Source of the DNA: Desulfuromonas sp. | Lineage (GTDB): Bacteria > Desulfobacterota > Desulfuromonadia > Desulfuromonadales > Desulfuromonadaceae | NCBI GenBank assembly: GCA_021162745.1 | Contig: JAGGYC010000057.1 | Span: 1-34,328, forward strand | Reading direction: 5' to 3' | Length of the DNA stretch: 34,328 nucleotides | Part shown: positions 1 to 34,328 of the stretch, piece after piece | How positions within the stretch are numbered: the first letter of the stretch is position 1 | Layout of the letters: the number at the start of each line of letters is the position of its first letter | Program-made: the position numbers and the translations under genes | The notes under the pieces: generated by a model | Told to the model about the DNA's origin: nothing | Seen by the model: only the letters and a program-made list of their open reading frames with translations | Database searches by the model: none

Positions 1-168
1 CCTGTTGCTGATCCTGTTGCTGATCCTGTTGCTGATCCTGTTGCTGATCCTGTTGCTGATCCTGTTGCTGATCCTGTTGCTGATCCTGTTGCTGATCCTG
101 TTGCTGATCCTGCTGCTGATCCTGCTGCTGATCCTGCTGCTGATCCTGCTGCTGATCCTGCTGCTGAT
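1..168 (-). repeat. 12-bp coding tandem repeat (DQQQ), at least 14 units
   Basis: Fourteen perfect-length 12-bp units run from 1 to 168 and continue off the window. On the coding (minus) strand each unit encodes Asp-Gln-Gln-Gln. The nine units at 1-108 use one codon spelling (CAACAG-type) and the five at 109-168 another (CAGCAG-type), so two homogeneous blocks are joined. This forms a low-complexity Gln/Asp tail behind the TPR region of the VWA protein. Copy number is probably variable between strains (inference). Confidence 0.97.
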
Positions 169-1561
169 CTTGTTGTTTCAGATACTTCTCAACGGCCTGC
201 TTGTTGGCCAGGGCATCCTCATGGTCGGGATCAAGCTCTAACGCCTGATCGTAGGCGTTTACCGCCTCCGCCAGTTGGCCACTGCGAGCCAGGGCATTGC
301 CGCGGTTATAGCAATCGTCGGCACTGTCGGCGTGGGCGAACAGTTCGGCCGCTTCAGCGAATTTGTTGTCGCGATACAGGGCACTGGCTTTCCAGCGTGG
401 ATCGTTAAACTGCTGCCCGGCGCGGGTGTAATCGTTATTGCTAAAGGCCTGGGCGCCGCGTTGATCCGTTGTGTGCCACAGAGTGTTCCAGTCTGTGGGC
501 CATTCCAGCGCCTGCGCCGGACTCGGCAGCCACAATGTCAGACACAGCATCAACAGCCAGCCGCGCCGGAAACCCAGAGCTACCAGCAGTGCCAGCGGCC
601 ATAGCAGCCATGGCCCCTCTTCGCGCCAGCGTTCGGTGATCGCCTGGCTGGTTTCGTCGTCCAGGTTGCCGGGCTGTTGTTCAATGCCGGCCAGCAGGGT
701 ATCAAGATCGCGGTTGTCGATGGTCAATGGATGATAGCGACCGCCACCGTCACGCGCCAGCTGTTGCAGAGCCGAACTGTTCAGCTGGGGCAACACCAGT
801 TGGCCGGAGCTGTCTTTTAGAAATCCGCCCTCGGCCTGGGGGATGGGGGCGCCGTCGCTGGTGCCGACACCGAGTATCGCGAGGCGAAAGCCCTGCTTGG
901 CCAACTGTCGGGCGGCGGCTTCAGCACCCTGCGGTTGATCGTCATCGGTGACCAGCAATAGCGTGCCTTGCGACAATCCGGCCTGTTGCAGCAGCTCACT
1001 GCCGAGTTGAATCGCCTGCTGCGGGGCGCTGCCCTGAACCGGCATCAGCGCTGGTTCGAGACTGCCGAGCAGGGCGGTGATTGTTTTGGTGTCGTCGGTT
1101 AACGGTACGACGGTAAAGGCTTGACCGGCAAACACGACTAGCGCCGTCTGCCCCTCGCGGCGTTCGCGCAGCAGGTCGGTCAGTTTCAGTCGTGCCTGCA
1201 CCAGTCGACTTGGTTTCTGGTCTGCCGCCAGCATCGATTGTGATAGATCAAGCAGCACCACCACTGCCGATTGTTGACGAAACAGCGGTTGTGGTTGTTG
1301 TTGCCACACCGGCCCGGCCAGGGCAATGAGGGCCAGTAGTCCGGCGGTCAGAACTAACAGATAGGGGCTGAGGCGGCGCTTGCTGTCTCGACCGATGAGG
1401 ATATGCGGCAGCAATTCGCGGTCGCACTGGTTGTGCCAGCTGGAGCGTTGTTGATGGCGGCGATACCCCCACCACAGCACGGCGCACAGTACGGGGATCA
1501 ACAGCAGCCACAGTGGACGGAGAAAATGGAATGATTGCGTAAGCTGGTCGAAATAAGTCAT
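1..1561 (-). CDS. BatB/BatC-like VWA and TPR membrane protein (3' end outside window)
   Basis: The minus strand reads open from an ATG at 1561 to the window edge (520 codons), so the C-terminus is missing. Order of parts: a membrane segment near residues 15-33, another near 68-84, and a von Willebrand A domain with a MIDAS motif DLSQSM at 106-111. A further hydrophobic pair near 320-355 follows, then TPR-like helices (about 385-455, ending ALELDPDHEDALANKQAVE), then a DQQQ repeat from residue 465 onward. VWA plus TPR in one chain matches fused BatB/BatC proteins, which work with MoxR ATPases at the inner membrane; their exact role is poorly defined. The ATG overlaps the stop of the upstream VWA gene (ATGA), which fixes the start and indicates translational coupling. 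The family assignment is firm; the function is inferred. Confidence 0.85.
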   Translation of the reverse strand, partial: MTYFDQLTQSFHFLRPLWLLLIPVLCAVLWWGYRRHQQRSSWHNQCDRELLPHILIGRDSKRRLSPYLLVLTAGLLALIALAGPVWQQQPQPLFRQQSAVVVLLDLSQSMLAADQKPSRLVQARLKLTDLLRERREGQTALVVFAGQAFTVVPLTDDTKTITALLGSLEPALMPVQGSAPQQAIQLGSELLQQAGLSQGTLLLVTDDDQPQGAEAAARQLAKQGFRLAILGVGTSDGAPIPQAEGGFLKDSSGQLVLPQLNSSALQQLARDGGGRYHPLTIDNRDLDTLLAGIEQQPGNLDDETSQAITERWREEGPWLLWPLALLVALGFRRGWLLMLCLTLWLPSPAQALEWPTDWNTLWHTTDQRGAQAFSNNDYTRAGQQFNDPRWKASALYRDNKFAEAAELFAHADSADDCYNRGNALARSGQLAEAVNAYDQALELDPDHEDALANKQAVEKYLKQQDQQQDQQQDQQQDQQQDQQQDQQQDQQQDQQQDQQQDQQQDQQQDQQQDQQQDQQQ

Positions 1562-2553
1562 GACCACCCCCGTGAGCGGCTGCCGAGCAATAACAGGCTG
1601 GCCAAAAACAGCGTGACGCCGAGAGGCCAGAGGTAGAGGTCGGTCAGTGGCCGATAGATGTTTTTCTCTTTCTCCACCGGTTCCAGCAGGTCGAGCTGCT
1701 GGTAGATCTGTGCCAGTTCGGCGGTGTCGCGAGCGCGAAAATATTGGCCACCGGTCATCTCCGCCATCCGGCGCAGGGTGGTTTCATCGAGGTCGGCTGA
1801 TGGATTGACGGTGCGTTTGAAGAACAAGACTCCCGTCTCCATTGTCTCGGCTCCAAGACCGATGGTGTAGATCTTCAACGCCATATCGGCGGCCAGTTGT
1901 GCGGCCTTTTCCGGTGCTATCTGACCGCTGGTGTTGGCACCGTCGGTGAGCAGAATCAACACGTTACGGGCGCCCTTGTCGCTGCTCAGCCGTTTGAGCG
2001 CCAGACCGACGGCGTCGCCGATAGCGGTTTTTTTGCCGGCCAGGCCGATCACTGTCTCGTTGAGCAGCCGGGTCAGGGTGGTGTGGTCAAAGGTGAGCGG
2101 TGTCTGCACGTAGGGTTGGTCGCCAAACAGGATTAGGCCGAGGCGGTCACCGGGACGGTGCCTGATAAATTCACCGGCTACGGCCTTGAGCGCTGTGAGA
2201 CGGTTGACCTTATTACCGCGTAGCTCAAAGTCCTCGATCTGCATACTGCCGGATAGATCCACCGCCATCATCAGGTCGCGACCGCTGACCGGTAACTCCA
2301 GTGCCTGACCGAGCCATTGCGGGCGGCTACAGGCCAGAACCAGCAGCAGCCAGCACAGAATGGTCAACCATAGTCGCAGCCGTGATGTCGGTCTGGGGAC
2401 GCTGCCGGTTTGAGCGGCGTCGCTGGTAAAGGGGGCGAGGTTGGGCACCCACAGGGCGGCATGGCTTGCTTGTTCGGCCCTTGGCATCCAGCGGTAGATC
2501 AGGTAGGGCAGCGGCAGCAGGGCGATGGCCCATGGCCAGGCAAATTGAATCAT
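1558..2553 (-). CDS. BatA-like VWA domain membrane protein
   Basis: A 331-residue protein with two N-terminal membrane segments (about 5-22 and 60-77), a VWA domain carrying the MIDAS signature AVDLSGSM (Asp99, Ser101, Ser103) with a later LLTDGANTSG loop, and one C-terminal membrane helix near 307-325. This layout is typical of BatA (Bacteroides aerotolerance-type) proteins found beside MoxR. The metal-binding VWA domain presumably faces the periplasm and binds partner proteins. An upstream in-frame ATG at 2607 exists, but the ATG at 2553 overlaps the stop of the preceding gene as ATGA and begins directly before the first membrane helix, so it is preferred. It sits in an operon with DUF58, DUF4381 and the BatB/C fusion. 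Confidence 0.88.
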   Translation of the reverse strand: MIQFAWPWAIALLPLPYLIYRWMPRAEQASHAALWVPNLAPFTSDAAQTGSVPRPTSRLRLWLTILCWLLLVLACSRPQWLGQALELPVSGRDLMMAVDLSGSMQIEDFELRGNKVNRLTALKAVAGEFIRHRPGDRLGLILFGDQPYVQTPLTFDHTTLTRLLNETVIGLAGKKTAIGDAVGLALKRLSSDKGARNVLILLTDGANTSGQIAPEKAAQLAADMALKIYTIGLGAETMETGVLFFKRTVNPSADLDETTLRRMAEMTGGQYFRARDTAELAQIYQQLDLLEPVEKEKNIYRPLTDLYLWPLGVTLFLASLLLLGSRSRGWS

Positions 2554-3056
2554 TTTCGCCTCCCGTTCGCGGTGACTTTGGGGGCGAGGGGCAGTTGCTT
2601 GAGCCAACGTCGGCAGAGGCGGATCAGGGCGCTTAACGACTCCTCGTCCAGATCGGTGTGGGGTTGATAAGGACCACTGGCCAGTGGGCGGCCAACACCG
2701 TCGGTGAACGGTTGATCATTGAATGGCCGGTTGAGAAATTGCAGCCACTCTTCGCCGTGCAGAGCGGCACAGTCGGCGTCGGGAAAGTGGAGAATCGCCA
2801 TGTGACGCATCAACTGTGACAGCTGTTGCAGTAGCAGCCGACTATCGCGTTGAGCGGCGTTTTGCTCCAGTTCCAGCAGTTGCTGTAGGCCAAGGCGGTG
2901 GTAGTGGCGGCGGTGATAGCGTTTGAGCTGCCAGACGATCAAAGAGACCAGCAGCAGGGTCAGGGCGAGCAACAGCCACCAGCCGGGAGCTGGCGGCCAC
3001 CAGCCGATGGCCTCGGGCAGATGGATATCACGCAGTTGCAGGGCGTCCGGGGTCAT
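2550..3056 (-). CDS. DUF4381 family membrane protein
   Basis: A 168-residue protein starting MTPDALQLRDIHLPEAIGWW, with one hydrophobic segment near 27-43 (PGWWLLLALTLLLVSLIVW) followed by a basic KRYHRRHYHR stretch and a soluble helical C-terminal domain. The Trp-rich start, single membrane anchor and position between DUF58 and BatA are characteristic of DUF4381, a family of unknown biochemical function in MoxR-Bat operons. The start at 3056 overlaps the DUF58 stop (ATGA), and the stop overlaps the batA start the same way. The longer reading frame from 3089 would run into the DUF58 gene and is not favoured. Confidence 0.85.
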   Translation of the reverse strand: MTPDALQLRDIHLPEAIGWWPPAPGWWLLLALTLLLVSLIVWQLKRYHRRHYHRLGLQQLLELEQNAAQRDSRLLLQQLSQLMRHMAILHFPDADCAALHGEEWLQFLNRPFNDQPFTDGVGRPLASGPYQPHTDLDEESLSALIRLCRRWLKQLPLAPKVTANGRRK

Positions 3057-3997
3057 CGTTGCCCTCCTGCTGTTTGTCCTCGCAGGCACTCCACCGGATT
3101 GTCGCTGGTGGCACAGGTGAAAAAGCGTGCTCTGCTGCGTTGGCAGAACTGTTGCAGTCGTTGCCGATGGGCTTCGAACTGTGCACTGTAGTGATCACGG
3201 AACGGGCGATTGCCGGTGTCGAGTTGTAGCGGTTGTTGGCCATTGCTCAGGGGGTAGACCCCAGCGGTCGGCAGGGAGGTCTCCATGATGTCGTAACACA
3301 GGATCAATTGCAGTTGGCAGTGGCGGCCGAGCAGCGTCAGCTGTTTTTCAACGTTGTCGTCCCACTGAGCAAAATCGCTGATCAGGGTCACCAGGCTGCC
3401 GGGGCGGGCAACACGATGCAGGCGGGCCAGGGTCTGGTGCAGCCGCTGCTGGGGGTCGAACGGTTGATGGAGTTCGCGTTGCCAGGCCGGGGCGTTGACC
3501 ATCTGCCGCAGCATGGCCAGTACGCCGCGTTTGCCCGATTGCGGGCGCAGTTCAACATGGCGCTCTTCGGAAAACAGAAAAGCACCGAGGCGGTCGCTAT
3601 TGGCCAGCGCCTGCCAGCCGATCAGCGCCGCCAGTTGCGAGGCTTGAACAGCCTTGAACGAGCCGCGGGTGGCGAAAAACATCGGTCGCCGGTAGTCGAG
3701 GGCCACCAGTACCGGCCGCTCGCGCTCCTCATGAAACAGTTTGGTGTGCGGCTTGCCGGTACGCGCTGTCACCCGCCAGTCGATGGTGCGGATATCGTCC
3801 CCATTTTGATAGCTGCGCACCTCAGAAAATTCCATCCCCCGGCCACGAAACGGCGAACGGTAACCGCCGTCCTGTCGAGCCAGACTGCGTAGCGGACGAT
3901 GTAGACCGGCGTCAACCTGTCGGCGCAGGGCGATCAGACCGGGCAGGTCGATGGCGATGCGGGGGTTGCTGGGTTTTTTGCTGGCTGATGGATTCAT
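3053..3997 (-). CDS. DUF58 domain protein
   Basis: A 314-residue protein. The conserved DUF58 core is visible near residues 43-90: the Gly-rich GGYRSPFRGRGMEFSEVR segment, then YQNGDDIRTIDWRVTARTGK, then FHEERERPVLVALDYRRPM, which corresponds to the start of a VWA-like fold without an intact MIDAS. DUF58 proteins accompany MoxR AAA+ ATPases and may help assemble or activate VWA partners; the biochemical role is unproven. An AGAGAG ribosome-binding-like sequence precedes the ATG at 3997. The gene is translationally coupled to the DUF4381 gene downstream. It is separated from moxR by a repeat-containing gap of about 530 bp, which is unusual because these genes are normally adjacent. Confidence 0.9.
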   Translation of the reverse strand: MNPSASKKPSNPRIAIDLPGLIALRRQVDAGLHRPLRSLARQDGGYRSPFRGRGMEFSEVRSYQNGDDIRTIDWRVTARTGKPHTKLFHEERERPVLVALDYRRPMFFATRGSFKAVQASQLAALIGWQALANSDRLGAFLFSEERHVELRPQSGKRGVLAMLRQMVNAPAWQRELHQPFDPQQRLHQTLARLHRVARPGSLVTLISDFAQWDDNVEKQLTLLGRHCQLQLILCYDIMETSLPTAGVYPLSNGQQPLQLDTGNRPFRDHYSAQFEAHRQRLQQFCQRSRARFFTCATSDNPVECLRGQTAGGQR

Positions 3998-4041
3998 ACA
4001 GCTCTCTTGACTTTGGTTTTAATGCGTTTCTGGTCAATCCG

Positions 4042-4073
4042 TTGTCGGGTTATGCTCCGCTAATCCGACCTAC
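4042..4073. repeat. Solo copy of GTCGGGTTA-type palindrome
   Basis: A short imperfect palindrome with arms GTCGGGTTA and TAATCCGAC around a GC-rich centre. It matches the terminal palindrome of the two larger repeat copies (4413-4445 and 6620-6651) but stands alone here, with two T/C differences. It lies between the DUF58 start and repeat copy 1. Palindromes of this kind occur as REP-like dispersed repeats in many proteobacteria; its role is unknown. Confidence 0.75.
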
Positions 4074-4117
4074 CATTTTATCGTTTTCAACGAAATAGTG
4101 GAAATGTAACATTCACC

Positions 4118-4499
4118 ACCAACAGGGTGTTGCAAAACGGTACCACGGAAGAAATAGATACCGATCAAGCATTCAAATTATTCAAGTCGTTGTTTTGGAA
4201 AAGTGACCACTCAGTCGGCCTCAAGGTCCGACTTGCCGCCAAGGTGAAGCAAGACGGAAACAGACTCATCGTCGGTGGATGTGCGACCCCCGGAGGGCAA
4301 GGTTTTAAGGCCATTTTTTGCGTACTTTTTTGTGGCCTTTCAAAAAAGTACGTCGGCTGCGGGACGAAACCCGCGAACTTGACTTTAGGTTTTAAGGGTT
4401 TGGAATCAACAGTTGTCGGGTTACGCTCCGCTAACCCGACCTACAAAACTCTCGTTGACGCTCATTACGTTCGGCGGCGACAAACGGGGGACCCTAGTG
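4118..4499 (+). repeat. Multi-hairpin dispersed element, copy 1
   Basis: About 380 bp shared with 6579-6951 (reverse orientation) and partly with 8967-9163. Left boundary is ACCAACAGGGTGTTGCA (4118-4134); right boundary is the GGCGGCGACAAACGGGGG region. Internal inverted repeats are AGTCGG/CCGACT (4213-4218/4228-4233), CGTACTTTTTTG/CAAAAAAGTACG (4321-4332/4341-4352), GCGGG/CCCGC around ACGAAA (4359-4374) and the GTCGGGTTA palindrome (4413-4445). It lies in the gap between moxR and DUF58, 31 bp past the moxR stop. A 128-codon reading frame across it (4127-4513) looks spurious because it only follows the repeat. The element could be a non-autonomous mobile repeat or a structured 3' UTR. Confidence 0.85.
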
Positions 4500-4530
4500 C
4501 CGTACCGATATGAATTTTCGGACAGCCATC

Positions 4531-5496
4531 CTACGGAACAGGAATCCGGGCAATCAGTTCACCGACCAGGCGGTCAACACTGACCCCTTCAGCCTCGGCT
4601 TCATAGCTGAGCAGCACGCGGTGGCGCAGTACATCGAAGGCCAGCTGCTGAATATCCTCCGGCGTTACATAGTCTCGGCCCAGCAACCAGGCGCGGCTGC
4701 GGGCACAGCGATCAAGGGCGATGGTGGCACGCGGGCTGGCACCGTATTGAATCCAACCGGCCAGATCGTCGCCATAGCGTTGTGGTTCGCGGCTGGCGAG
4801 GATGATCTGTAACAGATAGCTTTCCAAATTGTCGGCCAGGTAAACGTCGAGTACCGCGTTGCGTGCCTGCTTCAATTGGGCGCGGCTGATAGATTGCGTG
4901 TTGGGTTCAACACTGGGTTGGGCGGCCTCGCGGCGTGCCAGTTGCAGGATCTGCCGCTCGGCCTTTTCAGCCGGATAGCTGACGTTGACATGGAGCAGAA
5001 AACGGTCGAGTTGGGCTTCGGGCAGCGGGTAGGTGCCCTCCTGCTCGATGGGGTTCTGGGTCGCCATGACCAAAAAAGGTTCGGCAAGGGTATAGGTGGT
5101 CTGGCCGACGGTGATCTGGCGTTCGGCCATCGCTTCGAGCAGGGCCGATTGCACCTTGGCCGGAGCGCGATTGATCTCATCGGCCAATACCAGATTGTGG
5201 AACAGTGGCCCCTGCTGAAATTCAAAAACGCCCTGCTGCGGGCGGTAGATCTCGGTGCCGGTCAAATCGGCGGGCAACAGGTCGGGGGTAAACTGGATGC
5301 GGTGAAAACTGCCTTCCAGATGTTCACCAAGTAGGCGGATGGCGCGGGTCTTTGCCAGGCCGGGAGCGCCTTCGACTAAAAGATGGCCGTCGGCCAGCAG
5401 GGCAATCAGCAGTCGCTCAATCAGTTGCGGTTGGCCGATAATCTGTTGGTCAAGGCGATGGGAAAGTTGCACAAACAGCTGTTGAATCGTTTCCAT
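4531..5496 (-). CDS. MoxR family AAA+ ATPase
   Basis: A 321-residue AAA+ ATPase. The Walker A region is VEGAPGLAKT (about 45-54), Walker B is LVLADEINRAPAKVQSALLEAM, sensor 1 is in VMATQNPIEQEGTYPLPEAQLDRF, and the C-terminal lid has GASPRATIAL. These are hallmark MoxR motifs. MoxR ATPases act as chaperone-like partners for VWA proteins, consistent with the downstream DUF58/BatA/BatB genes. Three in-frame ATGs lie at 5523, 5511 and 5496; the one at 5496 has GGAG nine bases upstream and gives the usual family N-terminus METIQQLF, so it is chosen. It is probably the first gene of the operon. Confidence 0.93.
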   Translation of the reverse strand: METIQQLFVQLSHRLDQQIIGQPQLIERLLIALLADGHLLVEGAPGLAKTRAIRLLGEHLEGSFHRIQFTPDLLPADLTGTEIYRPQQGVFEFQQGPLFHNLVLADEINRAPAKVQSALLEAMAERQITVGQTTYTLAEPFLVMATQNPIEQEGTYPLPEAQLDRFLLHVNVSYPAEKAERQILQLARREAAQPSVEPNTQSISRAQLKQARNAVLDVYLADNLESYLLQIILASREPQRYGDDLAGWIQYGASPRATIALDRCARSRAWLLGRDYVTPEDIQQLAFDVLRHRVLLSYEAEAEGVSVDRLVGELIARIPVP

Positions 5497-5526
5497 GAAT
5501 CGTTTCTCCATCTGATCTGTCAAATT

Positions 5527-5541
5527 GTGTATTTTTTACAC
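5527..5541. promoter_or_regulatory. Small inverted repeat upstream of moxR
   Basis: GTGTA and TACAC arms flank a T-rich centre just upstream of the moxR start. The position suits an operator, but the arms are only five bases and AT-rich, so it may be chance. Confidence 0.25.
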
Positions 5542-5648
5542 TGTGTAGCGGAAGGTGTCTTACGGACAACAGTTTTACCCCTGTGGCAGGTGAAAAAAAA
5601 GGTGCAAATGCACAGTTTGAGAGTGGGCGTTTAAAAAAAAATGCAACG

Positions 5649-5657
5649 TGCTATGAT
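5649..5657 (+). promoter_or_regulatory. Possible extended -10 promoter of queF
   Basis: TGCTATGAT fits an extended -10 element (TGn then TATGAT), 69 bases upstream of the queF ATG. No good -35 at 16-18 bp was seen. A GCCGCC/GGCGGC inverted repeat (5660-5665 and 5687-5692) follows at once, around the expected start of transcription. No sequence resembling a preQ1 riboswitch was recognised in this leader. Confidence 0.4.
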
Positions 5658-5725
5658 AGGCCGCCGTTTGCAGTGCTAATCATGAAGGCGGCTAATCTGT
5701 TTAATTTTAACGAAAGAGTTGCACG

Positions 5726-6553
5726 ATGAGTGATCTGCCGGAAATCCCCCTCGGTAAAGCTACCGCCTATCCAGACCAGTATGATGCCGCCCTGTTGTTC
5801 CCGGTGCCGCGTCAGCTTAAACGCGACGAAATCGGCGTCAGTCATCCGCTGCCGTTTTGCGGTGAAGATCAGTGGAACGGCTACGAGTTGTCGTGGTTGA
5901 ACAGCAAAGGTAAGCCGGTAGTGGCGTTGGCGGTGTTCCGTTTCCCCTGCACCTCGGAGTTTCTGGTCGAGTCGAAATCGTTCAAGCTCTATCTCAACTC
6001 CCTCAATCAATGTCGTTTTGCCGATACTCAACAGGTGACACAGCTGTTGCAGCGTGATCTGTCGGCAGTGGTCGGAGCGCCGATGACGGTTGAGTTGAGC
6101 GGTGTCGATGAGATTGAACCGTGGCAGGTGCAGCGTTTGTCGGGGATCTGTCTCGATGAGATTGATCTTGATGTTGAGTATTACCAACTCAAAGCCGAGC
6201 TGCTGATGGGGGCTGCCGATCCGCAGCAGATTGTTGACGAGACCGTCCACAGTCATCTGTTGAAGAGCAACTGCCTGATCACCTCCCAGCCTGACTGGGC
6301 CAGCGTGTGGATCGATTATCGCGGGGCGAAGATTGATCACCGGGCGTTGTTGGCCTATCTAATCTCCTTTCGCCAGCATAATGAATTTCATGAACAGTGT
6401 GTTGAGCGGATCTTTACCGACTTGATGCGCTTTTGTCAGCCGGAGAGGTTGACGGTGTATGCTCGTTATACGCGGCGCGGGGGATTGGATATTAATCCCT
6501 GGCGTAGCACTGAGAAGGGGAGTGCGCCGCACTGGCGGTTGAGTCGGCAATAG
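5726..6553 (+). CDS. queF: NADPH-dependent 7-cyano-7-deazaguanine (preQ0) reductase, long type
   Basis: QueF reduces the nitrile of preQ0 to the amine preQ1 in queuosine tRNA modification, in the cytoplasm. The 275-residue length matches the long (E. coli-like) two-domain form. The family signature ESKSFKLYLNSLNQ is at 82-95. The catalytic cysteine is Cys183 in SNCLITSQPDW, with Asp190 of the same motif as the likely proton donor. The C-terminal domain has DYRGAKIDHRALLAYLISFRQ and HEQCVERIF. The ATG at 5726 follows a weak GAAAGAG site. It appears to be a single-gene unit, divergent from moxR and followed 25 bp later by repeat copy 2. No other queuosine gene is in the window. Confidence 0.96.
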   Translation: MSDLPEIPLGKATAYPDQYDAALLFPVPRQLKRDEIGVSHPLPFCGEDQWNGYELSWLNSKGKPVVALAVFRFPCTSEFLVESKSFKLYLNSLNQCRFADTQQVTQLLQRDLSAVVGAPMTVELSGVDEIEPWQVQRLSGICLDEIDLDVEYYQLKAELLMGAADPQQIVDETVHSHLLKSNCLITSQPDWASVWIDYRGAKIDHRALLAYLISFRQHNEFHEQCVERIFTDLMRFCQPERLTVYARYTRRGGLDINPWRSTEKGSAPHWRLSRQ

Positions 6554-6578
6554 TTTGTTTTTCTATTGCAACGTAACA

Positions 6579-6951
6579 CACCAGGGCCCCCGGTTTGTCG
6601 CCGCCGAACGCAATGGTTTTGTAGGTCGGGTTAGCGGAGCGTAACCCGACAAATGTTGATTCCAAATCCTTAAAACCTAAGGTCAAGTTCGCGGGTTTCG
6701 TCCCGCAGCCGACATCCTTTCTTTGCAAAGCCCCAAAGAAAGGATGCAAAGAAATGGCTTTTGAACCCAGCCCTCCGGGGGTCGCAGATCCACCGACGAT
6801 GAGTCGGTTTCTGTTATGCTTCACCTTGGCGGCAAGTCGGATCTTTCGACCGACTGAGTTAATGGTTATTCATAGCTGAGGCGTTGATTAACTTGGTTGT
6901 TTGGGTGGTGTCTGGTTTTTCCGTGGCACTGTTGTGCAACACCCTGTTGGT
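6579..6951 (-). repeat. Multi-hairpin dispersed element, copy 2
   Basis: Same element as 4118-4499 in the opposite orientation, bounded by the CCGGTTTGTCGCCGCC end next to queF and the TGCAACACCCTGTTGGT end at 6935-6951. It keeps the palindrome at 6620-6651, a GCGGG/CCCGC hairpin, and AGTCGG/CCGACT (6835-6840/6850-6855). Its central hairpin is CATCCTTTCTTTG/CAAAGAAAGGATG (6713-6725/6734-6746), a different sequence from copy 1 but again perfectly paired. The first part is divergent between copies, the middle and palindrome are conserved. A 110-codon frame on the minus strand (6492-6824) is judged repeat-derived. The remaining 150 bp to the thioesterase gene (6952-7101) is AT-rich and shows no gene. 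Confidence 0.85.
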
Positions 6952-7101
6952 GCTGTCATAAGTCATGGTAGGTGACATTGCTCGGCAACATAAAAGTCAA
7001 AATCAAAGACTTAACTTGTAACATCATATTTATTTTATGATTGCAGGTGCGACACCGTTCTTTATTGTGTCCCTGCTTTATTATTTAAGGAGAATTGAAC
7101 C

Positions 7102-7581
7102 GTGAAAGACACAGGAAAGATTCCGACAACCAACATTGATTTAAGCGGCGAAGCCGATTGGACACCCTTCGATGCCCCAGCCCTGGTGGGTGCATCGCTC
7201 CGTTTTGTGTCTGGTGAGCCCGATGGCGATCGCTATCGGGTGCGCTACTATCGCAACGCAAAGCAGGAGCTGCGGGCACGCATCTGGTTCGGTCCCGCAA
7301 CTGAAGGGCCTCCCGGTCACTCTCACGGTGGTGCCATGGCTGCTGTGCTCGACGAGGTGCTGGGTCTGGCGGCCTGGACAGCAGGGTATGCCATTGTTGT
7401 TGGCAACCTCAATATCAGCTTCCGCAACTTGCTGCCATTGGGCGCGGTGGTCACTGTTGAGAGTACGGTGGTGTCAGTCGCAGGGCGCAAGGTGATGGTT
7501 CACGGCGCGATCTGCCAGGGGGATACTGTGTTTGCCTCTGCCGAATGCCTATGCATTACCATTCCACAGCAGGCGGATTAA
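7102..7581 (+). CDS. PaaI-type hotdog-fold acyl-CoA thioesterase
   Basis: A 159-residue single hotdog-fold protein. The family motif is PPGHSHGGAMAAVLDEVLG (71-89), with HGG at 75-77 and the catalytic-region Asp-Glu at 84-85, followed by the core strand GNLNISFRNLLPLGAVVTVE. Such enzymes hydrolyse acyl-CoA or aryl-CoA thioesters in the cytoplasm; the substrate cannot be read from sequence. The start is GTG at 7102, preceded by a strong AAGGAGA site at 7088-7094. It is transcribed alone; the flanking DNA on both sides is repetitive or structured. Confidence 0.88.
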   Translation: MKDTGKIPTTNIDLSGEADWTPFDAPALVGASLRFVSGEPDGDRYRVRYYRNAKQELRARIWFGPATEGPPGHSHGGAMAAVLDEVLGLAAWTAGYAIVVGNLNISFRNLLPLGAVVTVESTVVSVAGRKVMVHGAICQGDTVFASAECLCITIPQQAD

Positions 7582-7680
7582 GAGATCTATTTTAAGGTCG
7601 TTTTTTGCTTGCTGCAGTTGTGCCTGTCAAAGAATGGTTGTCGGTATTGGGATGGAAAAGCGCGATATTTATTGTTTCAT

Positions 7681-7840
7681 CACGCAGGTTAAAACCATGG
7701 ACTTTTAGTCCAAGTCTTTCAGATGTTACTCATTTTTATGTTTTTGGATGGTTTTTGTTTTGGGGGTTGAACTTGTTTTTAGGGACTTTCATTCCCGATT
7801 AAACCCCTGCACTTTAGTGCAGGGTTGTTTAGTTTAAAAA
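7681..7840 (+). mobile_element. Probable IS200/IS605-derived mini-element (PATE-like) without transposase
   Basis: A left hairpin TGGACT-TTT-AGTCCA (7698-7712), preceded by GGTTAAAACCA, and a right hairpin CCCTGCAC-TTTA-GTGCAGGG (7805-7824), preceded by GATTAAAC and followed by TTGTTTAGTTT, are about 110 bp apart. Subterminal imperfect palindromes with TTT or TTTA loops in this setting resemble the ends of IS200/IS605 elements, which carry hairpins recognised by the Y1 transposase. Only a short meaningless frame lies between, so it would be a non-autonomous remnant. The right hairpin could alternatively be a terminator for the thioesterase gene. Exact ends are not defined. Confidence 0.45.
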
Positions 7841-7841
7841 C

Positions 7842-7992
7842 AACGCCGAATCGGATGGTTTCCCGGTTCGGTGTTATTGTGTTTGATTGTGAAAACTGGG
7901 GAGCGTCTCCAGTTTCTATAAACAGCGACAATTGTCGTTGGCCGCGTTGTTGCGGCTTAGTCACTTTTCCAACCGAAAACAGCAGTTTTCGG
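7842..7992 (+). other. Five consecutive hairpins upstream of a methyltransferase gene
   Basis: Five stem-loops occur in about 150 bases. They are a 13-bp stem with wobble pairs (7842-7854/7863-7875), AAACTGG/CCAGTTT (7893-7899/7909-7915), the palindrome CGACAATTGTCG (7926-7937), GCCGC/GCGGC (7941-7945/7952-7956) and CCGAAAAC/GTTTTCGG with an AGCA loop (7973-7980/7985-7992). The last ends 13 bases before the methyltransferase ATG. None is followed by a clear T-run, so terminators are unlikely. It may be a structured leader RNA or part of a mobile element; no known RNA family was recognised. Confidence 0.5.
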
Positions 7993-8005
7993 CATCCAGG
8001 TTTTC

Positions 8006-8851
8006 ATGAACAAAAACGGATATTATTTTTACGCAGCGATGGCCCGTCAGGTCCTCAGCGCCATGGATAGCGGCGAGGACAGCGTCGATATCTCCATCGA
8101 CCTGAACCTTTCCCGTGAGCGGTTTGCTTTGTGCGGTGATGAGCTGATCCTTGATGCCGAACATCGGCTGAGTCGAGATGAGCTTCGCCAGATTGAGCGC
8201 AAGGATAATCGAATCTATGCTCTGCAAGACGGGCAGCTCGAGGTGCTTGAGGTCAGAGGTGATGGTTATTATAAGCTGGTGCCGACGGACCAGGCACCGC
8301 TGCTGGAGATCAGTGGGGTGAAAATGCATATCTCAAAGGGGATCAATCCCTTTGAGAGTGCCGGGCAGATGGCTGGACAAGTGGTAAAAAAAGGCGATCG
8401 GGTCCTGGATACCTGTAGTGGGCTGGGCTATGCGGCCTCGGCGGCGCTGAAACTGGGCGCGCGTGAAGTTGTCTCCGTTGAGCGCAGTGCCACGGTGATG
8501 GCGTTGCGAAAAAAAAATCCGTGGTCGCAGCGAATATTTGGTGAAAATATCCACTTGATTCATGGCGATATCAATGAATATATCCGCGAGCTGGCGACGG
8601 CATCCTTTGACGCGGTGATTCATGACCCGCCGCGTTTTTCCCTGGCCGGGGAACTCTACGGCGAGCAATTTTACCGTGAAATTTATCGGGTGCTGAAGCG
8701 GCGTGGGGCACTGTTCCACTATACGGGTAACCCGCATCAGCTCAAACGTGGCAGCAGCTTTGTCGATAATGCGGCACGGCGGCTTAAGGCGGCTGGCTTC
8801 ACCAAGGTCGTGAAAGTCACTGACCTCATGGGGGTCACGGCGTATAAATAA
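8006..8851 (+). CDS. Class I SAM-dependent methyltransferase (COG2521-like)
   Basis: A 281-residue protein with an N-terminal domain of about 105 residues and a Rossmann methyltransferase domain. The SAM-binding loop is VLDTCSGLGYAASAAL (about 133-148), the acidic strand-2 residue lies in VVSVERSA, and the catalytic-position motif is VIHDPPRFS, of the DPP(Y/F) type seen in several nucleic-acid and small-molecule methyltransferases. It resembles the methyltransferases first noted as a predicted archaeal family (COG2521); the substrate is unknown. The ATG at 8006 has only a weak CCAGG upstream site, close behind a stable hairpin. It is convergent with the MerR-methyltransferase gene. Confidence 0.8.
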   Translation: MNKNGYYFYAAMARQVLSAMDSGEDSVDISIDLNLSRERFALCGDELILDAEHRLSRDELRQIERKDNRIYALQDGQLEVLEVRGDGYYKLVPTDQAPLLEISGVKMHISKGINPFESAGQMAGQVVKKGDRVLDTCSGLGYAASAALKLGAREVVSVERSATVMALRKKNPWSQRIFGENIHLIHGDINEYIRELATASFDAVIHDPPRFSLAGELYGEQFYREIYRVLKRRGALFHYTGNPHQLKRGSSFVDNAARRLKAAGFTKVVKVTDLMGVTAYK

Positions 8852-8966
8852 CCGCTCGCTCCGTCTTTATTTCACCGGTTTTGTCCTGATGGCGACGCTA
8901 GGGGTGGGGCCACCGGAACTATGAAAACCACACCCCACAACCAAAATACCCTAACGCCTTAGCAAT

Positions 8967-9163
8967 GAAAAAGTGTCAACTCAGTCAGTCTTCAGACCTG
9001 ACTGGCTGCCTAACTAACGCATAATGGAAAACGACTCATCGTCTGTAGATCAGAAATTCACGCGAAGCGGGTTATGAGGCCATTTTTTGCTCACTTTTTT
9101 GCGGTCCTGTAAAAAAGTACGTCGGTTGCGGGACGAAAACCCGCGGTCTTGATCTTTTGATTT
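8967..9163 (+). repeat. Multi-hairpin dispersed element, copy 3 (diverged, shortened)
   Basis: Aligns with about 200 bp of the middle of copy 1, from the AAAAGTG...CTCAGTC region through the GCGGG-ACGAAAA-CCCGC hairpin at 9128-9144. It lacks the terminal GTCGGGTTA palindrome. The first hairpin reads AGTCAG/CTGACT (8983-8988/8998-9003) where copies 1 and 2 have AGTCGG/CCGACT, so pairing is kept by a double change. The central hairpin retains ACTTTTTT/AAAAAAGT (9093-9100/9111-9118). It lies in the convergent gap, 16 bp from the stop of the MerR fusion gene. Confidence 0.75.
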
Positions 9164-9179
9164 ATTTTGCCAGCTCCAG

Positions 9180-10415
9180 TTACACCTTCTGCAACACCAA
9201 ACAAACATAACCATACTCCTCCCCATAACGCCGCCAAAGGCGTATCTCTTTGGTAATATCCTCATAGACCTGACTCGGCCCATACTCTGTTTCCGCCTGT
9301 TGGGTGCACTGTTCCATGTCGGCATAAAACGCCAGCCAGTCCGCCTGATCCAAATTAAACCGCTCCATCACTCGATAGCCCCGTTGCTCAGCCTGCAGTT
9401 GCCGCTCGGCAGGCGAGGTCATGGTCGGATATTCCTTCTGCCACCAGTCAGCGCATTCCTGACTCGGCTGGTCGGTCAACCACACCGCATCGCTGACAAA
9501 CAGGTAGCCACCGGGACGCAGTAGCCGCTGCCACTCTTTGAGGGCTTTTTCAAAACCCATCATATAGGCGCAGCCTTCAGCCCACAGCAAATCGAAACTG
9601 CCATCAGCGTAGTCCTCCAATTGTTGCATGTCGCCGAGGATCGCCGTGATCCGTTGGCCAAGCTGTTGTTGTTTGACCTGTTGGTTGACGTCGTCGATAA
9701 ATGGCTGGTGGTTATCGAGGGCGGTGATCTGCGCCTGACTATGCTTGGCCAGTGTAATACCGCTGCTACCGCGACCACAGCCGAGTTCAAGGATGGTTTT
9801 GATCGCCGTCAGATCGCCGCTGGTTTCGTTGGCGCTGATGGCATCGAGGGCATGCAACGTGGCTTGTTCACTACCGGGACCTTGGCGCTGCATCCGTTCA
9901 AAGACTTTGAAAAAATCGTTCATGTAACTGTCGTGTTCGCTCATATCGCGTGATACCCATCGAATGTGGAAAATTTCTTTTTCGCTAAAGCCCATCTGTC
10001 GCAACCATTGGACATGGGCGTCAGCGGAAAGCTGTTCAAAATTGTGGTGCCATTGCTGAAGCTGATGCTTGCTCGCACGGTGATCCATCTGCTTGCCGGT
10101 CTGATGTTTATAGAGCGCTTGGAGTAGCTGTTGCGTAACTTCCATCTGTTGTAGTTCCTGTTGTAAGCGCACAAGATGCTGTTCAATGAGGGTGCTCTCG
10201 ATGTTACCGTTGAGCACCTGTTGGCATTCGTCGAGACTGAATCCGGCCTGTTGTAATTGTCTGAGTACGATTAAGTGGGTGACATCATGTTCGCTATAAC
10301 GGCGATAGTTGTTTTTTGCCAGCCGTCGTGGACTGATGATCCCCAGTCGTTCGTAGTAGAGCAGGGTAGAACGGGCAACGCCTATTTTTTGTGATACTTC
10401 GGTAATGCTATACAT
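9180..10415 (-). CDS. MerR family regulator fused to a SAM-dependent methyltransferase
   Basis: A 411-residue fusion. Residues 1-70 are a MerR winged helix-turn-helix (MYSITEVSQKIGVARSTLLY, YERLGI, RRYSEHDVTHL). Residues 70-105 form the dimerisation coiled coil (Gln/Leu-rich). A helical linker follows (110-200), then a class I methyltransferase domain with motif I ILELGCGRGSSGIT (208-221), acidic TALDNHQPF, and motif IV/V region DLLWAEGCAYMMGFEKAL then LLRPGGYLFVSD. The N-terminus should bind DNA and the C-terminus SAM plus an unknown small molecule. The ATG at 10415 has GGAG ten bases upstream and fits the MerR start; the longer frame to 10463 would lie over the -10 element and is rejected. 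It has its own MerR-type promoter. Confidence 0.9.
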   Translation of the reverse strand: MYSITEVSQKIGVARSTLLYYERLGIISPRRLAKNNYRRYSEHDVTHLIVLRQLQQAGFSLDECQQVLNGNIESTLIEQHLVRLQQELQQMEVTQQLLQALYKHQTGKQMDHRASKHQLQQWHHNFEQLSADAHVQWLRQMGFSEKEIFHIRWVSRDMSEHDSYMNDFFKVFERMQRQGPGSEQATLHALDAISANETSGDLTAIKTILELGCGRGSSGITLAKHSQAQITALDNHQPFIDDVNQQVKQQQLGQRITAILGDMQQLEDYADGSFDLLWAEGCAYMMGFEKALKEWQRLLRPGGYLFVSDAVWLTDQPSQECADWWQKEYPTMTSPAERQLQAEQRGYRVMERFNLDQADWLAFYADMEQCTQQAETEYGPSQVYEDITKEIRLWRRYGEEYGYVCLVLQKV

Positions 10416-10461
10416 CGGTTTTAAACTCCATTTGTGGTGGTTCAGCGCTGATCTGTGAATC

Positions 10462-10492
10462 ACTGTAAGGGATGAACCTTTAGACAGGTCAA
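10462..10492 (-). promoter_or_regulatory. MerR-type promoter (19-bp spacer) of the fusion gene
   Basis: Read on the minus strand: -35 TTGACC (10492-10487), 19-bp spacer, -10 TACAGT (10467-10462). The overlong spacer with strong boxes is the hallmark of promoters activated by MerR proteins through DNA untwisting. An ACCT/AGGT dyad (10476-10479 and 10486-10489) lies in the spacer and -35. The -10 is 47 bases upstream of the fusion ORF, implying autoregulation. Confidence 0.72.
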
Positions 10493-10523
10493 GGCGTTAA
10501 ATGTATCTTTTTCAGAATTTATT

Positions 10524-11408
10524 TTATAGTCCGTGATCAACACGTGGCCGCAAGTACACCGGAAACTTAGGCAAACCTGAGGCGTAGAATCCGTAATGTT
10601 TAAAGGTGATAATGCTGCCGATGGCCGGTGGAGATTCACGTTCGGCGTCACTGAAGCCGGAACCGATTTTTAAGCGTGTACCATTCTTCAATTCAACCAG
10701 CAGCGCGCCAAGACGACCCTGATTGCGCCCTTTACCGGGCAGCTGAGCGACAACGGTGGCTTCGCTGTCCTGATAGCTTTTGACCTTGAGAATCGTTGTG
10801 CTGCGGCCACGTTCATAACCGGCATTGGGGTGACGGACGATCAATCCTTCACCGCCGAGCTGTTCAATATGGTGTAGCTGCTGCTGGAGGTGATGCTGAT
10901 CGACGACAGGAATCTGCTCGATGACAAAGGCGTAGCGGGAAGGATGGTGTTCAAACCACTGCCGGGCCTGTTCAATCCGCAGTTGAAAGCCGCCGCTGGC
11001 CTGTGGCACATCGAAGATAGCAAGTTTCAGTTCCAGCCAGCCGGGGTGTGGTTGTTGACGACGAACGATTGATGTCGTCTGTTCAAACTGGTCGCGTCCG
11101 CCCCACAGTTCCCCTTCGATGGCAAACGGTGGCAGGTTACGGGTAAATTCAGCCGGAGGATAGAATCGATGGCCGTTTTTCGACCACAGCTGGTGGCCGT
11201 CCCAATAGCCGCGCACGCCATCGAGTTTTTCGCTCATCAGCCAACCGCTGACTTCCGTAGCATCGCTGTAGGTTTGCGGTAGCATAGGGGTGTGAGTGGG
11301 CTGTTGTGCCGTTGCCGGAGTCAGGGATAGAAACAGTAGACACGGCAGGATAAAGAGCACAATGGCCCATTGCACGAGTGGAGGGTGTTTTTCAGGGGGG
11401 ATCGCCAT
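10524..11408 (-). CDS. Exported ATP-dependent DNA ligase (LigE-like)
   Basis: A 294-residue minimal ATP-dependent DNA ligase. Residues 1-35 look like a signal peptide (hydrophobic 13-30, then TPATAQQ). The adenylation domain has motif I EKLDGVRG with nucleophile Lys61, an AIEGELW motif (96-102), GGEGLIVRH (185-193), and motif V TILKVKSYQD (205-214). A short OB-fold follows (TRLKIGSGF...GSIITFKHYGF). There are no extra DNA-binding or nuclease domains. Such small periplasmic ligases are known in proteobacteria and have been tied to DNA uptake or extracellular DNA repair; that role is inferred here. Start at 11408 follows GGAAAG. The gene lies 108 bp upstream of the MerR fusion but the latter has its own promoter. 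Confidence 0.88.
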   Translation of the reverse strand: MAIPPEKHPPLVQWAIVLFILPCLLFLSLTPATAQQPTHTPMLPQTYSDATEVSGWLMSEKLDGVRGYWDGHQLWSKNGHRFYPPAEFTRNLPPFAIEGELWGGRDQFEQTTSIVRRQQPHPGWLELKLAIFDVPQASGGFQLRIEQARQWFEHHPSRYAFVIEQIPVVDQHHLQQQLHHIEQLGGEGLIVRHPNAGYERGRSTTILKVKSYQDSEATVVAQLPGKGRNQGRLGALLVELKNGTRLKIGSGFSDAERESPPAIGSIITFKHYGFYASGLPKFPVYLRPRVDHGL

Positions 11409-11593
11409 AGTATTCTTTCCGTAACGGGCAGTGTTGGTGTTGGCTAATTCACTTTAGTAGAGTTAAGCGTCGAGTAAAATAGTGTCGTCGTGGTGGCGGG
11501 AATAAGGAGTTGGTTTAAGGGGTTGTTCTACACAAAAATAAATATTGGCTGGAACAATCCGAAGTGGGGGTAATGGAGTTCGATTGGCGTTGA

Positions 11594-12181
11594 TCAGCAG
11601 CCGTTATAGATGACGCCTGACGTGGCGGCATAGCGTTGCAGTTGCCGGACGGCCTGGGGGCGCAGCAGGTCGGTCACCACCTCGATGCCACGTTGTTGCA
11701 GGCTGTGCTGCCAGGGCTGAGGTTTGCAGCCTTCGTCAAAACCGATCAGGCGTGCATCTTCGTCGCGGGCGGCGCAGGTCAACCGTTTCACCCCGGACCA
11801 GGGGATGGCACCGAGGCACATGGAGCAGGGTTCTGTGGAACTGACCAGTTCGTAGTGATGGCCATCGCTTTCACCGCTATCTGTTTGACCGAGGATCGCC
11901 TGGCCCAGTTGCTGCTGGGCGAAGCTGAGGGCGACAATTTCAGCATGGGCTGATGAGCAATGACATGGCAACACCAGATTGATAGCGGCACTGATTAACA
12001 GACCGCTGTGTTGGTCGAAGACGGCGGCGGCAAAGGGGCCACCGAACCGTTCGTCAATGGTACGATCCACCAGTTCCAGCACCAGCTGCATCCGCTGTTC
12101 CGGTTGCGGACAGTAGGCCGTATCGCCGACGATCTCGGTAACCCAGGTTGGCAACTGCAGGCTGAACGATAAATGATTCAT
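11594..12181 (-). CDS. Nucleoside/nucleobase deaminase of the cytidine deaminase fold
   Basis: A 195-residue zinc-dependent deaminase. The zinc site is HAE (79-81, with Glu81 as proton shuttle) and PCSMC (118-122). The domain is followed by a longer C-terminal part (GFDEGCKPQPWQHSLQQRGIEV). This is the CMP/dCMP/guanine-type deaminase group; the substrate cannot be decided. It is not TadA, which is at 23444. The ATG at 12181 follows AGGAG by six bases; the longer frame to 12400 overlaps the kinase gene and is rejected. It begins 25 bp after the sensor kinase stop, so the two are likely cotranscribed. Confidence 0.87.
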   Translation of the reverse strand: MNHLSFSLQLPTWVTEIVGDTAYCPQPEQRMQLVLELVDRTIDERFGGPFAAAVFDQHSGLLISAAINLVLPCHCSSAHAEIVALSFAQQQLGQAILGQTDSGESDGHHYELVSSTEPCSMCLGAIPWSGVKRLTCAARDEDARLIGFDEGCKPQPWQHSLQQRGIEVVTDLLRPQAVRQLQRYAATSGVIYNGC

Positions 12182-12206
12182 GGGGAACTCCTGAGTTTGA
12201 GCTGGA

Positions 12207-14834
12207 TTAACTTTCACCGGACAAATTTGCATCCTGTTCAGGAACAGGTAGTAGAATGTGAGCGCTGGTGCCATGGCCCAAGGTACTTTCAATCCAGATG
12301 GTGCCGCCATGGGTTTCGATGATGTTTTTGACAATTGACATCCCCAACCCCAGGCCACCGACGGCGGTGTTGGTACCATCGACACGGTAAAACTTGTCAA
12401 AAACCCGTTCTCGCTGCGCCGGGGTCATGCCGATCCCCTGATCACTGATGGTCAGCCGGAAACCGTCGATGGTTCGCTCGGTGCGGATATCAATATCACC
12501 GCCATCGGGAGAGTATTTGACGGCATTGCTGAGCAGGTTTTCTACGACCTGAGCTATCTTGTTCTGATCGATAAACAGCGCGGTCTCCAGATCATTGAGG
12601 GTGGTGATGAACTGGTGATGGGGACAACTGTCGCGATATTGATCGACAAGGGTCTGCAGGGTGTCGTCGAGGCTTACCAGTTTTCGGTCGAGGGTGATCA
12701 GGCGGCCCGATTCGATGCGGCTCAGATCGAGCAGGTCATCGACAATCCCTGACAGACTTTCGCTTTTACTGGAGATGATCTGTAAATATTCTCGACGTTC
12801 CTCTTCGGGGATCTCCTCATTGTCTAACAACAGATCGGCAAAACCGAGCATCACGGTCAATGGTGTGCGCAGTTCGTGGGCGGCAGTGGAGATAAATTCA
12901 CTTTTCAGCTGAGCCATCTCCCGGACCCGACTGACATCCTGCAACAGGGTGATGGCACCGCTACAGTGGCCGTCGGTAGCGTAGATCGGCGAAAAACGTG
13001 CCTGAATGATGCGGGTTTCCTGGCGGTCATGATCGATTATCTCAACATCGATGGAGGCGAACTGTTTGTCGCCGTTGAGGATGGCGCTTAGTTCGTCTCT
13101 GATTACCTGACCGTCGATCACCCGTTCAATGGGGCGACCGATGGCCTGTTTACTGTCGAGGGGGAGCAGGTCCCTGGCGGCCTGGTTGAGCATCACCACC
13201 CGATGGTGCCGGTCGGAGACGATCAAGCCGTCGGTGAGGGAGCTGAGGATGGCGTCGATTTTATTGCGGCCGGTTTCTGATTCGGCCAGGGCGTCTTTGA
13301 GGGCCTTTTCTGCCGCTTTCTGCTGGGAGATATCCTTGTGGGTACCCGTCAGCCGCAGTGGTCGGCCCTGCTCGTCGCGGGATACGACCATGCCACGGCC
13401 GAGTATCCACTTCCATGAACCATCCTTGGTGAGCATGCGGAATTCACTGGAAAAGTGGGAAAACTCGCCATCCATGCAGCGTTGGTACAGCTCTGCTGTT
13501 TTTACCATATCATCAGGGTGAACCAGGGCTTTCCACTGTGCAATCAGGGGTTTGATCTCTTCAGGCTGGTAGCCGAGCATACTGCACCAGCGTTCATCGA
13601 CGATATTATGACCACTGACCACATCCCAGTCCCAGAAACCATCCTGTGAGCCATCCATAGCCAACCGCAGGCGTTCCTCTCTTTCGCATATAGCTTCTTC
13701 GGCGATGCGGCGAATGTGCCGATTCCACAACAGCAGCAGAATGAGCAGGATTAGCAGGATGCCGGTAATTCCGACCAGCCAGAAATCCTGTTTTTCAACG
13801 TGGTAAAAGGTTTCGGGTTGGTTGATCCGCCGGCTGCCCGCAGGGAGTTGCGACGCCGTGATTCCGAATCGTTGCAGTTCAAGATCGTCAAACAGGTAGA
13901 CATTGCTTTCACCGGTAATAACAGGGAGTCCGCTGGCTGCTTCGCCATTGAAAATCCGTTGAGCGAGTTTGGCTGCGGTTTGTCCCTGAGCACGACCGCT
14001 GACCAGCTTGCCGCCAACGATGCCATGGCCGAGGAAGAAGTCCCAGTAGCCGTAGATGGGGATTGAACACGCGTGACGTATCAGTTGTATGGATTCAGCA
14101 AAGGAGAGTACGGAACCATTATCTTCGGTGATGACACTGGAAAGAAAGACCAGCTGTCCTGAGGTCAGGGTGGCCAGACGTTGTTTCAGTTGCTCAGAGC
14201 GCAGATCGCGCCACAGAGTTATTTTCAGCTGTTGGTCGAGGTGGCTGACTGCGCTTTCGAGGGTGTCGTTGATGGCATGGTCCGTGACGCTTTTGTTGTT
14301 GCCGATGAGGATGATCTCTGTGGTGTCTGGATGGAGGCTGAGGGCAACCGCGATGGTCTCTTTGGCACTGAGCTGTTCAGCGACACCGGTGACGTTGTCA
14401 TGCTCGGCAATCAGCTCGGGATGGTAATTGTTTACTCCGCAAAACACCACTGGTTTGGTGGCAAAAAGGCTGTCGTGGTGGGCCAGAACAAAGTTGAGGG
14501 CATCATTGTCGGCGGTAATCACCAGATCAAAATGTTGCTTGACCAATTTGCACCGTAACAGTTCTGTAAAGTGGTCGAGGTAGTATTGGCCGGGGTTGCG
14601 TTTGGTATCCATGTACTCGATATGGAGGCGGAGATTTGCCGTTTCGGGTGTTAACTGTTCTTTGATCCCCTGGGTGATGCCGTCGGTCCAGACCAGACCT
14701 GGATGGTAGGAGTGCAGGAGGAGGATGGTACGCTGAGCTTGGGCAATGGCCGAGGATGGACAGAGGATTGTCAGTTCCAGCAGTAGCAGGCTGAGGATGA
14801 TGTGCCGTGCGTGGTGCAACAAGGGAGAAACCAT
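12207..14834 (-). CDS. Sensor histidine kinase with periplasmic ABC-binding-protein-like domain and two PAS domains
   Basis: An 875-residue membrane kinase. A signal/anchor helix is at about 10-31, then a periplasmic domain (about 35-335) of the ABC substrate-binding type (ILLLHSYHPGLVWTDGITQG, later VVFCGVNNYHPE and IYGYWDFFLGHGIVGGKLVS). A membrane helix is at 351-370. PAS domain 1 (385-505) ends in a PAC-like TGTHKDISQQKAAE, and PAS domain 2 covers 525-640. HisKA has phospho-acceptor His653 in STAAHELRTPLTVM, and the ATPase domain has QVVENLLSNAVKYSPDGG and GGLGLGMSIVKN. There is no receiver domain and no response regulator next door. ATG at 14834 has GGAG ten bases upstream. The ligand is unknown; the small deaminase gene follows directly. 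Confidence 0.92.
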   Translation of the reverse strand: MVSPLLHHARHIILSLLLLELTILCPSSAIAQAQRTILLLHSYHPGLVWTDGITQGIKEQLTPETANLRLHIEYMDTKRNPGQYYLDHFTELLRCKLVKQHFDLVITADNDALNFVLAHHDSLFATKPVVFCGVNNYHPELIAEHDNVTGVAEQLSAKETIAVALSLHPDTTEIILIGNNKSVTDHAINDTLESAVSHLDQQLKITLWRDLRSEQLKQRLATLTSGQLVFLSSVITEDNGSVLSFAESIQLIRHACSIPIYGYWDFFLGHGIVGGKLVSGRAQGQTAAKLAQRIFNGEAASGLPVITGESNVYLFDDLELQRFGITASQLPAGSRRINQPETFYHVEKQDFWLVGITGILLILLILLLLWNRHIRRIAEEAICEREERLRLAMDGSQDGFWDWDVVSGHNIVDERWCSMLGYQPEEIKPLIAQWKALVHPDDMVKTAELYQRCMDGEFSHFSSEFRMLTKDGSWKWILGRGMVVSRDEQGRPLRLTGTHKDISQQKAAEKALKDALAESETGRNKIDAILSSLTDGLIVSDRHHRVVMLNQAARDLLPLDSKQAIGRPIERVIDGQVIRDELSAILNGDKQFASIDVEIIDHDRQETRIIQARFSPIYATDGHCSGAITLLQDVSRVREMAQLKSEFISTAAHELRTPLTVMLGFADLLLDNEEIPEEERREYLQIISSKSESLSGIVDDLLDLSRIESGRLITLDRKLVSLDDTLQTLVDQYRDSCPHHQFITTLNDLETALFIDQNKIAQVVENLLSNAVKYSPDGGDIDIRTERTIDGFRLTISDQGIGMTPAQRERVFDKFYRVDGTNTAVGGLGLGMSIVKNIIETHGGTIWIESTLGHGTSAHILLPVPEQDANLSGES

Positions 14835-15143
14835 GCGCTACTCGCTCCTGTTTTTTTATGCTGCCGGTACGTTACGGATTTGTTGATAACGAAATGGAAT
14901 TTTCTAATGGTTGATTGTAACCGGTCTGGCGGCGTCTGGCAACTTTATCACCTTGGTGTGGTCTGCCGTGTCAGGAACGGTTTGTCGAGTTTCGCAACAA
15001 TGAGCGAACTGCTATATTCATGGTGAAACAGATGGAAGAAGCTATTCGCGGTTAAATGTGTGAGAATTCGATCTTGGCTAATCCTCCTCCATGGTCGTTT
15101 TTTTGCTGATCCCTTGATTTAGAGAGTCAGGTGCTGAGGTGTT
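14835..15143. other. Intergenic region between divergent kinase and MFS genes
   Basis: About 310 bp with no convincing gene. It must hold the divergent promoters for the kinase (minus) and the MFS transporter (plus). A TGCTATATT sequence at 15010-15018 could be an extended -10 for the transporter, but no matching -35 was seen. No repeat or strong hairpin was recognised. Confidence 0.5.
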
Positions 15144-16526
15144 ATGACAAAAGCCGATTCGCGCATTGCCACCTTGATGGTGGTGTGTGTGGCCCATTTT
15201 CTGATGCCGTTTATGATGTCCGCCGTTGGTGTGGCGTTGCCGGCTGTCGGGCGTGAATTCTCCGCCAGTGCCGTTCAGCTGGGATTGGTGGAAACCACCT
15301 ATGTCCTCTCTGCATCCATCTTTCTGCTGGCCATGGGTCGTCTGGGTGACATCATTGGTCGACGGCGAATATTCCAATGGGGACTGGCGATCTTTACCCT
15401 GTCTGGTGGATTGATTTCCCAGACCTGGTCTGTCGAAGGGGTGATCCTGCTGCGGTTTTTTCAGGGCCTGGGCGGCTCTATGGTGATGGCCACCACCATG
15501 GCGATTGTGGTGTCGGTGTTTTCGGCGGCTGAACGCGGCAAGGCGTTGGGTATTGCCGTCGCCAGCGTCTATGCCGGGATCTCGTGTGGGCCGTTTATCG
15601 GTGGAGCACTGGTGTCGAGCCTGGGCTGGCGATCCATCTTTTATTTGTGCGTGCCGTTGGGGATGATTGCTTTTGCCGTAGCAACGCTCAAGCTGAGCGG
15701 AGACCATGTCGAAGCGGCCGGCGAACCTTTTGACTGGCGGGGCTGGCTGATCTATGCGGCGGCGATTGTCGCACTGATTGTCGGGGCCATGCAGTTGACC
15801 GCCGGTGTCTGGGCCTGGTTGCTGCTGGTCGCTGGAGTTCTTGGTGTCCTGTTATTCCTTTGGTTCGAATCGCGTCAGAGGTTTCCGTTGTTCAATGTAG
15901 CGTTGTTGCGCAGCAACCGGGTGTTTGCCCTGAGCAATCTGGCGGCGCTGTTCAATTATGCCGGTACCTTTGGTATCACCTTCTTCCTCAGTTTATACCT
16001 GCAGCTGGTCAAGGGGATGTCGGCCCAGAGCGCCGGCTCGATCCTGATTGTGCAGCCCATTGTTCAGACGCTGTTCTCTCCCGTCTGCGGTCGCCTGGCT
16101 GATCGTTATCCGGCGGCGCAGGTGGCGACGGCAGGGATGGCGTTGTGCGGATGCGGCATCGGTGTCGCGGCGACCATTACCGCCACCACGCCGTTGGCGA
16201 AGCTGTTTGTGCTGCTGGTGTTGCTGGGGATGGGCTTTGCGCTGTTTTCATCGCCGAATACCAGTGTGATCATGGGCAGTGTTGAGCCACGCGATCTGGG
16301 GGTGGCTTCAGGTTTTTCCGCCAGTATGCGCACCCTGGGGATGATGACCAGCATGATCATCATCACGGTGAATTTTACGTTGTTTATGGGTGATCAGCCG
16401 GTGACCCCGGCCACACAATCGGCGTTTATGCACAGTATGCAGGTGTCGTTGCTGGTGTTCAGCGCCCTGTGTGGTGTCGCAGTGTTCAGTTCCTTCGGTC
16501 GCCATCAGCCTGTTTTGGAACGGTAA
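15144..16526 (+). CDS. MFS drug exporter, DHA2 (EmrB/QacA-like) family
   Basis: A 460-residue integral membrane transporter, probably with 14 membrane helices. The MFS loop 2-3 signature is GRLGDIIGRRRIF (about 65-77), and the drug-exporter motif C-like stretch SVYAGISCGPFIGGALVSSLGWRSIFYLCVPLG is visible in helix 5 to 6 (described here by its Gly/Pro pattern near 145-175). It should export drugs or metabolites by proton exchange. The start at 15144 follows GAGG. No regulator is adjacent except the divergent sensor kinase. Substrate unknown. Confidence 0.88.
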   Translation: MTKADSRIATLMVVCVAHFLMPFMMSAVGVALPAVGREFSASAVQLGLVETTYVLSASIFLLAMGRLGDIIGRRRIFQWGLAIFTLSGGLISQTWSVEGVILLRFFQGLGGSMVMATTMAIVVSVFSAAERGKALGIAVASVYAGISCGPFIGGALVSSLGWRSIFYLCVPLGMIAFAVATLKLSGDHVEAAGEPFDWRGWLIYAAAIVALIVGAMQLTAGVWAWLLLVAGVLGVLLFLWFESRQRFPLFNVALLRSNRVFALSNLAALFNYAGTFGITFFLSLYLQLVKGMSAQSAGSILIVQPIVQTLFSPVCGRLADRYPAAQVATAGMALCGCGIGVAATITATTPLAKLFVLLVLLGMGFALFSSPNTSVIMGSVEPRDLGVASGFSASMRTLGMMTSMIIITVNFTLFMGDQPVTPATQSAFMHSMQVSLLVFSALCGVAVFSSFGRHQPVLER

Positions 16527-16606
16527 GAAATTCCCCCTTTTTTTCATTAGCCAAGCAGTGGTAAAGTTCTCTCGCATAAATAAAGTTATTCAGCACTTCC
16601 ACGTCT

Positions 16607-16707
16607 GGGCACACAACGCCCACAGCAAGGGACGCATGAACCCATCCATGGGGCTTGTCGTTGCCATCCATGGCAACAAACACCCTTGCAATGGGCATTG
16701 TGTGCCC
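16607..16707. repeat. Long inverted repeat (25-bp arms, about 100 bp total)
   Basis: Left arm 16607-16631 and right arm 16683-16707 match at 22 of 25 positions as inverted repeats, each ending in GGGCACACAA / TTGTGTGCCC. Inside, CCATCCATGG occurs twice (near 16642 and 16665) and GTTGCC-ATCCAT-GGCAAC forms a further hairpin. The structure fills the gap between the MFS gene and the acyl-CoA ligase. It has no T-run, so it is not an ordinary terminator. It may be a small palindromic repeat element. Confidence 0.8.
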
Positions 16708-16762
16708 AACGGCTGCATATGTTTCATGATTTAATTAATCTTGCTGACAGGAGCTTTCCTAT

Positions 16763-18412
16763 ATGAGCGACCATCGTATCCCCCGCACCGAATCGGCCTA
16801 TACCTACCCGTTATTGATCAAGAATCTGTTGAACTGCCCGCTGGTCAACTGTCCGGAGCAGGAAATTGTCTATCGTGATCAGTTGCGTTTCAACTATCGC
16901 ACCCTGCATGAGCGGATTTGCCGACTGGCCAACGCCCTGATTGAGATGGGGGTCAAGCAGGGCGATACAGTGGCGATGATGGATTGGGACAGTCATCGTT
17001 ATCTGGAGTGCTTTTTTGCCGTGCCGATGATCGGCGCGGTGCTGCATACGGTCAATGTCAAGTTGTCGCCGGAGCAGATTTTGTTTACTATCGACCATGC
17101 CGAAGATGATGTGCTGCTGATGCATAGCGATTTTGTCCCCATTGTTGAACAGATCAAGGGGCGGATCGATACGGTTCGCCATTATATCCTGCTCAAGGAT
17201 GGTGACGAAGAGGTAGACAGTCTTGTGCCGTTCAGCGATGAGTATGAAAATTGGTTGGACAAGGCGTCAACCTTTGCCGAATTTCCCGATTTCGATGAAA
17301 ACACCCGGGCCACCACCTTTTATACCACCGGTACCACCGGGCTGCCGAAAGGGGTCTATTTCAGTCATCGCCAGCTGGTATTGCATACCATGGGGGTGTT
17401 GGCGGCGCTAGGTACGCCGCAGCATCAGGGGCGGATGCATCAGGGTGATGTTTACATGCCGATCACGCCGATGTTTCATGTTCATGCCTGGGGACTGCCC
17501 TATGTGGCGACGGCTCTCGGTGTCAAGCAGGTTTACCCTGGTCGCTATTCGCCGGAGATGTTGCTGGAGCTGATCGATCGGGAGCAGGTGACTTTTTCCC
17601 ACTGTGTGCCGACCATTCTCCACATGTTGTTCAAGAGTCCCAAGATTGATCAGCTCGACTTGAGTCGCTGGAAGGTGCTCATCGGCGGTTCGGCCATGTC
17701 GAAGACATTGTGTCTTGAGGGGTTGCAGCGTGGCATCGACATCTTTACCGGTTACGGCATGTCGGAAACCTGCCCGATCCTGTCGTTGGCCCATCTCGAT
17801 GCTGAGATGTTGGAACTCGGTGATGAAGAGCAGGCGGAGATCCGTTGTAAAACCGGGCGCCCCATGCCGCTGGTCGATCTGAGGGTGGTGAACGAGCAGC
17901 TGGAAGATGTTGTCGCCGACAGTCAGAGCAGTGGTGAGATTGTGGTGCGGGCACCGTGGTTGACCCAGGGTTACCTCAAGGATAAGCGCAATTCCGAAAA
18001 CCTGTGGCAGGGGGGCTATCTGCATACCGGTGATGTGGCGACGTGTGATGGCAAGGGCTATGTCAAAATTACCGACCGTACCAAGGATGTGATCAAGAGT
18101 GGTGGCGAGTGGATCTCATCACTGGAGCTGGAAGATATCCTCTCCCATCATCCGGCGGTGGCCGAGGTGGCGGTGATCGGTCAGCCCGATGAAAAATGGG
18201 GCGAGCGACCATTGGCGCTGGTGGTGATTCATGGAGAGATCGAACAACCACCGGGCAAAAAAGAGCTACTGGCACTGTTGCATGAATACACCGATACCGG
18301 GGTGATCTCTAAACAGGTGATCCTGACGCGGGTGAAGTTTGTCGGGGCCATCGACAAGACCAGCGTCGGCAAGGTCGATAAAAAGACATTGCGGCAGAAG
18401 CACCTGTCGTAA
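16763..18412 (+). CDS. Fatty acyl-CoA ligase (AMP-forming), AlkK/FadD-like
   Basis: A 549-residue adenylate-forming enzyme that activates a carboxylic acid with ATP and joins it to CoA in the cytoplasm. Motifs in order: phosphate-binding TTFYTTGTTGLPKG (184-197), PMFHVHAWG (236-244), GYGMSET (330-336), HTGD (421-424), the hinge DRTKDVIKSGGEWIS (438-452), and the C-terminal catalytic Lys in KTSVGKVDKKTL (near 540). The layout resembles medium/long-chain acyl-CoA ligases; chain-length preference is not readable. ATG at 16763 has AGGAG upstream. It appears monocistronic, set apart by the inverted repeat before it and the riboswitch after it. Confidence 0.92.
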   Translation: MSDHRIPRTESAYTYPLLIKNLLNCPLVNCPEQEIVYRDQLRFNYRTLHERICRLANALIEMGVKQGDTVAMMDWDSHRYLECFFAVPMIGAVLHTVNVKLSPEQILFTIDHAEDDVLLMHSDFVPIVEQIKGRIDTVRHYILLKDGDEEVDSLVPFSDEYENWLDKASTFAEFPDFDENTRATTFYTTGTTGLPKGVYFSHRQLVLHTMGVLAALGTPQHQGRMHQGDVYMPITPMFHVHAWGLPYVATALGVKQVYPGRYSPEMLLELIDREQVTFSHCVPTILHMLFKSPKIDQLDLSRWKVLIGGSAMSKTLCLEGLQRGIDIFTGYGMSETCPILSLAHLDAEMLELGDEEQAEIRCKTGRPMPLVDLRVVNEQLEDVVADSQSSGEIVVRAPWLTQGYLKDKRNSENLWQGGYLHTGDVATCDGKGYVKITDRTKDVIKSGGEWISSLELEDILSHHPAVAEVAVIGQPDEKWGERPLALVVIHGEIEQPPGKKELLALLHEYTDTGVISKQVILTRVKFVGAIDKTSVGKVDKKTLRQKHLS

Positions 18413-18444
18413 GTCGTCAGCGATGACACCTCAGAGCTTTAATC

Positions 18445-18473
18445 TTGCATCTTCGCCGGGATCGGGCTACATT
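18445..18473 (+). promoter_or_regulatory. Sigma-70 promoter for the fluoride riboswitch transcript
   Basis: -35 TTGCAT (18445-18450), 17-bp spacer, -10 TACATT (18468-18473). The expected start near 18480 lies just upstream of the aptamer. Confidence 0.6.
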
Positions 18474-18487
18474 ATTTACCACTTGTT

Positions 18488-18548
18488 GACGGGAATGGAG
18501 TTCTCCCGGTAACCGCCAGAATGATTGATTCGGCTGATGACTCCTGTG
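18488..18548 (+). ncRNA. Fluoride riboswitch (crcB motif) aptamer
   Basis: The segment fits the fluoride (crcB) consensus: hairpin CGGGA/TCCCG (18490-18494/18504-18508), a GGAGT in its loop (18497-18501), AACCGCC, a second hairpin GCC-A-GAAT/ATTC-GGC (18515-18534), then GGCTGATGACTCC. The loop GGAGT can pair with ACTCC (18540-18544), as in the long-range pairing of this aptamer. The terminator stem just downstream reuses ACTCCTG. Fluoride binding should therefore block the terminator and switch the downstream CLC-F gene on. Recognition is by eye and by context. Confidence 0.87.
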
Positions 18549-18583
18549 TAGAGGCTTTTTAAGTCTTTATGCAGGAGTTTTTT
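18540..18583 (+). terminator. Riboswitch expression-platform terminator
   Basis: ACTCCTG (18540-18546) pairs with CAGGAGT (18572-18578), followed by a T-run. The 5' arm overlaps the aptamer's 3' strand, so the two folds are mutually exclusive. Confidence 0.85.
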
Positions 18584-18621
18584 GTTTTTTATGCCTGGTT
18601 CAGGTTTTAAGGAGTTGAGCG

Positions 18622-19983
18622 ATGCCATTGCGATGGGATGTACGGGAACATCTGAGTCTGGGCTGGTTCGTGTTGCGCTGGCTGGCGATGATCACGCCGG
18701 TGGCGGCGCTCATCGGTTCCAGTGTGGCATTTTTCCTGTGGTTGCTGGCCGAGGCCACCCAGACGCGCTGGACCCATCCGGATCTGGTCTATCTGTTACC
18801 GCTGGCCGGTATCGGCATCGTCATGATCTATCATCATTTTGGCGACAACGCGGCGTCAGGCAATAACCTGATTATGGAGCAGATCCATCAACCGGGGGCC
18901 GGGGTGCCCAAACGGATGATGCCGCTGGTGTTGTTTGCTACCGTATTCACCCACCTGTTTGGCGGCAGCGCCGGGCGCGAGGGGACGGCGGTGCAGATGG
19001 GCGGCAGCATTGCCCAGGTGTTTGCGGCGCCGTTCAAGCTCAGTAGCGACGATACCCGTATTCTCCTCACCTGTGGTGTTGCCGCCGGTTTCGGTGCCGT
19101 GTTCGGAACGCCGCTGGCGGGGGCGGTGTTTGCCCTCGAAGTGCTAGCCCTGGGCAAGATGCGCTACGATGCCCTGATCCCCTGTCTGATGGCCAGCGTG
19201 ATCGGTGATCTGGTGTGTACCGCCTGTGGGATCGGCCATACCCAATATCGTATTGCCGCTCCTGAGATGCATATTGATGCCGTGGTCGCTCACGTTTCAC
19301 CGCTGTTGGCGGTCAAGGTGATGGTGGCGGCGGTGCTGTTCGGGCTGGCCGGGTTTCTGTTTGCCGAGATGACTCATGCCCTGAGTGGTTTATTCAAACG
19401 CTATGTCTCCCGCTACTGGGTGCGACCGGTGATCGGTGCTGTGCTGGTATTGGGGATCAGTGCTCTCCTCGGTACGCGCGATTATCTGGGCCTGGGCGTC
19501 GGTTCGGCTAGCGCCGATGGCGTTTCGATTATCAATGCCTTCAGTGGTGTCGGTGTGACAGCCTGGAGTTGGTGGTGGAAACTGCTGCTCACTGCCATCA
19601 CCTTGAGCTGTGGTTTTAAGGGCGGCGAAGTGACGCCGTTGTTTTTCGTCGGTGCGACGCTAGGTGCGGCCTTGGCCGGGGTGCTGAATGTCCCCGTCGA
19701 TCTGTTGGCCGGGATCGGTTTTATCGCCGTATTTGCTGGCGCGACCAATACGCCGCTGGCTTGCACTATCATGGGGGTGGAACTCTTTGGCGCTCAATAT
19801 GTAGAATATTTTGCCATCGCCTGTTTTCTATCCTATCTGTTCAGTGGCCATTCCAGCATTTATCTGTCACAGCAGATCGCCATTCCCAAGGGGGGCGTTG
19901 ATCGTTATGGCGCGTTGGATTCGCTCAGGGCGGCCCGTGATGTCCGTTCGTCGTTGCTGGGTAAAAAAACGCCTAAATCCTAA
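18622..19983 (+). CDS. CLC-F type fluoride/proton antiporter
   Basis: A 453-residue CLC family membrane protein with about 10 or more hydrophobic segments. The pore motifs are SGNNLI at 79-84, where chloride CLCs have GSGIP, and GREGT at 118-122 with Glu120 as the gating glutamate. GAVFGTPLAGAVFALEV follows near 151-167. The altered first selectivity motif and the lack of C-terminal CBS domains fit the CLC-F clade, which exports fluoride. The fluoride riboswitch directly upstream strongly supports this role. ATG at 18622 has AAGGAG seven bases before it. It is transcribed from its own riboswitch-controlled promoter. Confidence 0.93.
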   Translation: MPLRWDVREHLSLGWFVLRWLAMITPVAALIGSSVAFFLWLLAEATQTRWTHPDLVYLLPLAGIGIVMIYHHFGDNAASGNNLIMEQIHQPGAGVPKRMMPLVLFATVFTHLFGGSAGREGTAVQMGGSIAQVFAAPFKLSSDDTRILLTCGVAAGFGAVFGTPLAGAVFALEVLALGKMRYDALIPCLMASVIGDLVCTACGIGHTQYRIAAPEMHIDAVVAHVSPLLAVKVMVAAVLFGLAGFLFAEMTHALSGLFKRYVSRYWVRPVIGAVLVLGISALLGTRDYLGLGVGSASADGVSIINAFSGVGVTAWSWWWKLLLTAITLSCGFKGGEVTPLFFVGATLGAALAGVLNVPVDLLAGIGFIAVFAGATNTPLACTIMGVELFGAQYVEYFAIACFLSYLFSGHSSIYLSQQIAIPKGGVDRYGALDSLRAARDVRSSLLGKKTPKS

Positions 19984-20075
19984 ATGACCCTTACTGTATT
20001 TGGGCAGCATGATCCGTCGAACTGCAGATCTTGCCGTGGTTTGCAAAGGTTGATTGATTTTCGGGAGTCTGAAAT

Positions 20076-20687
20076 ATGTCTGAAACATTACAAAACGCGA
20101 CGCTGGAAAATATCTATCAGCGGCGCAGTATCCGCAATTTTACCGATAAACCGGTGATGGTAGAGGATTTGAACACGATTCTCCATGCCGCTAATCAGGC
20201 GCCATCGGCACATAACCAACAATCGTGGCGTTTTGTCGTCATCGAACATGAAAAAAAACTGCAGTTGGCTCAACTGGTCAGTCAGCGTGCTGGTGATTTC
20301 CCCAGGGCTTCGTCGGCGTTGTTGAAGATGGCGGCGCGCAGTATTAAATCGGCACCGGTGGTGGTGGCGGTGGTGAATACCGGTGAGTTGATCGATCATG
20401 GTCAGCAGTTGTTCAAGATTGAGGAGAGCCGTTCGCTGGACTTTTTCCGCACCATGGAAATTCAGAGTTCAGCCGCAGCCGTACAGAATATGTTGCTGGC
20501 TGCAACCTCCCTGGGTTTATCGACGGTCTGGCTTGGCGTGCTGTTTTTGATCAAGGAAGAGGTGATGCATTTCTTGCGTCAACCGGAAGGGGAATTTATG
20601 GCCGTCATCCCGGTCGGTTATGCGGCACGCCAAAGCGCCGGACCGAAAAAGCGTTCAGCGGAAGTGCTGATCAGCAGGCTGGACTAG
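20076..20687 (+). CDS. Nitroreductase family flavoprotein
   Basis: A 203-residue FMN-dependent nitroreductase-fold protein. The FMN phosphate-binding motif RRSIRNFTDKPV is near 17-28, followed by ANQAPSAHNQQSWRFVVI (residues 44-61, typical of the family) and the C-terminal GLSTVWLGV and IPVGYAA segments. Members reduce nitro-compounds, quinones or flavins with NAD(P)H; the substrate is open. GGGAG lies nine bases before the ATG. It is about 90 bp downstream of the CLC-F gene with no clear terminator between, so partial cotranscription with the fluoride transporter is possible. Confidence 0.9.
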   Translation: MSETLQNATLENIYQRRSIRNFTDKPVMVEDLNTILHAANQAPSAHNQQSWRFVVIEHEKKLQLAQLVSQRAGDFPRASSALLKMAARSIKSAPVVVAVVNTGELIDHGQQLFKIEESRSLDFFRTMEIQSSAAAVQNMLLAATSLGLSTVWLGVLFLIKEEVMHFLRQPEGEFMAVIPVGYAARQSAGPKKRSAEVLISRLD

Positions 20688-20856
20688 CAGACTGTTCGTC
20701 TATCGCTTTTTGAGGATGTTATTGTTCGAATAGATCAAGAGTATGTATGCCGCAGCGCTATTTTTTTTGAGAATATCGGCTACTCTTAAGCAGAGGGTAT
20801 GTGATGTCCGTGCTGTGGTGGAGCTGACGCAGGGTGCGACGGAAAGGACGAATAGG

Positions 20857-21219
20857 ATGAAGCGGATTCTTGTCGTTGACGATCATGAAGCTGTTCGTCA
20901 ATTGTTGGCGCTGGTTCTGAAGGGGAAGGGGCGTGAGTTGCAGTTTGCCACCAGTGGCGAACAGGCGTTGCAGGTCGTACGTCAACAACGACCGGATCTG
21001 ATTTTACTCGATGTGATGATGCCGGGTGGGATGGACGGTTATACCGTGACCGAGAAGCTCAAGGCCGACCCACAGCTACGCTGCCCGGTGCTGATTATGA
21101 CGGCAAAAGTTCAGGAGCAGGATCGGATCAATGCCGAGGCTGCCGGTGCCGATGATTATATCGGTAAGCCCTTTGATATGCGTTTGCTCAATCAGAAAGT
21201 GGCGTCTTTGCTCCAATAG
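20857..21219 (+). CDS. Single-domain response regulator (CheY-like receiver)
   Basis: A 120-residue stand-alone receiver domain. Acidic pocket Asp8/Asp9 (VVDDHEAV), phospho-acceptor Asp52 (LILLDVMMPGG), Thr82 (LIMTAK) and Lys104 (YIGKPFD) are all present, so it should be phosphorylated by a histidine kinase. There is no output domain. A longer frame starts at 20743, but the ATG at 20857 has AAGGA eight bases upstream and begins the domain directly (MKRILVVDD). No partner kinase is adjacent; the kinase at 12207-14834 lacks a receiver and is one candidate partner (inference). Confidence 0.9.
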   Translation: MKRILVVDDHEAVRQLLALVLKGKGRELQFATSGEQALQVVRQQRPDLILLDVMMPGGMDGYTVTEKLKADPQLRCPVLIMTAKVQEQDRINAEAAGADDYIGKPFDMRLLNQKVASLLQ

Positions 21220-21273
21220 CAGTTTTGCACCTCAAAACTTTTATCCGTGGCTGGACCGTGCGTCCTAAAATAC

Positions 21274-21313
21274 AAAACAAATAGCCTGCATTGATTGCAG
21301 GCTATTTGTTTTT
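21274..21313. terminator. Bidirectional rho-independent terminator
   Basis: A 17-bp perfect stem (21274-21290 with 21296-21312, loop TTGAT) with A-run on one side and T-run on the other. It ends both the receiver gene (plus) and the diguanylate cyclase gene (minus). Confidence 0.92.
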
Positions 21314-21325
21314 GGGGAGCATTTT

Positions 21326-22765
21326 TTAGTCTAATTGCTCACAGCGATTTTTACCATTTTGCTTGGCAATGTACAGAGCCTGGTCGGCACGGTGAAGCAT
21401 GGTATCGCAGTTTTCACCAGCGCGGTATTGAATCACGCCGAAACTGGCCGTAATGTGGATGGTGTCCTGTCGATGCTGGATGGCTGCGGCCTGAATGGCG
21501 AGGCGGATTTTTTCAGCGCTGTGGTGAGCGTCTTCGACGCTGCACTGTTTAAGGACGATGAGGAATTCTTCGCCGCCCCAGCGGCACAGCATATCTGCGT
21601 GGCGCAACGACTGCTGGGTGATCTCAACCACCTCTTTTAGCGTCGTATCGCCGGCGAGGTGGCCGTAGTTATCGTTGATTTGCTTGAAGTTGTCGAGATC
21701 GAAAAGGATAATCGATAACGGCATCGGCTGGCGTTGCAATTCTTTGATCGCCTGTTCGAGCAATAGATCAAATGCCTGTCGGTTACGGGCACCGGTCAGC
21801 TTGTCGGTCAACGCCATTTTTTCTATCCGCCTCTGGTAGCGGGAGATCGTTAAGTTGTTGATCAATAGAACGATCAGGGTGATCGCCGCACAGATGGCGA
21901 TATTGATCGCCAGGGTGGTGCGGAGCTGGCGTGTAGCGGCGGTCTCCGACTGCTCGACAACAAGATGCCAGTTGAACTCGGGGATGTAGCGGGTGTTGAG
22001 GTGGTAAGTTTCGCCCTGCTTCTGGTAGTGCAACGAGCTCTGTTGATTCGCGAGGATTTCGTTTTCCAGGGCGTTGACACCGTCGAGATCAGCGAGGCAA
22101 TCGACATGATCGGGAACGCCGGAACTGTGCATGGCAATCTCACCCTCTGGGGTGACAAAGTAGATAGTGCGGTTGTAATTGCGCTGGTACTTTTCAATCA
22201 GTTGTTTAACGGCGGAAACCGTTAGGCCGACACCGGTCGCTCCTATAAATTTTCCGGCATAATCTTTAACCTGGTAATTGATAAAGATGGTCATGCTGTC
22301 CCGATTGGCCAGATCCGGATCGATATTGATTTCGTAATCCTGTTCCATATCGCGGACGCGAAAGTACCAGTTGTCGCGTTCCTCATCGGCATCGATCCGT
22401 TTGAGAATGCCGTCGGCGTGATAGTAGGTCCGCGTATTTTCCGAGACAAAAAAACTGGTAAATGTGCCGTAGGAGGTCATGATCTCCTTGAGATAACGAG
22501 TCATCTGTTCGCTATCCTGTTCCCCCTGGATCACCCATTCACGCACAAATGTATCGCTGGCCATCAGTGATGAGATAAACAGTGGCCGCAGCAGATCGCG
22601 TTGTATTTCCGAATAGATATTGTCGCTGGTCAGGGGCAGTTCGTTCTGATCAATCCGTGCCCGCAACGAAGACAGGGAGGTGTAGTAGCTGGTGAGGCTG
22701 GTGAGCAGAAAGCCGCAAATCAACAGCAGGCTGACAGTTATGATCACTCTGTTTTTGCTTTCCAT
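21326..22765 (-). CDS. Membrane diguanylate cyclase with periplasmic Cache domain
   Basis: A 479-residue protein that should make c-di-GMP from GTP. A membrane helix is at 7-27, then a periplasmic region (about 35-280) with dCache features (DNWYFRVRDMEQDYEINIDPD, FIGATGVGLTV), a second helix at about 285-303, and a GGDEF domain from 317. The active-site motif is GGEEF (397-401), an accepted active variant. An RHAD inhibitory-site motif (388-391) lies five residues before it, so product inhibition is likely. The Cache domain suggests sensing of a small external ligand. ATG at 22765 has only a weak ribosome site. It lies 114 bp downstream of the cyclic-nucleotide-binding protein on the same strand. 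Confidence 0.93.
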   Translation of the reverse strand: MESKNRVIITVSLLLICGFLLTSLTSYYTSLSSLRARIDQNELPLTSDNIYSEIQRDLLRPLFISSLMASDTFVREWVIQGEQDSEQMTRYLKEIMTSYGTFTSFFVSENTRTYYHADGILKRIDADEERDNWYFRVRDMEQDYEINIDPDLANRDSMTIFINYQVKDYAGKFIGATGVGLTVSAVKQLIEKYQRNYNRTIYFVTPEGEIAMHSSGVPDHVDCLADLDGVNALENEILANQQSSLHYQKQGETYHLNTRYIPEFNWHLVVEQSETAATRQLRTTLAINIAICAAITLIVLLINNLTISRYQRRIEKMALTDKLTGARNRQAFDLLLEQAIKELQRQPMPLSIILFDLDNFKQINDNYGHLAGDTTLKEVVEITQQSLRHADMLCRWGGEEFLIVLKQCSVEDAHHSAEKIRLAIQAAAIQHRQDTIHITASFGVIQYRAGENCDTMLHRADQALYIAKQNGKNRCEQLD

Positions 22766-22879
22766 GCTGTCGTGTCTTTCGTTGTTTGATCTATTCGACG
22801 TCTGAAGATTTGTGTGTGTGGCGTCTCGCCCTGAGCACCTGTTTCAATTTGATGGACGATGATCGTGCGGAACAACATG

Positions 22880-23335
22880 TTAGAAAATGGCCGCAATCCG
22901 TTCATAGGACTTGCTCAGTCGTTTGCTGGTCATTTTGAACAGCCCGCGCAGCAGTTTTAATCCCAGTGCGGGGTGGGCGGTGATCAGTTCTTCAAAGTTA
23001 TCGTTGGAGAGCAGCAGCAGTTCAACATCGGTAATCGCTTCGGCGCTGACGGCGCGAGCATTGTCGGTGAGCAGGCAGAGTTCGCCAACCACGGAACCGG
23101 GGCCGTAGGTGCCGACAATCACATGCTTGTTGGAGAACTCGGTCAACTTTTTGATCCCCAATTTTCCGTTGAGGATGAATGCCGCCTGATTGTCGTCATC
23201 CCCTTCGTGCCACAAAATTTCTCCGGCCTCGGCTCGATGGTGGCTGCAGAATTTGAGCAGGCTAGAGGTTTCATCCTCGGGCAGGTTTTTGAAGAAGTTA
23301 AATTTATCTTGCGCCAGGGCAGGTAAAGACGTCAT
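22880..23335 (-). CDS. Single-domain cyclic-nucleotide-binding (Crp-like) protein
   Basis: A 151-residue protein made of one cNMP-binding beta-roll (about 12-125) and a short C-terminal helix, with no helix-turn-helix. The phosphate-binding cassette is GELCLLTDNARAVSAEA (84-100), with Glu85 and Arg94 in the ligand-contact positions. It likely senses cAMP or a related nucleotide, or acts only as a scaffold, but does not bind DNA itself. The start at 23335 has GAGG seven bases upstream. Probably in one transcript with the downstream diguanylate cyclase. Confidence 0.85.
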   Translation of the reverse strand: MTSLPALAQDKFNFFKNLPEDETSSLLKFCSHHRAEAGEILWHEGDDDNQAAFILNGKLGIKKLTEFSNKHVIVGTYGPGSVVGELCLLTDNARAVSAEAITDVELLLLSNDNFEELITAHPALGLKLLRGLFKMTSKRLSKSYERIAAIF

Positions 23336-23443
23336 TGTAAGCCTCGATTAAGTAATAGCAAACGCTGATATTTAGCTAGTTTCAGTGGGAAGTCAATAGC
23401 CTGTTTGGACTTTGGGCAAATATATTGAATCAGCAGGGGCAGA

Positions 23444-23956
23444 ATGGAAAAAATGCAACGGACGCCAGCTCAGAGTGAAGATGCGCACTACATGAAAATG
23501 GCTCTTGAGCAAGCACGTCAGGCCGAAGCGTTGGGCGAGGTGCCCATCGGCGCACTGATTGTCCTCGACGGTCGGGTGATCGCCTCGGCAGGCAATCGAC
23601 GAGAAACCTGGCAGGATCCAACCGCCCACGCCGAACTGATCGCTTTGCGCGAAGCGGCCAAGCGCACCGGATCATGGCGCCTTGAGGGCGCAACCCTCTA
23701 TGTGACCCTTGAACCCTGTGTGATGTGCATGGGGGGGATCATCTTGGCCCGCATCCCGCGCTTGGTGTATGGCGCCCGCGATCCGAAGATGGGCGCCGTC
23801 GGTTCCATCTACGATTTCTCCACCGATGAGCGCTTTAATCATGCCGTGACGGTGACAGAAGGGGTGTTGGCAGACGAGTGCAGTGAAATGCTGTCGGTAT
23901 TTTTTCGTCAATTGCGTCAGAAGAAAAAGACTGCTAAGATGCAGCCCTCAGATTGA
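23444..23956 (+). CDS. tadA: tRNA-specific adenosine-34 deaminase
   Basis: TadA converts the wobble adenosine of tRNA-Arg(ACG) to inosine. The 170-residue protein has the zinc and catalytic motif HAE (62-64) and PCVMC (91-95), plus the family stretches EALGEVPIGALIV and GARDPKMGAVGSIYDF. Length and motifs match the bacterial enzyme. ATG at 23444 follows AGGGGC; a second ATG three codons later is possible. It lies directly upstream of tRNA-Ser(CGA), whose promoter is probably inside the tadA 3' end. Confidence 0.95.
   Translation: MEKMQRTPAQSEDAHYMKMALEQARQAEALGEVPIGALIVLDGRVIASAGNRRETWQDPTAHAELIALREAAKRTGSWRLEGATLYVTLEPCVMCMGGIILARIPRLVYGARDPKMGAVGSIYDFSTDERFNHAVTVTEGVLADECSEMLSVFFRQLRQKKKTAKMQPSD
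23912..23940 (+). promoter_or_regulatory. Possible tRNA-Ser(CGA) promoter inside tadA
   Basis: TTGCGT (23912-23917), 17-bp spacer, TAAGAT (23935-23940), then a GC-rich stretch GCAGCCC typical of stable RNA promoter discriminators. The start would be about 33 bases before the tRNA. Confidence 0.45.
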
Positions 23957-23979
23957 GATAAAGATCTGAAAAAATTTAT

Positions 23980-24067
23980 GGAGAGGTGTCCGAGCGGCCG
24001 AAGGTGATTGACTCGAAATCAATTGTGGCGCAAGCCACCGGGAGTTCGAATCTCCCCCTCTCCGCCA
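23980..24067 (+). tRNA. tRNA-Ser (anticodon CGA)
   Basis: An 88-nt cloverleaf with acceptor stem GGAGAGG/CCTCTCC, discriminator G and encoded CCA. The anticodon arm is ATTGA-CTCGAAA-TCAAT, giving CGA, which reads UCG. A long variable arm (TGTGGCGCAAGCCACC) marks it as a class II serine tRNA. The T arm is GGGAG-TTCGAAT-CTCCC. Confidence 0.97.
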
Positions 24068-24077
24068 TAATAAAAAA

Positions 24078-24111
24078 AGCCACTTGCGACGAATCGCGGG
24101 TGGCTGTTTTT
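24078..24111 (+). terminator. Rho-independent terminator of tRNA-Ser(CGA)
   Basis: AGCCACTTGCG pairs with CGCGGGTGGCT (24078-24088/24095-24105, two G-U pairs), followed by TTTTTGTTTG. Confidence 0.85.
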
Positions 24112-24193
24112 GTTTGTGACACAAAATACTATCGTTGGCGGAAAGATACGTTACTATTACCCTTGTGTTGTGATTTTAAATGATGAGGTGCCT

Positions 24194-27172
24194 GTGGTAG
24201 AGCGACGACGAATAGTTACCCTTGTGGTTGTGCTGATACTGGTGGCCGTTGGTGTTGGTGGTACCGCCATGTGGAGTTTGTATCAGGTGGAGTTGCAGGA
24301 GAAGTCTGACCATCTTCGCTCTTTGACACAGGCACAGGTTCGCTTTATCGAAGGGGCTGTTGATTTTGAATCAGAGGCAGGCGGCAAAATGGATCAGGAA
24401 AAGGTGGATAATCTGATCCGTTGTTGTTTTCAGGAGTTTCCCGGATTTGGCCAGACCGGTGAGTTTATTGTCGCCCGTCGTTGTGGTGAGATGATGGAGT
24501 TCGTTGTTCATCATCGTTGCGAGAAGAATGAGTCGACGGCGGAAATCCCTTTTTCAACCCCGCGTGCCGAACCGGTGCGTCGGGCCTTGCTCGGCCAGAG
24601 CGGGGTGATGCGTTTTGCCGATTGCCAGGCGGATATGGCCTTGGCGGCCTATGAACCCATTGATCGATTTGGTTTGGCCCTGGTGACAAAAATCAGTATG
24701 GCGGAACTGCGCCAGCCATTTTTACTGGCGGCGCAACAATTGGTCCTCATTGCCAGTCTGTTGGTGCTGTCGGGAAGTTATCTGTTTTGGAGAATCACCC
24801 GACCGCTGTTGCGGCAGCTGGAAAGTAAGGAGTTGCGCTATCGTACGTTGTTTGAAAATACTGCCGATGCGGTATTCGTAATGCGGGGAAACACCATTAT
24901 CGAAGCTAATGGCCAGGGCTGTTACCTGCTCGGAGTCGAGGAGGCAGAGATCATTGGTCAATCTCCAACTCAGTTCTCTCCTGAATGTCAAGCCGATGGC
25001 CGCAGTTCTCTTGCCGCAGCTCTGTACTATATCCAGGCGGCAATGCGTGGTGCTCATCAGTCTTTTGCCTGGCAATATCTGCGCAACGGTCAACTGCGCG
25101 AAGCCGATATGGTTTTGCAAGGGCTTGAGTTGGACGGTGATGATGTTGTGCTGGCGACCATGCGCGATGTAACCGATATCAAAGAAACTGAGCGTTCCCT
25201 GCGTGAGCAGGAACGCCATTATCGGGCGATTTTTGAACGGGGCTCCAACGGATTTTTTCTCTATCGGCGCAACGGTCAGCTGGTGGATGTCAATCCGGCG
25301 GCGTGTCGGATGTATGGCTATGAACGTGAAGAACTGATGAGTTTGACTATTGGTGAGCGGCTGCATGGCGATGATTGTGAGAGCTATCTGGATTGTGTTG
25401 ATCGCACGATCGATTCAGATCATGGCTGTCATATGGAGGTTCGGGGTTTGCACCGCGATGGGCCGTTGATCCATTTCGAAGTTTCTCTCGAAGCGTTTTC
25501 ATGGCGGGGGGAGCTGTTGTGTCTGGCGACGGCCATTGATGTCAGTGAGCGGAAGAAGGCAGAAAAAGCGGCACAGTGTGAAGAGACGCGGATGGAAGCG
25601 TTGCTGACATTGCAACAGATGCTGGACTTTCCTGAACAGCAGGTATGCAGTTATATCCTTGGCCAGGCGACGTTGATCAGCGAGAGTGTTCGTGGTTTTC
25701 TGGCGGTGGCCGATACTGAGGGGCAACTCAAGATTCAGGCGTCTACTCTTGAGCACTCTGAAGATTGGTTTGTGCGCCAGCTCAGCTTGCCTCAATGTCG
25801 TCAGCCGCTGGTGTGTAATCATCTCAATGGTGATGATGTTGATGGAAATCTGGTGTGTCAACGCTATCTCCAGGTGCCGTTACTTGAAGACGGGCACATT
25901 GTTGCCGTGATCGGCTTGGCTGATAAAGAGGATTGTTACAGCGACTTTGATGTCCGGCAACTGTTGTTGTTGCTTCAGGGAACCTGGCAGCGTCTGCAGC
26001 GTAATCGTGCCGTCGTCGCGCTAAAACAGGCGAAGGAGGAAGCCGAAGAGGCGAATCGGGCAAAAAGTGAATTTCTGGCGATTGTCAGTCATGAAATCCG
26101 CACGCCGATGACGGTAACGATGGCTGCGTTGCAACAGGTGCTGGAGACGCCGTTGCAGCCGCTGCAAAAACAGTATCTCACCATGGCGGATAAGGCGTCG
26201 GTTTCTTTACTGCAGTTGATTAATGATATTCTCGATTTCTCAAAGATTGAAGCGCGGAAGCTGGAGTTGGAGCGAATGCCGTTCAGTGTGCGTGAGTGTG
26301 TGGAAAATGTCGTGAGTATTCTCGGCGTGAATGCCCGGCAAAAAGGGCTTAGCCTTGATTTGACATGTGATGCCGCATTGCCGGAATTTGTGTTGGGAGA
26401 TCAGCATCGTCTCCGCCAGATTTTGGTCAATCTGGTGGGCAATGCCGTCAAATTTACCGATGAAGGTCGAGTGCAGGTGCAGGTTGGCTCGGCAATGACA
26501 GCGTCGCAGTGTTGTGAGGTGACGGTTGCTGTGAGCGATACCGGCATCGGTATTGCCGAGGGTCGGCGCGAACAGCTGTTCGAAAGCTTTAGCCAGGCCG
26601 ATAGCTCCACAACCCGAAAGTATGGTGGGACTGGTCTTGGCCTGGCGATTTGCAAGGGGCTGGTGGAACAGATGGGTGGATCGATTGGGGTTGAAAATCG
26701 AGCTGAACGGGGCTGTTGTTTTACGTTTACTCTCCCTCTACAGACATTAACCCGGCAGAATAATGAGGCCGGGCTCCGTAGTGATAGTGGGCCTGTTCAG
26801 GGTTTTCCGGGGATGCATGTTTTGCTGGTGGAGGATGATCCGGCGACAGCCACTCTGGTTACCGCTTTGCTGGAACGTTTTCAGCTGAATGTTGAACATG
26901 TTGCCGATGGCGTTCTTGCTGTTGATCGGTGTTGTGCAGATGATTTTGATCTGGTGTTGATGGACTACCAGATGCCGCGGCTGGATGGCCTCGCCGCGAC
27001 GGCGCAGATTCGTGCTGCCGGGATTGCTGTTCCCATCGTTGGTTTGACAGCGCATGTGAGTCAACAGGAGCGCCATATGTTTATCACGGCGGGGATGGAG
27101 GATTGTTTATCCAAGCCGGTCGATTTGGATTGTTTGCATAAGATCTTAATCCGTTTTTCACCGGCAGGTTGA
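24194..27172 (+). CDS. Hybrid sensor histidine kinase (PAS-PAS-GAF-HisKA-HATPase-REC)
   Basis: A 992-residue kinase from the chosen GTG start. Membrane helix at about 5-27, periplasmic region to 175, second helix at 176-201. Two PAS domains follow (about 212-330 and 340-460), then a GAF-like region (470-600). HisKA has phospho-acceptor His633 (IVSHEIRTPM), HATPase has LVNLVGNAVKFTDEG and GGTGLGLAICKGL, and the C-terminal receiver has VEDDPA and Asp924 (LVLMDYQMPRLDG). An ATG at 24110 would extend the frame, but it lies on the T-run of the tRNA terminator. The GTG at 24194 has GAGG five bases upstream and opens with basic residues before the helix, so it is preferred. Signal and output partner unknown. 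Confidence 0.9.
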   Translation: MVERRRIVTLVVVLILVAVGVGGTAMWSLYQVELQEKSDHLRSLTQAQVRFIEGAVDFESEAGGKMDQEKVDNLIRCCFQEFPGFGQTGEFIVARRCGEMMEFVVHHRCEKNESTAEIPFSTPRAEPVRRALLGQSGVMRFADCQADMALAAYEPIDRFGLALVTKISMAELRQPFLLAAQQLVLIASLLVLSGSYLFWRITRPLLRQLESKELRYRTLFENTADAVFVMRGNTIIEANGQGCYLLGVEEAEIIGQSPTQFSPECQADGRSSLAAALYYIQAAMRGAHQSFAWQYLRNGQLREADMVLQGLELDGDDVVLATMRDVTDIKETERSLREQERHYRAIFERGSNGFFLYRRNGQLVDVNPAACRMYGYEREELMSLTIGERLHGDDCESYLDCVDRTIDSDHGCHMEVRGLHRDGPLIHFEVSLEAFSWRGELLCLATAIDVSERKKAEKAAQCEETRMEALLTLQQMLDFPEQQVCSYILGQATLISESVRGFLAVADTEGQLKIQASTLEHSEDWFVRQLSLPQCRQPLVCNHLNGDDVDGNLVCQRYLQVPLLEDGHIVAVIGLADKEDCYSDFDVRQLLLLLQGTWQRLQRNRAVVALKQAKEEAEEANRAKSEFLAIVSHEIRTPMTVTMAALQQVLETPLQPLQKQYLTMADKASVSLLQLINDILDFSKIEARKLELERMPFSVRECVENVVSILGVNARQKGLSLDLTCDAALPEFVLGDQHRLRQILVNLVGNAVKFTDEGRVQVQVGSAMTASQCCEVTVAVSDTGIGIAEGRREQLFESFSQADSSTTRKYGGTGLGLAICKGLVEQMGGSIGVENRAERGCCFTFTLPLQTLTRQNNEAGLRSDSGPVQGFPGMHVLLVEDDPATATLVTALLERFQLNVEHVADGVLAVDRCCADDFDLVLMDYQMPRLDGLAATAQIRAAGIAVPIVGLTAHVSQQERHMFITAGMEDCLSKPVDLDCLHKILIRFSPAG

Positions 27173-27282
27173 CGAGGGCTTAATGGCAAGGCGGCGGGTG
27201 GACGAGTAATTCAACCGATCCTGTCGCGGGCAAAGAGCAATAGTACGCTGTTCGTGTTTAACATAAACAGCAAGAAAAATAC

Positions 27283-27311
27283 TTTACAGCCATCGTAATG
27301 CTGTGTACTAT
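27283..27311 (+). promoter_or_regulatory. Promoter of tRNA-Ser(GGA)
   Basis: TTTACA (27283-27288), 17-bp spacer, TACTAT (27306-27311), then the GC-rich TTGCGCC discriminator typical of stringently controlled stable RNA promoters. The start is about 7 bases upstream of the mature tRNA. Confidence 0.75.
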
Positions 27312-27324
27312 TTGCGCCTTGTGT

Positions 27325-27414
<90 letters not shown>

Positions 27415-27417
27415 TTA

Positions 27418-27549
27418 TTTTCTGCTGTGTTTTCGGGATTCGAAGCGTAGCGAACGCTGCCGGTGGCAGAAGAGTGGACAGGGATGTCCACGGCAGTGAG
27501 CGAAGGGGAGCCGACGCAGGAGCCAACGTGATGTTGGCGACGTAGTGGG
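27418..27549 (+). other. Hairpin-rich spacer between tRNA 3' end and its duplicate
   Basis: Contains stem-loops TGGAC/GTCCA around AGGGAT (27475-27490 region) and GCCAAC/GTTGGC around GTGAT (near 27521-27537), plus a CTGCC/GGCAG pair. No gene is visible. It would be part of the tRNA-Ser(GGA) primary transcript because no terminator occurs before 27600. Confidence 0.6.
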
Positions 27550-27575
27550 CGAATCCCTCCCTCTCCGCCATTTTA
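27550..27575 (+). repeat. Duplicate of the tRNA-Ser 3' end
   Basis: 26 bases identical to 27392-27417, covering part of the T loop and T arm, the acceptor 3' strand, CCA and TTTTA. The two copies are 158 bp apart in direct orientation. Confidence 0.93.
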
Positions 27576-27599
27576 ATTTTTACGTTTCAACAGTTTCAG

Positions 27600-27636
27600 G
27601 CGTAGCAGGTTCCTGCCGTTACGCTGTTTTTGTTTG
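27600..27636 (+). terminator. Rho-independent terminator of the tRNA-Ser(GGA) unit
   Basis: GCGTAGCAGG and CCTGC...TACGC form a stem (27600-27609/27612-27624, with a small bulge), followed by TTTTTGTTTG. Confidence 0.75.
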
Positions 27637-27660
27637 TAGTGTGGAGACCATTGCCGTTAG

Positions 27661-27770
27661 AAGCGGCAGTCGGGTCCCGCGCAACGGACGGTCGTGAACT
27701 CCGTCAGGCCCGGAAGGGAGCAGCGGTAACGATGCAGTCGGTGTGCCGCGGGGGTGCCTGGCTGCCACTT
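27661..27770 (+). ncRNA. ffs: Signal recognition particle RNA, small bacterial (4.5S) type
   Basis: The conserved SRP domain is clear: GTCAGGCCCGGAAGGGAGCAG with the GGAA-type loop near 27703-27723, flanked by the symmetric and asymmetric loops. The outer stem pairs GGCAG (27665-27669) with CTGCC (27762-27766). Pairing may extend out to TTGCCG/CGGCAA at 27651-27656 and 27775-27780, followed by a T-rich run (TTTTTGTTTTT) that may be the terminator. SRP RNA binds Ffh and FtsY for cotranslational membrane targeting. It sits just before dnaX, a common arrangement. Ends are approximate. Confidence 0.92.
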
Positions 27771-27964
27771 GTGGCGGCAATTTTTGTTTTTATTGCCCCG
27801 TTTTTGCCCTGTAGAGAACTCTGTCGTCGGTATATCGCCAATATATCGCTGATGGCCATTGATTTTGGCTCTGTTTCGCCGCATACTGTGGTGCCGAATC
27901 GTTGATGGTGCGAGTCCATCATTTCCGTTGAACAGCAATATTTCAGCCAAAGGATCATTTCCCC

Positions 27965-29692
27965 ATGTCCTATCTGGTTCTGGCGCGAAAGTGGCGTCCT
28001 CAGACGTTCGCCGATCTTGTCGGTCAGGAACATGTCAGCCGTACTTTGGCGAATGCGATCACCAGTGGTCGTGCTCACCATGCTTTTCTGTTTACCGGCG
28101 CACGCGGAGTTGGGAAAACGTCGGCTGCACGCATTCTCGCCAAGGCGCTGAATTGTGAAGCCGGACCGGCTGCCGAACCGTGCAACAGCTGTCAGTCCTG
28201 CACTGAGATCACCAGCGGTCACAGCGTCGATGTGTTTGAGATTGACGGTGCTTCCAATACCGGCGTCGATGATGTCCGCGAGTTGCGTGAAACATTGCGC
28301 TACATGCCTTCTCAATCCCGCTATAAAATTTTTATTATTGACGAAGTTCACATGCTTTCGATTAACGCGTTCAATGCGTTACTCAAGACCCTCGAAGAAC
28401 CTCCTGAACATGTTAAATTTATTTTTGCCACCACAGAACCCCACAAAATTCCCGTTACCATCCTTTCGCGCTGTCAGCGTTTTGATTTTCGGAAAATACC
28501 ATCGCCGAAGGTGATTGCCCAGTTGCGGCGTATTGTCGATGCCGAGCAGATTGAGATTTCCGATCGCTCCCTGGCGTTGATCGCCCAGCGTGGCGGCGGT
28601 AGTATGCGCGACAGCCTGTCAACCCTCGATCAGGTGGTGGCGTTTTGTTCCGAACAGGTTGCTGATGACGATGTCCAGGGGCTGTTGGGGATGGTTGACC
28701 GGCGATTGCTGTTCGACGCCCTTGAGGGTTGTATGCGCCAGGATTGCTCAATGGTTCTCAATGTGGTGCGCCGGGTCGATGATCTCGGCCACTCGTTCCG
28801 TCAGTTTTGTCAAGAACTGGTGGAGGTGGTTCGCCAGACCATTCTCTGCGAACTGGTCAGTGATCCGCAAGAAACTCTTGGCCTGTTCGGTGACGAATTG
28901 CAGGCTCTGGCCTCATTGTCAAAGCTGGCCAATCAGGATGACTGGCAGCGCCTGCTCAGTATGTTGATCAAGACGGAAGCGGAGCTTTCCTCCTCCTCGT
29001 TCCCGCGTTTGCTTGTTGAGATGACATTGGTGCGTGCCGCCAGCCTGCCGCCGGCCCGCGATGTTGCCGGTTTGATCCGTAAGGTCGAAGCGTTGGAGGG
29101 GGCGTTCTCTTCGGGAACGATACCGCGTCCGGCGCCGAAATCAGCGGCACCCGTTTCGACAATGATCGCTACCGGTAATCAGGTGGTGGAATCTGTCGTC
29201 TCCTATGGTCAGCAAGCAGCTGTGGCTCCACCTGTGACGGCTCCACCTGTGACGGCTCCACCTGTGACGGCTCCACCTGTGACGGCTGTGCAAGATTGGT
29301 CTGGTTTTGTTCAGCTGGTGAGGGGATCGTCTCCGCCGCTTGCGGCTATGCTGGAGCATGGCAGCTTATTGAATATGGCATTGCCGGAGATGAAAATTGG
29401 TTTTCCGGCCGGTTCTTTTCTGATTGCGCAGTTGAATGATCCCAGCAGGCGTCAGCGTATCGAAGAGATTGCCCAGGAAGCATATGGCCAGAAGGTGACG
29501 ATCGTTATTGAGACTCTCGGTTCCCGTAACGAGGCCCCCATGTCGTTGGTCGAGGCGGAGAAAAAAAAAGAGAGTGATCGTGAGCGTCGCCTGCGCGATG
29601 ATGCCTTGACCCATCCGACGGTCAAGAAAGCTGTAGAAATTTTTTCTGGTGAAATTGAGTCGATCACTCCGATCGACAAGGGTTTTGTTTGA
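27965..29692 (+). CDS. dnaX: DNA polymerase III gamma/tau subunit
   Basis: The clamp-loader ATPase of the replicase, 575 residues. Family start MSYLVLARKWRPQTFADLVG, Walker A TGARGVGKTS (44-53), zinc-module cysteines Cys64, Cys73, Cys76 and Cys79, Walker B IIDEVHM (124-130), sensor and SRC region TILSRCQRFDF. A Pro/Ala-rich linker includes four tandem PPVTA repeats, followed by a C-terminal tau-type domain. An A9 run at 29561-29569 lies 38 codons before the end; a -1 shift there meets TGA at once, giving a 537-residue form. Followed by ybaB and recR, the usual order. Confidence 0.97.
   Translation: MSYLVLARKWRPQTFADLVGQEHVSRTLANAITSGRAHHAFLFTGARGVGKTSAARILAKALNCEAGPAAEPCNSCQSCTEITSGHSVDVFEIDGASNTGVDDVRELRETLRYMPSQSRYKIFIIDEVHMLSINAFNALLKTLEEPPEHVKFIFATTEPHKIPVTILSRCQRFDFRKIPSPKVIAQLRRIVDAEQIEISDRSLALIAQRGGGSMRDSLSTLDQVVAFCSEQVADDDVQGLLGMVDRRLLFDALEGCMRQDCSMVLNVVRRVDDLGHSFRQFCQELVEVVRQTILCELVSDPQETLGLFGDELQALASLSKLANQDDWQRLLSMLIKTEAELSSSSFPRLLVEMTLVRAASLPPARDVAGLIRKVEALEGAFSSGTIPRPAPKSAAPVSTMIATGNQVVESVVSYGQQAAVAPPVTAPPVTAPPVTAPPVTAVQDWSGFVQLVRGSSPPLAAMLEHGSLLNMALPEMKIGFPAGSFLIAQLNDPSRRQRIEEIAQEAYGQKVTIVIETLGSRNEAPMSLVEAEKKKESDRERRLRDDALTHPTVKKAVEIFSGEIESITPIDKGFV
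29228..29287 (+). repeat. 15-bp coding tandem repeat in dnaX, 4 units
   Basis: Four exact copies of CCACCTGTGACGGCT, encoding Pro-Pro-Val-Thr-Ala, in the flexible linker before the C-terminal domain. Probably variable in copy number between strains. Confidence 0.95.
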
Positions 29693-29750
29693 TAGCGGTT
29701 TAAAGATTAGTGGTGTATCCACTGAACATGATTAAGAGGAGAATGGAACC

Positions 29751-30065
29751 ATGGCTAAAGGTTTAGGCAACATGATGAAGCAGGCCCAACAGATGCAGCA
29801 GAAGATGGCCCGCGTTCAGGATGAGATGGCAACACGCGAGGTCGAGGCGAGTTCAGGTGGTGGTATGGTGACCGCTGTTGTCAATGGTAAGCAGGAAGTG
29901 TTGTCGGTTAAAATTGATCCGGCTGCTGTTGATCCGCAAGATGTTGAGATGTTGCAGGATCTGATTCTTGTTGCTGTTAATGAGGCGCTTCGTCAGAGTC
30001 AGGACATGATGCAGCAGGAGATGTCAAAGCTGACGGGTGGCTTGAACATTCCCGGACTTTTTTAG
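29751..30065 (+). CDS. ybaB: YbaB/EbfC nucleoid-associated protein
   Basis: A 104-residue DNA-binding nucleoid protein. MAKGLGNMMKQAQQMQQKMARVQDEM matches the family's N-terminal coiled region (Gln/Met-rich, here residues 1-26), then GGGMVTAVVNGKQEVLSVKIDP and a helical C-terminus. EbfC-type proteins form dimers that bind DNA. Located between dnaX and recR as in many bacteria. A GGAG ribosome site lies nine bases before the ATG. A rho-independent terminator follows, so recR is probably transcribed separately at least in part. Confidence 0.95.
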   Translation: MAKGLGNMMKQAQQMQQKMARVQDEMATREVEASSGGGMVTAVVNGKQEVLSVKIDPAAVDPQDVEMLQDLILVAVNEALRQSQDMMQQEMSKLTGGLNIPGLF

Positions 30066-30086
30066 ACTGGATATCCATGAAGATTA

Positions 30087-30136
30087 AAACAAAAGCCACT
30101 GTCGGTTCTGATATCGATAGTGGCTTTTGTTTATTC
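30087..30136 (+). terminator. Rho-independent terminator after ybaB
   Basis: AAACAAAAGCCACT (30087-30100) pairs with AGTGGCTTTTGTTT (30119-30132), with a T-rich tail. The next 160 bp to recR is AT-rich and shows no gene; it likely holds the recR promoter. Confidence 0.88.
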
Positions 30137-30299
30137 TGTTTGGGCATGTTAAATAGTTGTTTGAGAAGAGTATTTTTCTGTGCACTTATATAGTAAAATA
30201 AATCTGAATTTTATCTTTGCTGAAAATTTTGTCGTGGAAAATACACTCTCCTTAAAAAATAGAACGCTATTCTAAATAGTTGGTATTTCAGAGGTCTTC

Positions 30300-30899
30300 A
30301 TGCTAAGCTCTATCCCCTCATTGACTCGACTGGTTGCCGAACTGGGTAAATTCCCCGGAATCGGTCGTAAAACAGCGACTCGTCTGGCATTTTACGTGTT
30401 GCAACAATCGGATGCTCAAGCACAGGCTCTGATGGATGCAATCCACGATGTTAAACAGAATGTTAGCTATTGCTCCCGATGCTTTCATGTCACTGAACAA
30501 GACCCTTGTGCGCTGTGTACGGCCATGGATCGTGATGATGCGTTGCTGTGTGTTGTTGAGCAGCCCCAAGATCTGATGGCAATTGAGCGGGGCCATGCCT
30601 ATCGTGGGCGCTATCATGTTCTTCATGGGGTGCTGTCACCGCTTGACGGTGTTGGTCCTGATGATCTGAAGGTTGATGAGCTTGTCGAAAGAGTGCGTCG
30701 GGGTTGTGTTGAAGAGGTGATTGTCGCCACCAACTTCTCCGTTGAAGGGGAAGCGACGGCATTGTATCTTAGTCGGATGCTGCAACCTTTAGAGGTGAAG
30801 ATAACACGCCTGGCTCATGGGATACCCATGGGCAGCGATCTTGAATATGTAGATGAAGCAACTGTCGGGCGTGCTATTGAAGGACGTCGTGATATTTAA
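30300..30899 (+). CDS. recR: Recombination mediator RecR
   Basis: RecR acts with RecF/RecO to load RecA at gaps. The 199-residue protein has the helix-hairpin-helix LGKFPGIGRKTATRLAF (15-31), a four-cysteine zinc finger (Cys58, Cys61, Cys70, Cys73), a Toprim domain (about 81-175, starting LLCVVEQPQDLMAIE) and the C-terminal Walker-B-like HGIPMGSDLEYVDEATVGRAI. Length and order fit the family exactly. GAGG lies just upstream of the ATG. The PFOR gene begins about 100 bp later. Confidence 0.97.
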   Translation: MLSSIPSLTRLVAELGKFPGIGRKTATRLAFYVLQQSDAQAQALMDAIHDVKQNVSYCSRCFHVTEQDPCALCTAMDRDDALLCVVEQPQDLMAIERGHAYRGRYHVLHGVLSPLDGVGPDDLKVDELVERVRRGCVEEVIVATNFSVEGEATALYLSRMLQPLEVKITRLAHGIPMGSDLEYVDEATVGRAIEGRRDI

Positions 30900-30939
30900 T
30901 TGTATTTTGTGTCTGGACAATTGAAATTTGGGTTCTGTT

Positions 30940-30966
30940 TATAATTTAGTCGATCATCGTTGATCG
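30940..30966 (+). promoter_or_regulatory. Possible promoter and operator of the PFOR gene
   Basis: A perfect TATAAT (30940-30945) is followed at once by the inverted repeat CGATCA-TCGT-TGATCG (30951-30966), where transcription should start. No good -35 lies at 17 bp (a TTGAAA is at 13), so activation by a regulator is possible. Confidence 0.45.
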
Positions 30967-31001
30967 GCGCGGTTTTATGACAACATCTAAAGGAGGAACA
31001 C

Positions 31002-34000
31002 ATGTCGCGTAAGATGGTAAACATCGATGGCAATACTGCCGCAGCTCATGTCGCTCATGCAACCAGTGAGGTTGTAGCGATCTATCCGATCACCCCGTCT
31101 TCGGATATGGGTGAAAAAGCCGATGCCAAGAGTGCCGCAGGTGAGAAAAACATCTGGGGTACGGTCCCCAAGGTTGTTGAGATGCAATCTGAAGGTGGTG
31201 CCGCCGGTGCTGTTCACGGTGCTCTGCAAGCGGGCGCGTTGACCACAACATTTACCGCATCGCAGGGTCTGTTGTTGATGATCCCCAACATGTACAAGAT
31301 TGCCGGTGAATTGACCTCGACGGTTTTTCACGTTTCCGCACGTGCCATCTCCGCCCAGGCGCTGTCGATTTTCGGTGATCACTCCGACGTGATGTCCTGC
31401 CGCGCTTGTGGTTGGGGTATGCTCTGCTCCAATACCGTTCAAGAGGTTATGGACTTTGCCCTGCTGGCGCAATCCACAACGCTGCGCACCCGCATCCCCT
31501 TCCTCCATTACTTTGATGGTTTCCGTACCTCTCACGAGATCCAAAAAGTTGAACAGTTGGCTATGGACGATATCCGCTCCCTGATCGACGACGATCTGGT
31601 GCGTGAGCACAAGGCCCGTTCCCTGTCTCCGGATCATCCGGTATTGCGCGGAACCGCTCAGAACCCCGATGTTTACTTCCAGGGTCGCGAGACGGTAACC
31701 AAGTTCTACGAGTCCATTCCCGATGTTCTGCAGGCTGAGATGGACAAGCTGGCCGGTTTGGTTGGTCGTCAGTATAATCTGGTCGATTACGTCGGTGCTC
31801 CCGACGCCGAACGCGTTGTTGTCGTTATGGGTTCCGGTGCCGCAACCATGGAAGAGTTGGTTGAGCATCAAGTGGCTCAAGGCGAGAAGGTCGGACTGCT
31901 GAAGGTACGTTTGTTCCTGCCGTTCCCGGTTAAGGCATTTGCCGCTGCATTGCCATCCACTGTGAAGAGCATTGCCGTGTTGGATCGTACCAAGGAGCCT
32001 GGCTCCCTGGGTGAGCCCCTCTATCAGGTCGTACGCACTGCTGTTGGCGAGGCGATGGAAGCTGGATTGATCAATGGCAGTTACCCCAAAATCGTCGGTG
32101 GTCGCTTCGGTCTCGGTTCTTACGAGTTTACCCCGGCGATGGCCAAGTCGGTATTCGACAACCTGGCTGCCGATAAGCCGATGAATCACTTTGTTGTCGG
32201 TATTGACGACGACGTGATGGGTAAAGGTCTCCCTTTTGACCCGAACTTCAATGTCCCTTCAGACGGTTACGCAGCGATGTTCTACGGTCTTGGTTCCGAC
32301 GGTACTGTTGGTGCCAACAAAAACTCCATCAAGATCATCGGAGAGACTACGGACAACAAGGTTCAAGCCTACTTTGTCTATGATTCCAAAAAAGCGGGCA
32401 GCATGACCACCAGTCACTTGCGTTTTGGTAAGAGTGAGATCAAGTCTCCTTACCTCATCGACAGTGCTGACTTCCTCGCCTGCCACAACTTCTCGTTCCT
32501 TGAGAAGTACGACATGCTCAAGAACGCCAAGCAGGGCGCAACCTTCCTCCTCAACAGCCCTTATGGCAAGGATGAGATCTGGAATCAACTCCCTGTAGAA
32601 GTTCAAACACAAATCATTGACAAGCAGTTGAAATTCTATGTGATTGACGGCATCAAGCTCGGTGAAGAGATTGGTCTTGGCTCCCGTATCAACGTCATCA
32701 TGCAGACCGCTTTCTTCAAGATCTCCGGCATCATCCCTCTTGATCTCGCTCTGACAGAGATCAAAGACGCCATCGTCAAGTCTTACGGCAAGGCCGGCGA
32801 AAAAGTGGTCAATATGAATAAGGCTGCGGTTGATGCGGCTCTGGAGAATATTCACGAAGTGACTGTCGGATCTGTCGGCGGCGATCTGCGTATCCATGGT
32901 GCCATCGAAGGTGAAGCCCCTGCCTTTGTTAAAAACACCATTGCCCCGATCATCGAAGGCAAAGGTGCTGCGCTGCCGATTTCAGCCATGCCATGTGACG
33001 GTACCTTCCCTACCGGCACAGCGAAATACGAGAAGCGTAATATTGCCGTTCACATTCCGGTTTGGGACGAAGAGCTGTGTATCCAATGTGGCATCTGTTC
33101 TTTTGTCTGCCCTCACGCCGCCATTCGCATGAAGGCCTACGATGCAGCGTGTCTTGACGGTGCTCCGGCAGCATTCAAGTCTGTTGAGTCCAAAGGCAAA
33201 GAGCTTGCAGGTATGAAATTTACCCTGCAGGTTGCTCCTGAAGACTGTACCGGTTGTGGCGCTTGTGTTTACAACTGCCCTGCCAAGAGCAAGACCGATG
33301 AGGGGCGTAAAGCGATCAACATGGAAGCGCAAGTACCTCTGCGTGAGCAAGAAGCCGCTAACTGGGACTTCTTCCTCGATCTTCCCGAAACAGATGAGAA
33401 CCTGTTCAAGCGTTCTACCCTGAAGGGCAGCCAGTTTCTCCAGCCGACCTTTGAGTTCTCTGGTGCGTGCCTGGGTTGTGGTGAGACGCCATTCCTCAAA
33501 TTGCTCTCCCAGTTGTTTGGTGACCGTGCTCTGATCGCCAATGCGACAGGTTGCTCCTCCATTTACGGTGCGAACCTGCCGACCACTCCGTGGAGTACCC
33601 GCAAGGATGGCCTCGGACCGGCATGGAGTAACTCCCTGTTTGAGGACAATGCCGAGTTCGGTTACGGCATGCGCCTGACGGTTAATAAGTTTAAAGAGTA
33701 TGCACAGGAACTGCTGACTAAGGTTTCCGGATTGGATGCAGCTCTGGTCAAAGAGATCCAGGATGCCGATCAGTCAACCCAGCAGGGGATAGATGCGCAA
33801 CGTGCCCGTGTTGCCAAACTGAAAGCTGGTCTGGGTTCTGATAACGATGCCAAGCAGCTTGCGTCTGTGGCTGACTACCTGGTTGAGAAGTCGGTATGGA
33901 TCGTCGGTGGTGACGGTTGGGCTTATGACATCGGCTACGGTGGCCTCGATCACGTTCTTGCTTCCGGTGAAAACGTCAACGTACTGGTTCTCGATACCGA

Positions 34001-34328
34001 GGTGTACTCCAATACCGGTGGTCAGGCTTCCAAGTCAACACCGCTCGGCGCTGTCGCACTATTCGCTGCCGGTGGTAAGCGGATGGCTAAGAAGGACCTC
34101 GGCATGATCAGCATGACCTACGGCAACATTTACGTTGCCAAGGTGGCCATGTCCAATCCGGGCCAGTGCGTCAAGGCGTTCCTTGAGGCTGAAGCCTATG
34201 ATGGTCCTTCCATCATCCTCGCTTACAGCCACTGTATCGCTCATGGTATCAACATGACTACCGCCGTTGACGAGTGTAAAAAAGCTGTTGCTTCTGGTCA
34301 CTGGCCGCTGTTTCGCTACGATCCCCGC
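31002..34328 (+). CDS. nifJ: Pyruvate:ferredoxin (flavodoxin) oxidoreductase, single chain (3' end outside window)
   Basis: Oxidises pyruvate to acetyl-CoA and CO2 with electrons passed to ferredoxin, central to anaerobic metabolism. The frame is open from ATG 31002 to the window end (1109 codons; the family is about 1190), so roughly 80 residues are missing. Visible parts: N-terminal pyruvate-binding domain (IYPITPSSDMGEKAD), a two-cluster ferredoxin domain with CIQCGICSFVC (693-703) and CTGCGACVYNC (about 749-759), a further cluster site CLGCGETPF, and the thiamine diphosphate domain GDGWAYDIGYGG (about 970) with YSNTGGQASKSTP. A strong AAAGGAGG site precedes the ATG. Very regular codon use suggests high expression. 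Long frames on the opposite strand are shadows. Confidence 0.97.
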   Translation, partial: MSRKMVNIDGNTAAAHVAHATSEVVAIYPITPSSDMGEKADAKSAAGEKNIWGTVPKVVEMQSEGGAAGAVHGALQAGALTTTFTASQGLLLMIPNMYKIAGELTSTVFHVSARAISAQALSIFGDHSDVMSCRACGWGMLCSNTVQEVMDFALLAQSTTLRTRIPFLHYFDGFRTSHEIQKVEQLAMDDIRSLIDDDLVREHKARSLSPDHPVLRGTAQNPDVYFQGRETVTKFYESIPDVLQAEMDKLAGLVGRQYNLVDYVGAPDAERVVVVMGSGAATMEELVEHQVAQGEKVGLLKVRLFLPFPVKAFAAALPSTVKSIAVLDRTKEPGSLGEPLYQVVRTAVGEAMEAGLINGSYPKIVGGRFGLGSYEFTPAMAKSVFDNLAADKPMNHFVVGIDDDVMGKGLPFDPNFNVPSDGYAAMFYGLGSDGTVGANKNSIKIIGETTDNKVQAYFVYDSKKAGSMTTSHLRFGKSEIKSPYLIDSADFLACHNFSFLEKYDMLKNAKQGATFLLNSPYGKDEIWNQLPVEVQTQIIDKQLKFYVIDGIKLGEEIGLGSRINVIMQTAFFKISGIIPLDLALTEIKDAIVKSYGKAGEKVVNMNKAAVDAALENIHEVTVGSVGGDLRIHGAIEGEAPAFVKNTIAPIIEGKGAALPISAMPCDGTFPTGTAKYEKRNIAVHIPVWDEELCIQCGICSFVCPHAAIRMKAYDAACLDGAPAAFKSVESKGKELAGMKFTLQVAPEDCTGCGACVYNCPAKSKTDEGRKAINMEAQVPLREQEAANWDFFLDLPETDENLFKRSTLKGSQFLQPTFEFSGACLGCGETPFLKLLSQLFGDRALIANATGCSSIYGANLPTTPWSTRKDGLGPAWSNSLFEDNAEFGYGMRLTVNKFKEYAQELLTKVSGLDAALVKEIQDADQSTQQGIDAQRARVAKLKAGLGSDNDAKQLASVADYLVEKSVWIVGGDGWAYDIGYGGLDHVLASGENVNVLVLDTEVYSNTGGQASKSTPLGAVALFAAGGKRMAKKDLGMISMTYGNIYVAKVAMSNPGQCVKAFLEAEAYDGPSIILAYSHCIAHGINMTTAVDECKKAVASGHWPLFRYDPR

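Follow-up and report, generated by a model that had tools for sequence, protein, structure and literature searches.

The window, a 34,328-nt stretch of Desulfuromonas sp. DNA (contig JAGGYC010000057.1), encodes on its reverse strand a single protein that joins a MerR DNA-binding domain, a coiled coil and a class I methyltransferase, preceded by a conserved 31-bp promoter element with a 19-bp spacer. Our preferred reading, to which we assign a probability of about 0.58, is that the fusion gene encodes a one-component switch that controls its own promoter and brings its enzyme along, with sensing in a small domain and the methyltransferase as output. The observations behind it are the domain architecture, the conserved promoter, the coincidence of promoter and small domain across genomes, the retention of the core SAM site and the loss of the enzyme at some loci.

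MerR regulators hold an over-long promoter; a spacer of 19 bp exceeds what RNA polymerase can handle unaided. Promoter holding and signal-driven realignment are treated in a review (PMC9909328). For the fusion, we infer DNA binding, a direction of regulation, a ligand, a substrate and detoxification as follows: the MerR HTH of the fusion dimer would bind the 31-bp element; a small molecule would bind the short helical domain that follows the coiled coil; the ligand would trigger realignment of the promoter and more fusion would be made; the C-terminal methyltransferase would be the output, its amount following the signal, and would most likely methylate the inducing or a related toxic compound.

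Fusion protein and methyltransferase

The predicted features of the gene and protein are as follows:
9180-10415, reverse strand: CDS of the fusion MerR/two-His domain/methyltransferase (411 aa, stop included in the coordinates)
10209-10412, reverse strand: MerR winged-HTH domain, residues 2-69 (Pfam MerR_1, 5.6e-18)
10098-10196, reverse strand: long dimerisation-type helix (coiled coil), residues 74-106 (AlphaFold2 model, pLDDT about 53-69)
9942-10067, reverse strand: proposed sensor domain, small and helical, residues ~117-158, containing His123 and His134 (alignments; three low-confidence model helices)
9183-9941, reverse strand: class I SAM methyltransferase domain, residues 159-411 (PDB 3kkz, 7.5e-42; 3t7r, 1.4e-40; Foldseek 3kkz, TMt 0.89)
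9765-9791, reverse strand: SAM-binding loop LELGCGRGS, residues 209-217 (G212, G214 and G216 in 19 of 19 aligned fusions)
10426-10429, reverse strand: GGAG, likely ribosome-binding site, 10 nt before the ATG

The HTH was matched by PF13411 (MerR_1) at 5.6e-18, and PF00376 was also above its cut-off; Methyltransf_25 and Methyltransf_11 matched residues 208-307 (about 2e-17 and 4e-17), and the class I methyltransferase models of Pfam together span about residues 199-331. An AlphaFold2 model of the 411-aa protein, built from 6 sequences, has a mean pLDDT of 81, mostly >80-90 in the methyltransferase and 47-69 for residues 71-160; the MerR-type dimerisation helix after the HTH is present (residues 74-106) at moderate to low model confidence. 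The fusion of MerR HTH, coiled coil and class I methyltransferase in one protein, as given in a preliminary description of this DNA, is real and was confirmed by Pfam and the model. An alternative longer reading of the ORF starts with GTG at 10463, i.e. inside the -10 region of the promoter.

Directly upstream on the same strand lies a gene for an ATP-dependent DNA ligase (10524-11408, reverse strand; NCBIfam PRK09125), whose N-terminus looks signal-like by eye; transcriptional read-through from this gene into the fusion is possible. Elsewhere in the window, a fluoride riboswitch (18482-18553, forward strand; Rfam, 47.7 bits) was found upstream of a 453-aa ORF (18622-19983), as well as two tRNA-Ser genes and a small SRP RNA (23980-24067, 27325-27412 and 27668-27766, forward strand). 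Two opposite ORFs (4127-4513, forward strand; 6492-6824, reverse strand) encode closely similar peptides (RLIVGG.ATPGG...GLRSANPTYKT), and are therefore likely a dispersed repeat element.

Among the nearest solved structures to the methyltransferase by sequence and fold are the Bacteroides proteins 3kkz (Q5LES9), 3t7s (BVU_3255) and 3svz (BT_2972), with 31-33% identity over 241-258 alignment columns and TMt values of 0.84-0.91 among the top 11 Foldseek rows; these structures, however, are those of free-standing enzymes, 257-270 aa long, that have no HTH. Of the SAM contacts listed for BT_2972 in PMC3225368, 11 of 14 are identical in the window protein, with the alignments read by eye. Residues G212, G214, G216, D234, M263 and E280 are invariant in all 19 aligned fusions, C213 is present in 18, R177, G179 and G281 in 17 each, Q178 in eight and G261 in two. 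Hence, a loss of SAM-binding residues from the majority of homologues, named beforehand as an outcome that would count against the proposal, was not found; six residues are retained throughout, and Q178 and G261 vary. A role as DNA methyltransferase or as part of MADS defence was rejected, since neither a [DNSG]PP[YFWH] nor a PC[QN] motif is present and the PADLOC matches are only partial or to the HTH: the mad2 match covers 173 of 492 profile positions, and what the 60-position mad1 profile matches is the HTH.

The promoter element

The following elements were located upstream of the fusion gene:
10462-10492, reverse strand: promoter/operator element TTGACC-N19-TACAGT, 31 bp (sequence and conservation in relatives)
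10487-10492, reverse strand: -35-like hexamer TTGACC (sequence)
10462-10467, reverse strand: -10-like hexamer TACAGT (sequence)

The spacer of 19 bp agrees with the 19-20 bp used as criterion for MerR promoters. The generalised element occurs once in the window (0.01 expected), and one site was found in the 2.9-Mb genome of the window at up to 3 mismatches. A standard sigma-70 scan (spacers of 16-18 nt) yielded 2 sites in the window (2.3 expected), and the fusion promoter was not among them.

Conservation was evident in relatives of graded distance. Upstream of the fusion at locus L029 (73-74% protein identity), the element is identical in 30 of 31 positions, whereas its neighbouring genes are different, as are most of its flanks; at L037 and L038 (fusions of about 50-54% identity) the first 21 bases of the element are exact. 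The element also precedes more distant fusions of the same class and fusions on plasmids (Vibrio, Proteus, Morganella, Photobacterium, Pseudoalteromonas). Searches of the upstream regions of relatives allowed spacers of 17-20 or 19-20 bp, and the conserved match fell at 19. All 23 fusion upstream regions tested contain the element; the mismatches number no more than 2 in 22 of them and 3 in the remaining one (L075), and base-shuffled copies (40 per region) never gave fewer than 5 mismatches. These 23 loci include L038, with the gene cut at a contig end, L078, whose frame stops early, and the near copies L076/L080 and L072/L073; L079 (interrupted gene) and L218 (contig edge) were omitted, and an exact element lies about 1.3 kb ahead of the interrupted fusion gene of L079. 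The 31-bp promoter is, on sequence grounds, real and conserved, and the hexamers and 19-bp spacer of the preliminary description are borne out as placed. A promoter with MerR spacing of the fusion's own is thereby supported, and autoregulation appears likely.

The textbook MerR dyad that had also been claimed for this promoter found no support at the MerR position, neither against shuffled sequences, nor in a 70-site profile, nor in the pairing of the window element. Around the window promoter, no exact inverted repeat has arms longer than 4 bp (ACCT-N6-AGGT), a length reached by 67% of shuffles. In a profile of 70 distinct sites (85 sites), z was -0.7 at centre 13.5 and 0.0 at centre 14, where a MerR dyad would be expected; among the 26 centres listed, 19 (2.6), 10.5 (2.3), 11 (2.0) and 14.5 (1.8) scored highest. 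Matched pairs in the window element amount to 0.7 at centre 19 and 0.6 at 10.5, and to 0.27 at 13.5 and 0.0 at 14. For comparison, control promoters taken as those of bmr and copA gave 0.64 at centre 13.5 and 0.7 at centre 14, respectively, and the off-centre symmetry of the window element is about equal to that of these controls at their own centres. Direct repeats gave a weak signal at shifts of 7-8 (z 2.2, ten shifts tried). The high pairing off-centre and the low pairing at 13.5 and 14 indicate a partial off-centre symmetry and no MerR-type central dyad in the predicted element. Promoters of the CueR/BmrR type share the TTGAC-N19-TA architecture, and bmr presumably also the -10 hexamer TACAGT, but differ, as far as these controls go, in that the fusion element is without a dyad at the expected centre.

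The two-histidine domain and the distribution of the fusion

Between the coiled coil and the methyltransferase, the fusion contains a helical domain of ~45-55 aa with two invariant histidines, which is absent from the preliminary description. Its motif reads W/L-H-x2-F-E...H-x2-F/W-L; both histidines are invariant in a 15-row domain alignment, and His123 and His134 are present in 19 of 19 fusions, which makes them candidate ligand contacts. For two stand-alone relatives of the domain no Pfam or NCBIfam family was matched, and the domain profile searched against the PDB gave a best E of 0.052. A role of this domain in sensing metal, haem or redox state, with the methyltransferase acting on a metalloid or thiol, would fit the conserved histidine pair and an arsenic operon that precedes the fusion at L075, but only 13 of the 19 fusions have Glu at the acidic position 127, the window domain contains no Cys, and arsenic genes were seen at one locus; we consider this improbable.

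A scan for the element in the 277 genomes of the window's class gave 84 sites, spread over 78 genomes; the reversed pattern, used as control, gave no site. The scan pattern was built from sites in front of fusions with the 19-bp spacing fixed, and conservation at its fixed positions is inflated since the sites were picked by the pattern; the positions left free (15, 16 and 21) hold >1 bit each in the site profile. Domain ORFs behind the sites were classified by HMM. A domain ORF lies on the same strand within 2.6 kb downstream at 76 of 84 sites, 13 of which represent the methyltransferase fusion. At 70 of the 84 sites the first domain ORF is a small one of 50-79 aa, taking the longest possible ORF, with little beyond the domain; a second, longer domain ORF follows at 68 sites, nearly always with a MerR HTH (unrecognised at L141), and small plus longer ORF without an intact fusion were found at 59 of 84 sites. 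Nine of the 13 fusion sites have the small ORF in front and four do not (window, L029, L037 and L038), i.e. a separate small domain gene is missing from the window and from the fusions closest to it within the class. No domain ORF was found at eight of the 84 sites, of which L148 lies where its contig ends, fragments remain at L099 and L150, and L097 looks like a chance match. The sites at L109, L111, L138 and L147 have neither a domain ORF nor a fitting target, and two genomes (G162, with L109 and L113; G143, with L111 and L112) hold two or three elements; L109 and L111, without a downstream domain gene, may be further targets.

Counted by genome, the domain profile matches 85 of 277, and the window's genome once, in the fusion. 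Element and domain occur together in 74 genomes, the element only in 4, the domain only in 11 (without an element at the search stringency used) and neither in 188 (Fisher p 7e-50, a value overstated since the genomes are related). This bears on the reading that the promoter belongs to another cellular MerR regulator and that the fusion is only its target: the genome does contain two other PF00376 MerR matches, but with the single domain match in the fusion and the coincidence of element and domain across genomes this reading is highly improbable. The circuit had been suggested to be self-contained, with no other target gene near. For the window's genome this is plausible because it contains one element and one domain protein; it did not stand for some gammaproteobacterial relatives, in which the element also precedes acetyltransferase genes.

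Full-length fusions are uncommon. At 1e-50, 13 of the 277 genomes of the window's class match (12 full length, one split over two contigs), and in the class of Photobacterium carnosum 2 of 369, one being the P. carnosum genome itself. On plasmids, 16 of 69 matching records cover at least 80% of the fusion query; the match rows H4, H5, H8 and H10-H13 are outside the fetched locus set, and L030-L035, plain 131-aa MerR proteins, were left out of the related loci. A full-length fusion (L218:1-1167) lies at the edge of a viral-classed contig, with an apparent recombinase gene (read by eye) on the opposite strand within about 2 kb. A viral origin of the circuit was rejected, with no exact element in IMG/VR (exact pattern only) and this one fusion on a viral-classed contig.

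In a tree built from the regulator parts of 22 fused and 61 unfused proteins (83 in total), the window falls into a set of 13 fusions together with gammaproteobacterial fusions (support 100/100). The fusion label requires 6 changes on this tree, with 4 of them forced by well-supported branches and with long-branch warnings; L125, L096, L078, L206, L139, L141 and L208 were omitted and identical rows dropped. Of 63 unfused regulator loci, 5 have methyltransferase remnants (E<=1e-3) downstream: a strong one at L125 (170 aa at 71%), fair ones at L105 (35 aa at 57%) and L144 (60 aa at 42%) and weak ones at L133 and L153; among the 63 loci, the Vibrio loci L165 and L178 had almost no downstream sequence. 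These remnants behind unfused regulators show, at the level of sequence, enzyme loss with retention of the regulator at some loci; independent gain of the methyltransferase at other loci is possible.

The same observations weigh against the methyltransferase itself as the sensor, with occupancy of its substrate or SAM/SAH pocket driving the HTH and reporting substrate load. The covalent attachment of the enzyme and the core SAM-site residues in 19 of 19 aligned fusions are in its favour, but at most sites a regulator with the same promoter occurs without an intact methyltransferase, and at some loci at least the enzyme was lost and the regulator kept. We regard this reading as rather unlikely, and the earlier idea of sensing through the enzyme is not upheld; that inducer and methylation substrate are one molecule is possible. 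Fused and unfused members have HTH, coiled coil and short domain in common, which makes the small two-His domain the best candidate sensor; sensing probably sits there, and the methyltransferase is probably an attached, dispensable output, by analogy with the arrangement of TipAL/TipAS.

Neighbouring genes, related systems and the proposed family

Further genes are associated with the element in relatives. At the Vibrio loci L072 and L073 a GNAT acetyltransferase gene and the adjacent fusion each have an element of their own in front, and in nine plasmid records with the Vibrio GNAT at 65% identity or more the GNAT gene adjoins the fusion. Photobacterium DA100 has a zero-mismatch element in front of a GNAT gene distant from the fusion; the product of this GNAT gene is 46% identical to the annotated GNAT of L075. 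The Streptomyces plasmid locus L225 encodes methyltransferase and acetyltransferase in one protein, beside rsgA. Two-mismatch elements were found in Vibrio before a DMT-transporter gene followed by an unfused regulator (annotated at L182, by resemblance at L178); the Vibrio plasmids L165, L178 and L182 each carry the DMT-family transporter and an unfused MerR-domain regulator behind such an element. The two-mismatch plasmid sites at L167 and L177 have no fitting target. On the Pseudoalteromonas plasmid of L075, arsenic resistance genes (ACR3, arsJ and others; L075:93-3856) lie directly upstream of the fusion. The enzyme partners together with the DMT transporter suggest a defence against a small molecule.

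RsgA-like GTPase genes (L075:5724-6761, L186:2685-3713 and L225:374-1468) lie directly behind the fusion in Photobacterium (L186) and behind fusion and GNAT gene in Pseudoalteromonas (L075). Their adjacency at L186, L075 and L225 would fit a fusion that modifies a macromolecule, e.g. a ribosomal component, against a ribosome-targeting drug, with the MerR part only timing its production. Only three such loci were found among those fetched, however, RsgA relatives occur in 184 plasmid records, and for BT_2972, among the nearest solved structures, PMC3225368 proposes a small-molecule enzyme, its substrate being a hydrophobic small molecule; a macromolecular target is therefore unlikely.

The closest functional parallel to the fusion system is TipAL/TipAS of Streptomyces, where, according to PMC7762955, a full regulator and a stand-alone effector domain derive from one autoregulated gene and the stand-alone copy sequesters the ligand; TipAL/TipAS and SkgA have, from the same source, a MerR HTH, a coiled coil and a helical C-terminal effector domain, to which the window protein offers counterparts with the small domain as putative effector domain, and its own conserved element and the small domain ORFs of relatives may correspond to their autoregulated promoter and stand-alone effector copy. 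In contrast to the TipA class, the domain here comprises about 50 aa, its stand-alone form has an upstream ORF to itself (70 of 84 sites; absent in the window), and a methyltransferase is attached. Membership in the TipA class was rejected, as TipAS (PF07739) is not among the Pfam matches. Among other enzyme-regulator fusions, Ada is an AraC-type regulator with a methyl-transfer enzyme in one chain that induces itself and repairs DNA. Ada resembles the fusion in joining regulator and methyl-transfer enzyme in one chain, with self-induction that is likely for the fusion too, but differs in its AraC type and in DNA repair, the fusion being without a DNA methyltransferase motif.

More tentatively, and with the balance of probability against it as a whole, the fusion may belong to a family of MerR switches with a two-His sensor, in which a separate domain protein of ~60 aa under the same promoter would act as a ligand sink or brake, and to which the enzyme was fused in some lineages, across at least two phyla. 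No description of a MerR-methyltransferase fusion was found in the titles and abstract beginnings retrieved from the open PMC literature, and we consider this variant of probable MerR autoregulation, with fused methyltransferase and a proposed separate sensor domain, to be new.

If the preferred reading is true, the fusion gene would represent a compact and portable sense-and-modify circuit with a defined 31-bp promoter, and its sensor a domain for which Pfam and NCBIfam gave no family. A MerR-type promoter without a central palindrome raises the question of how the dimer reads it, and nature supplies controls in the form of variants that have or do not have the enzyme, and that have or do not have the separate domain protein.
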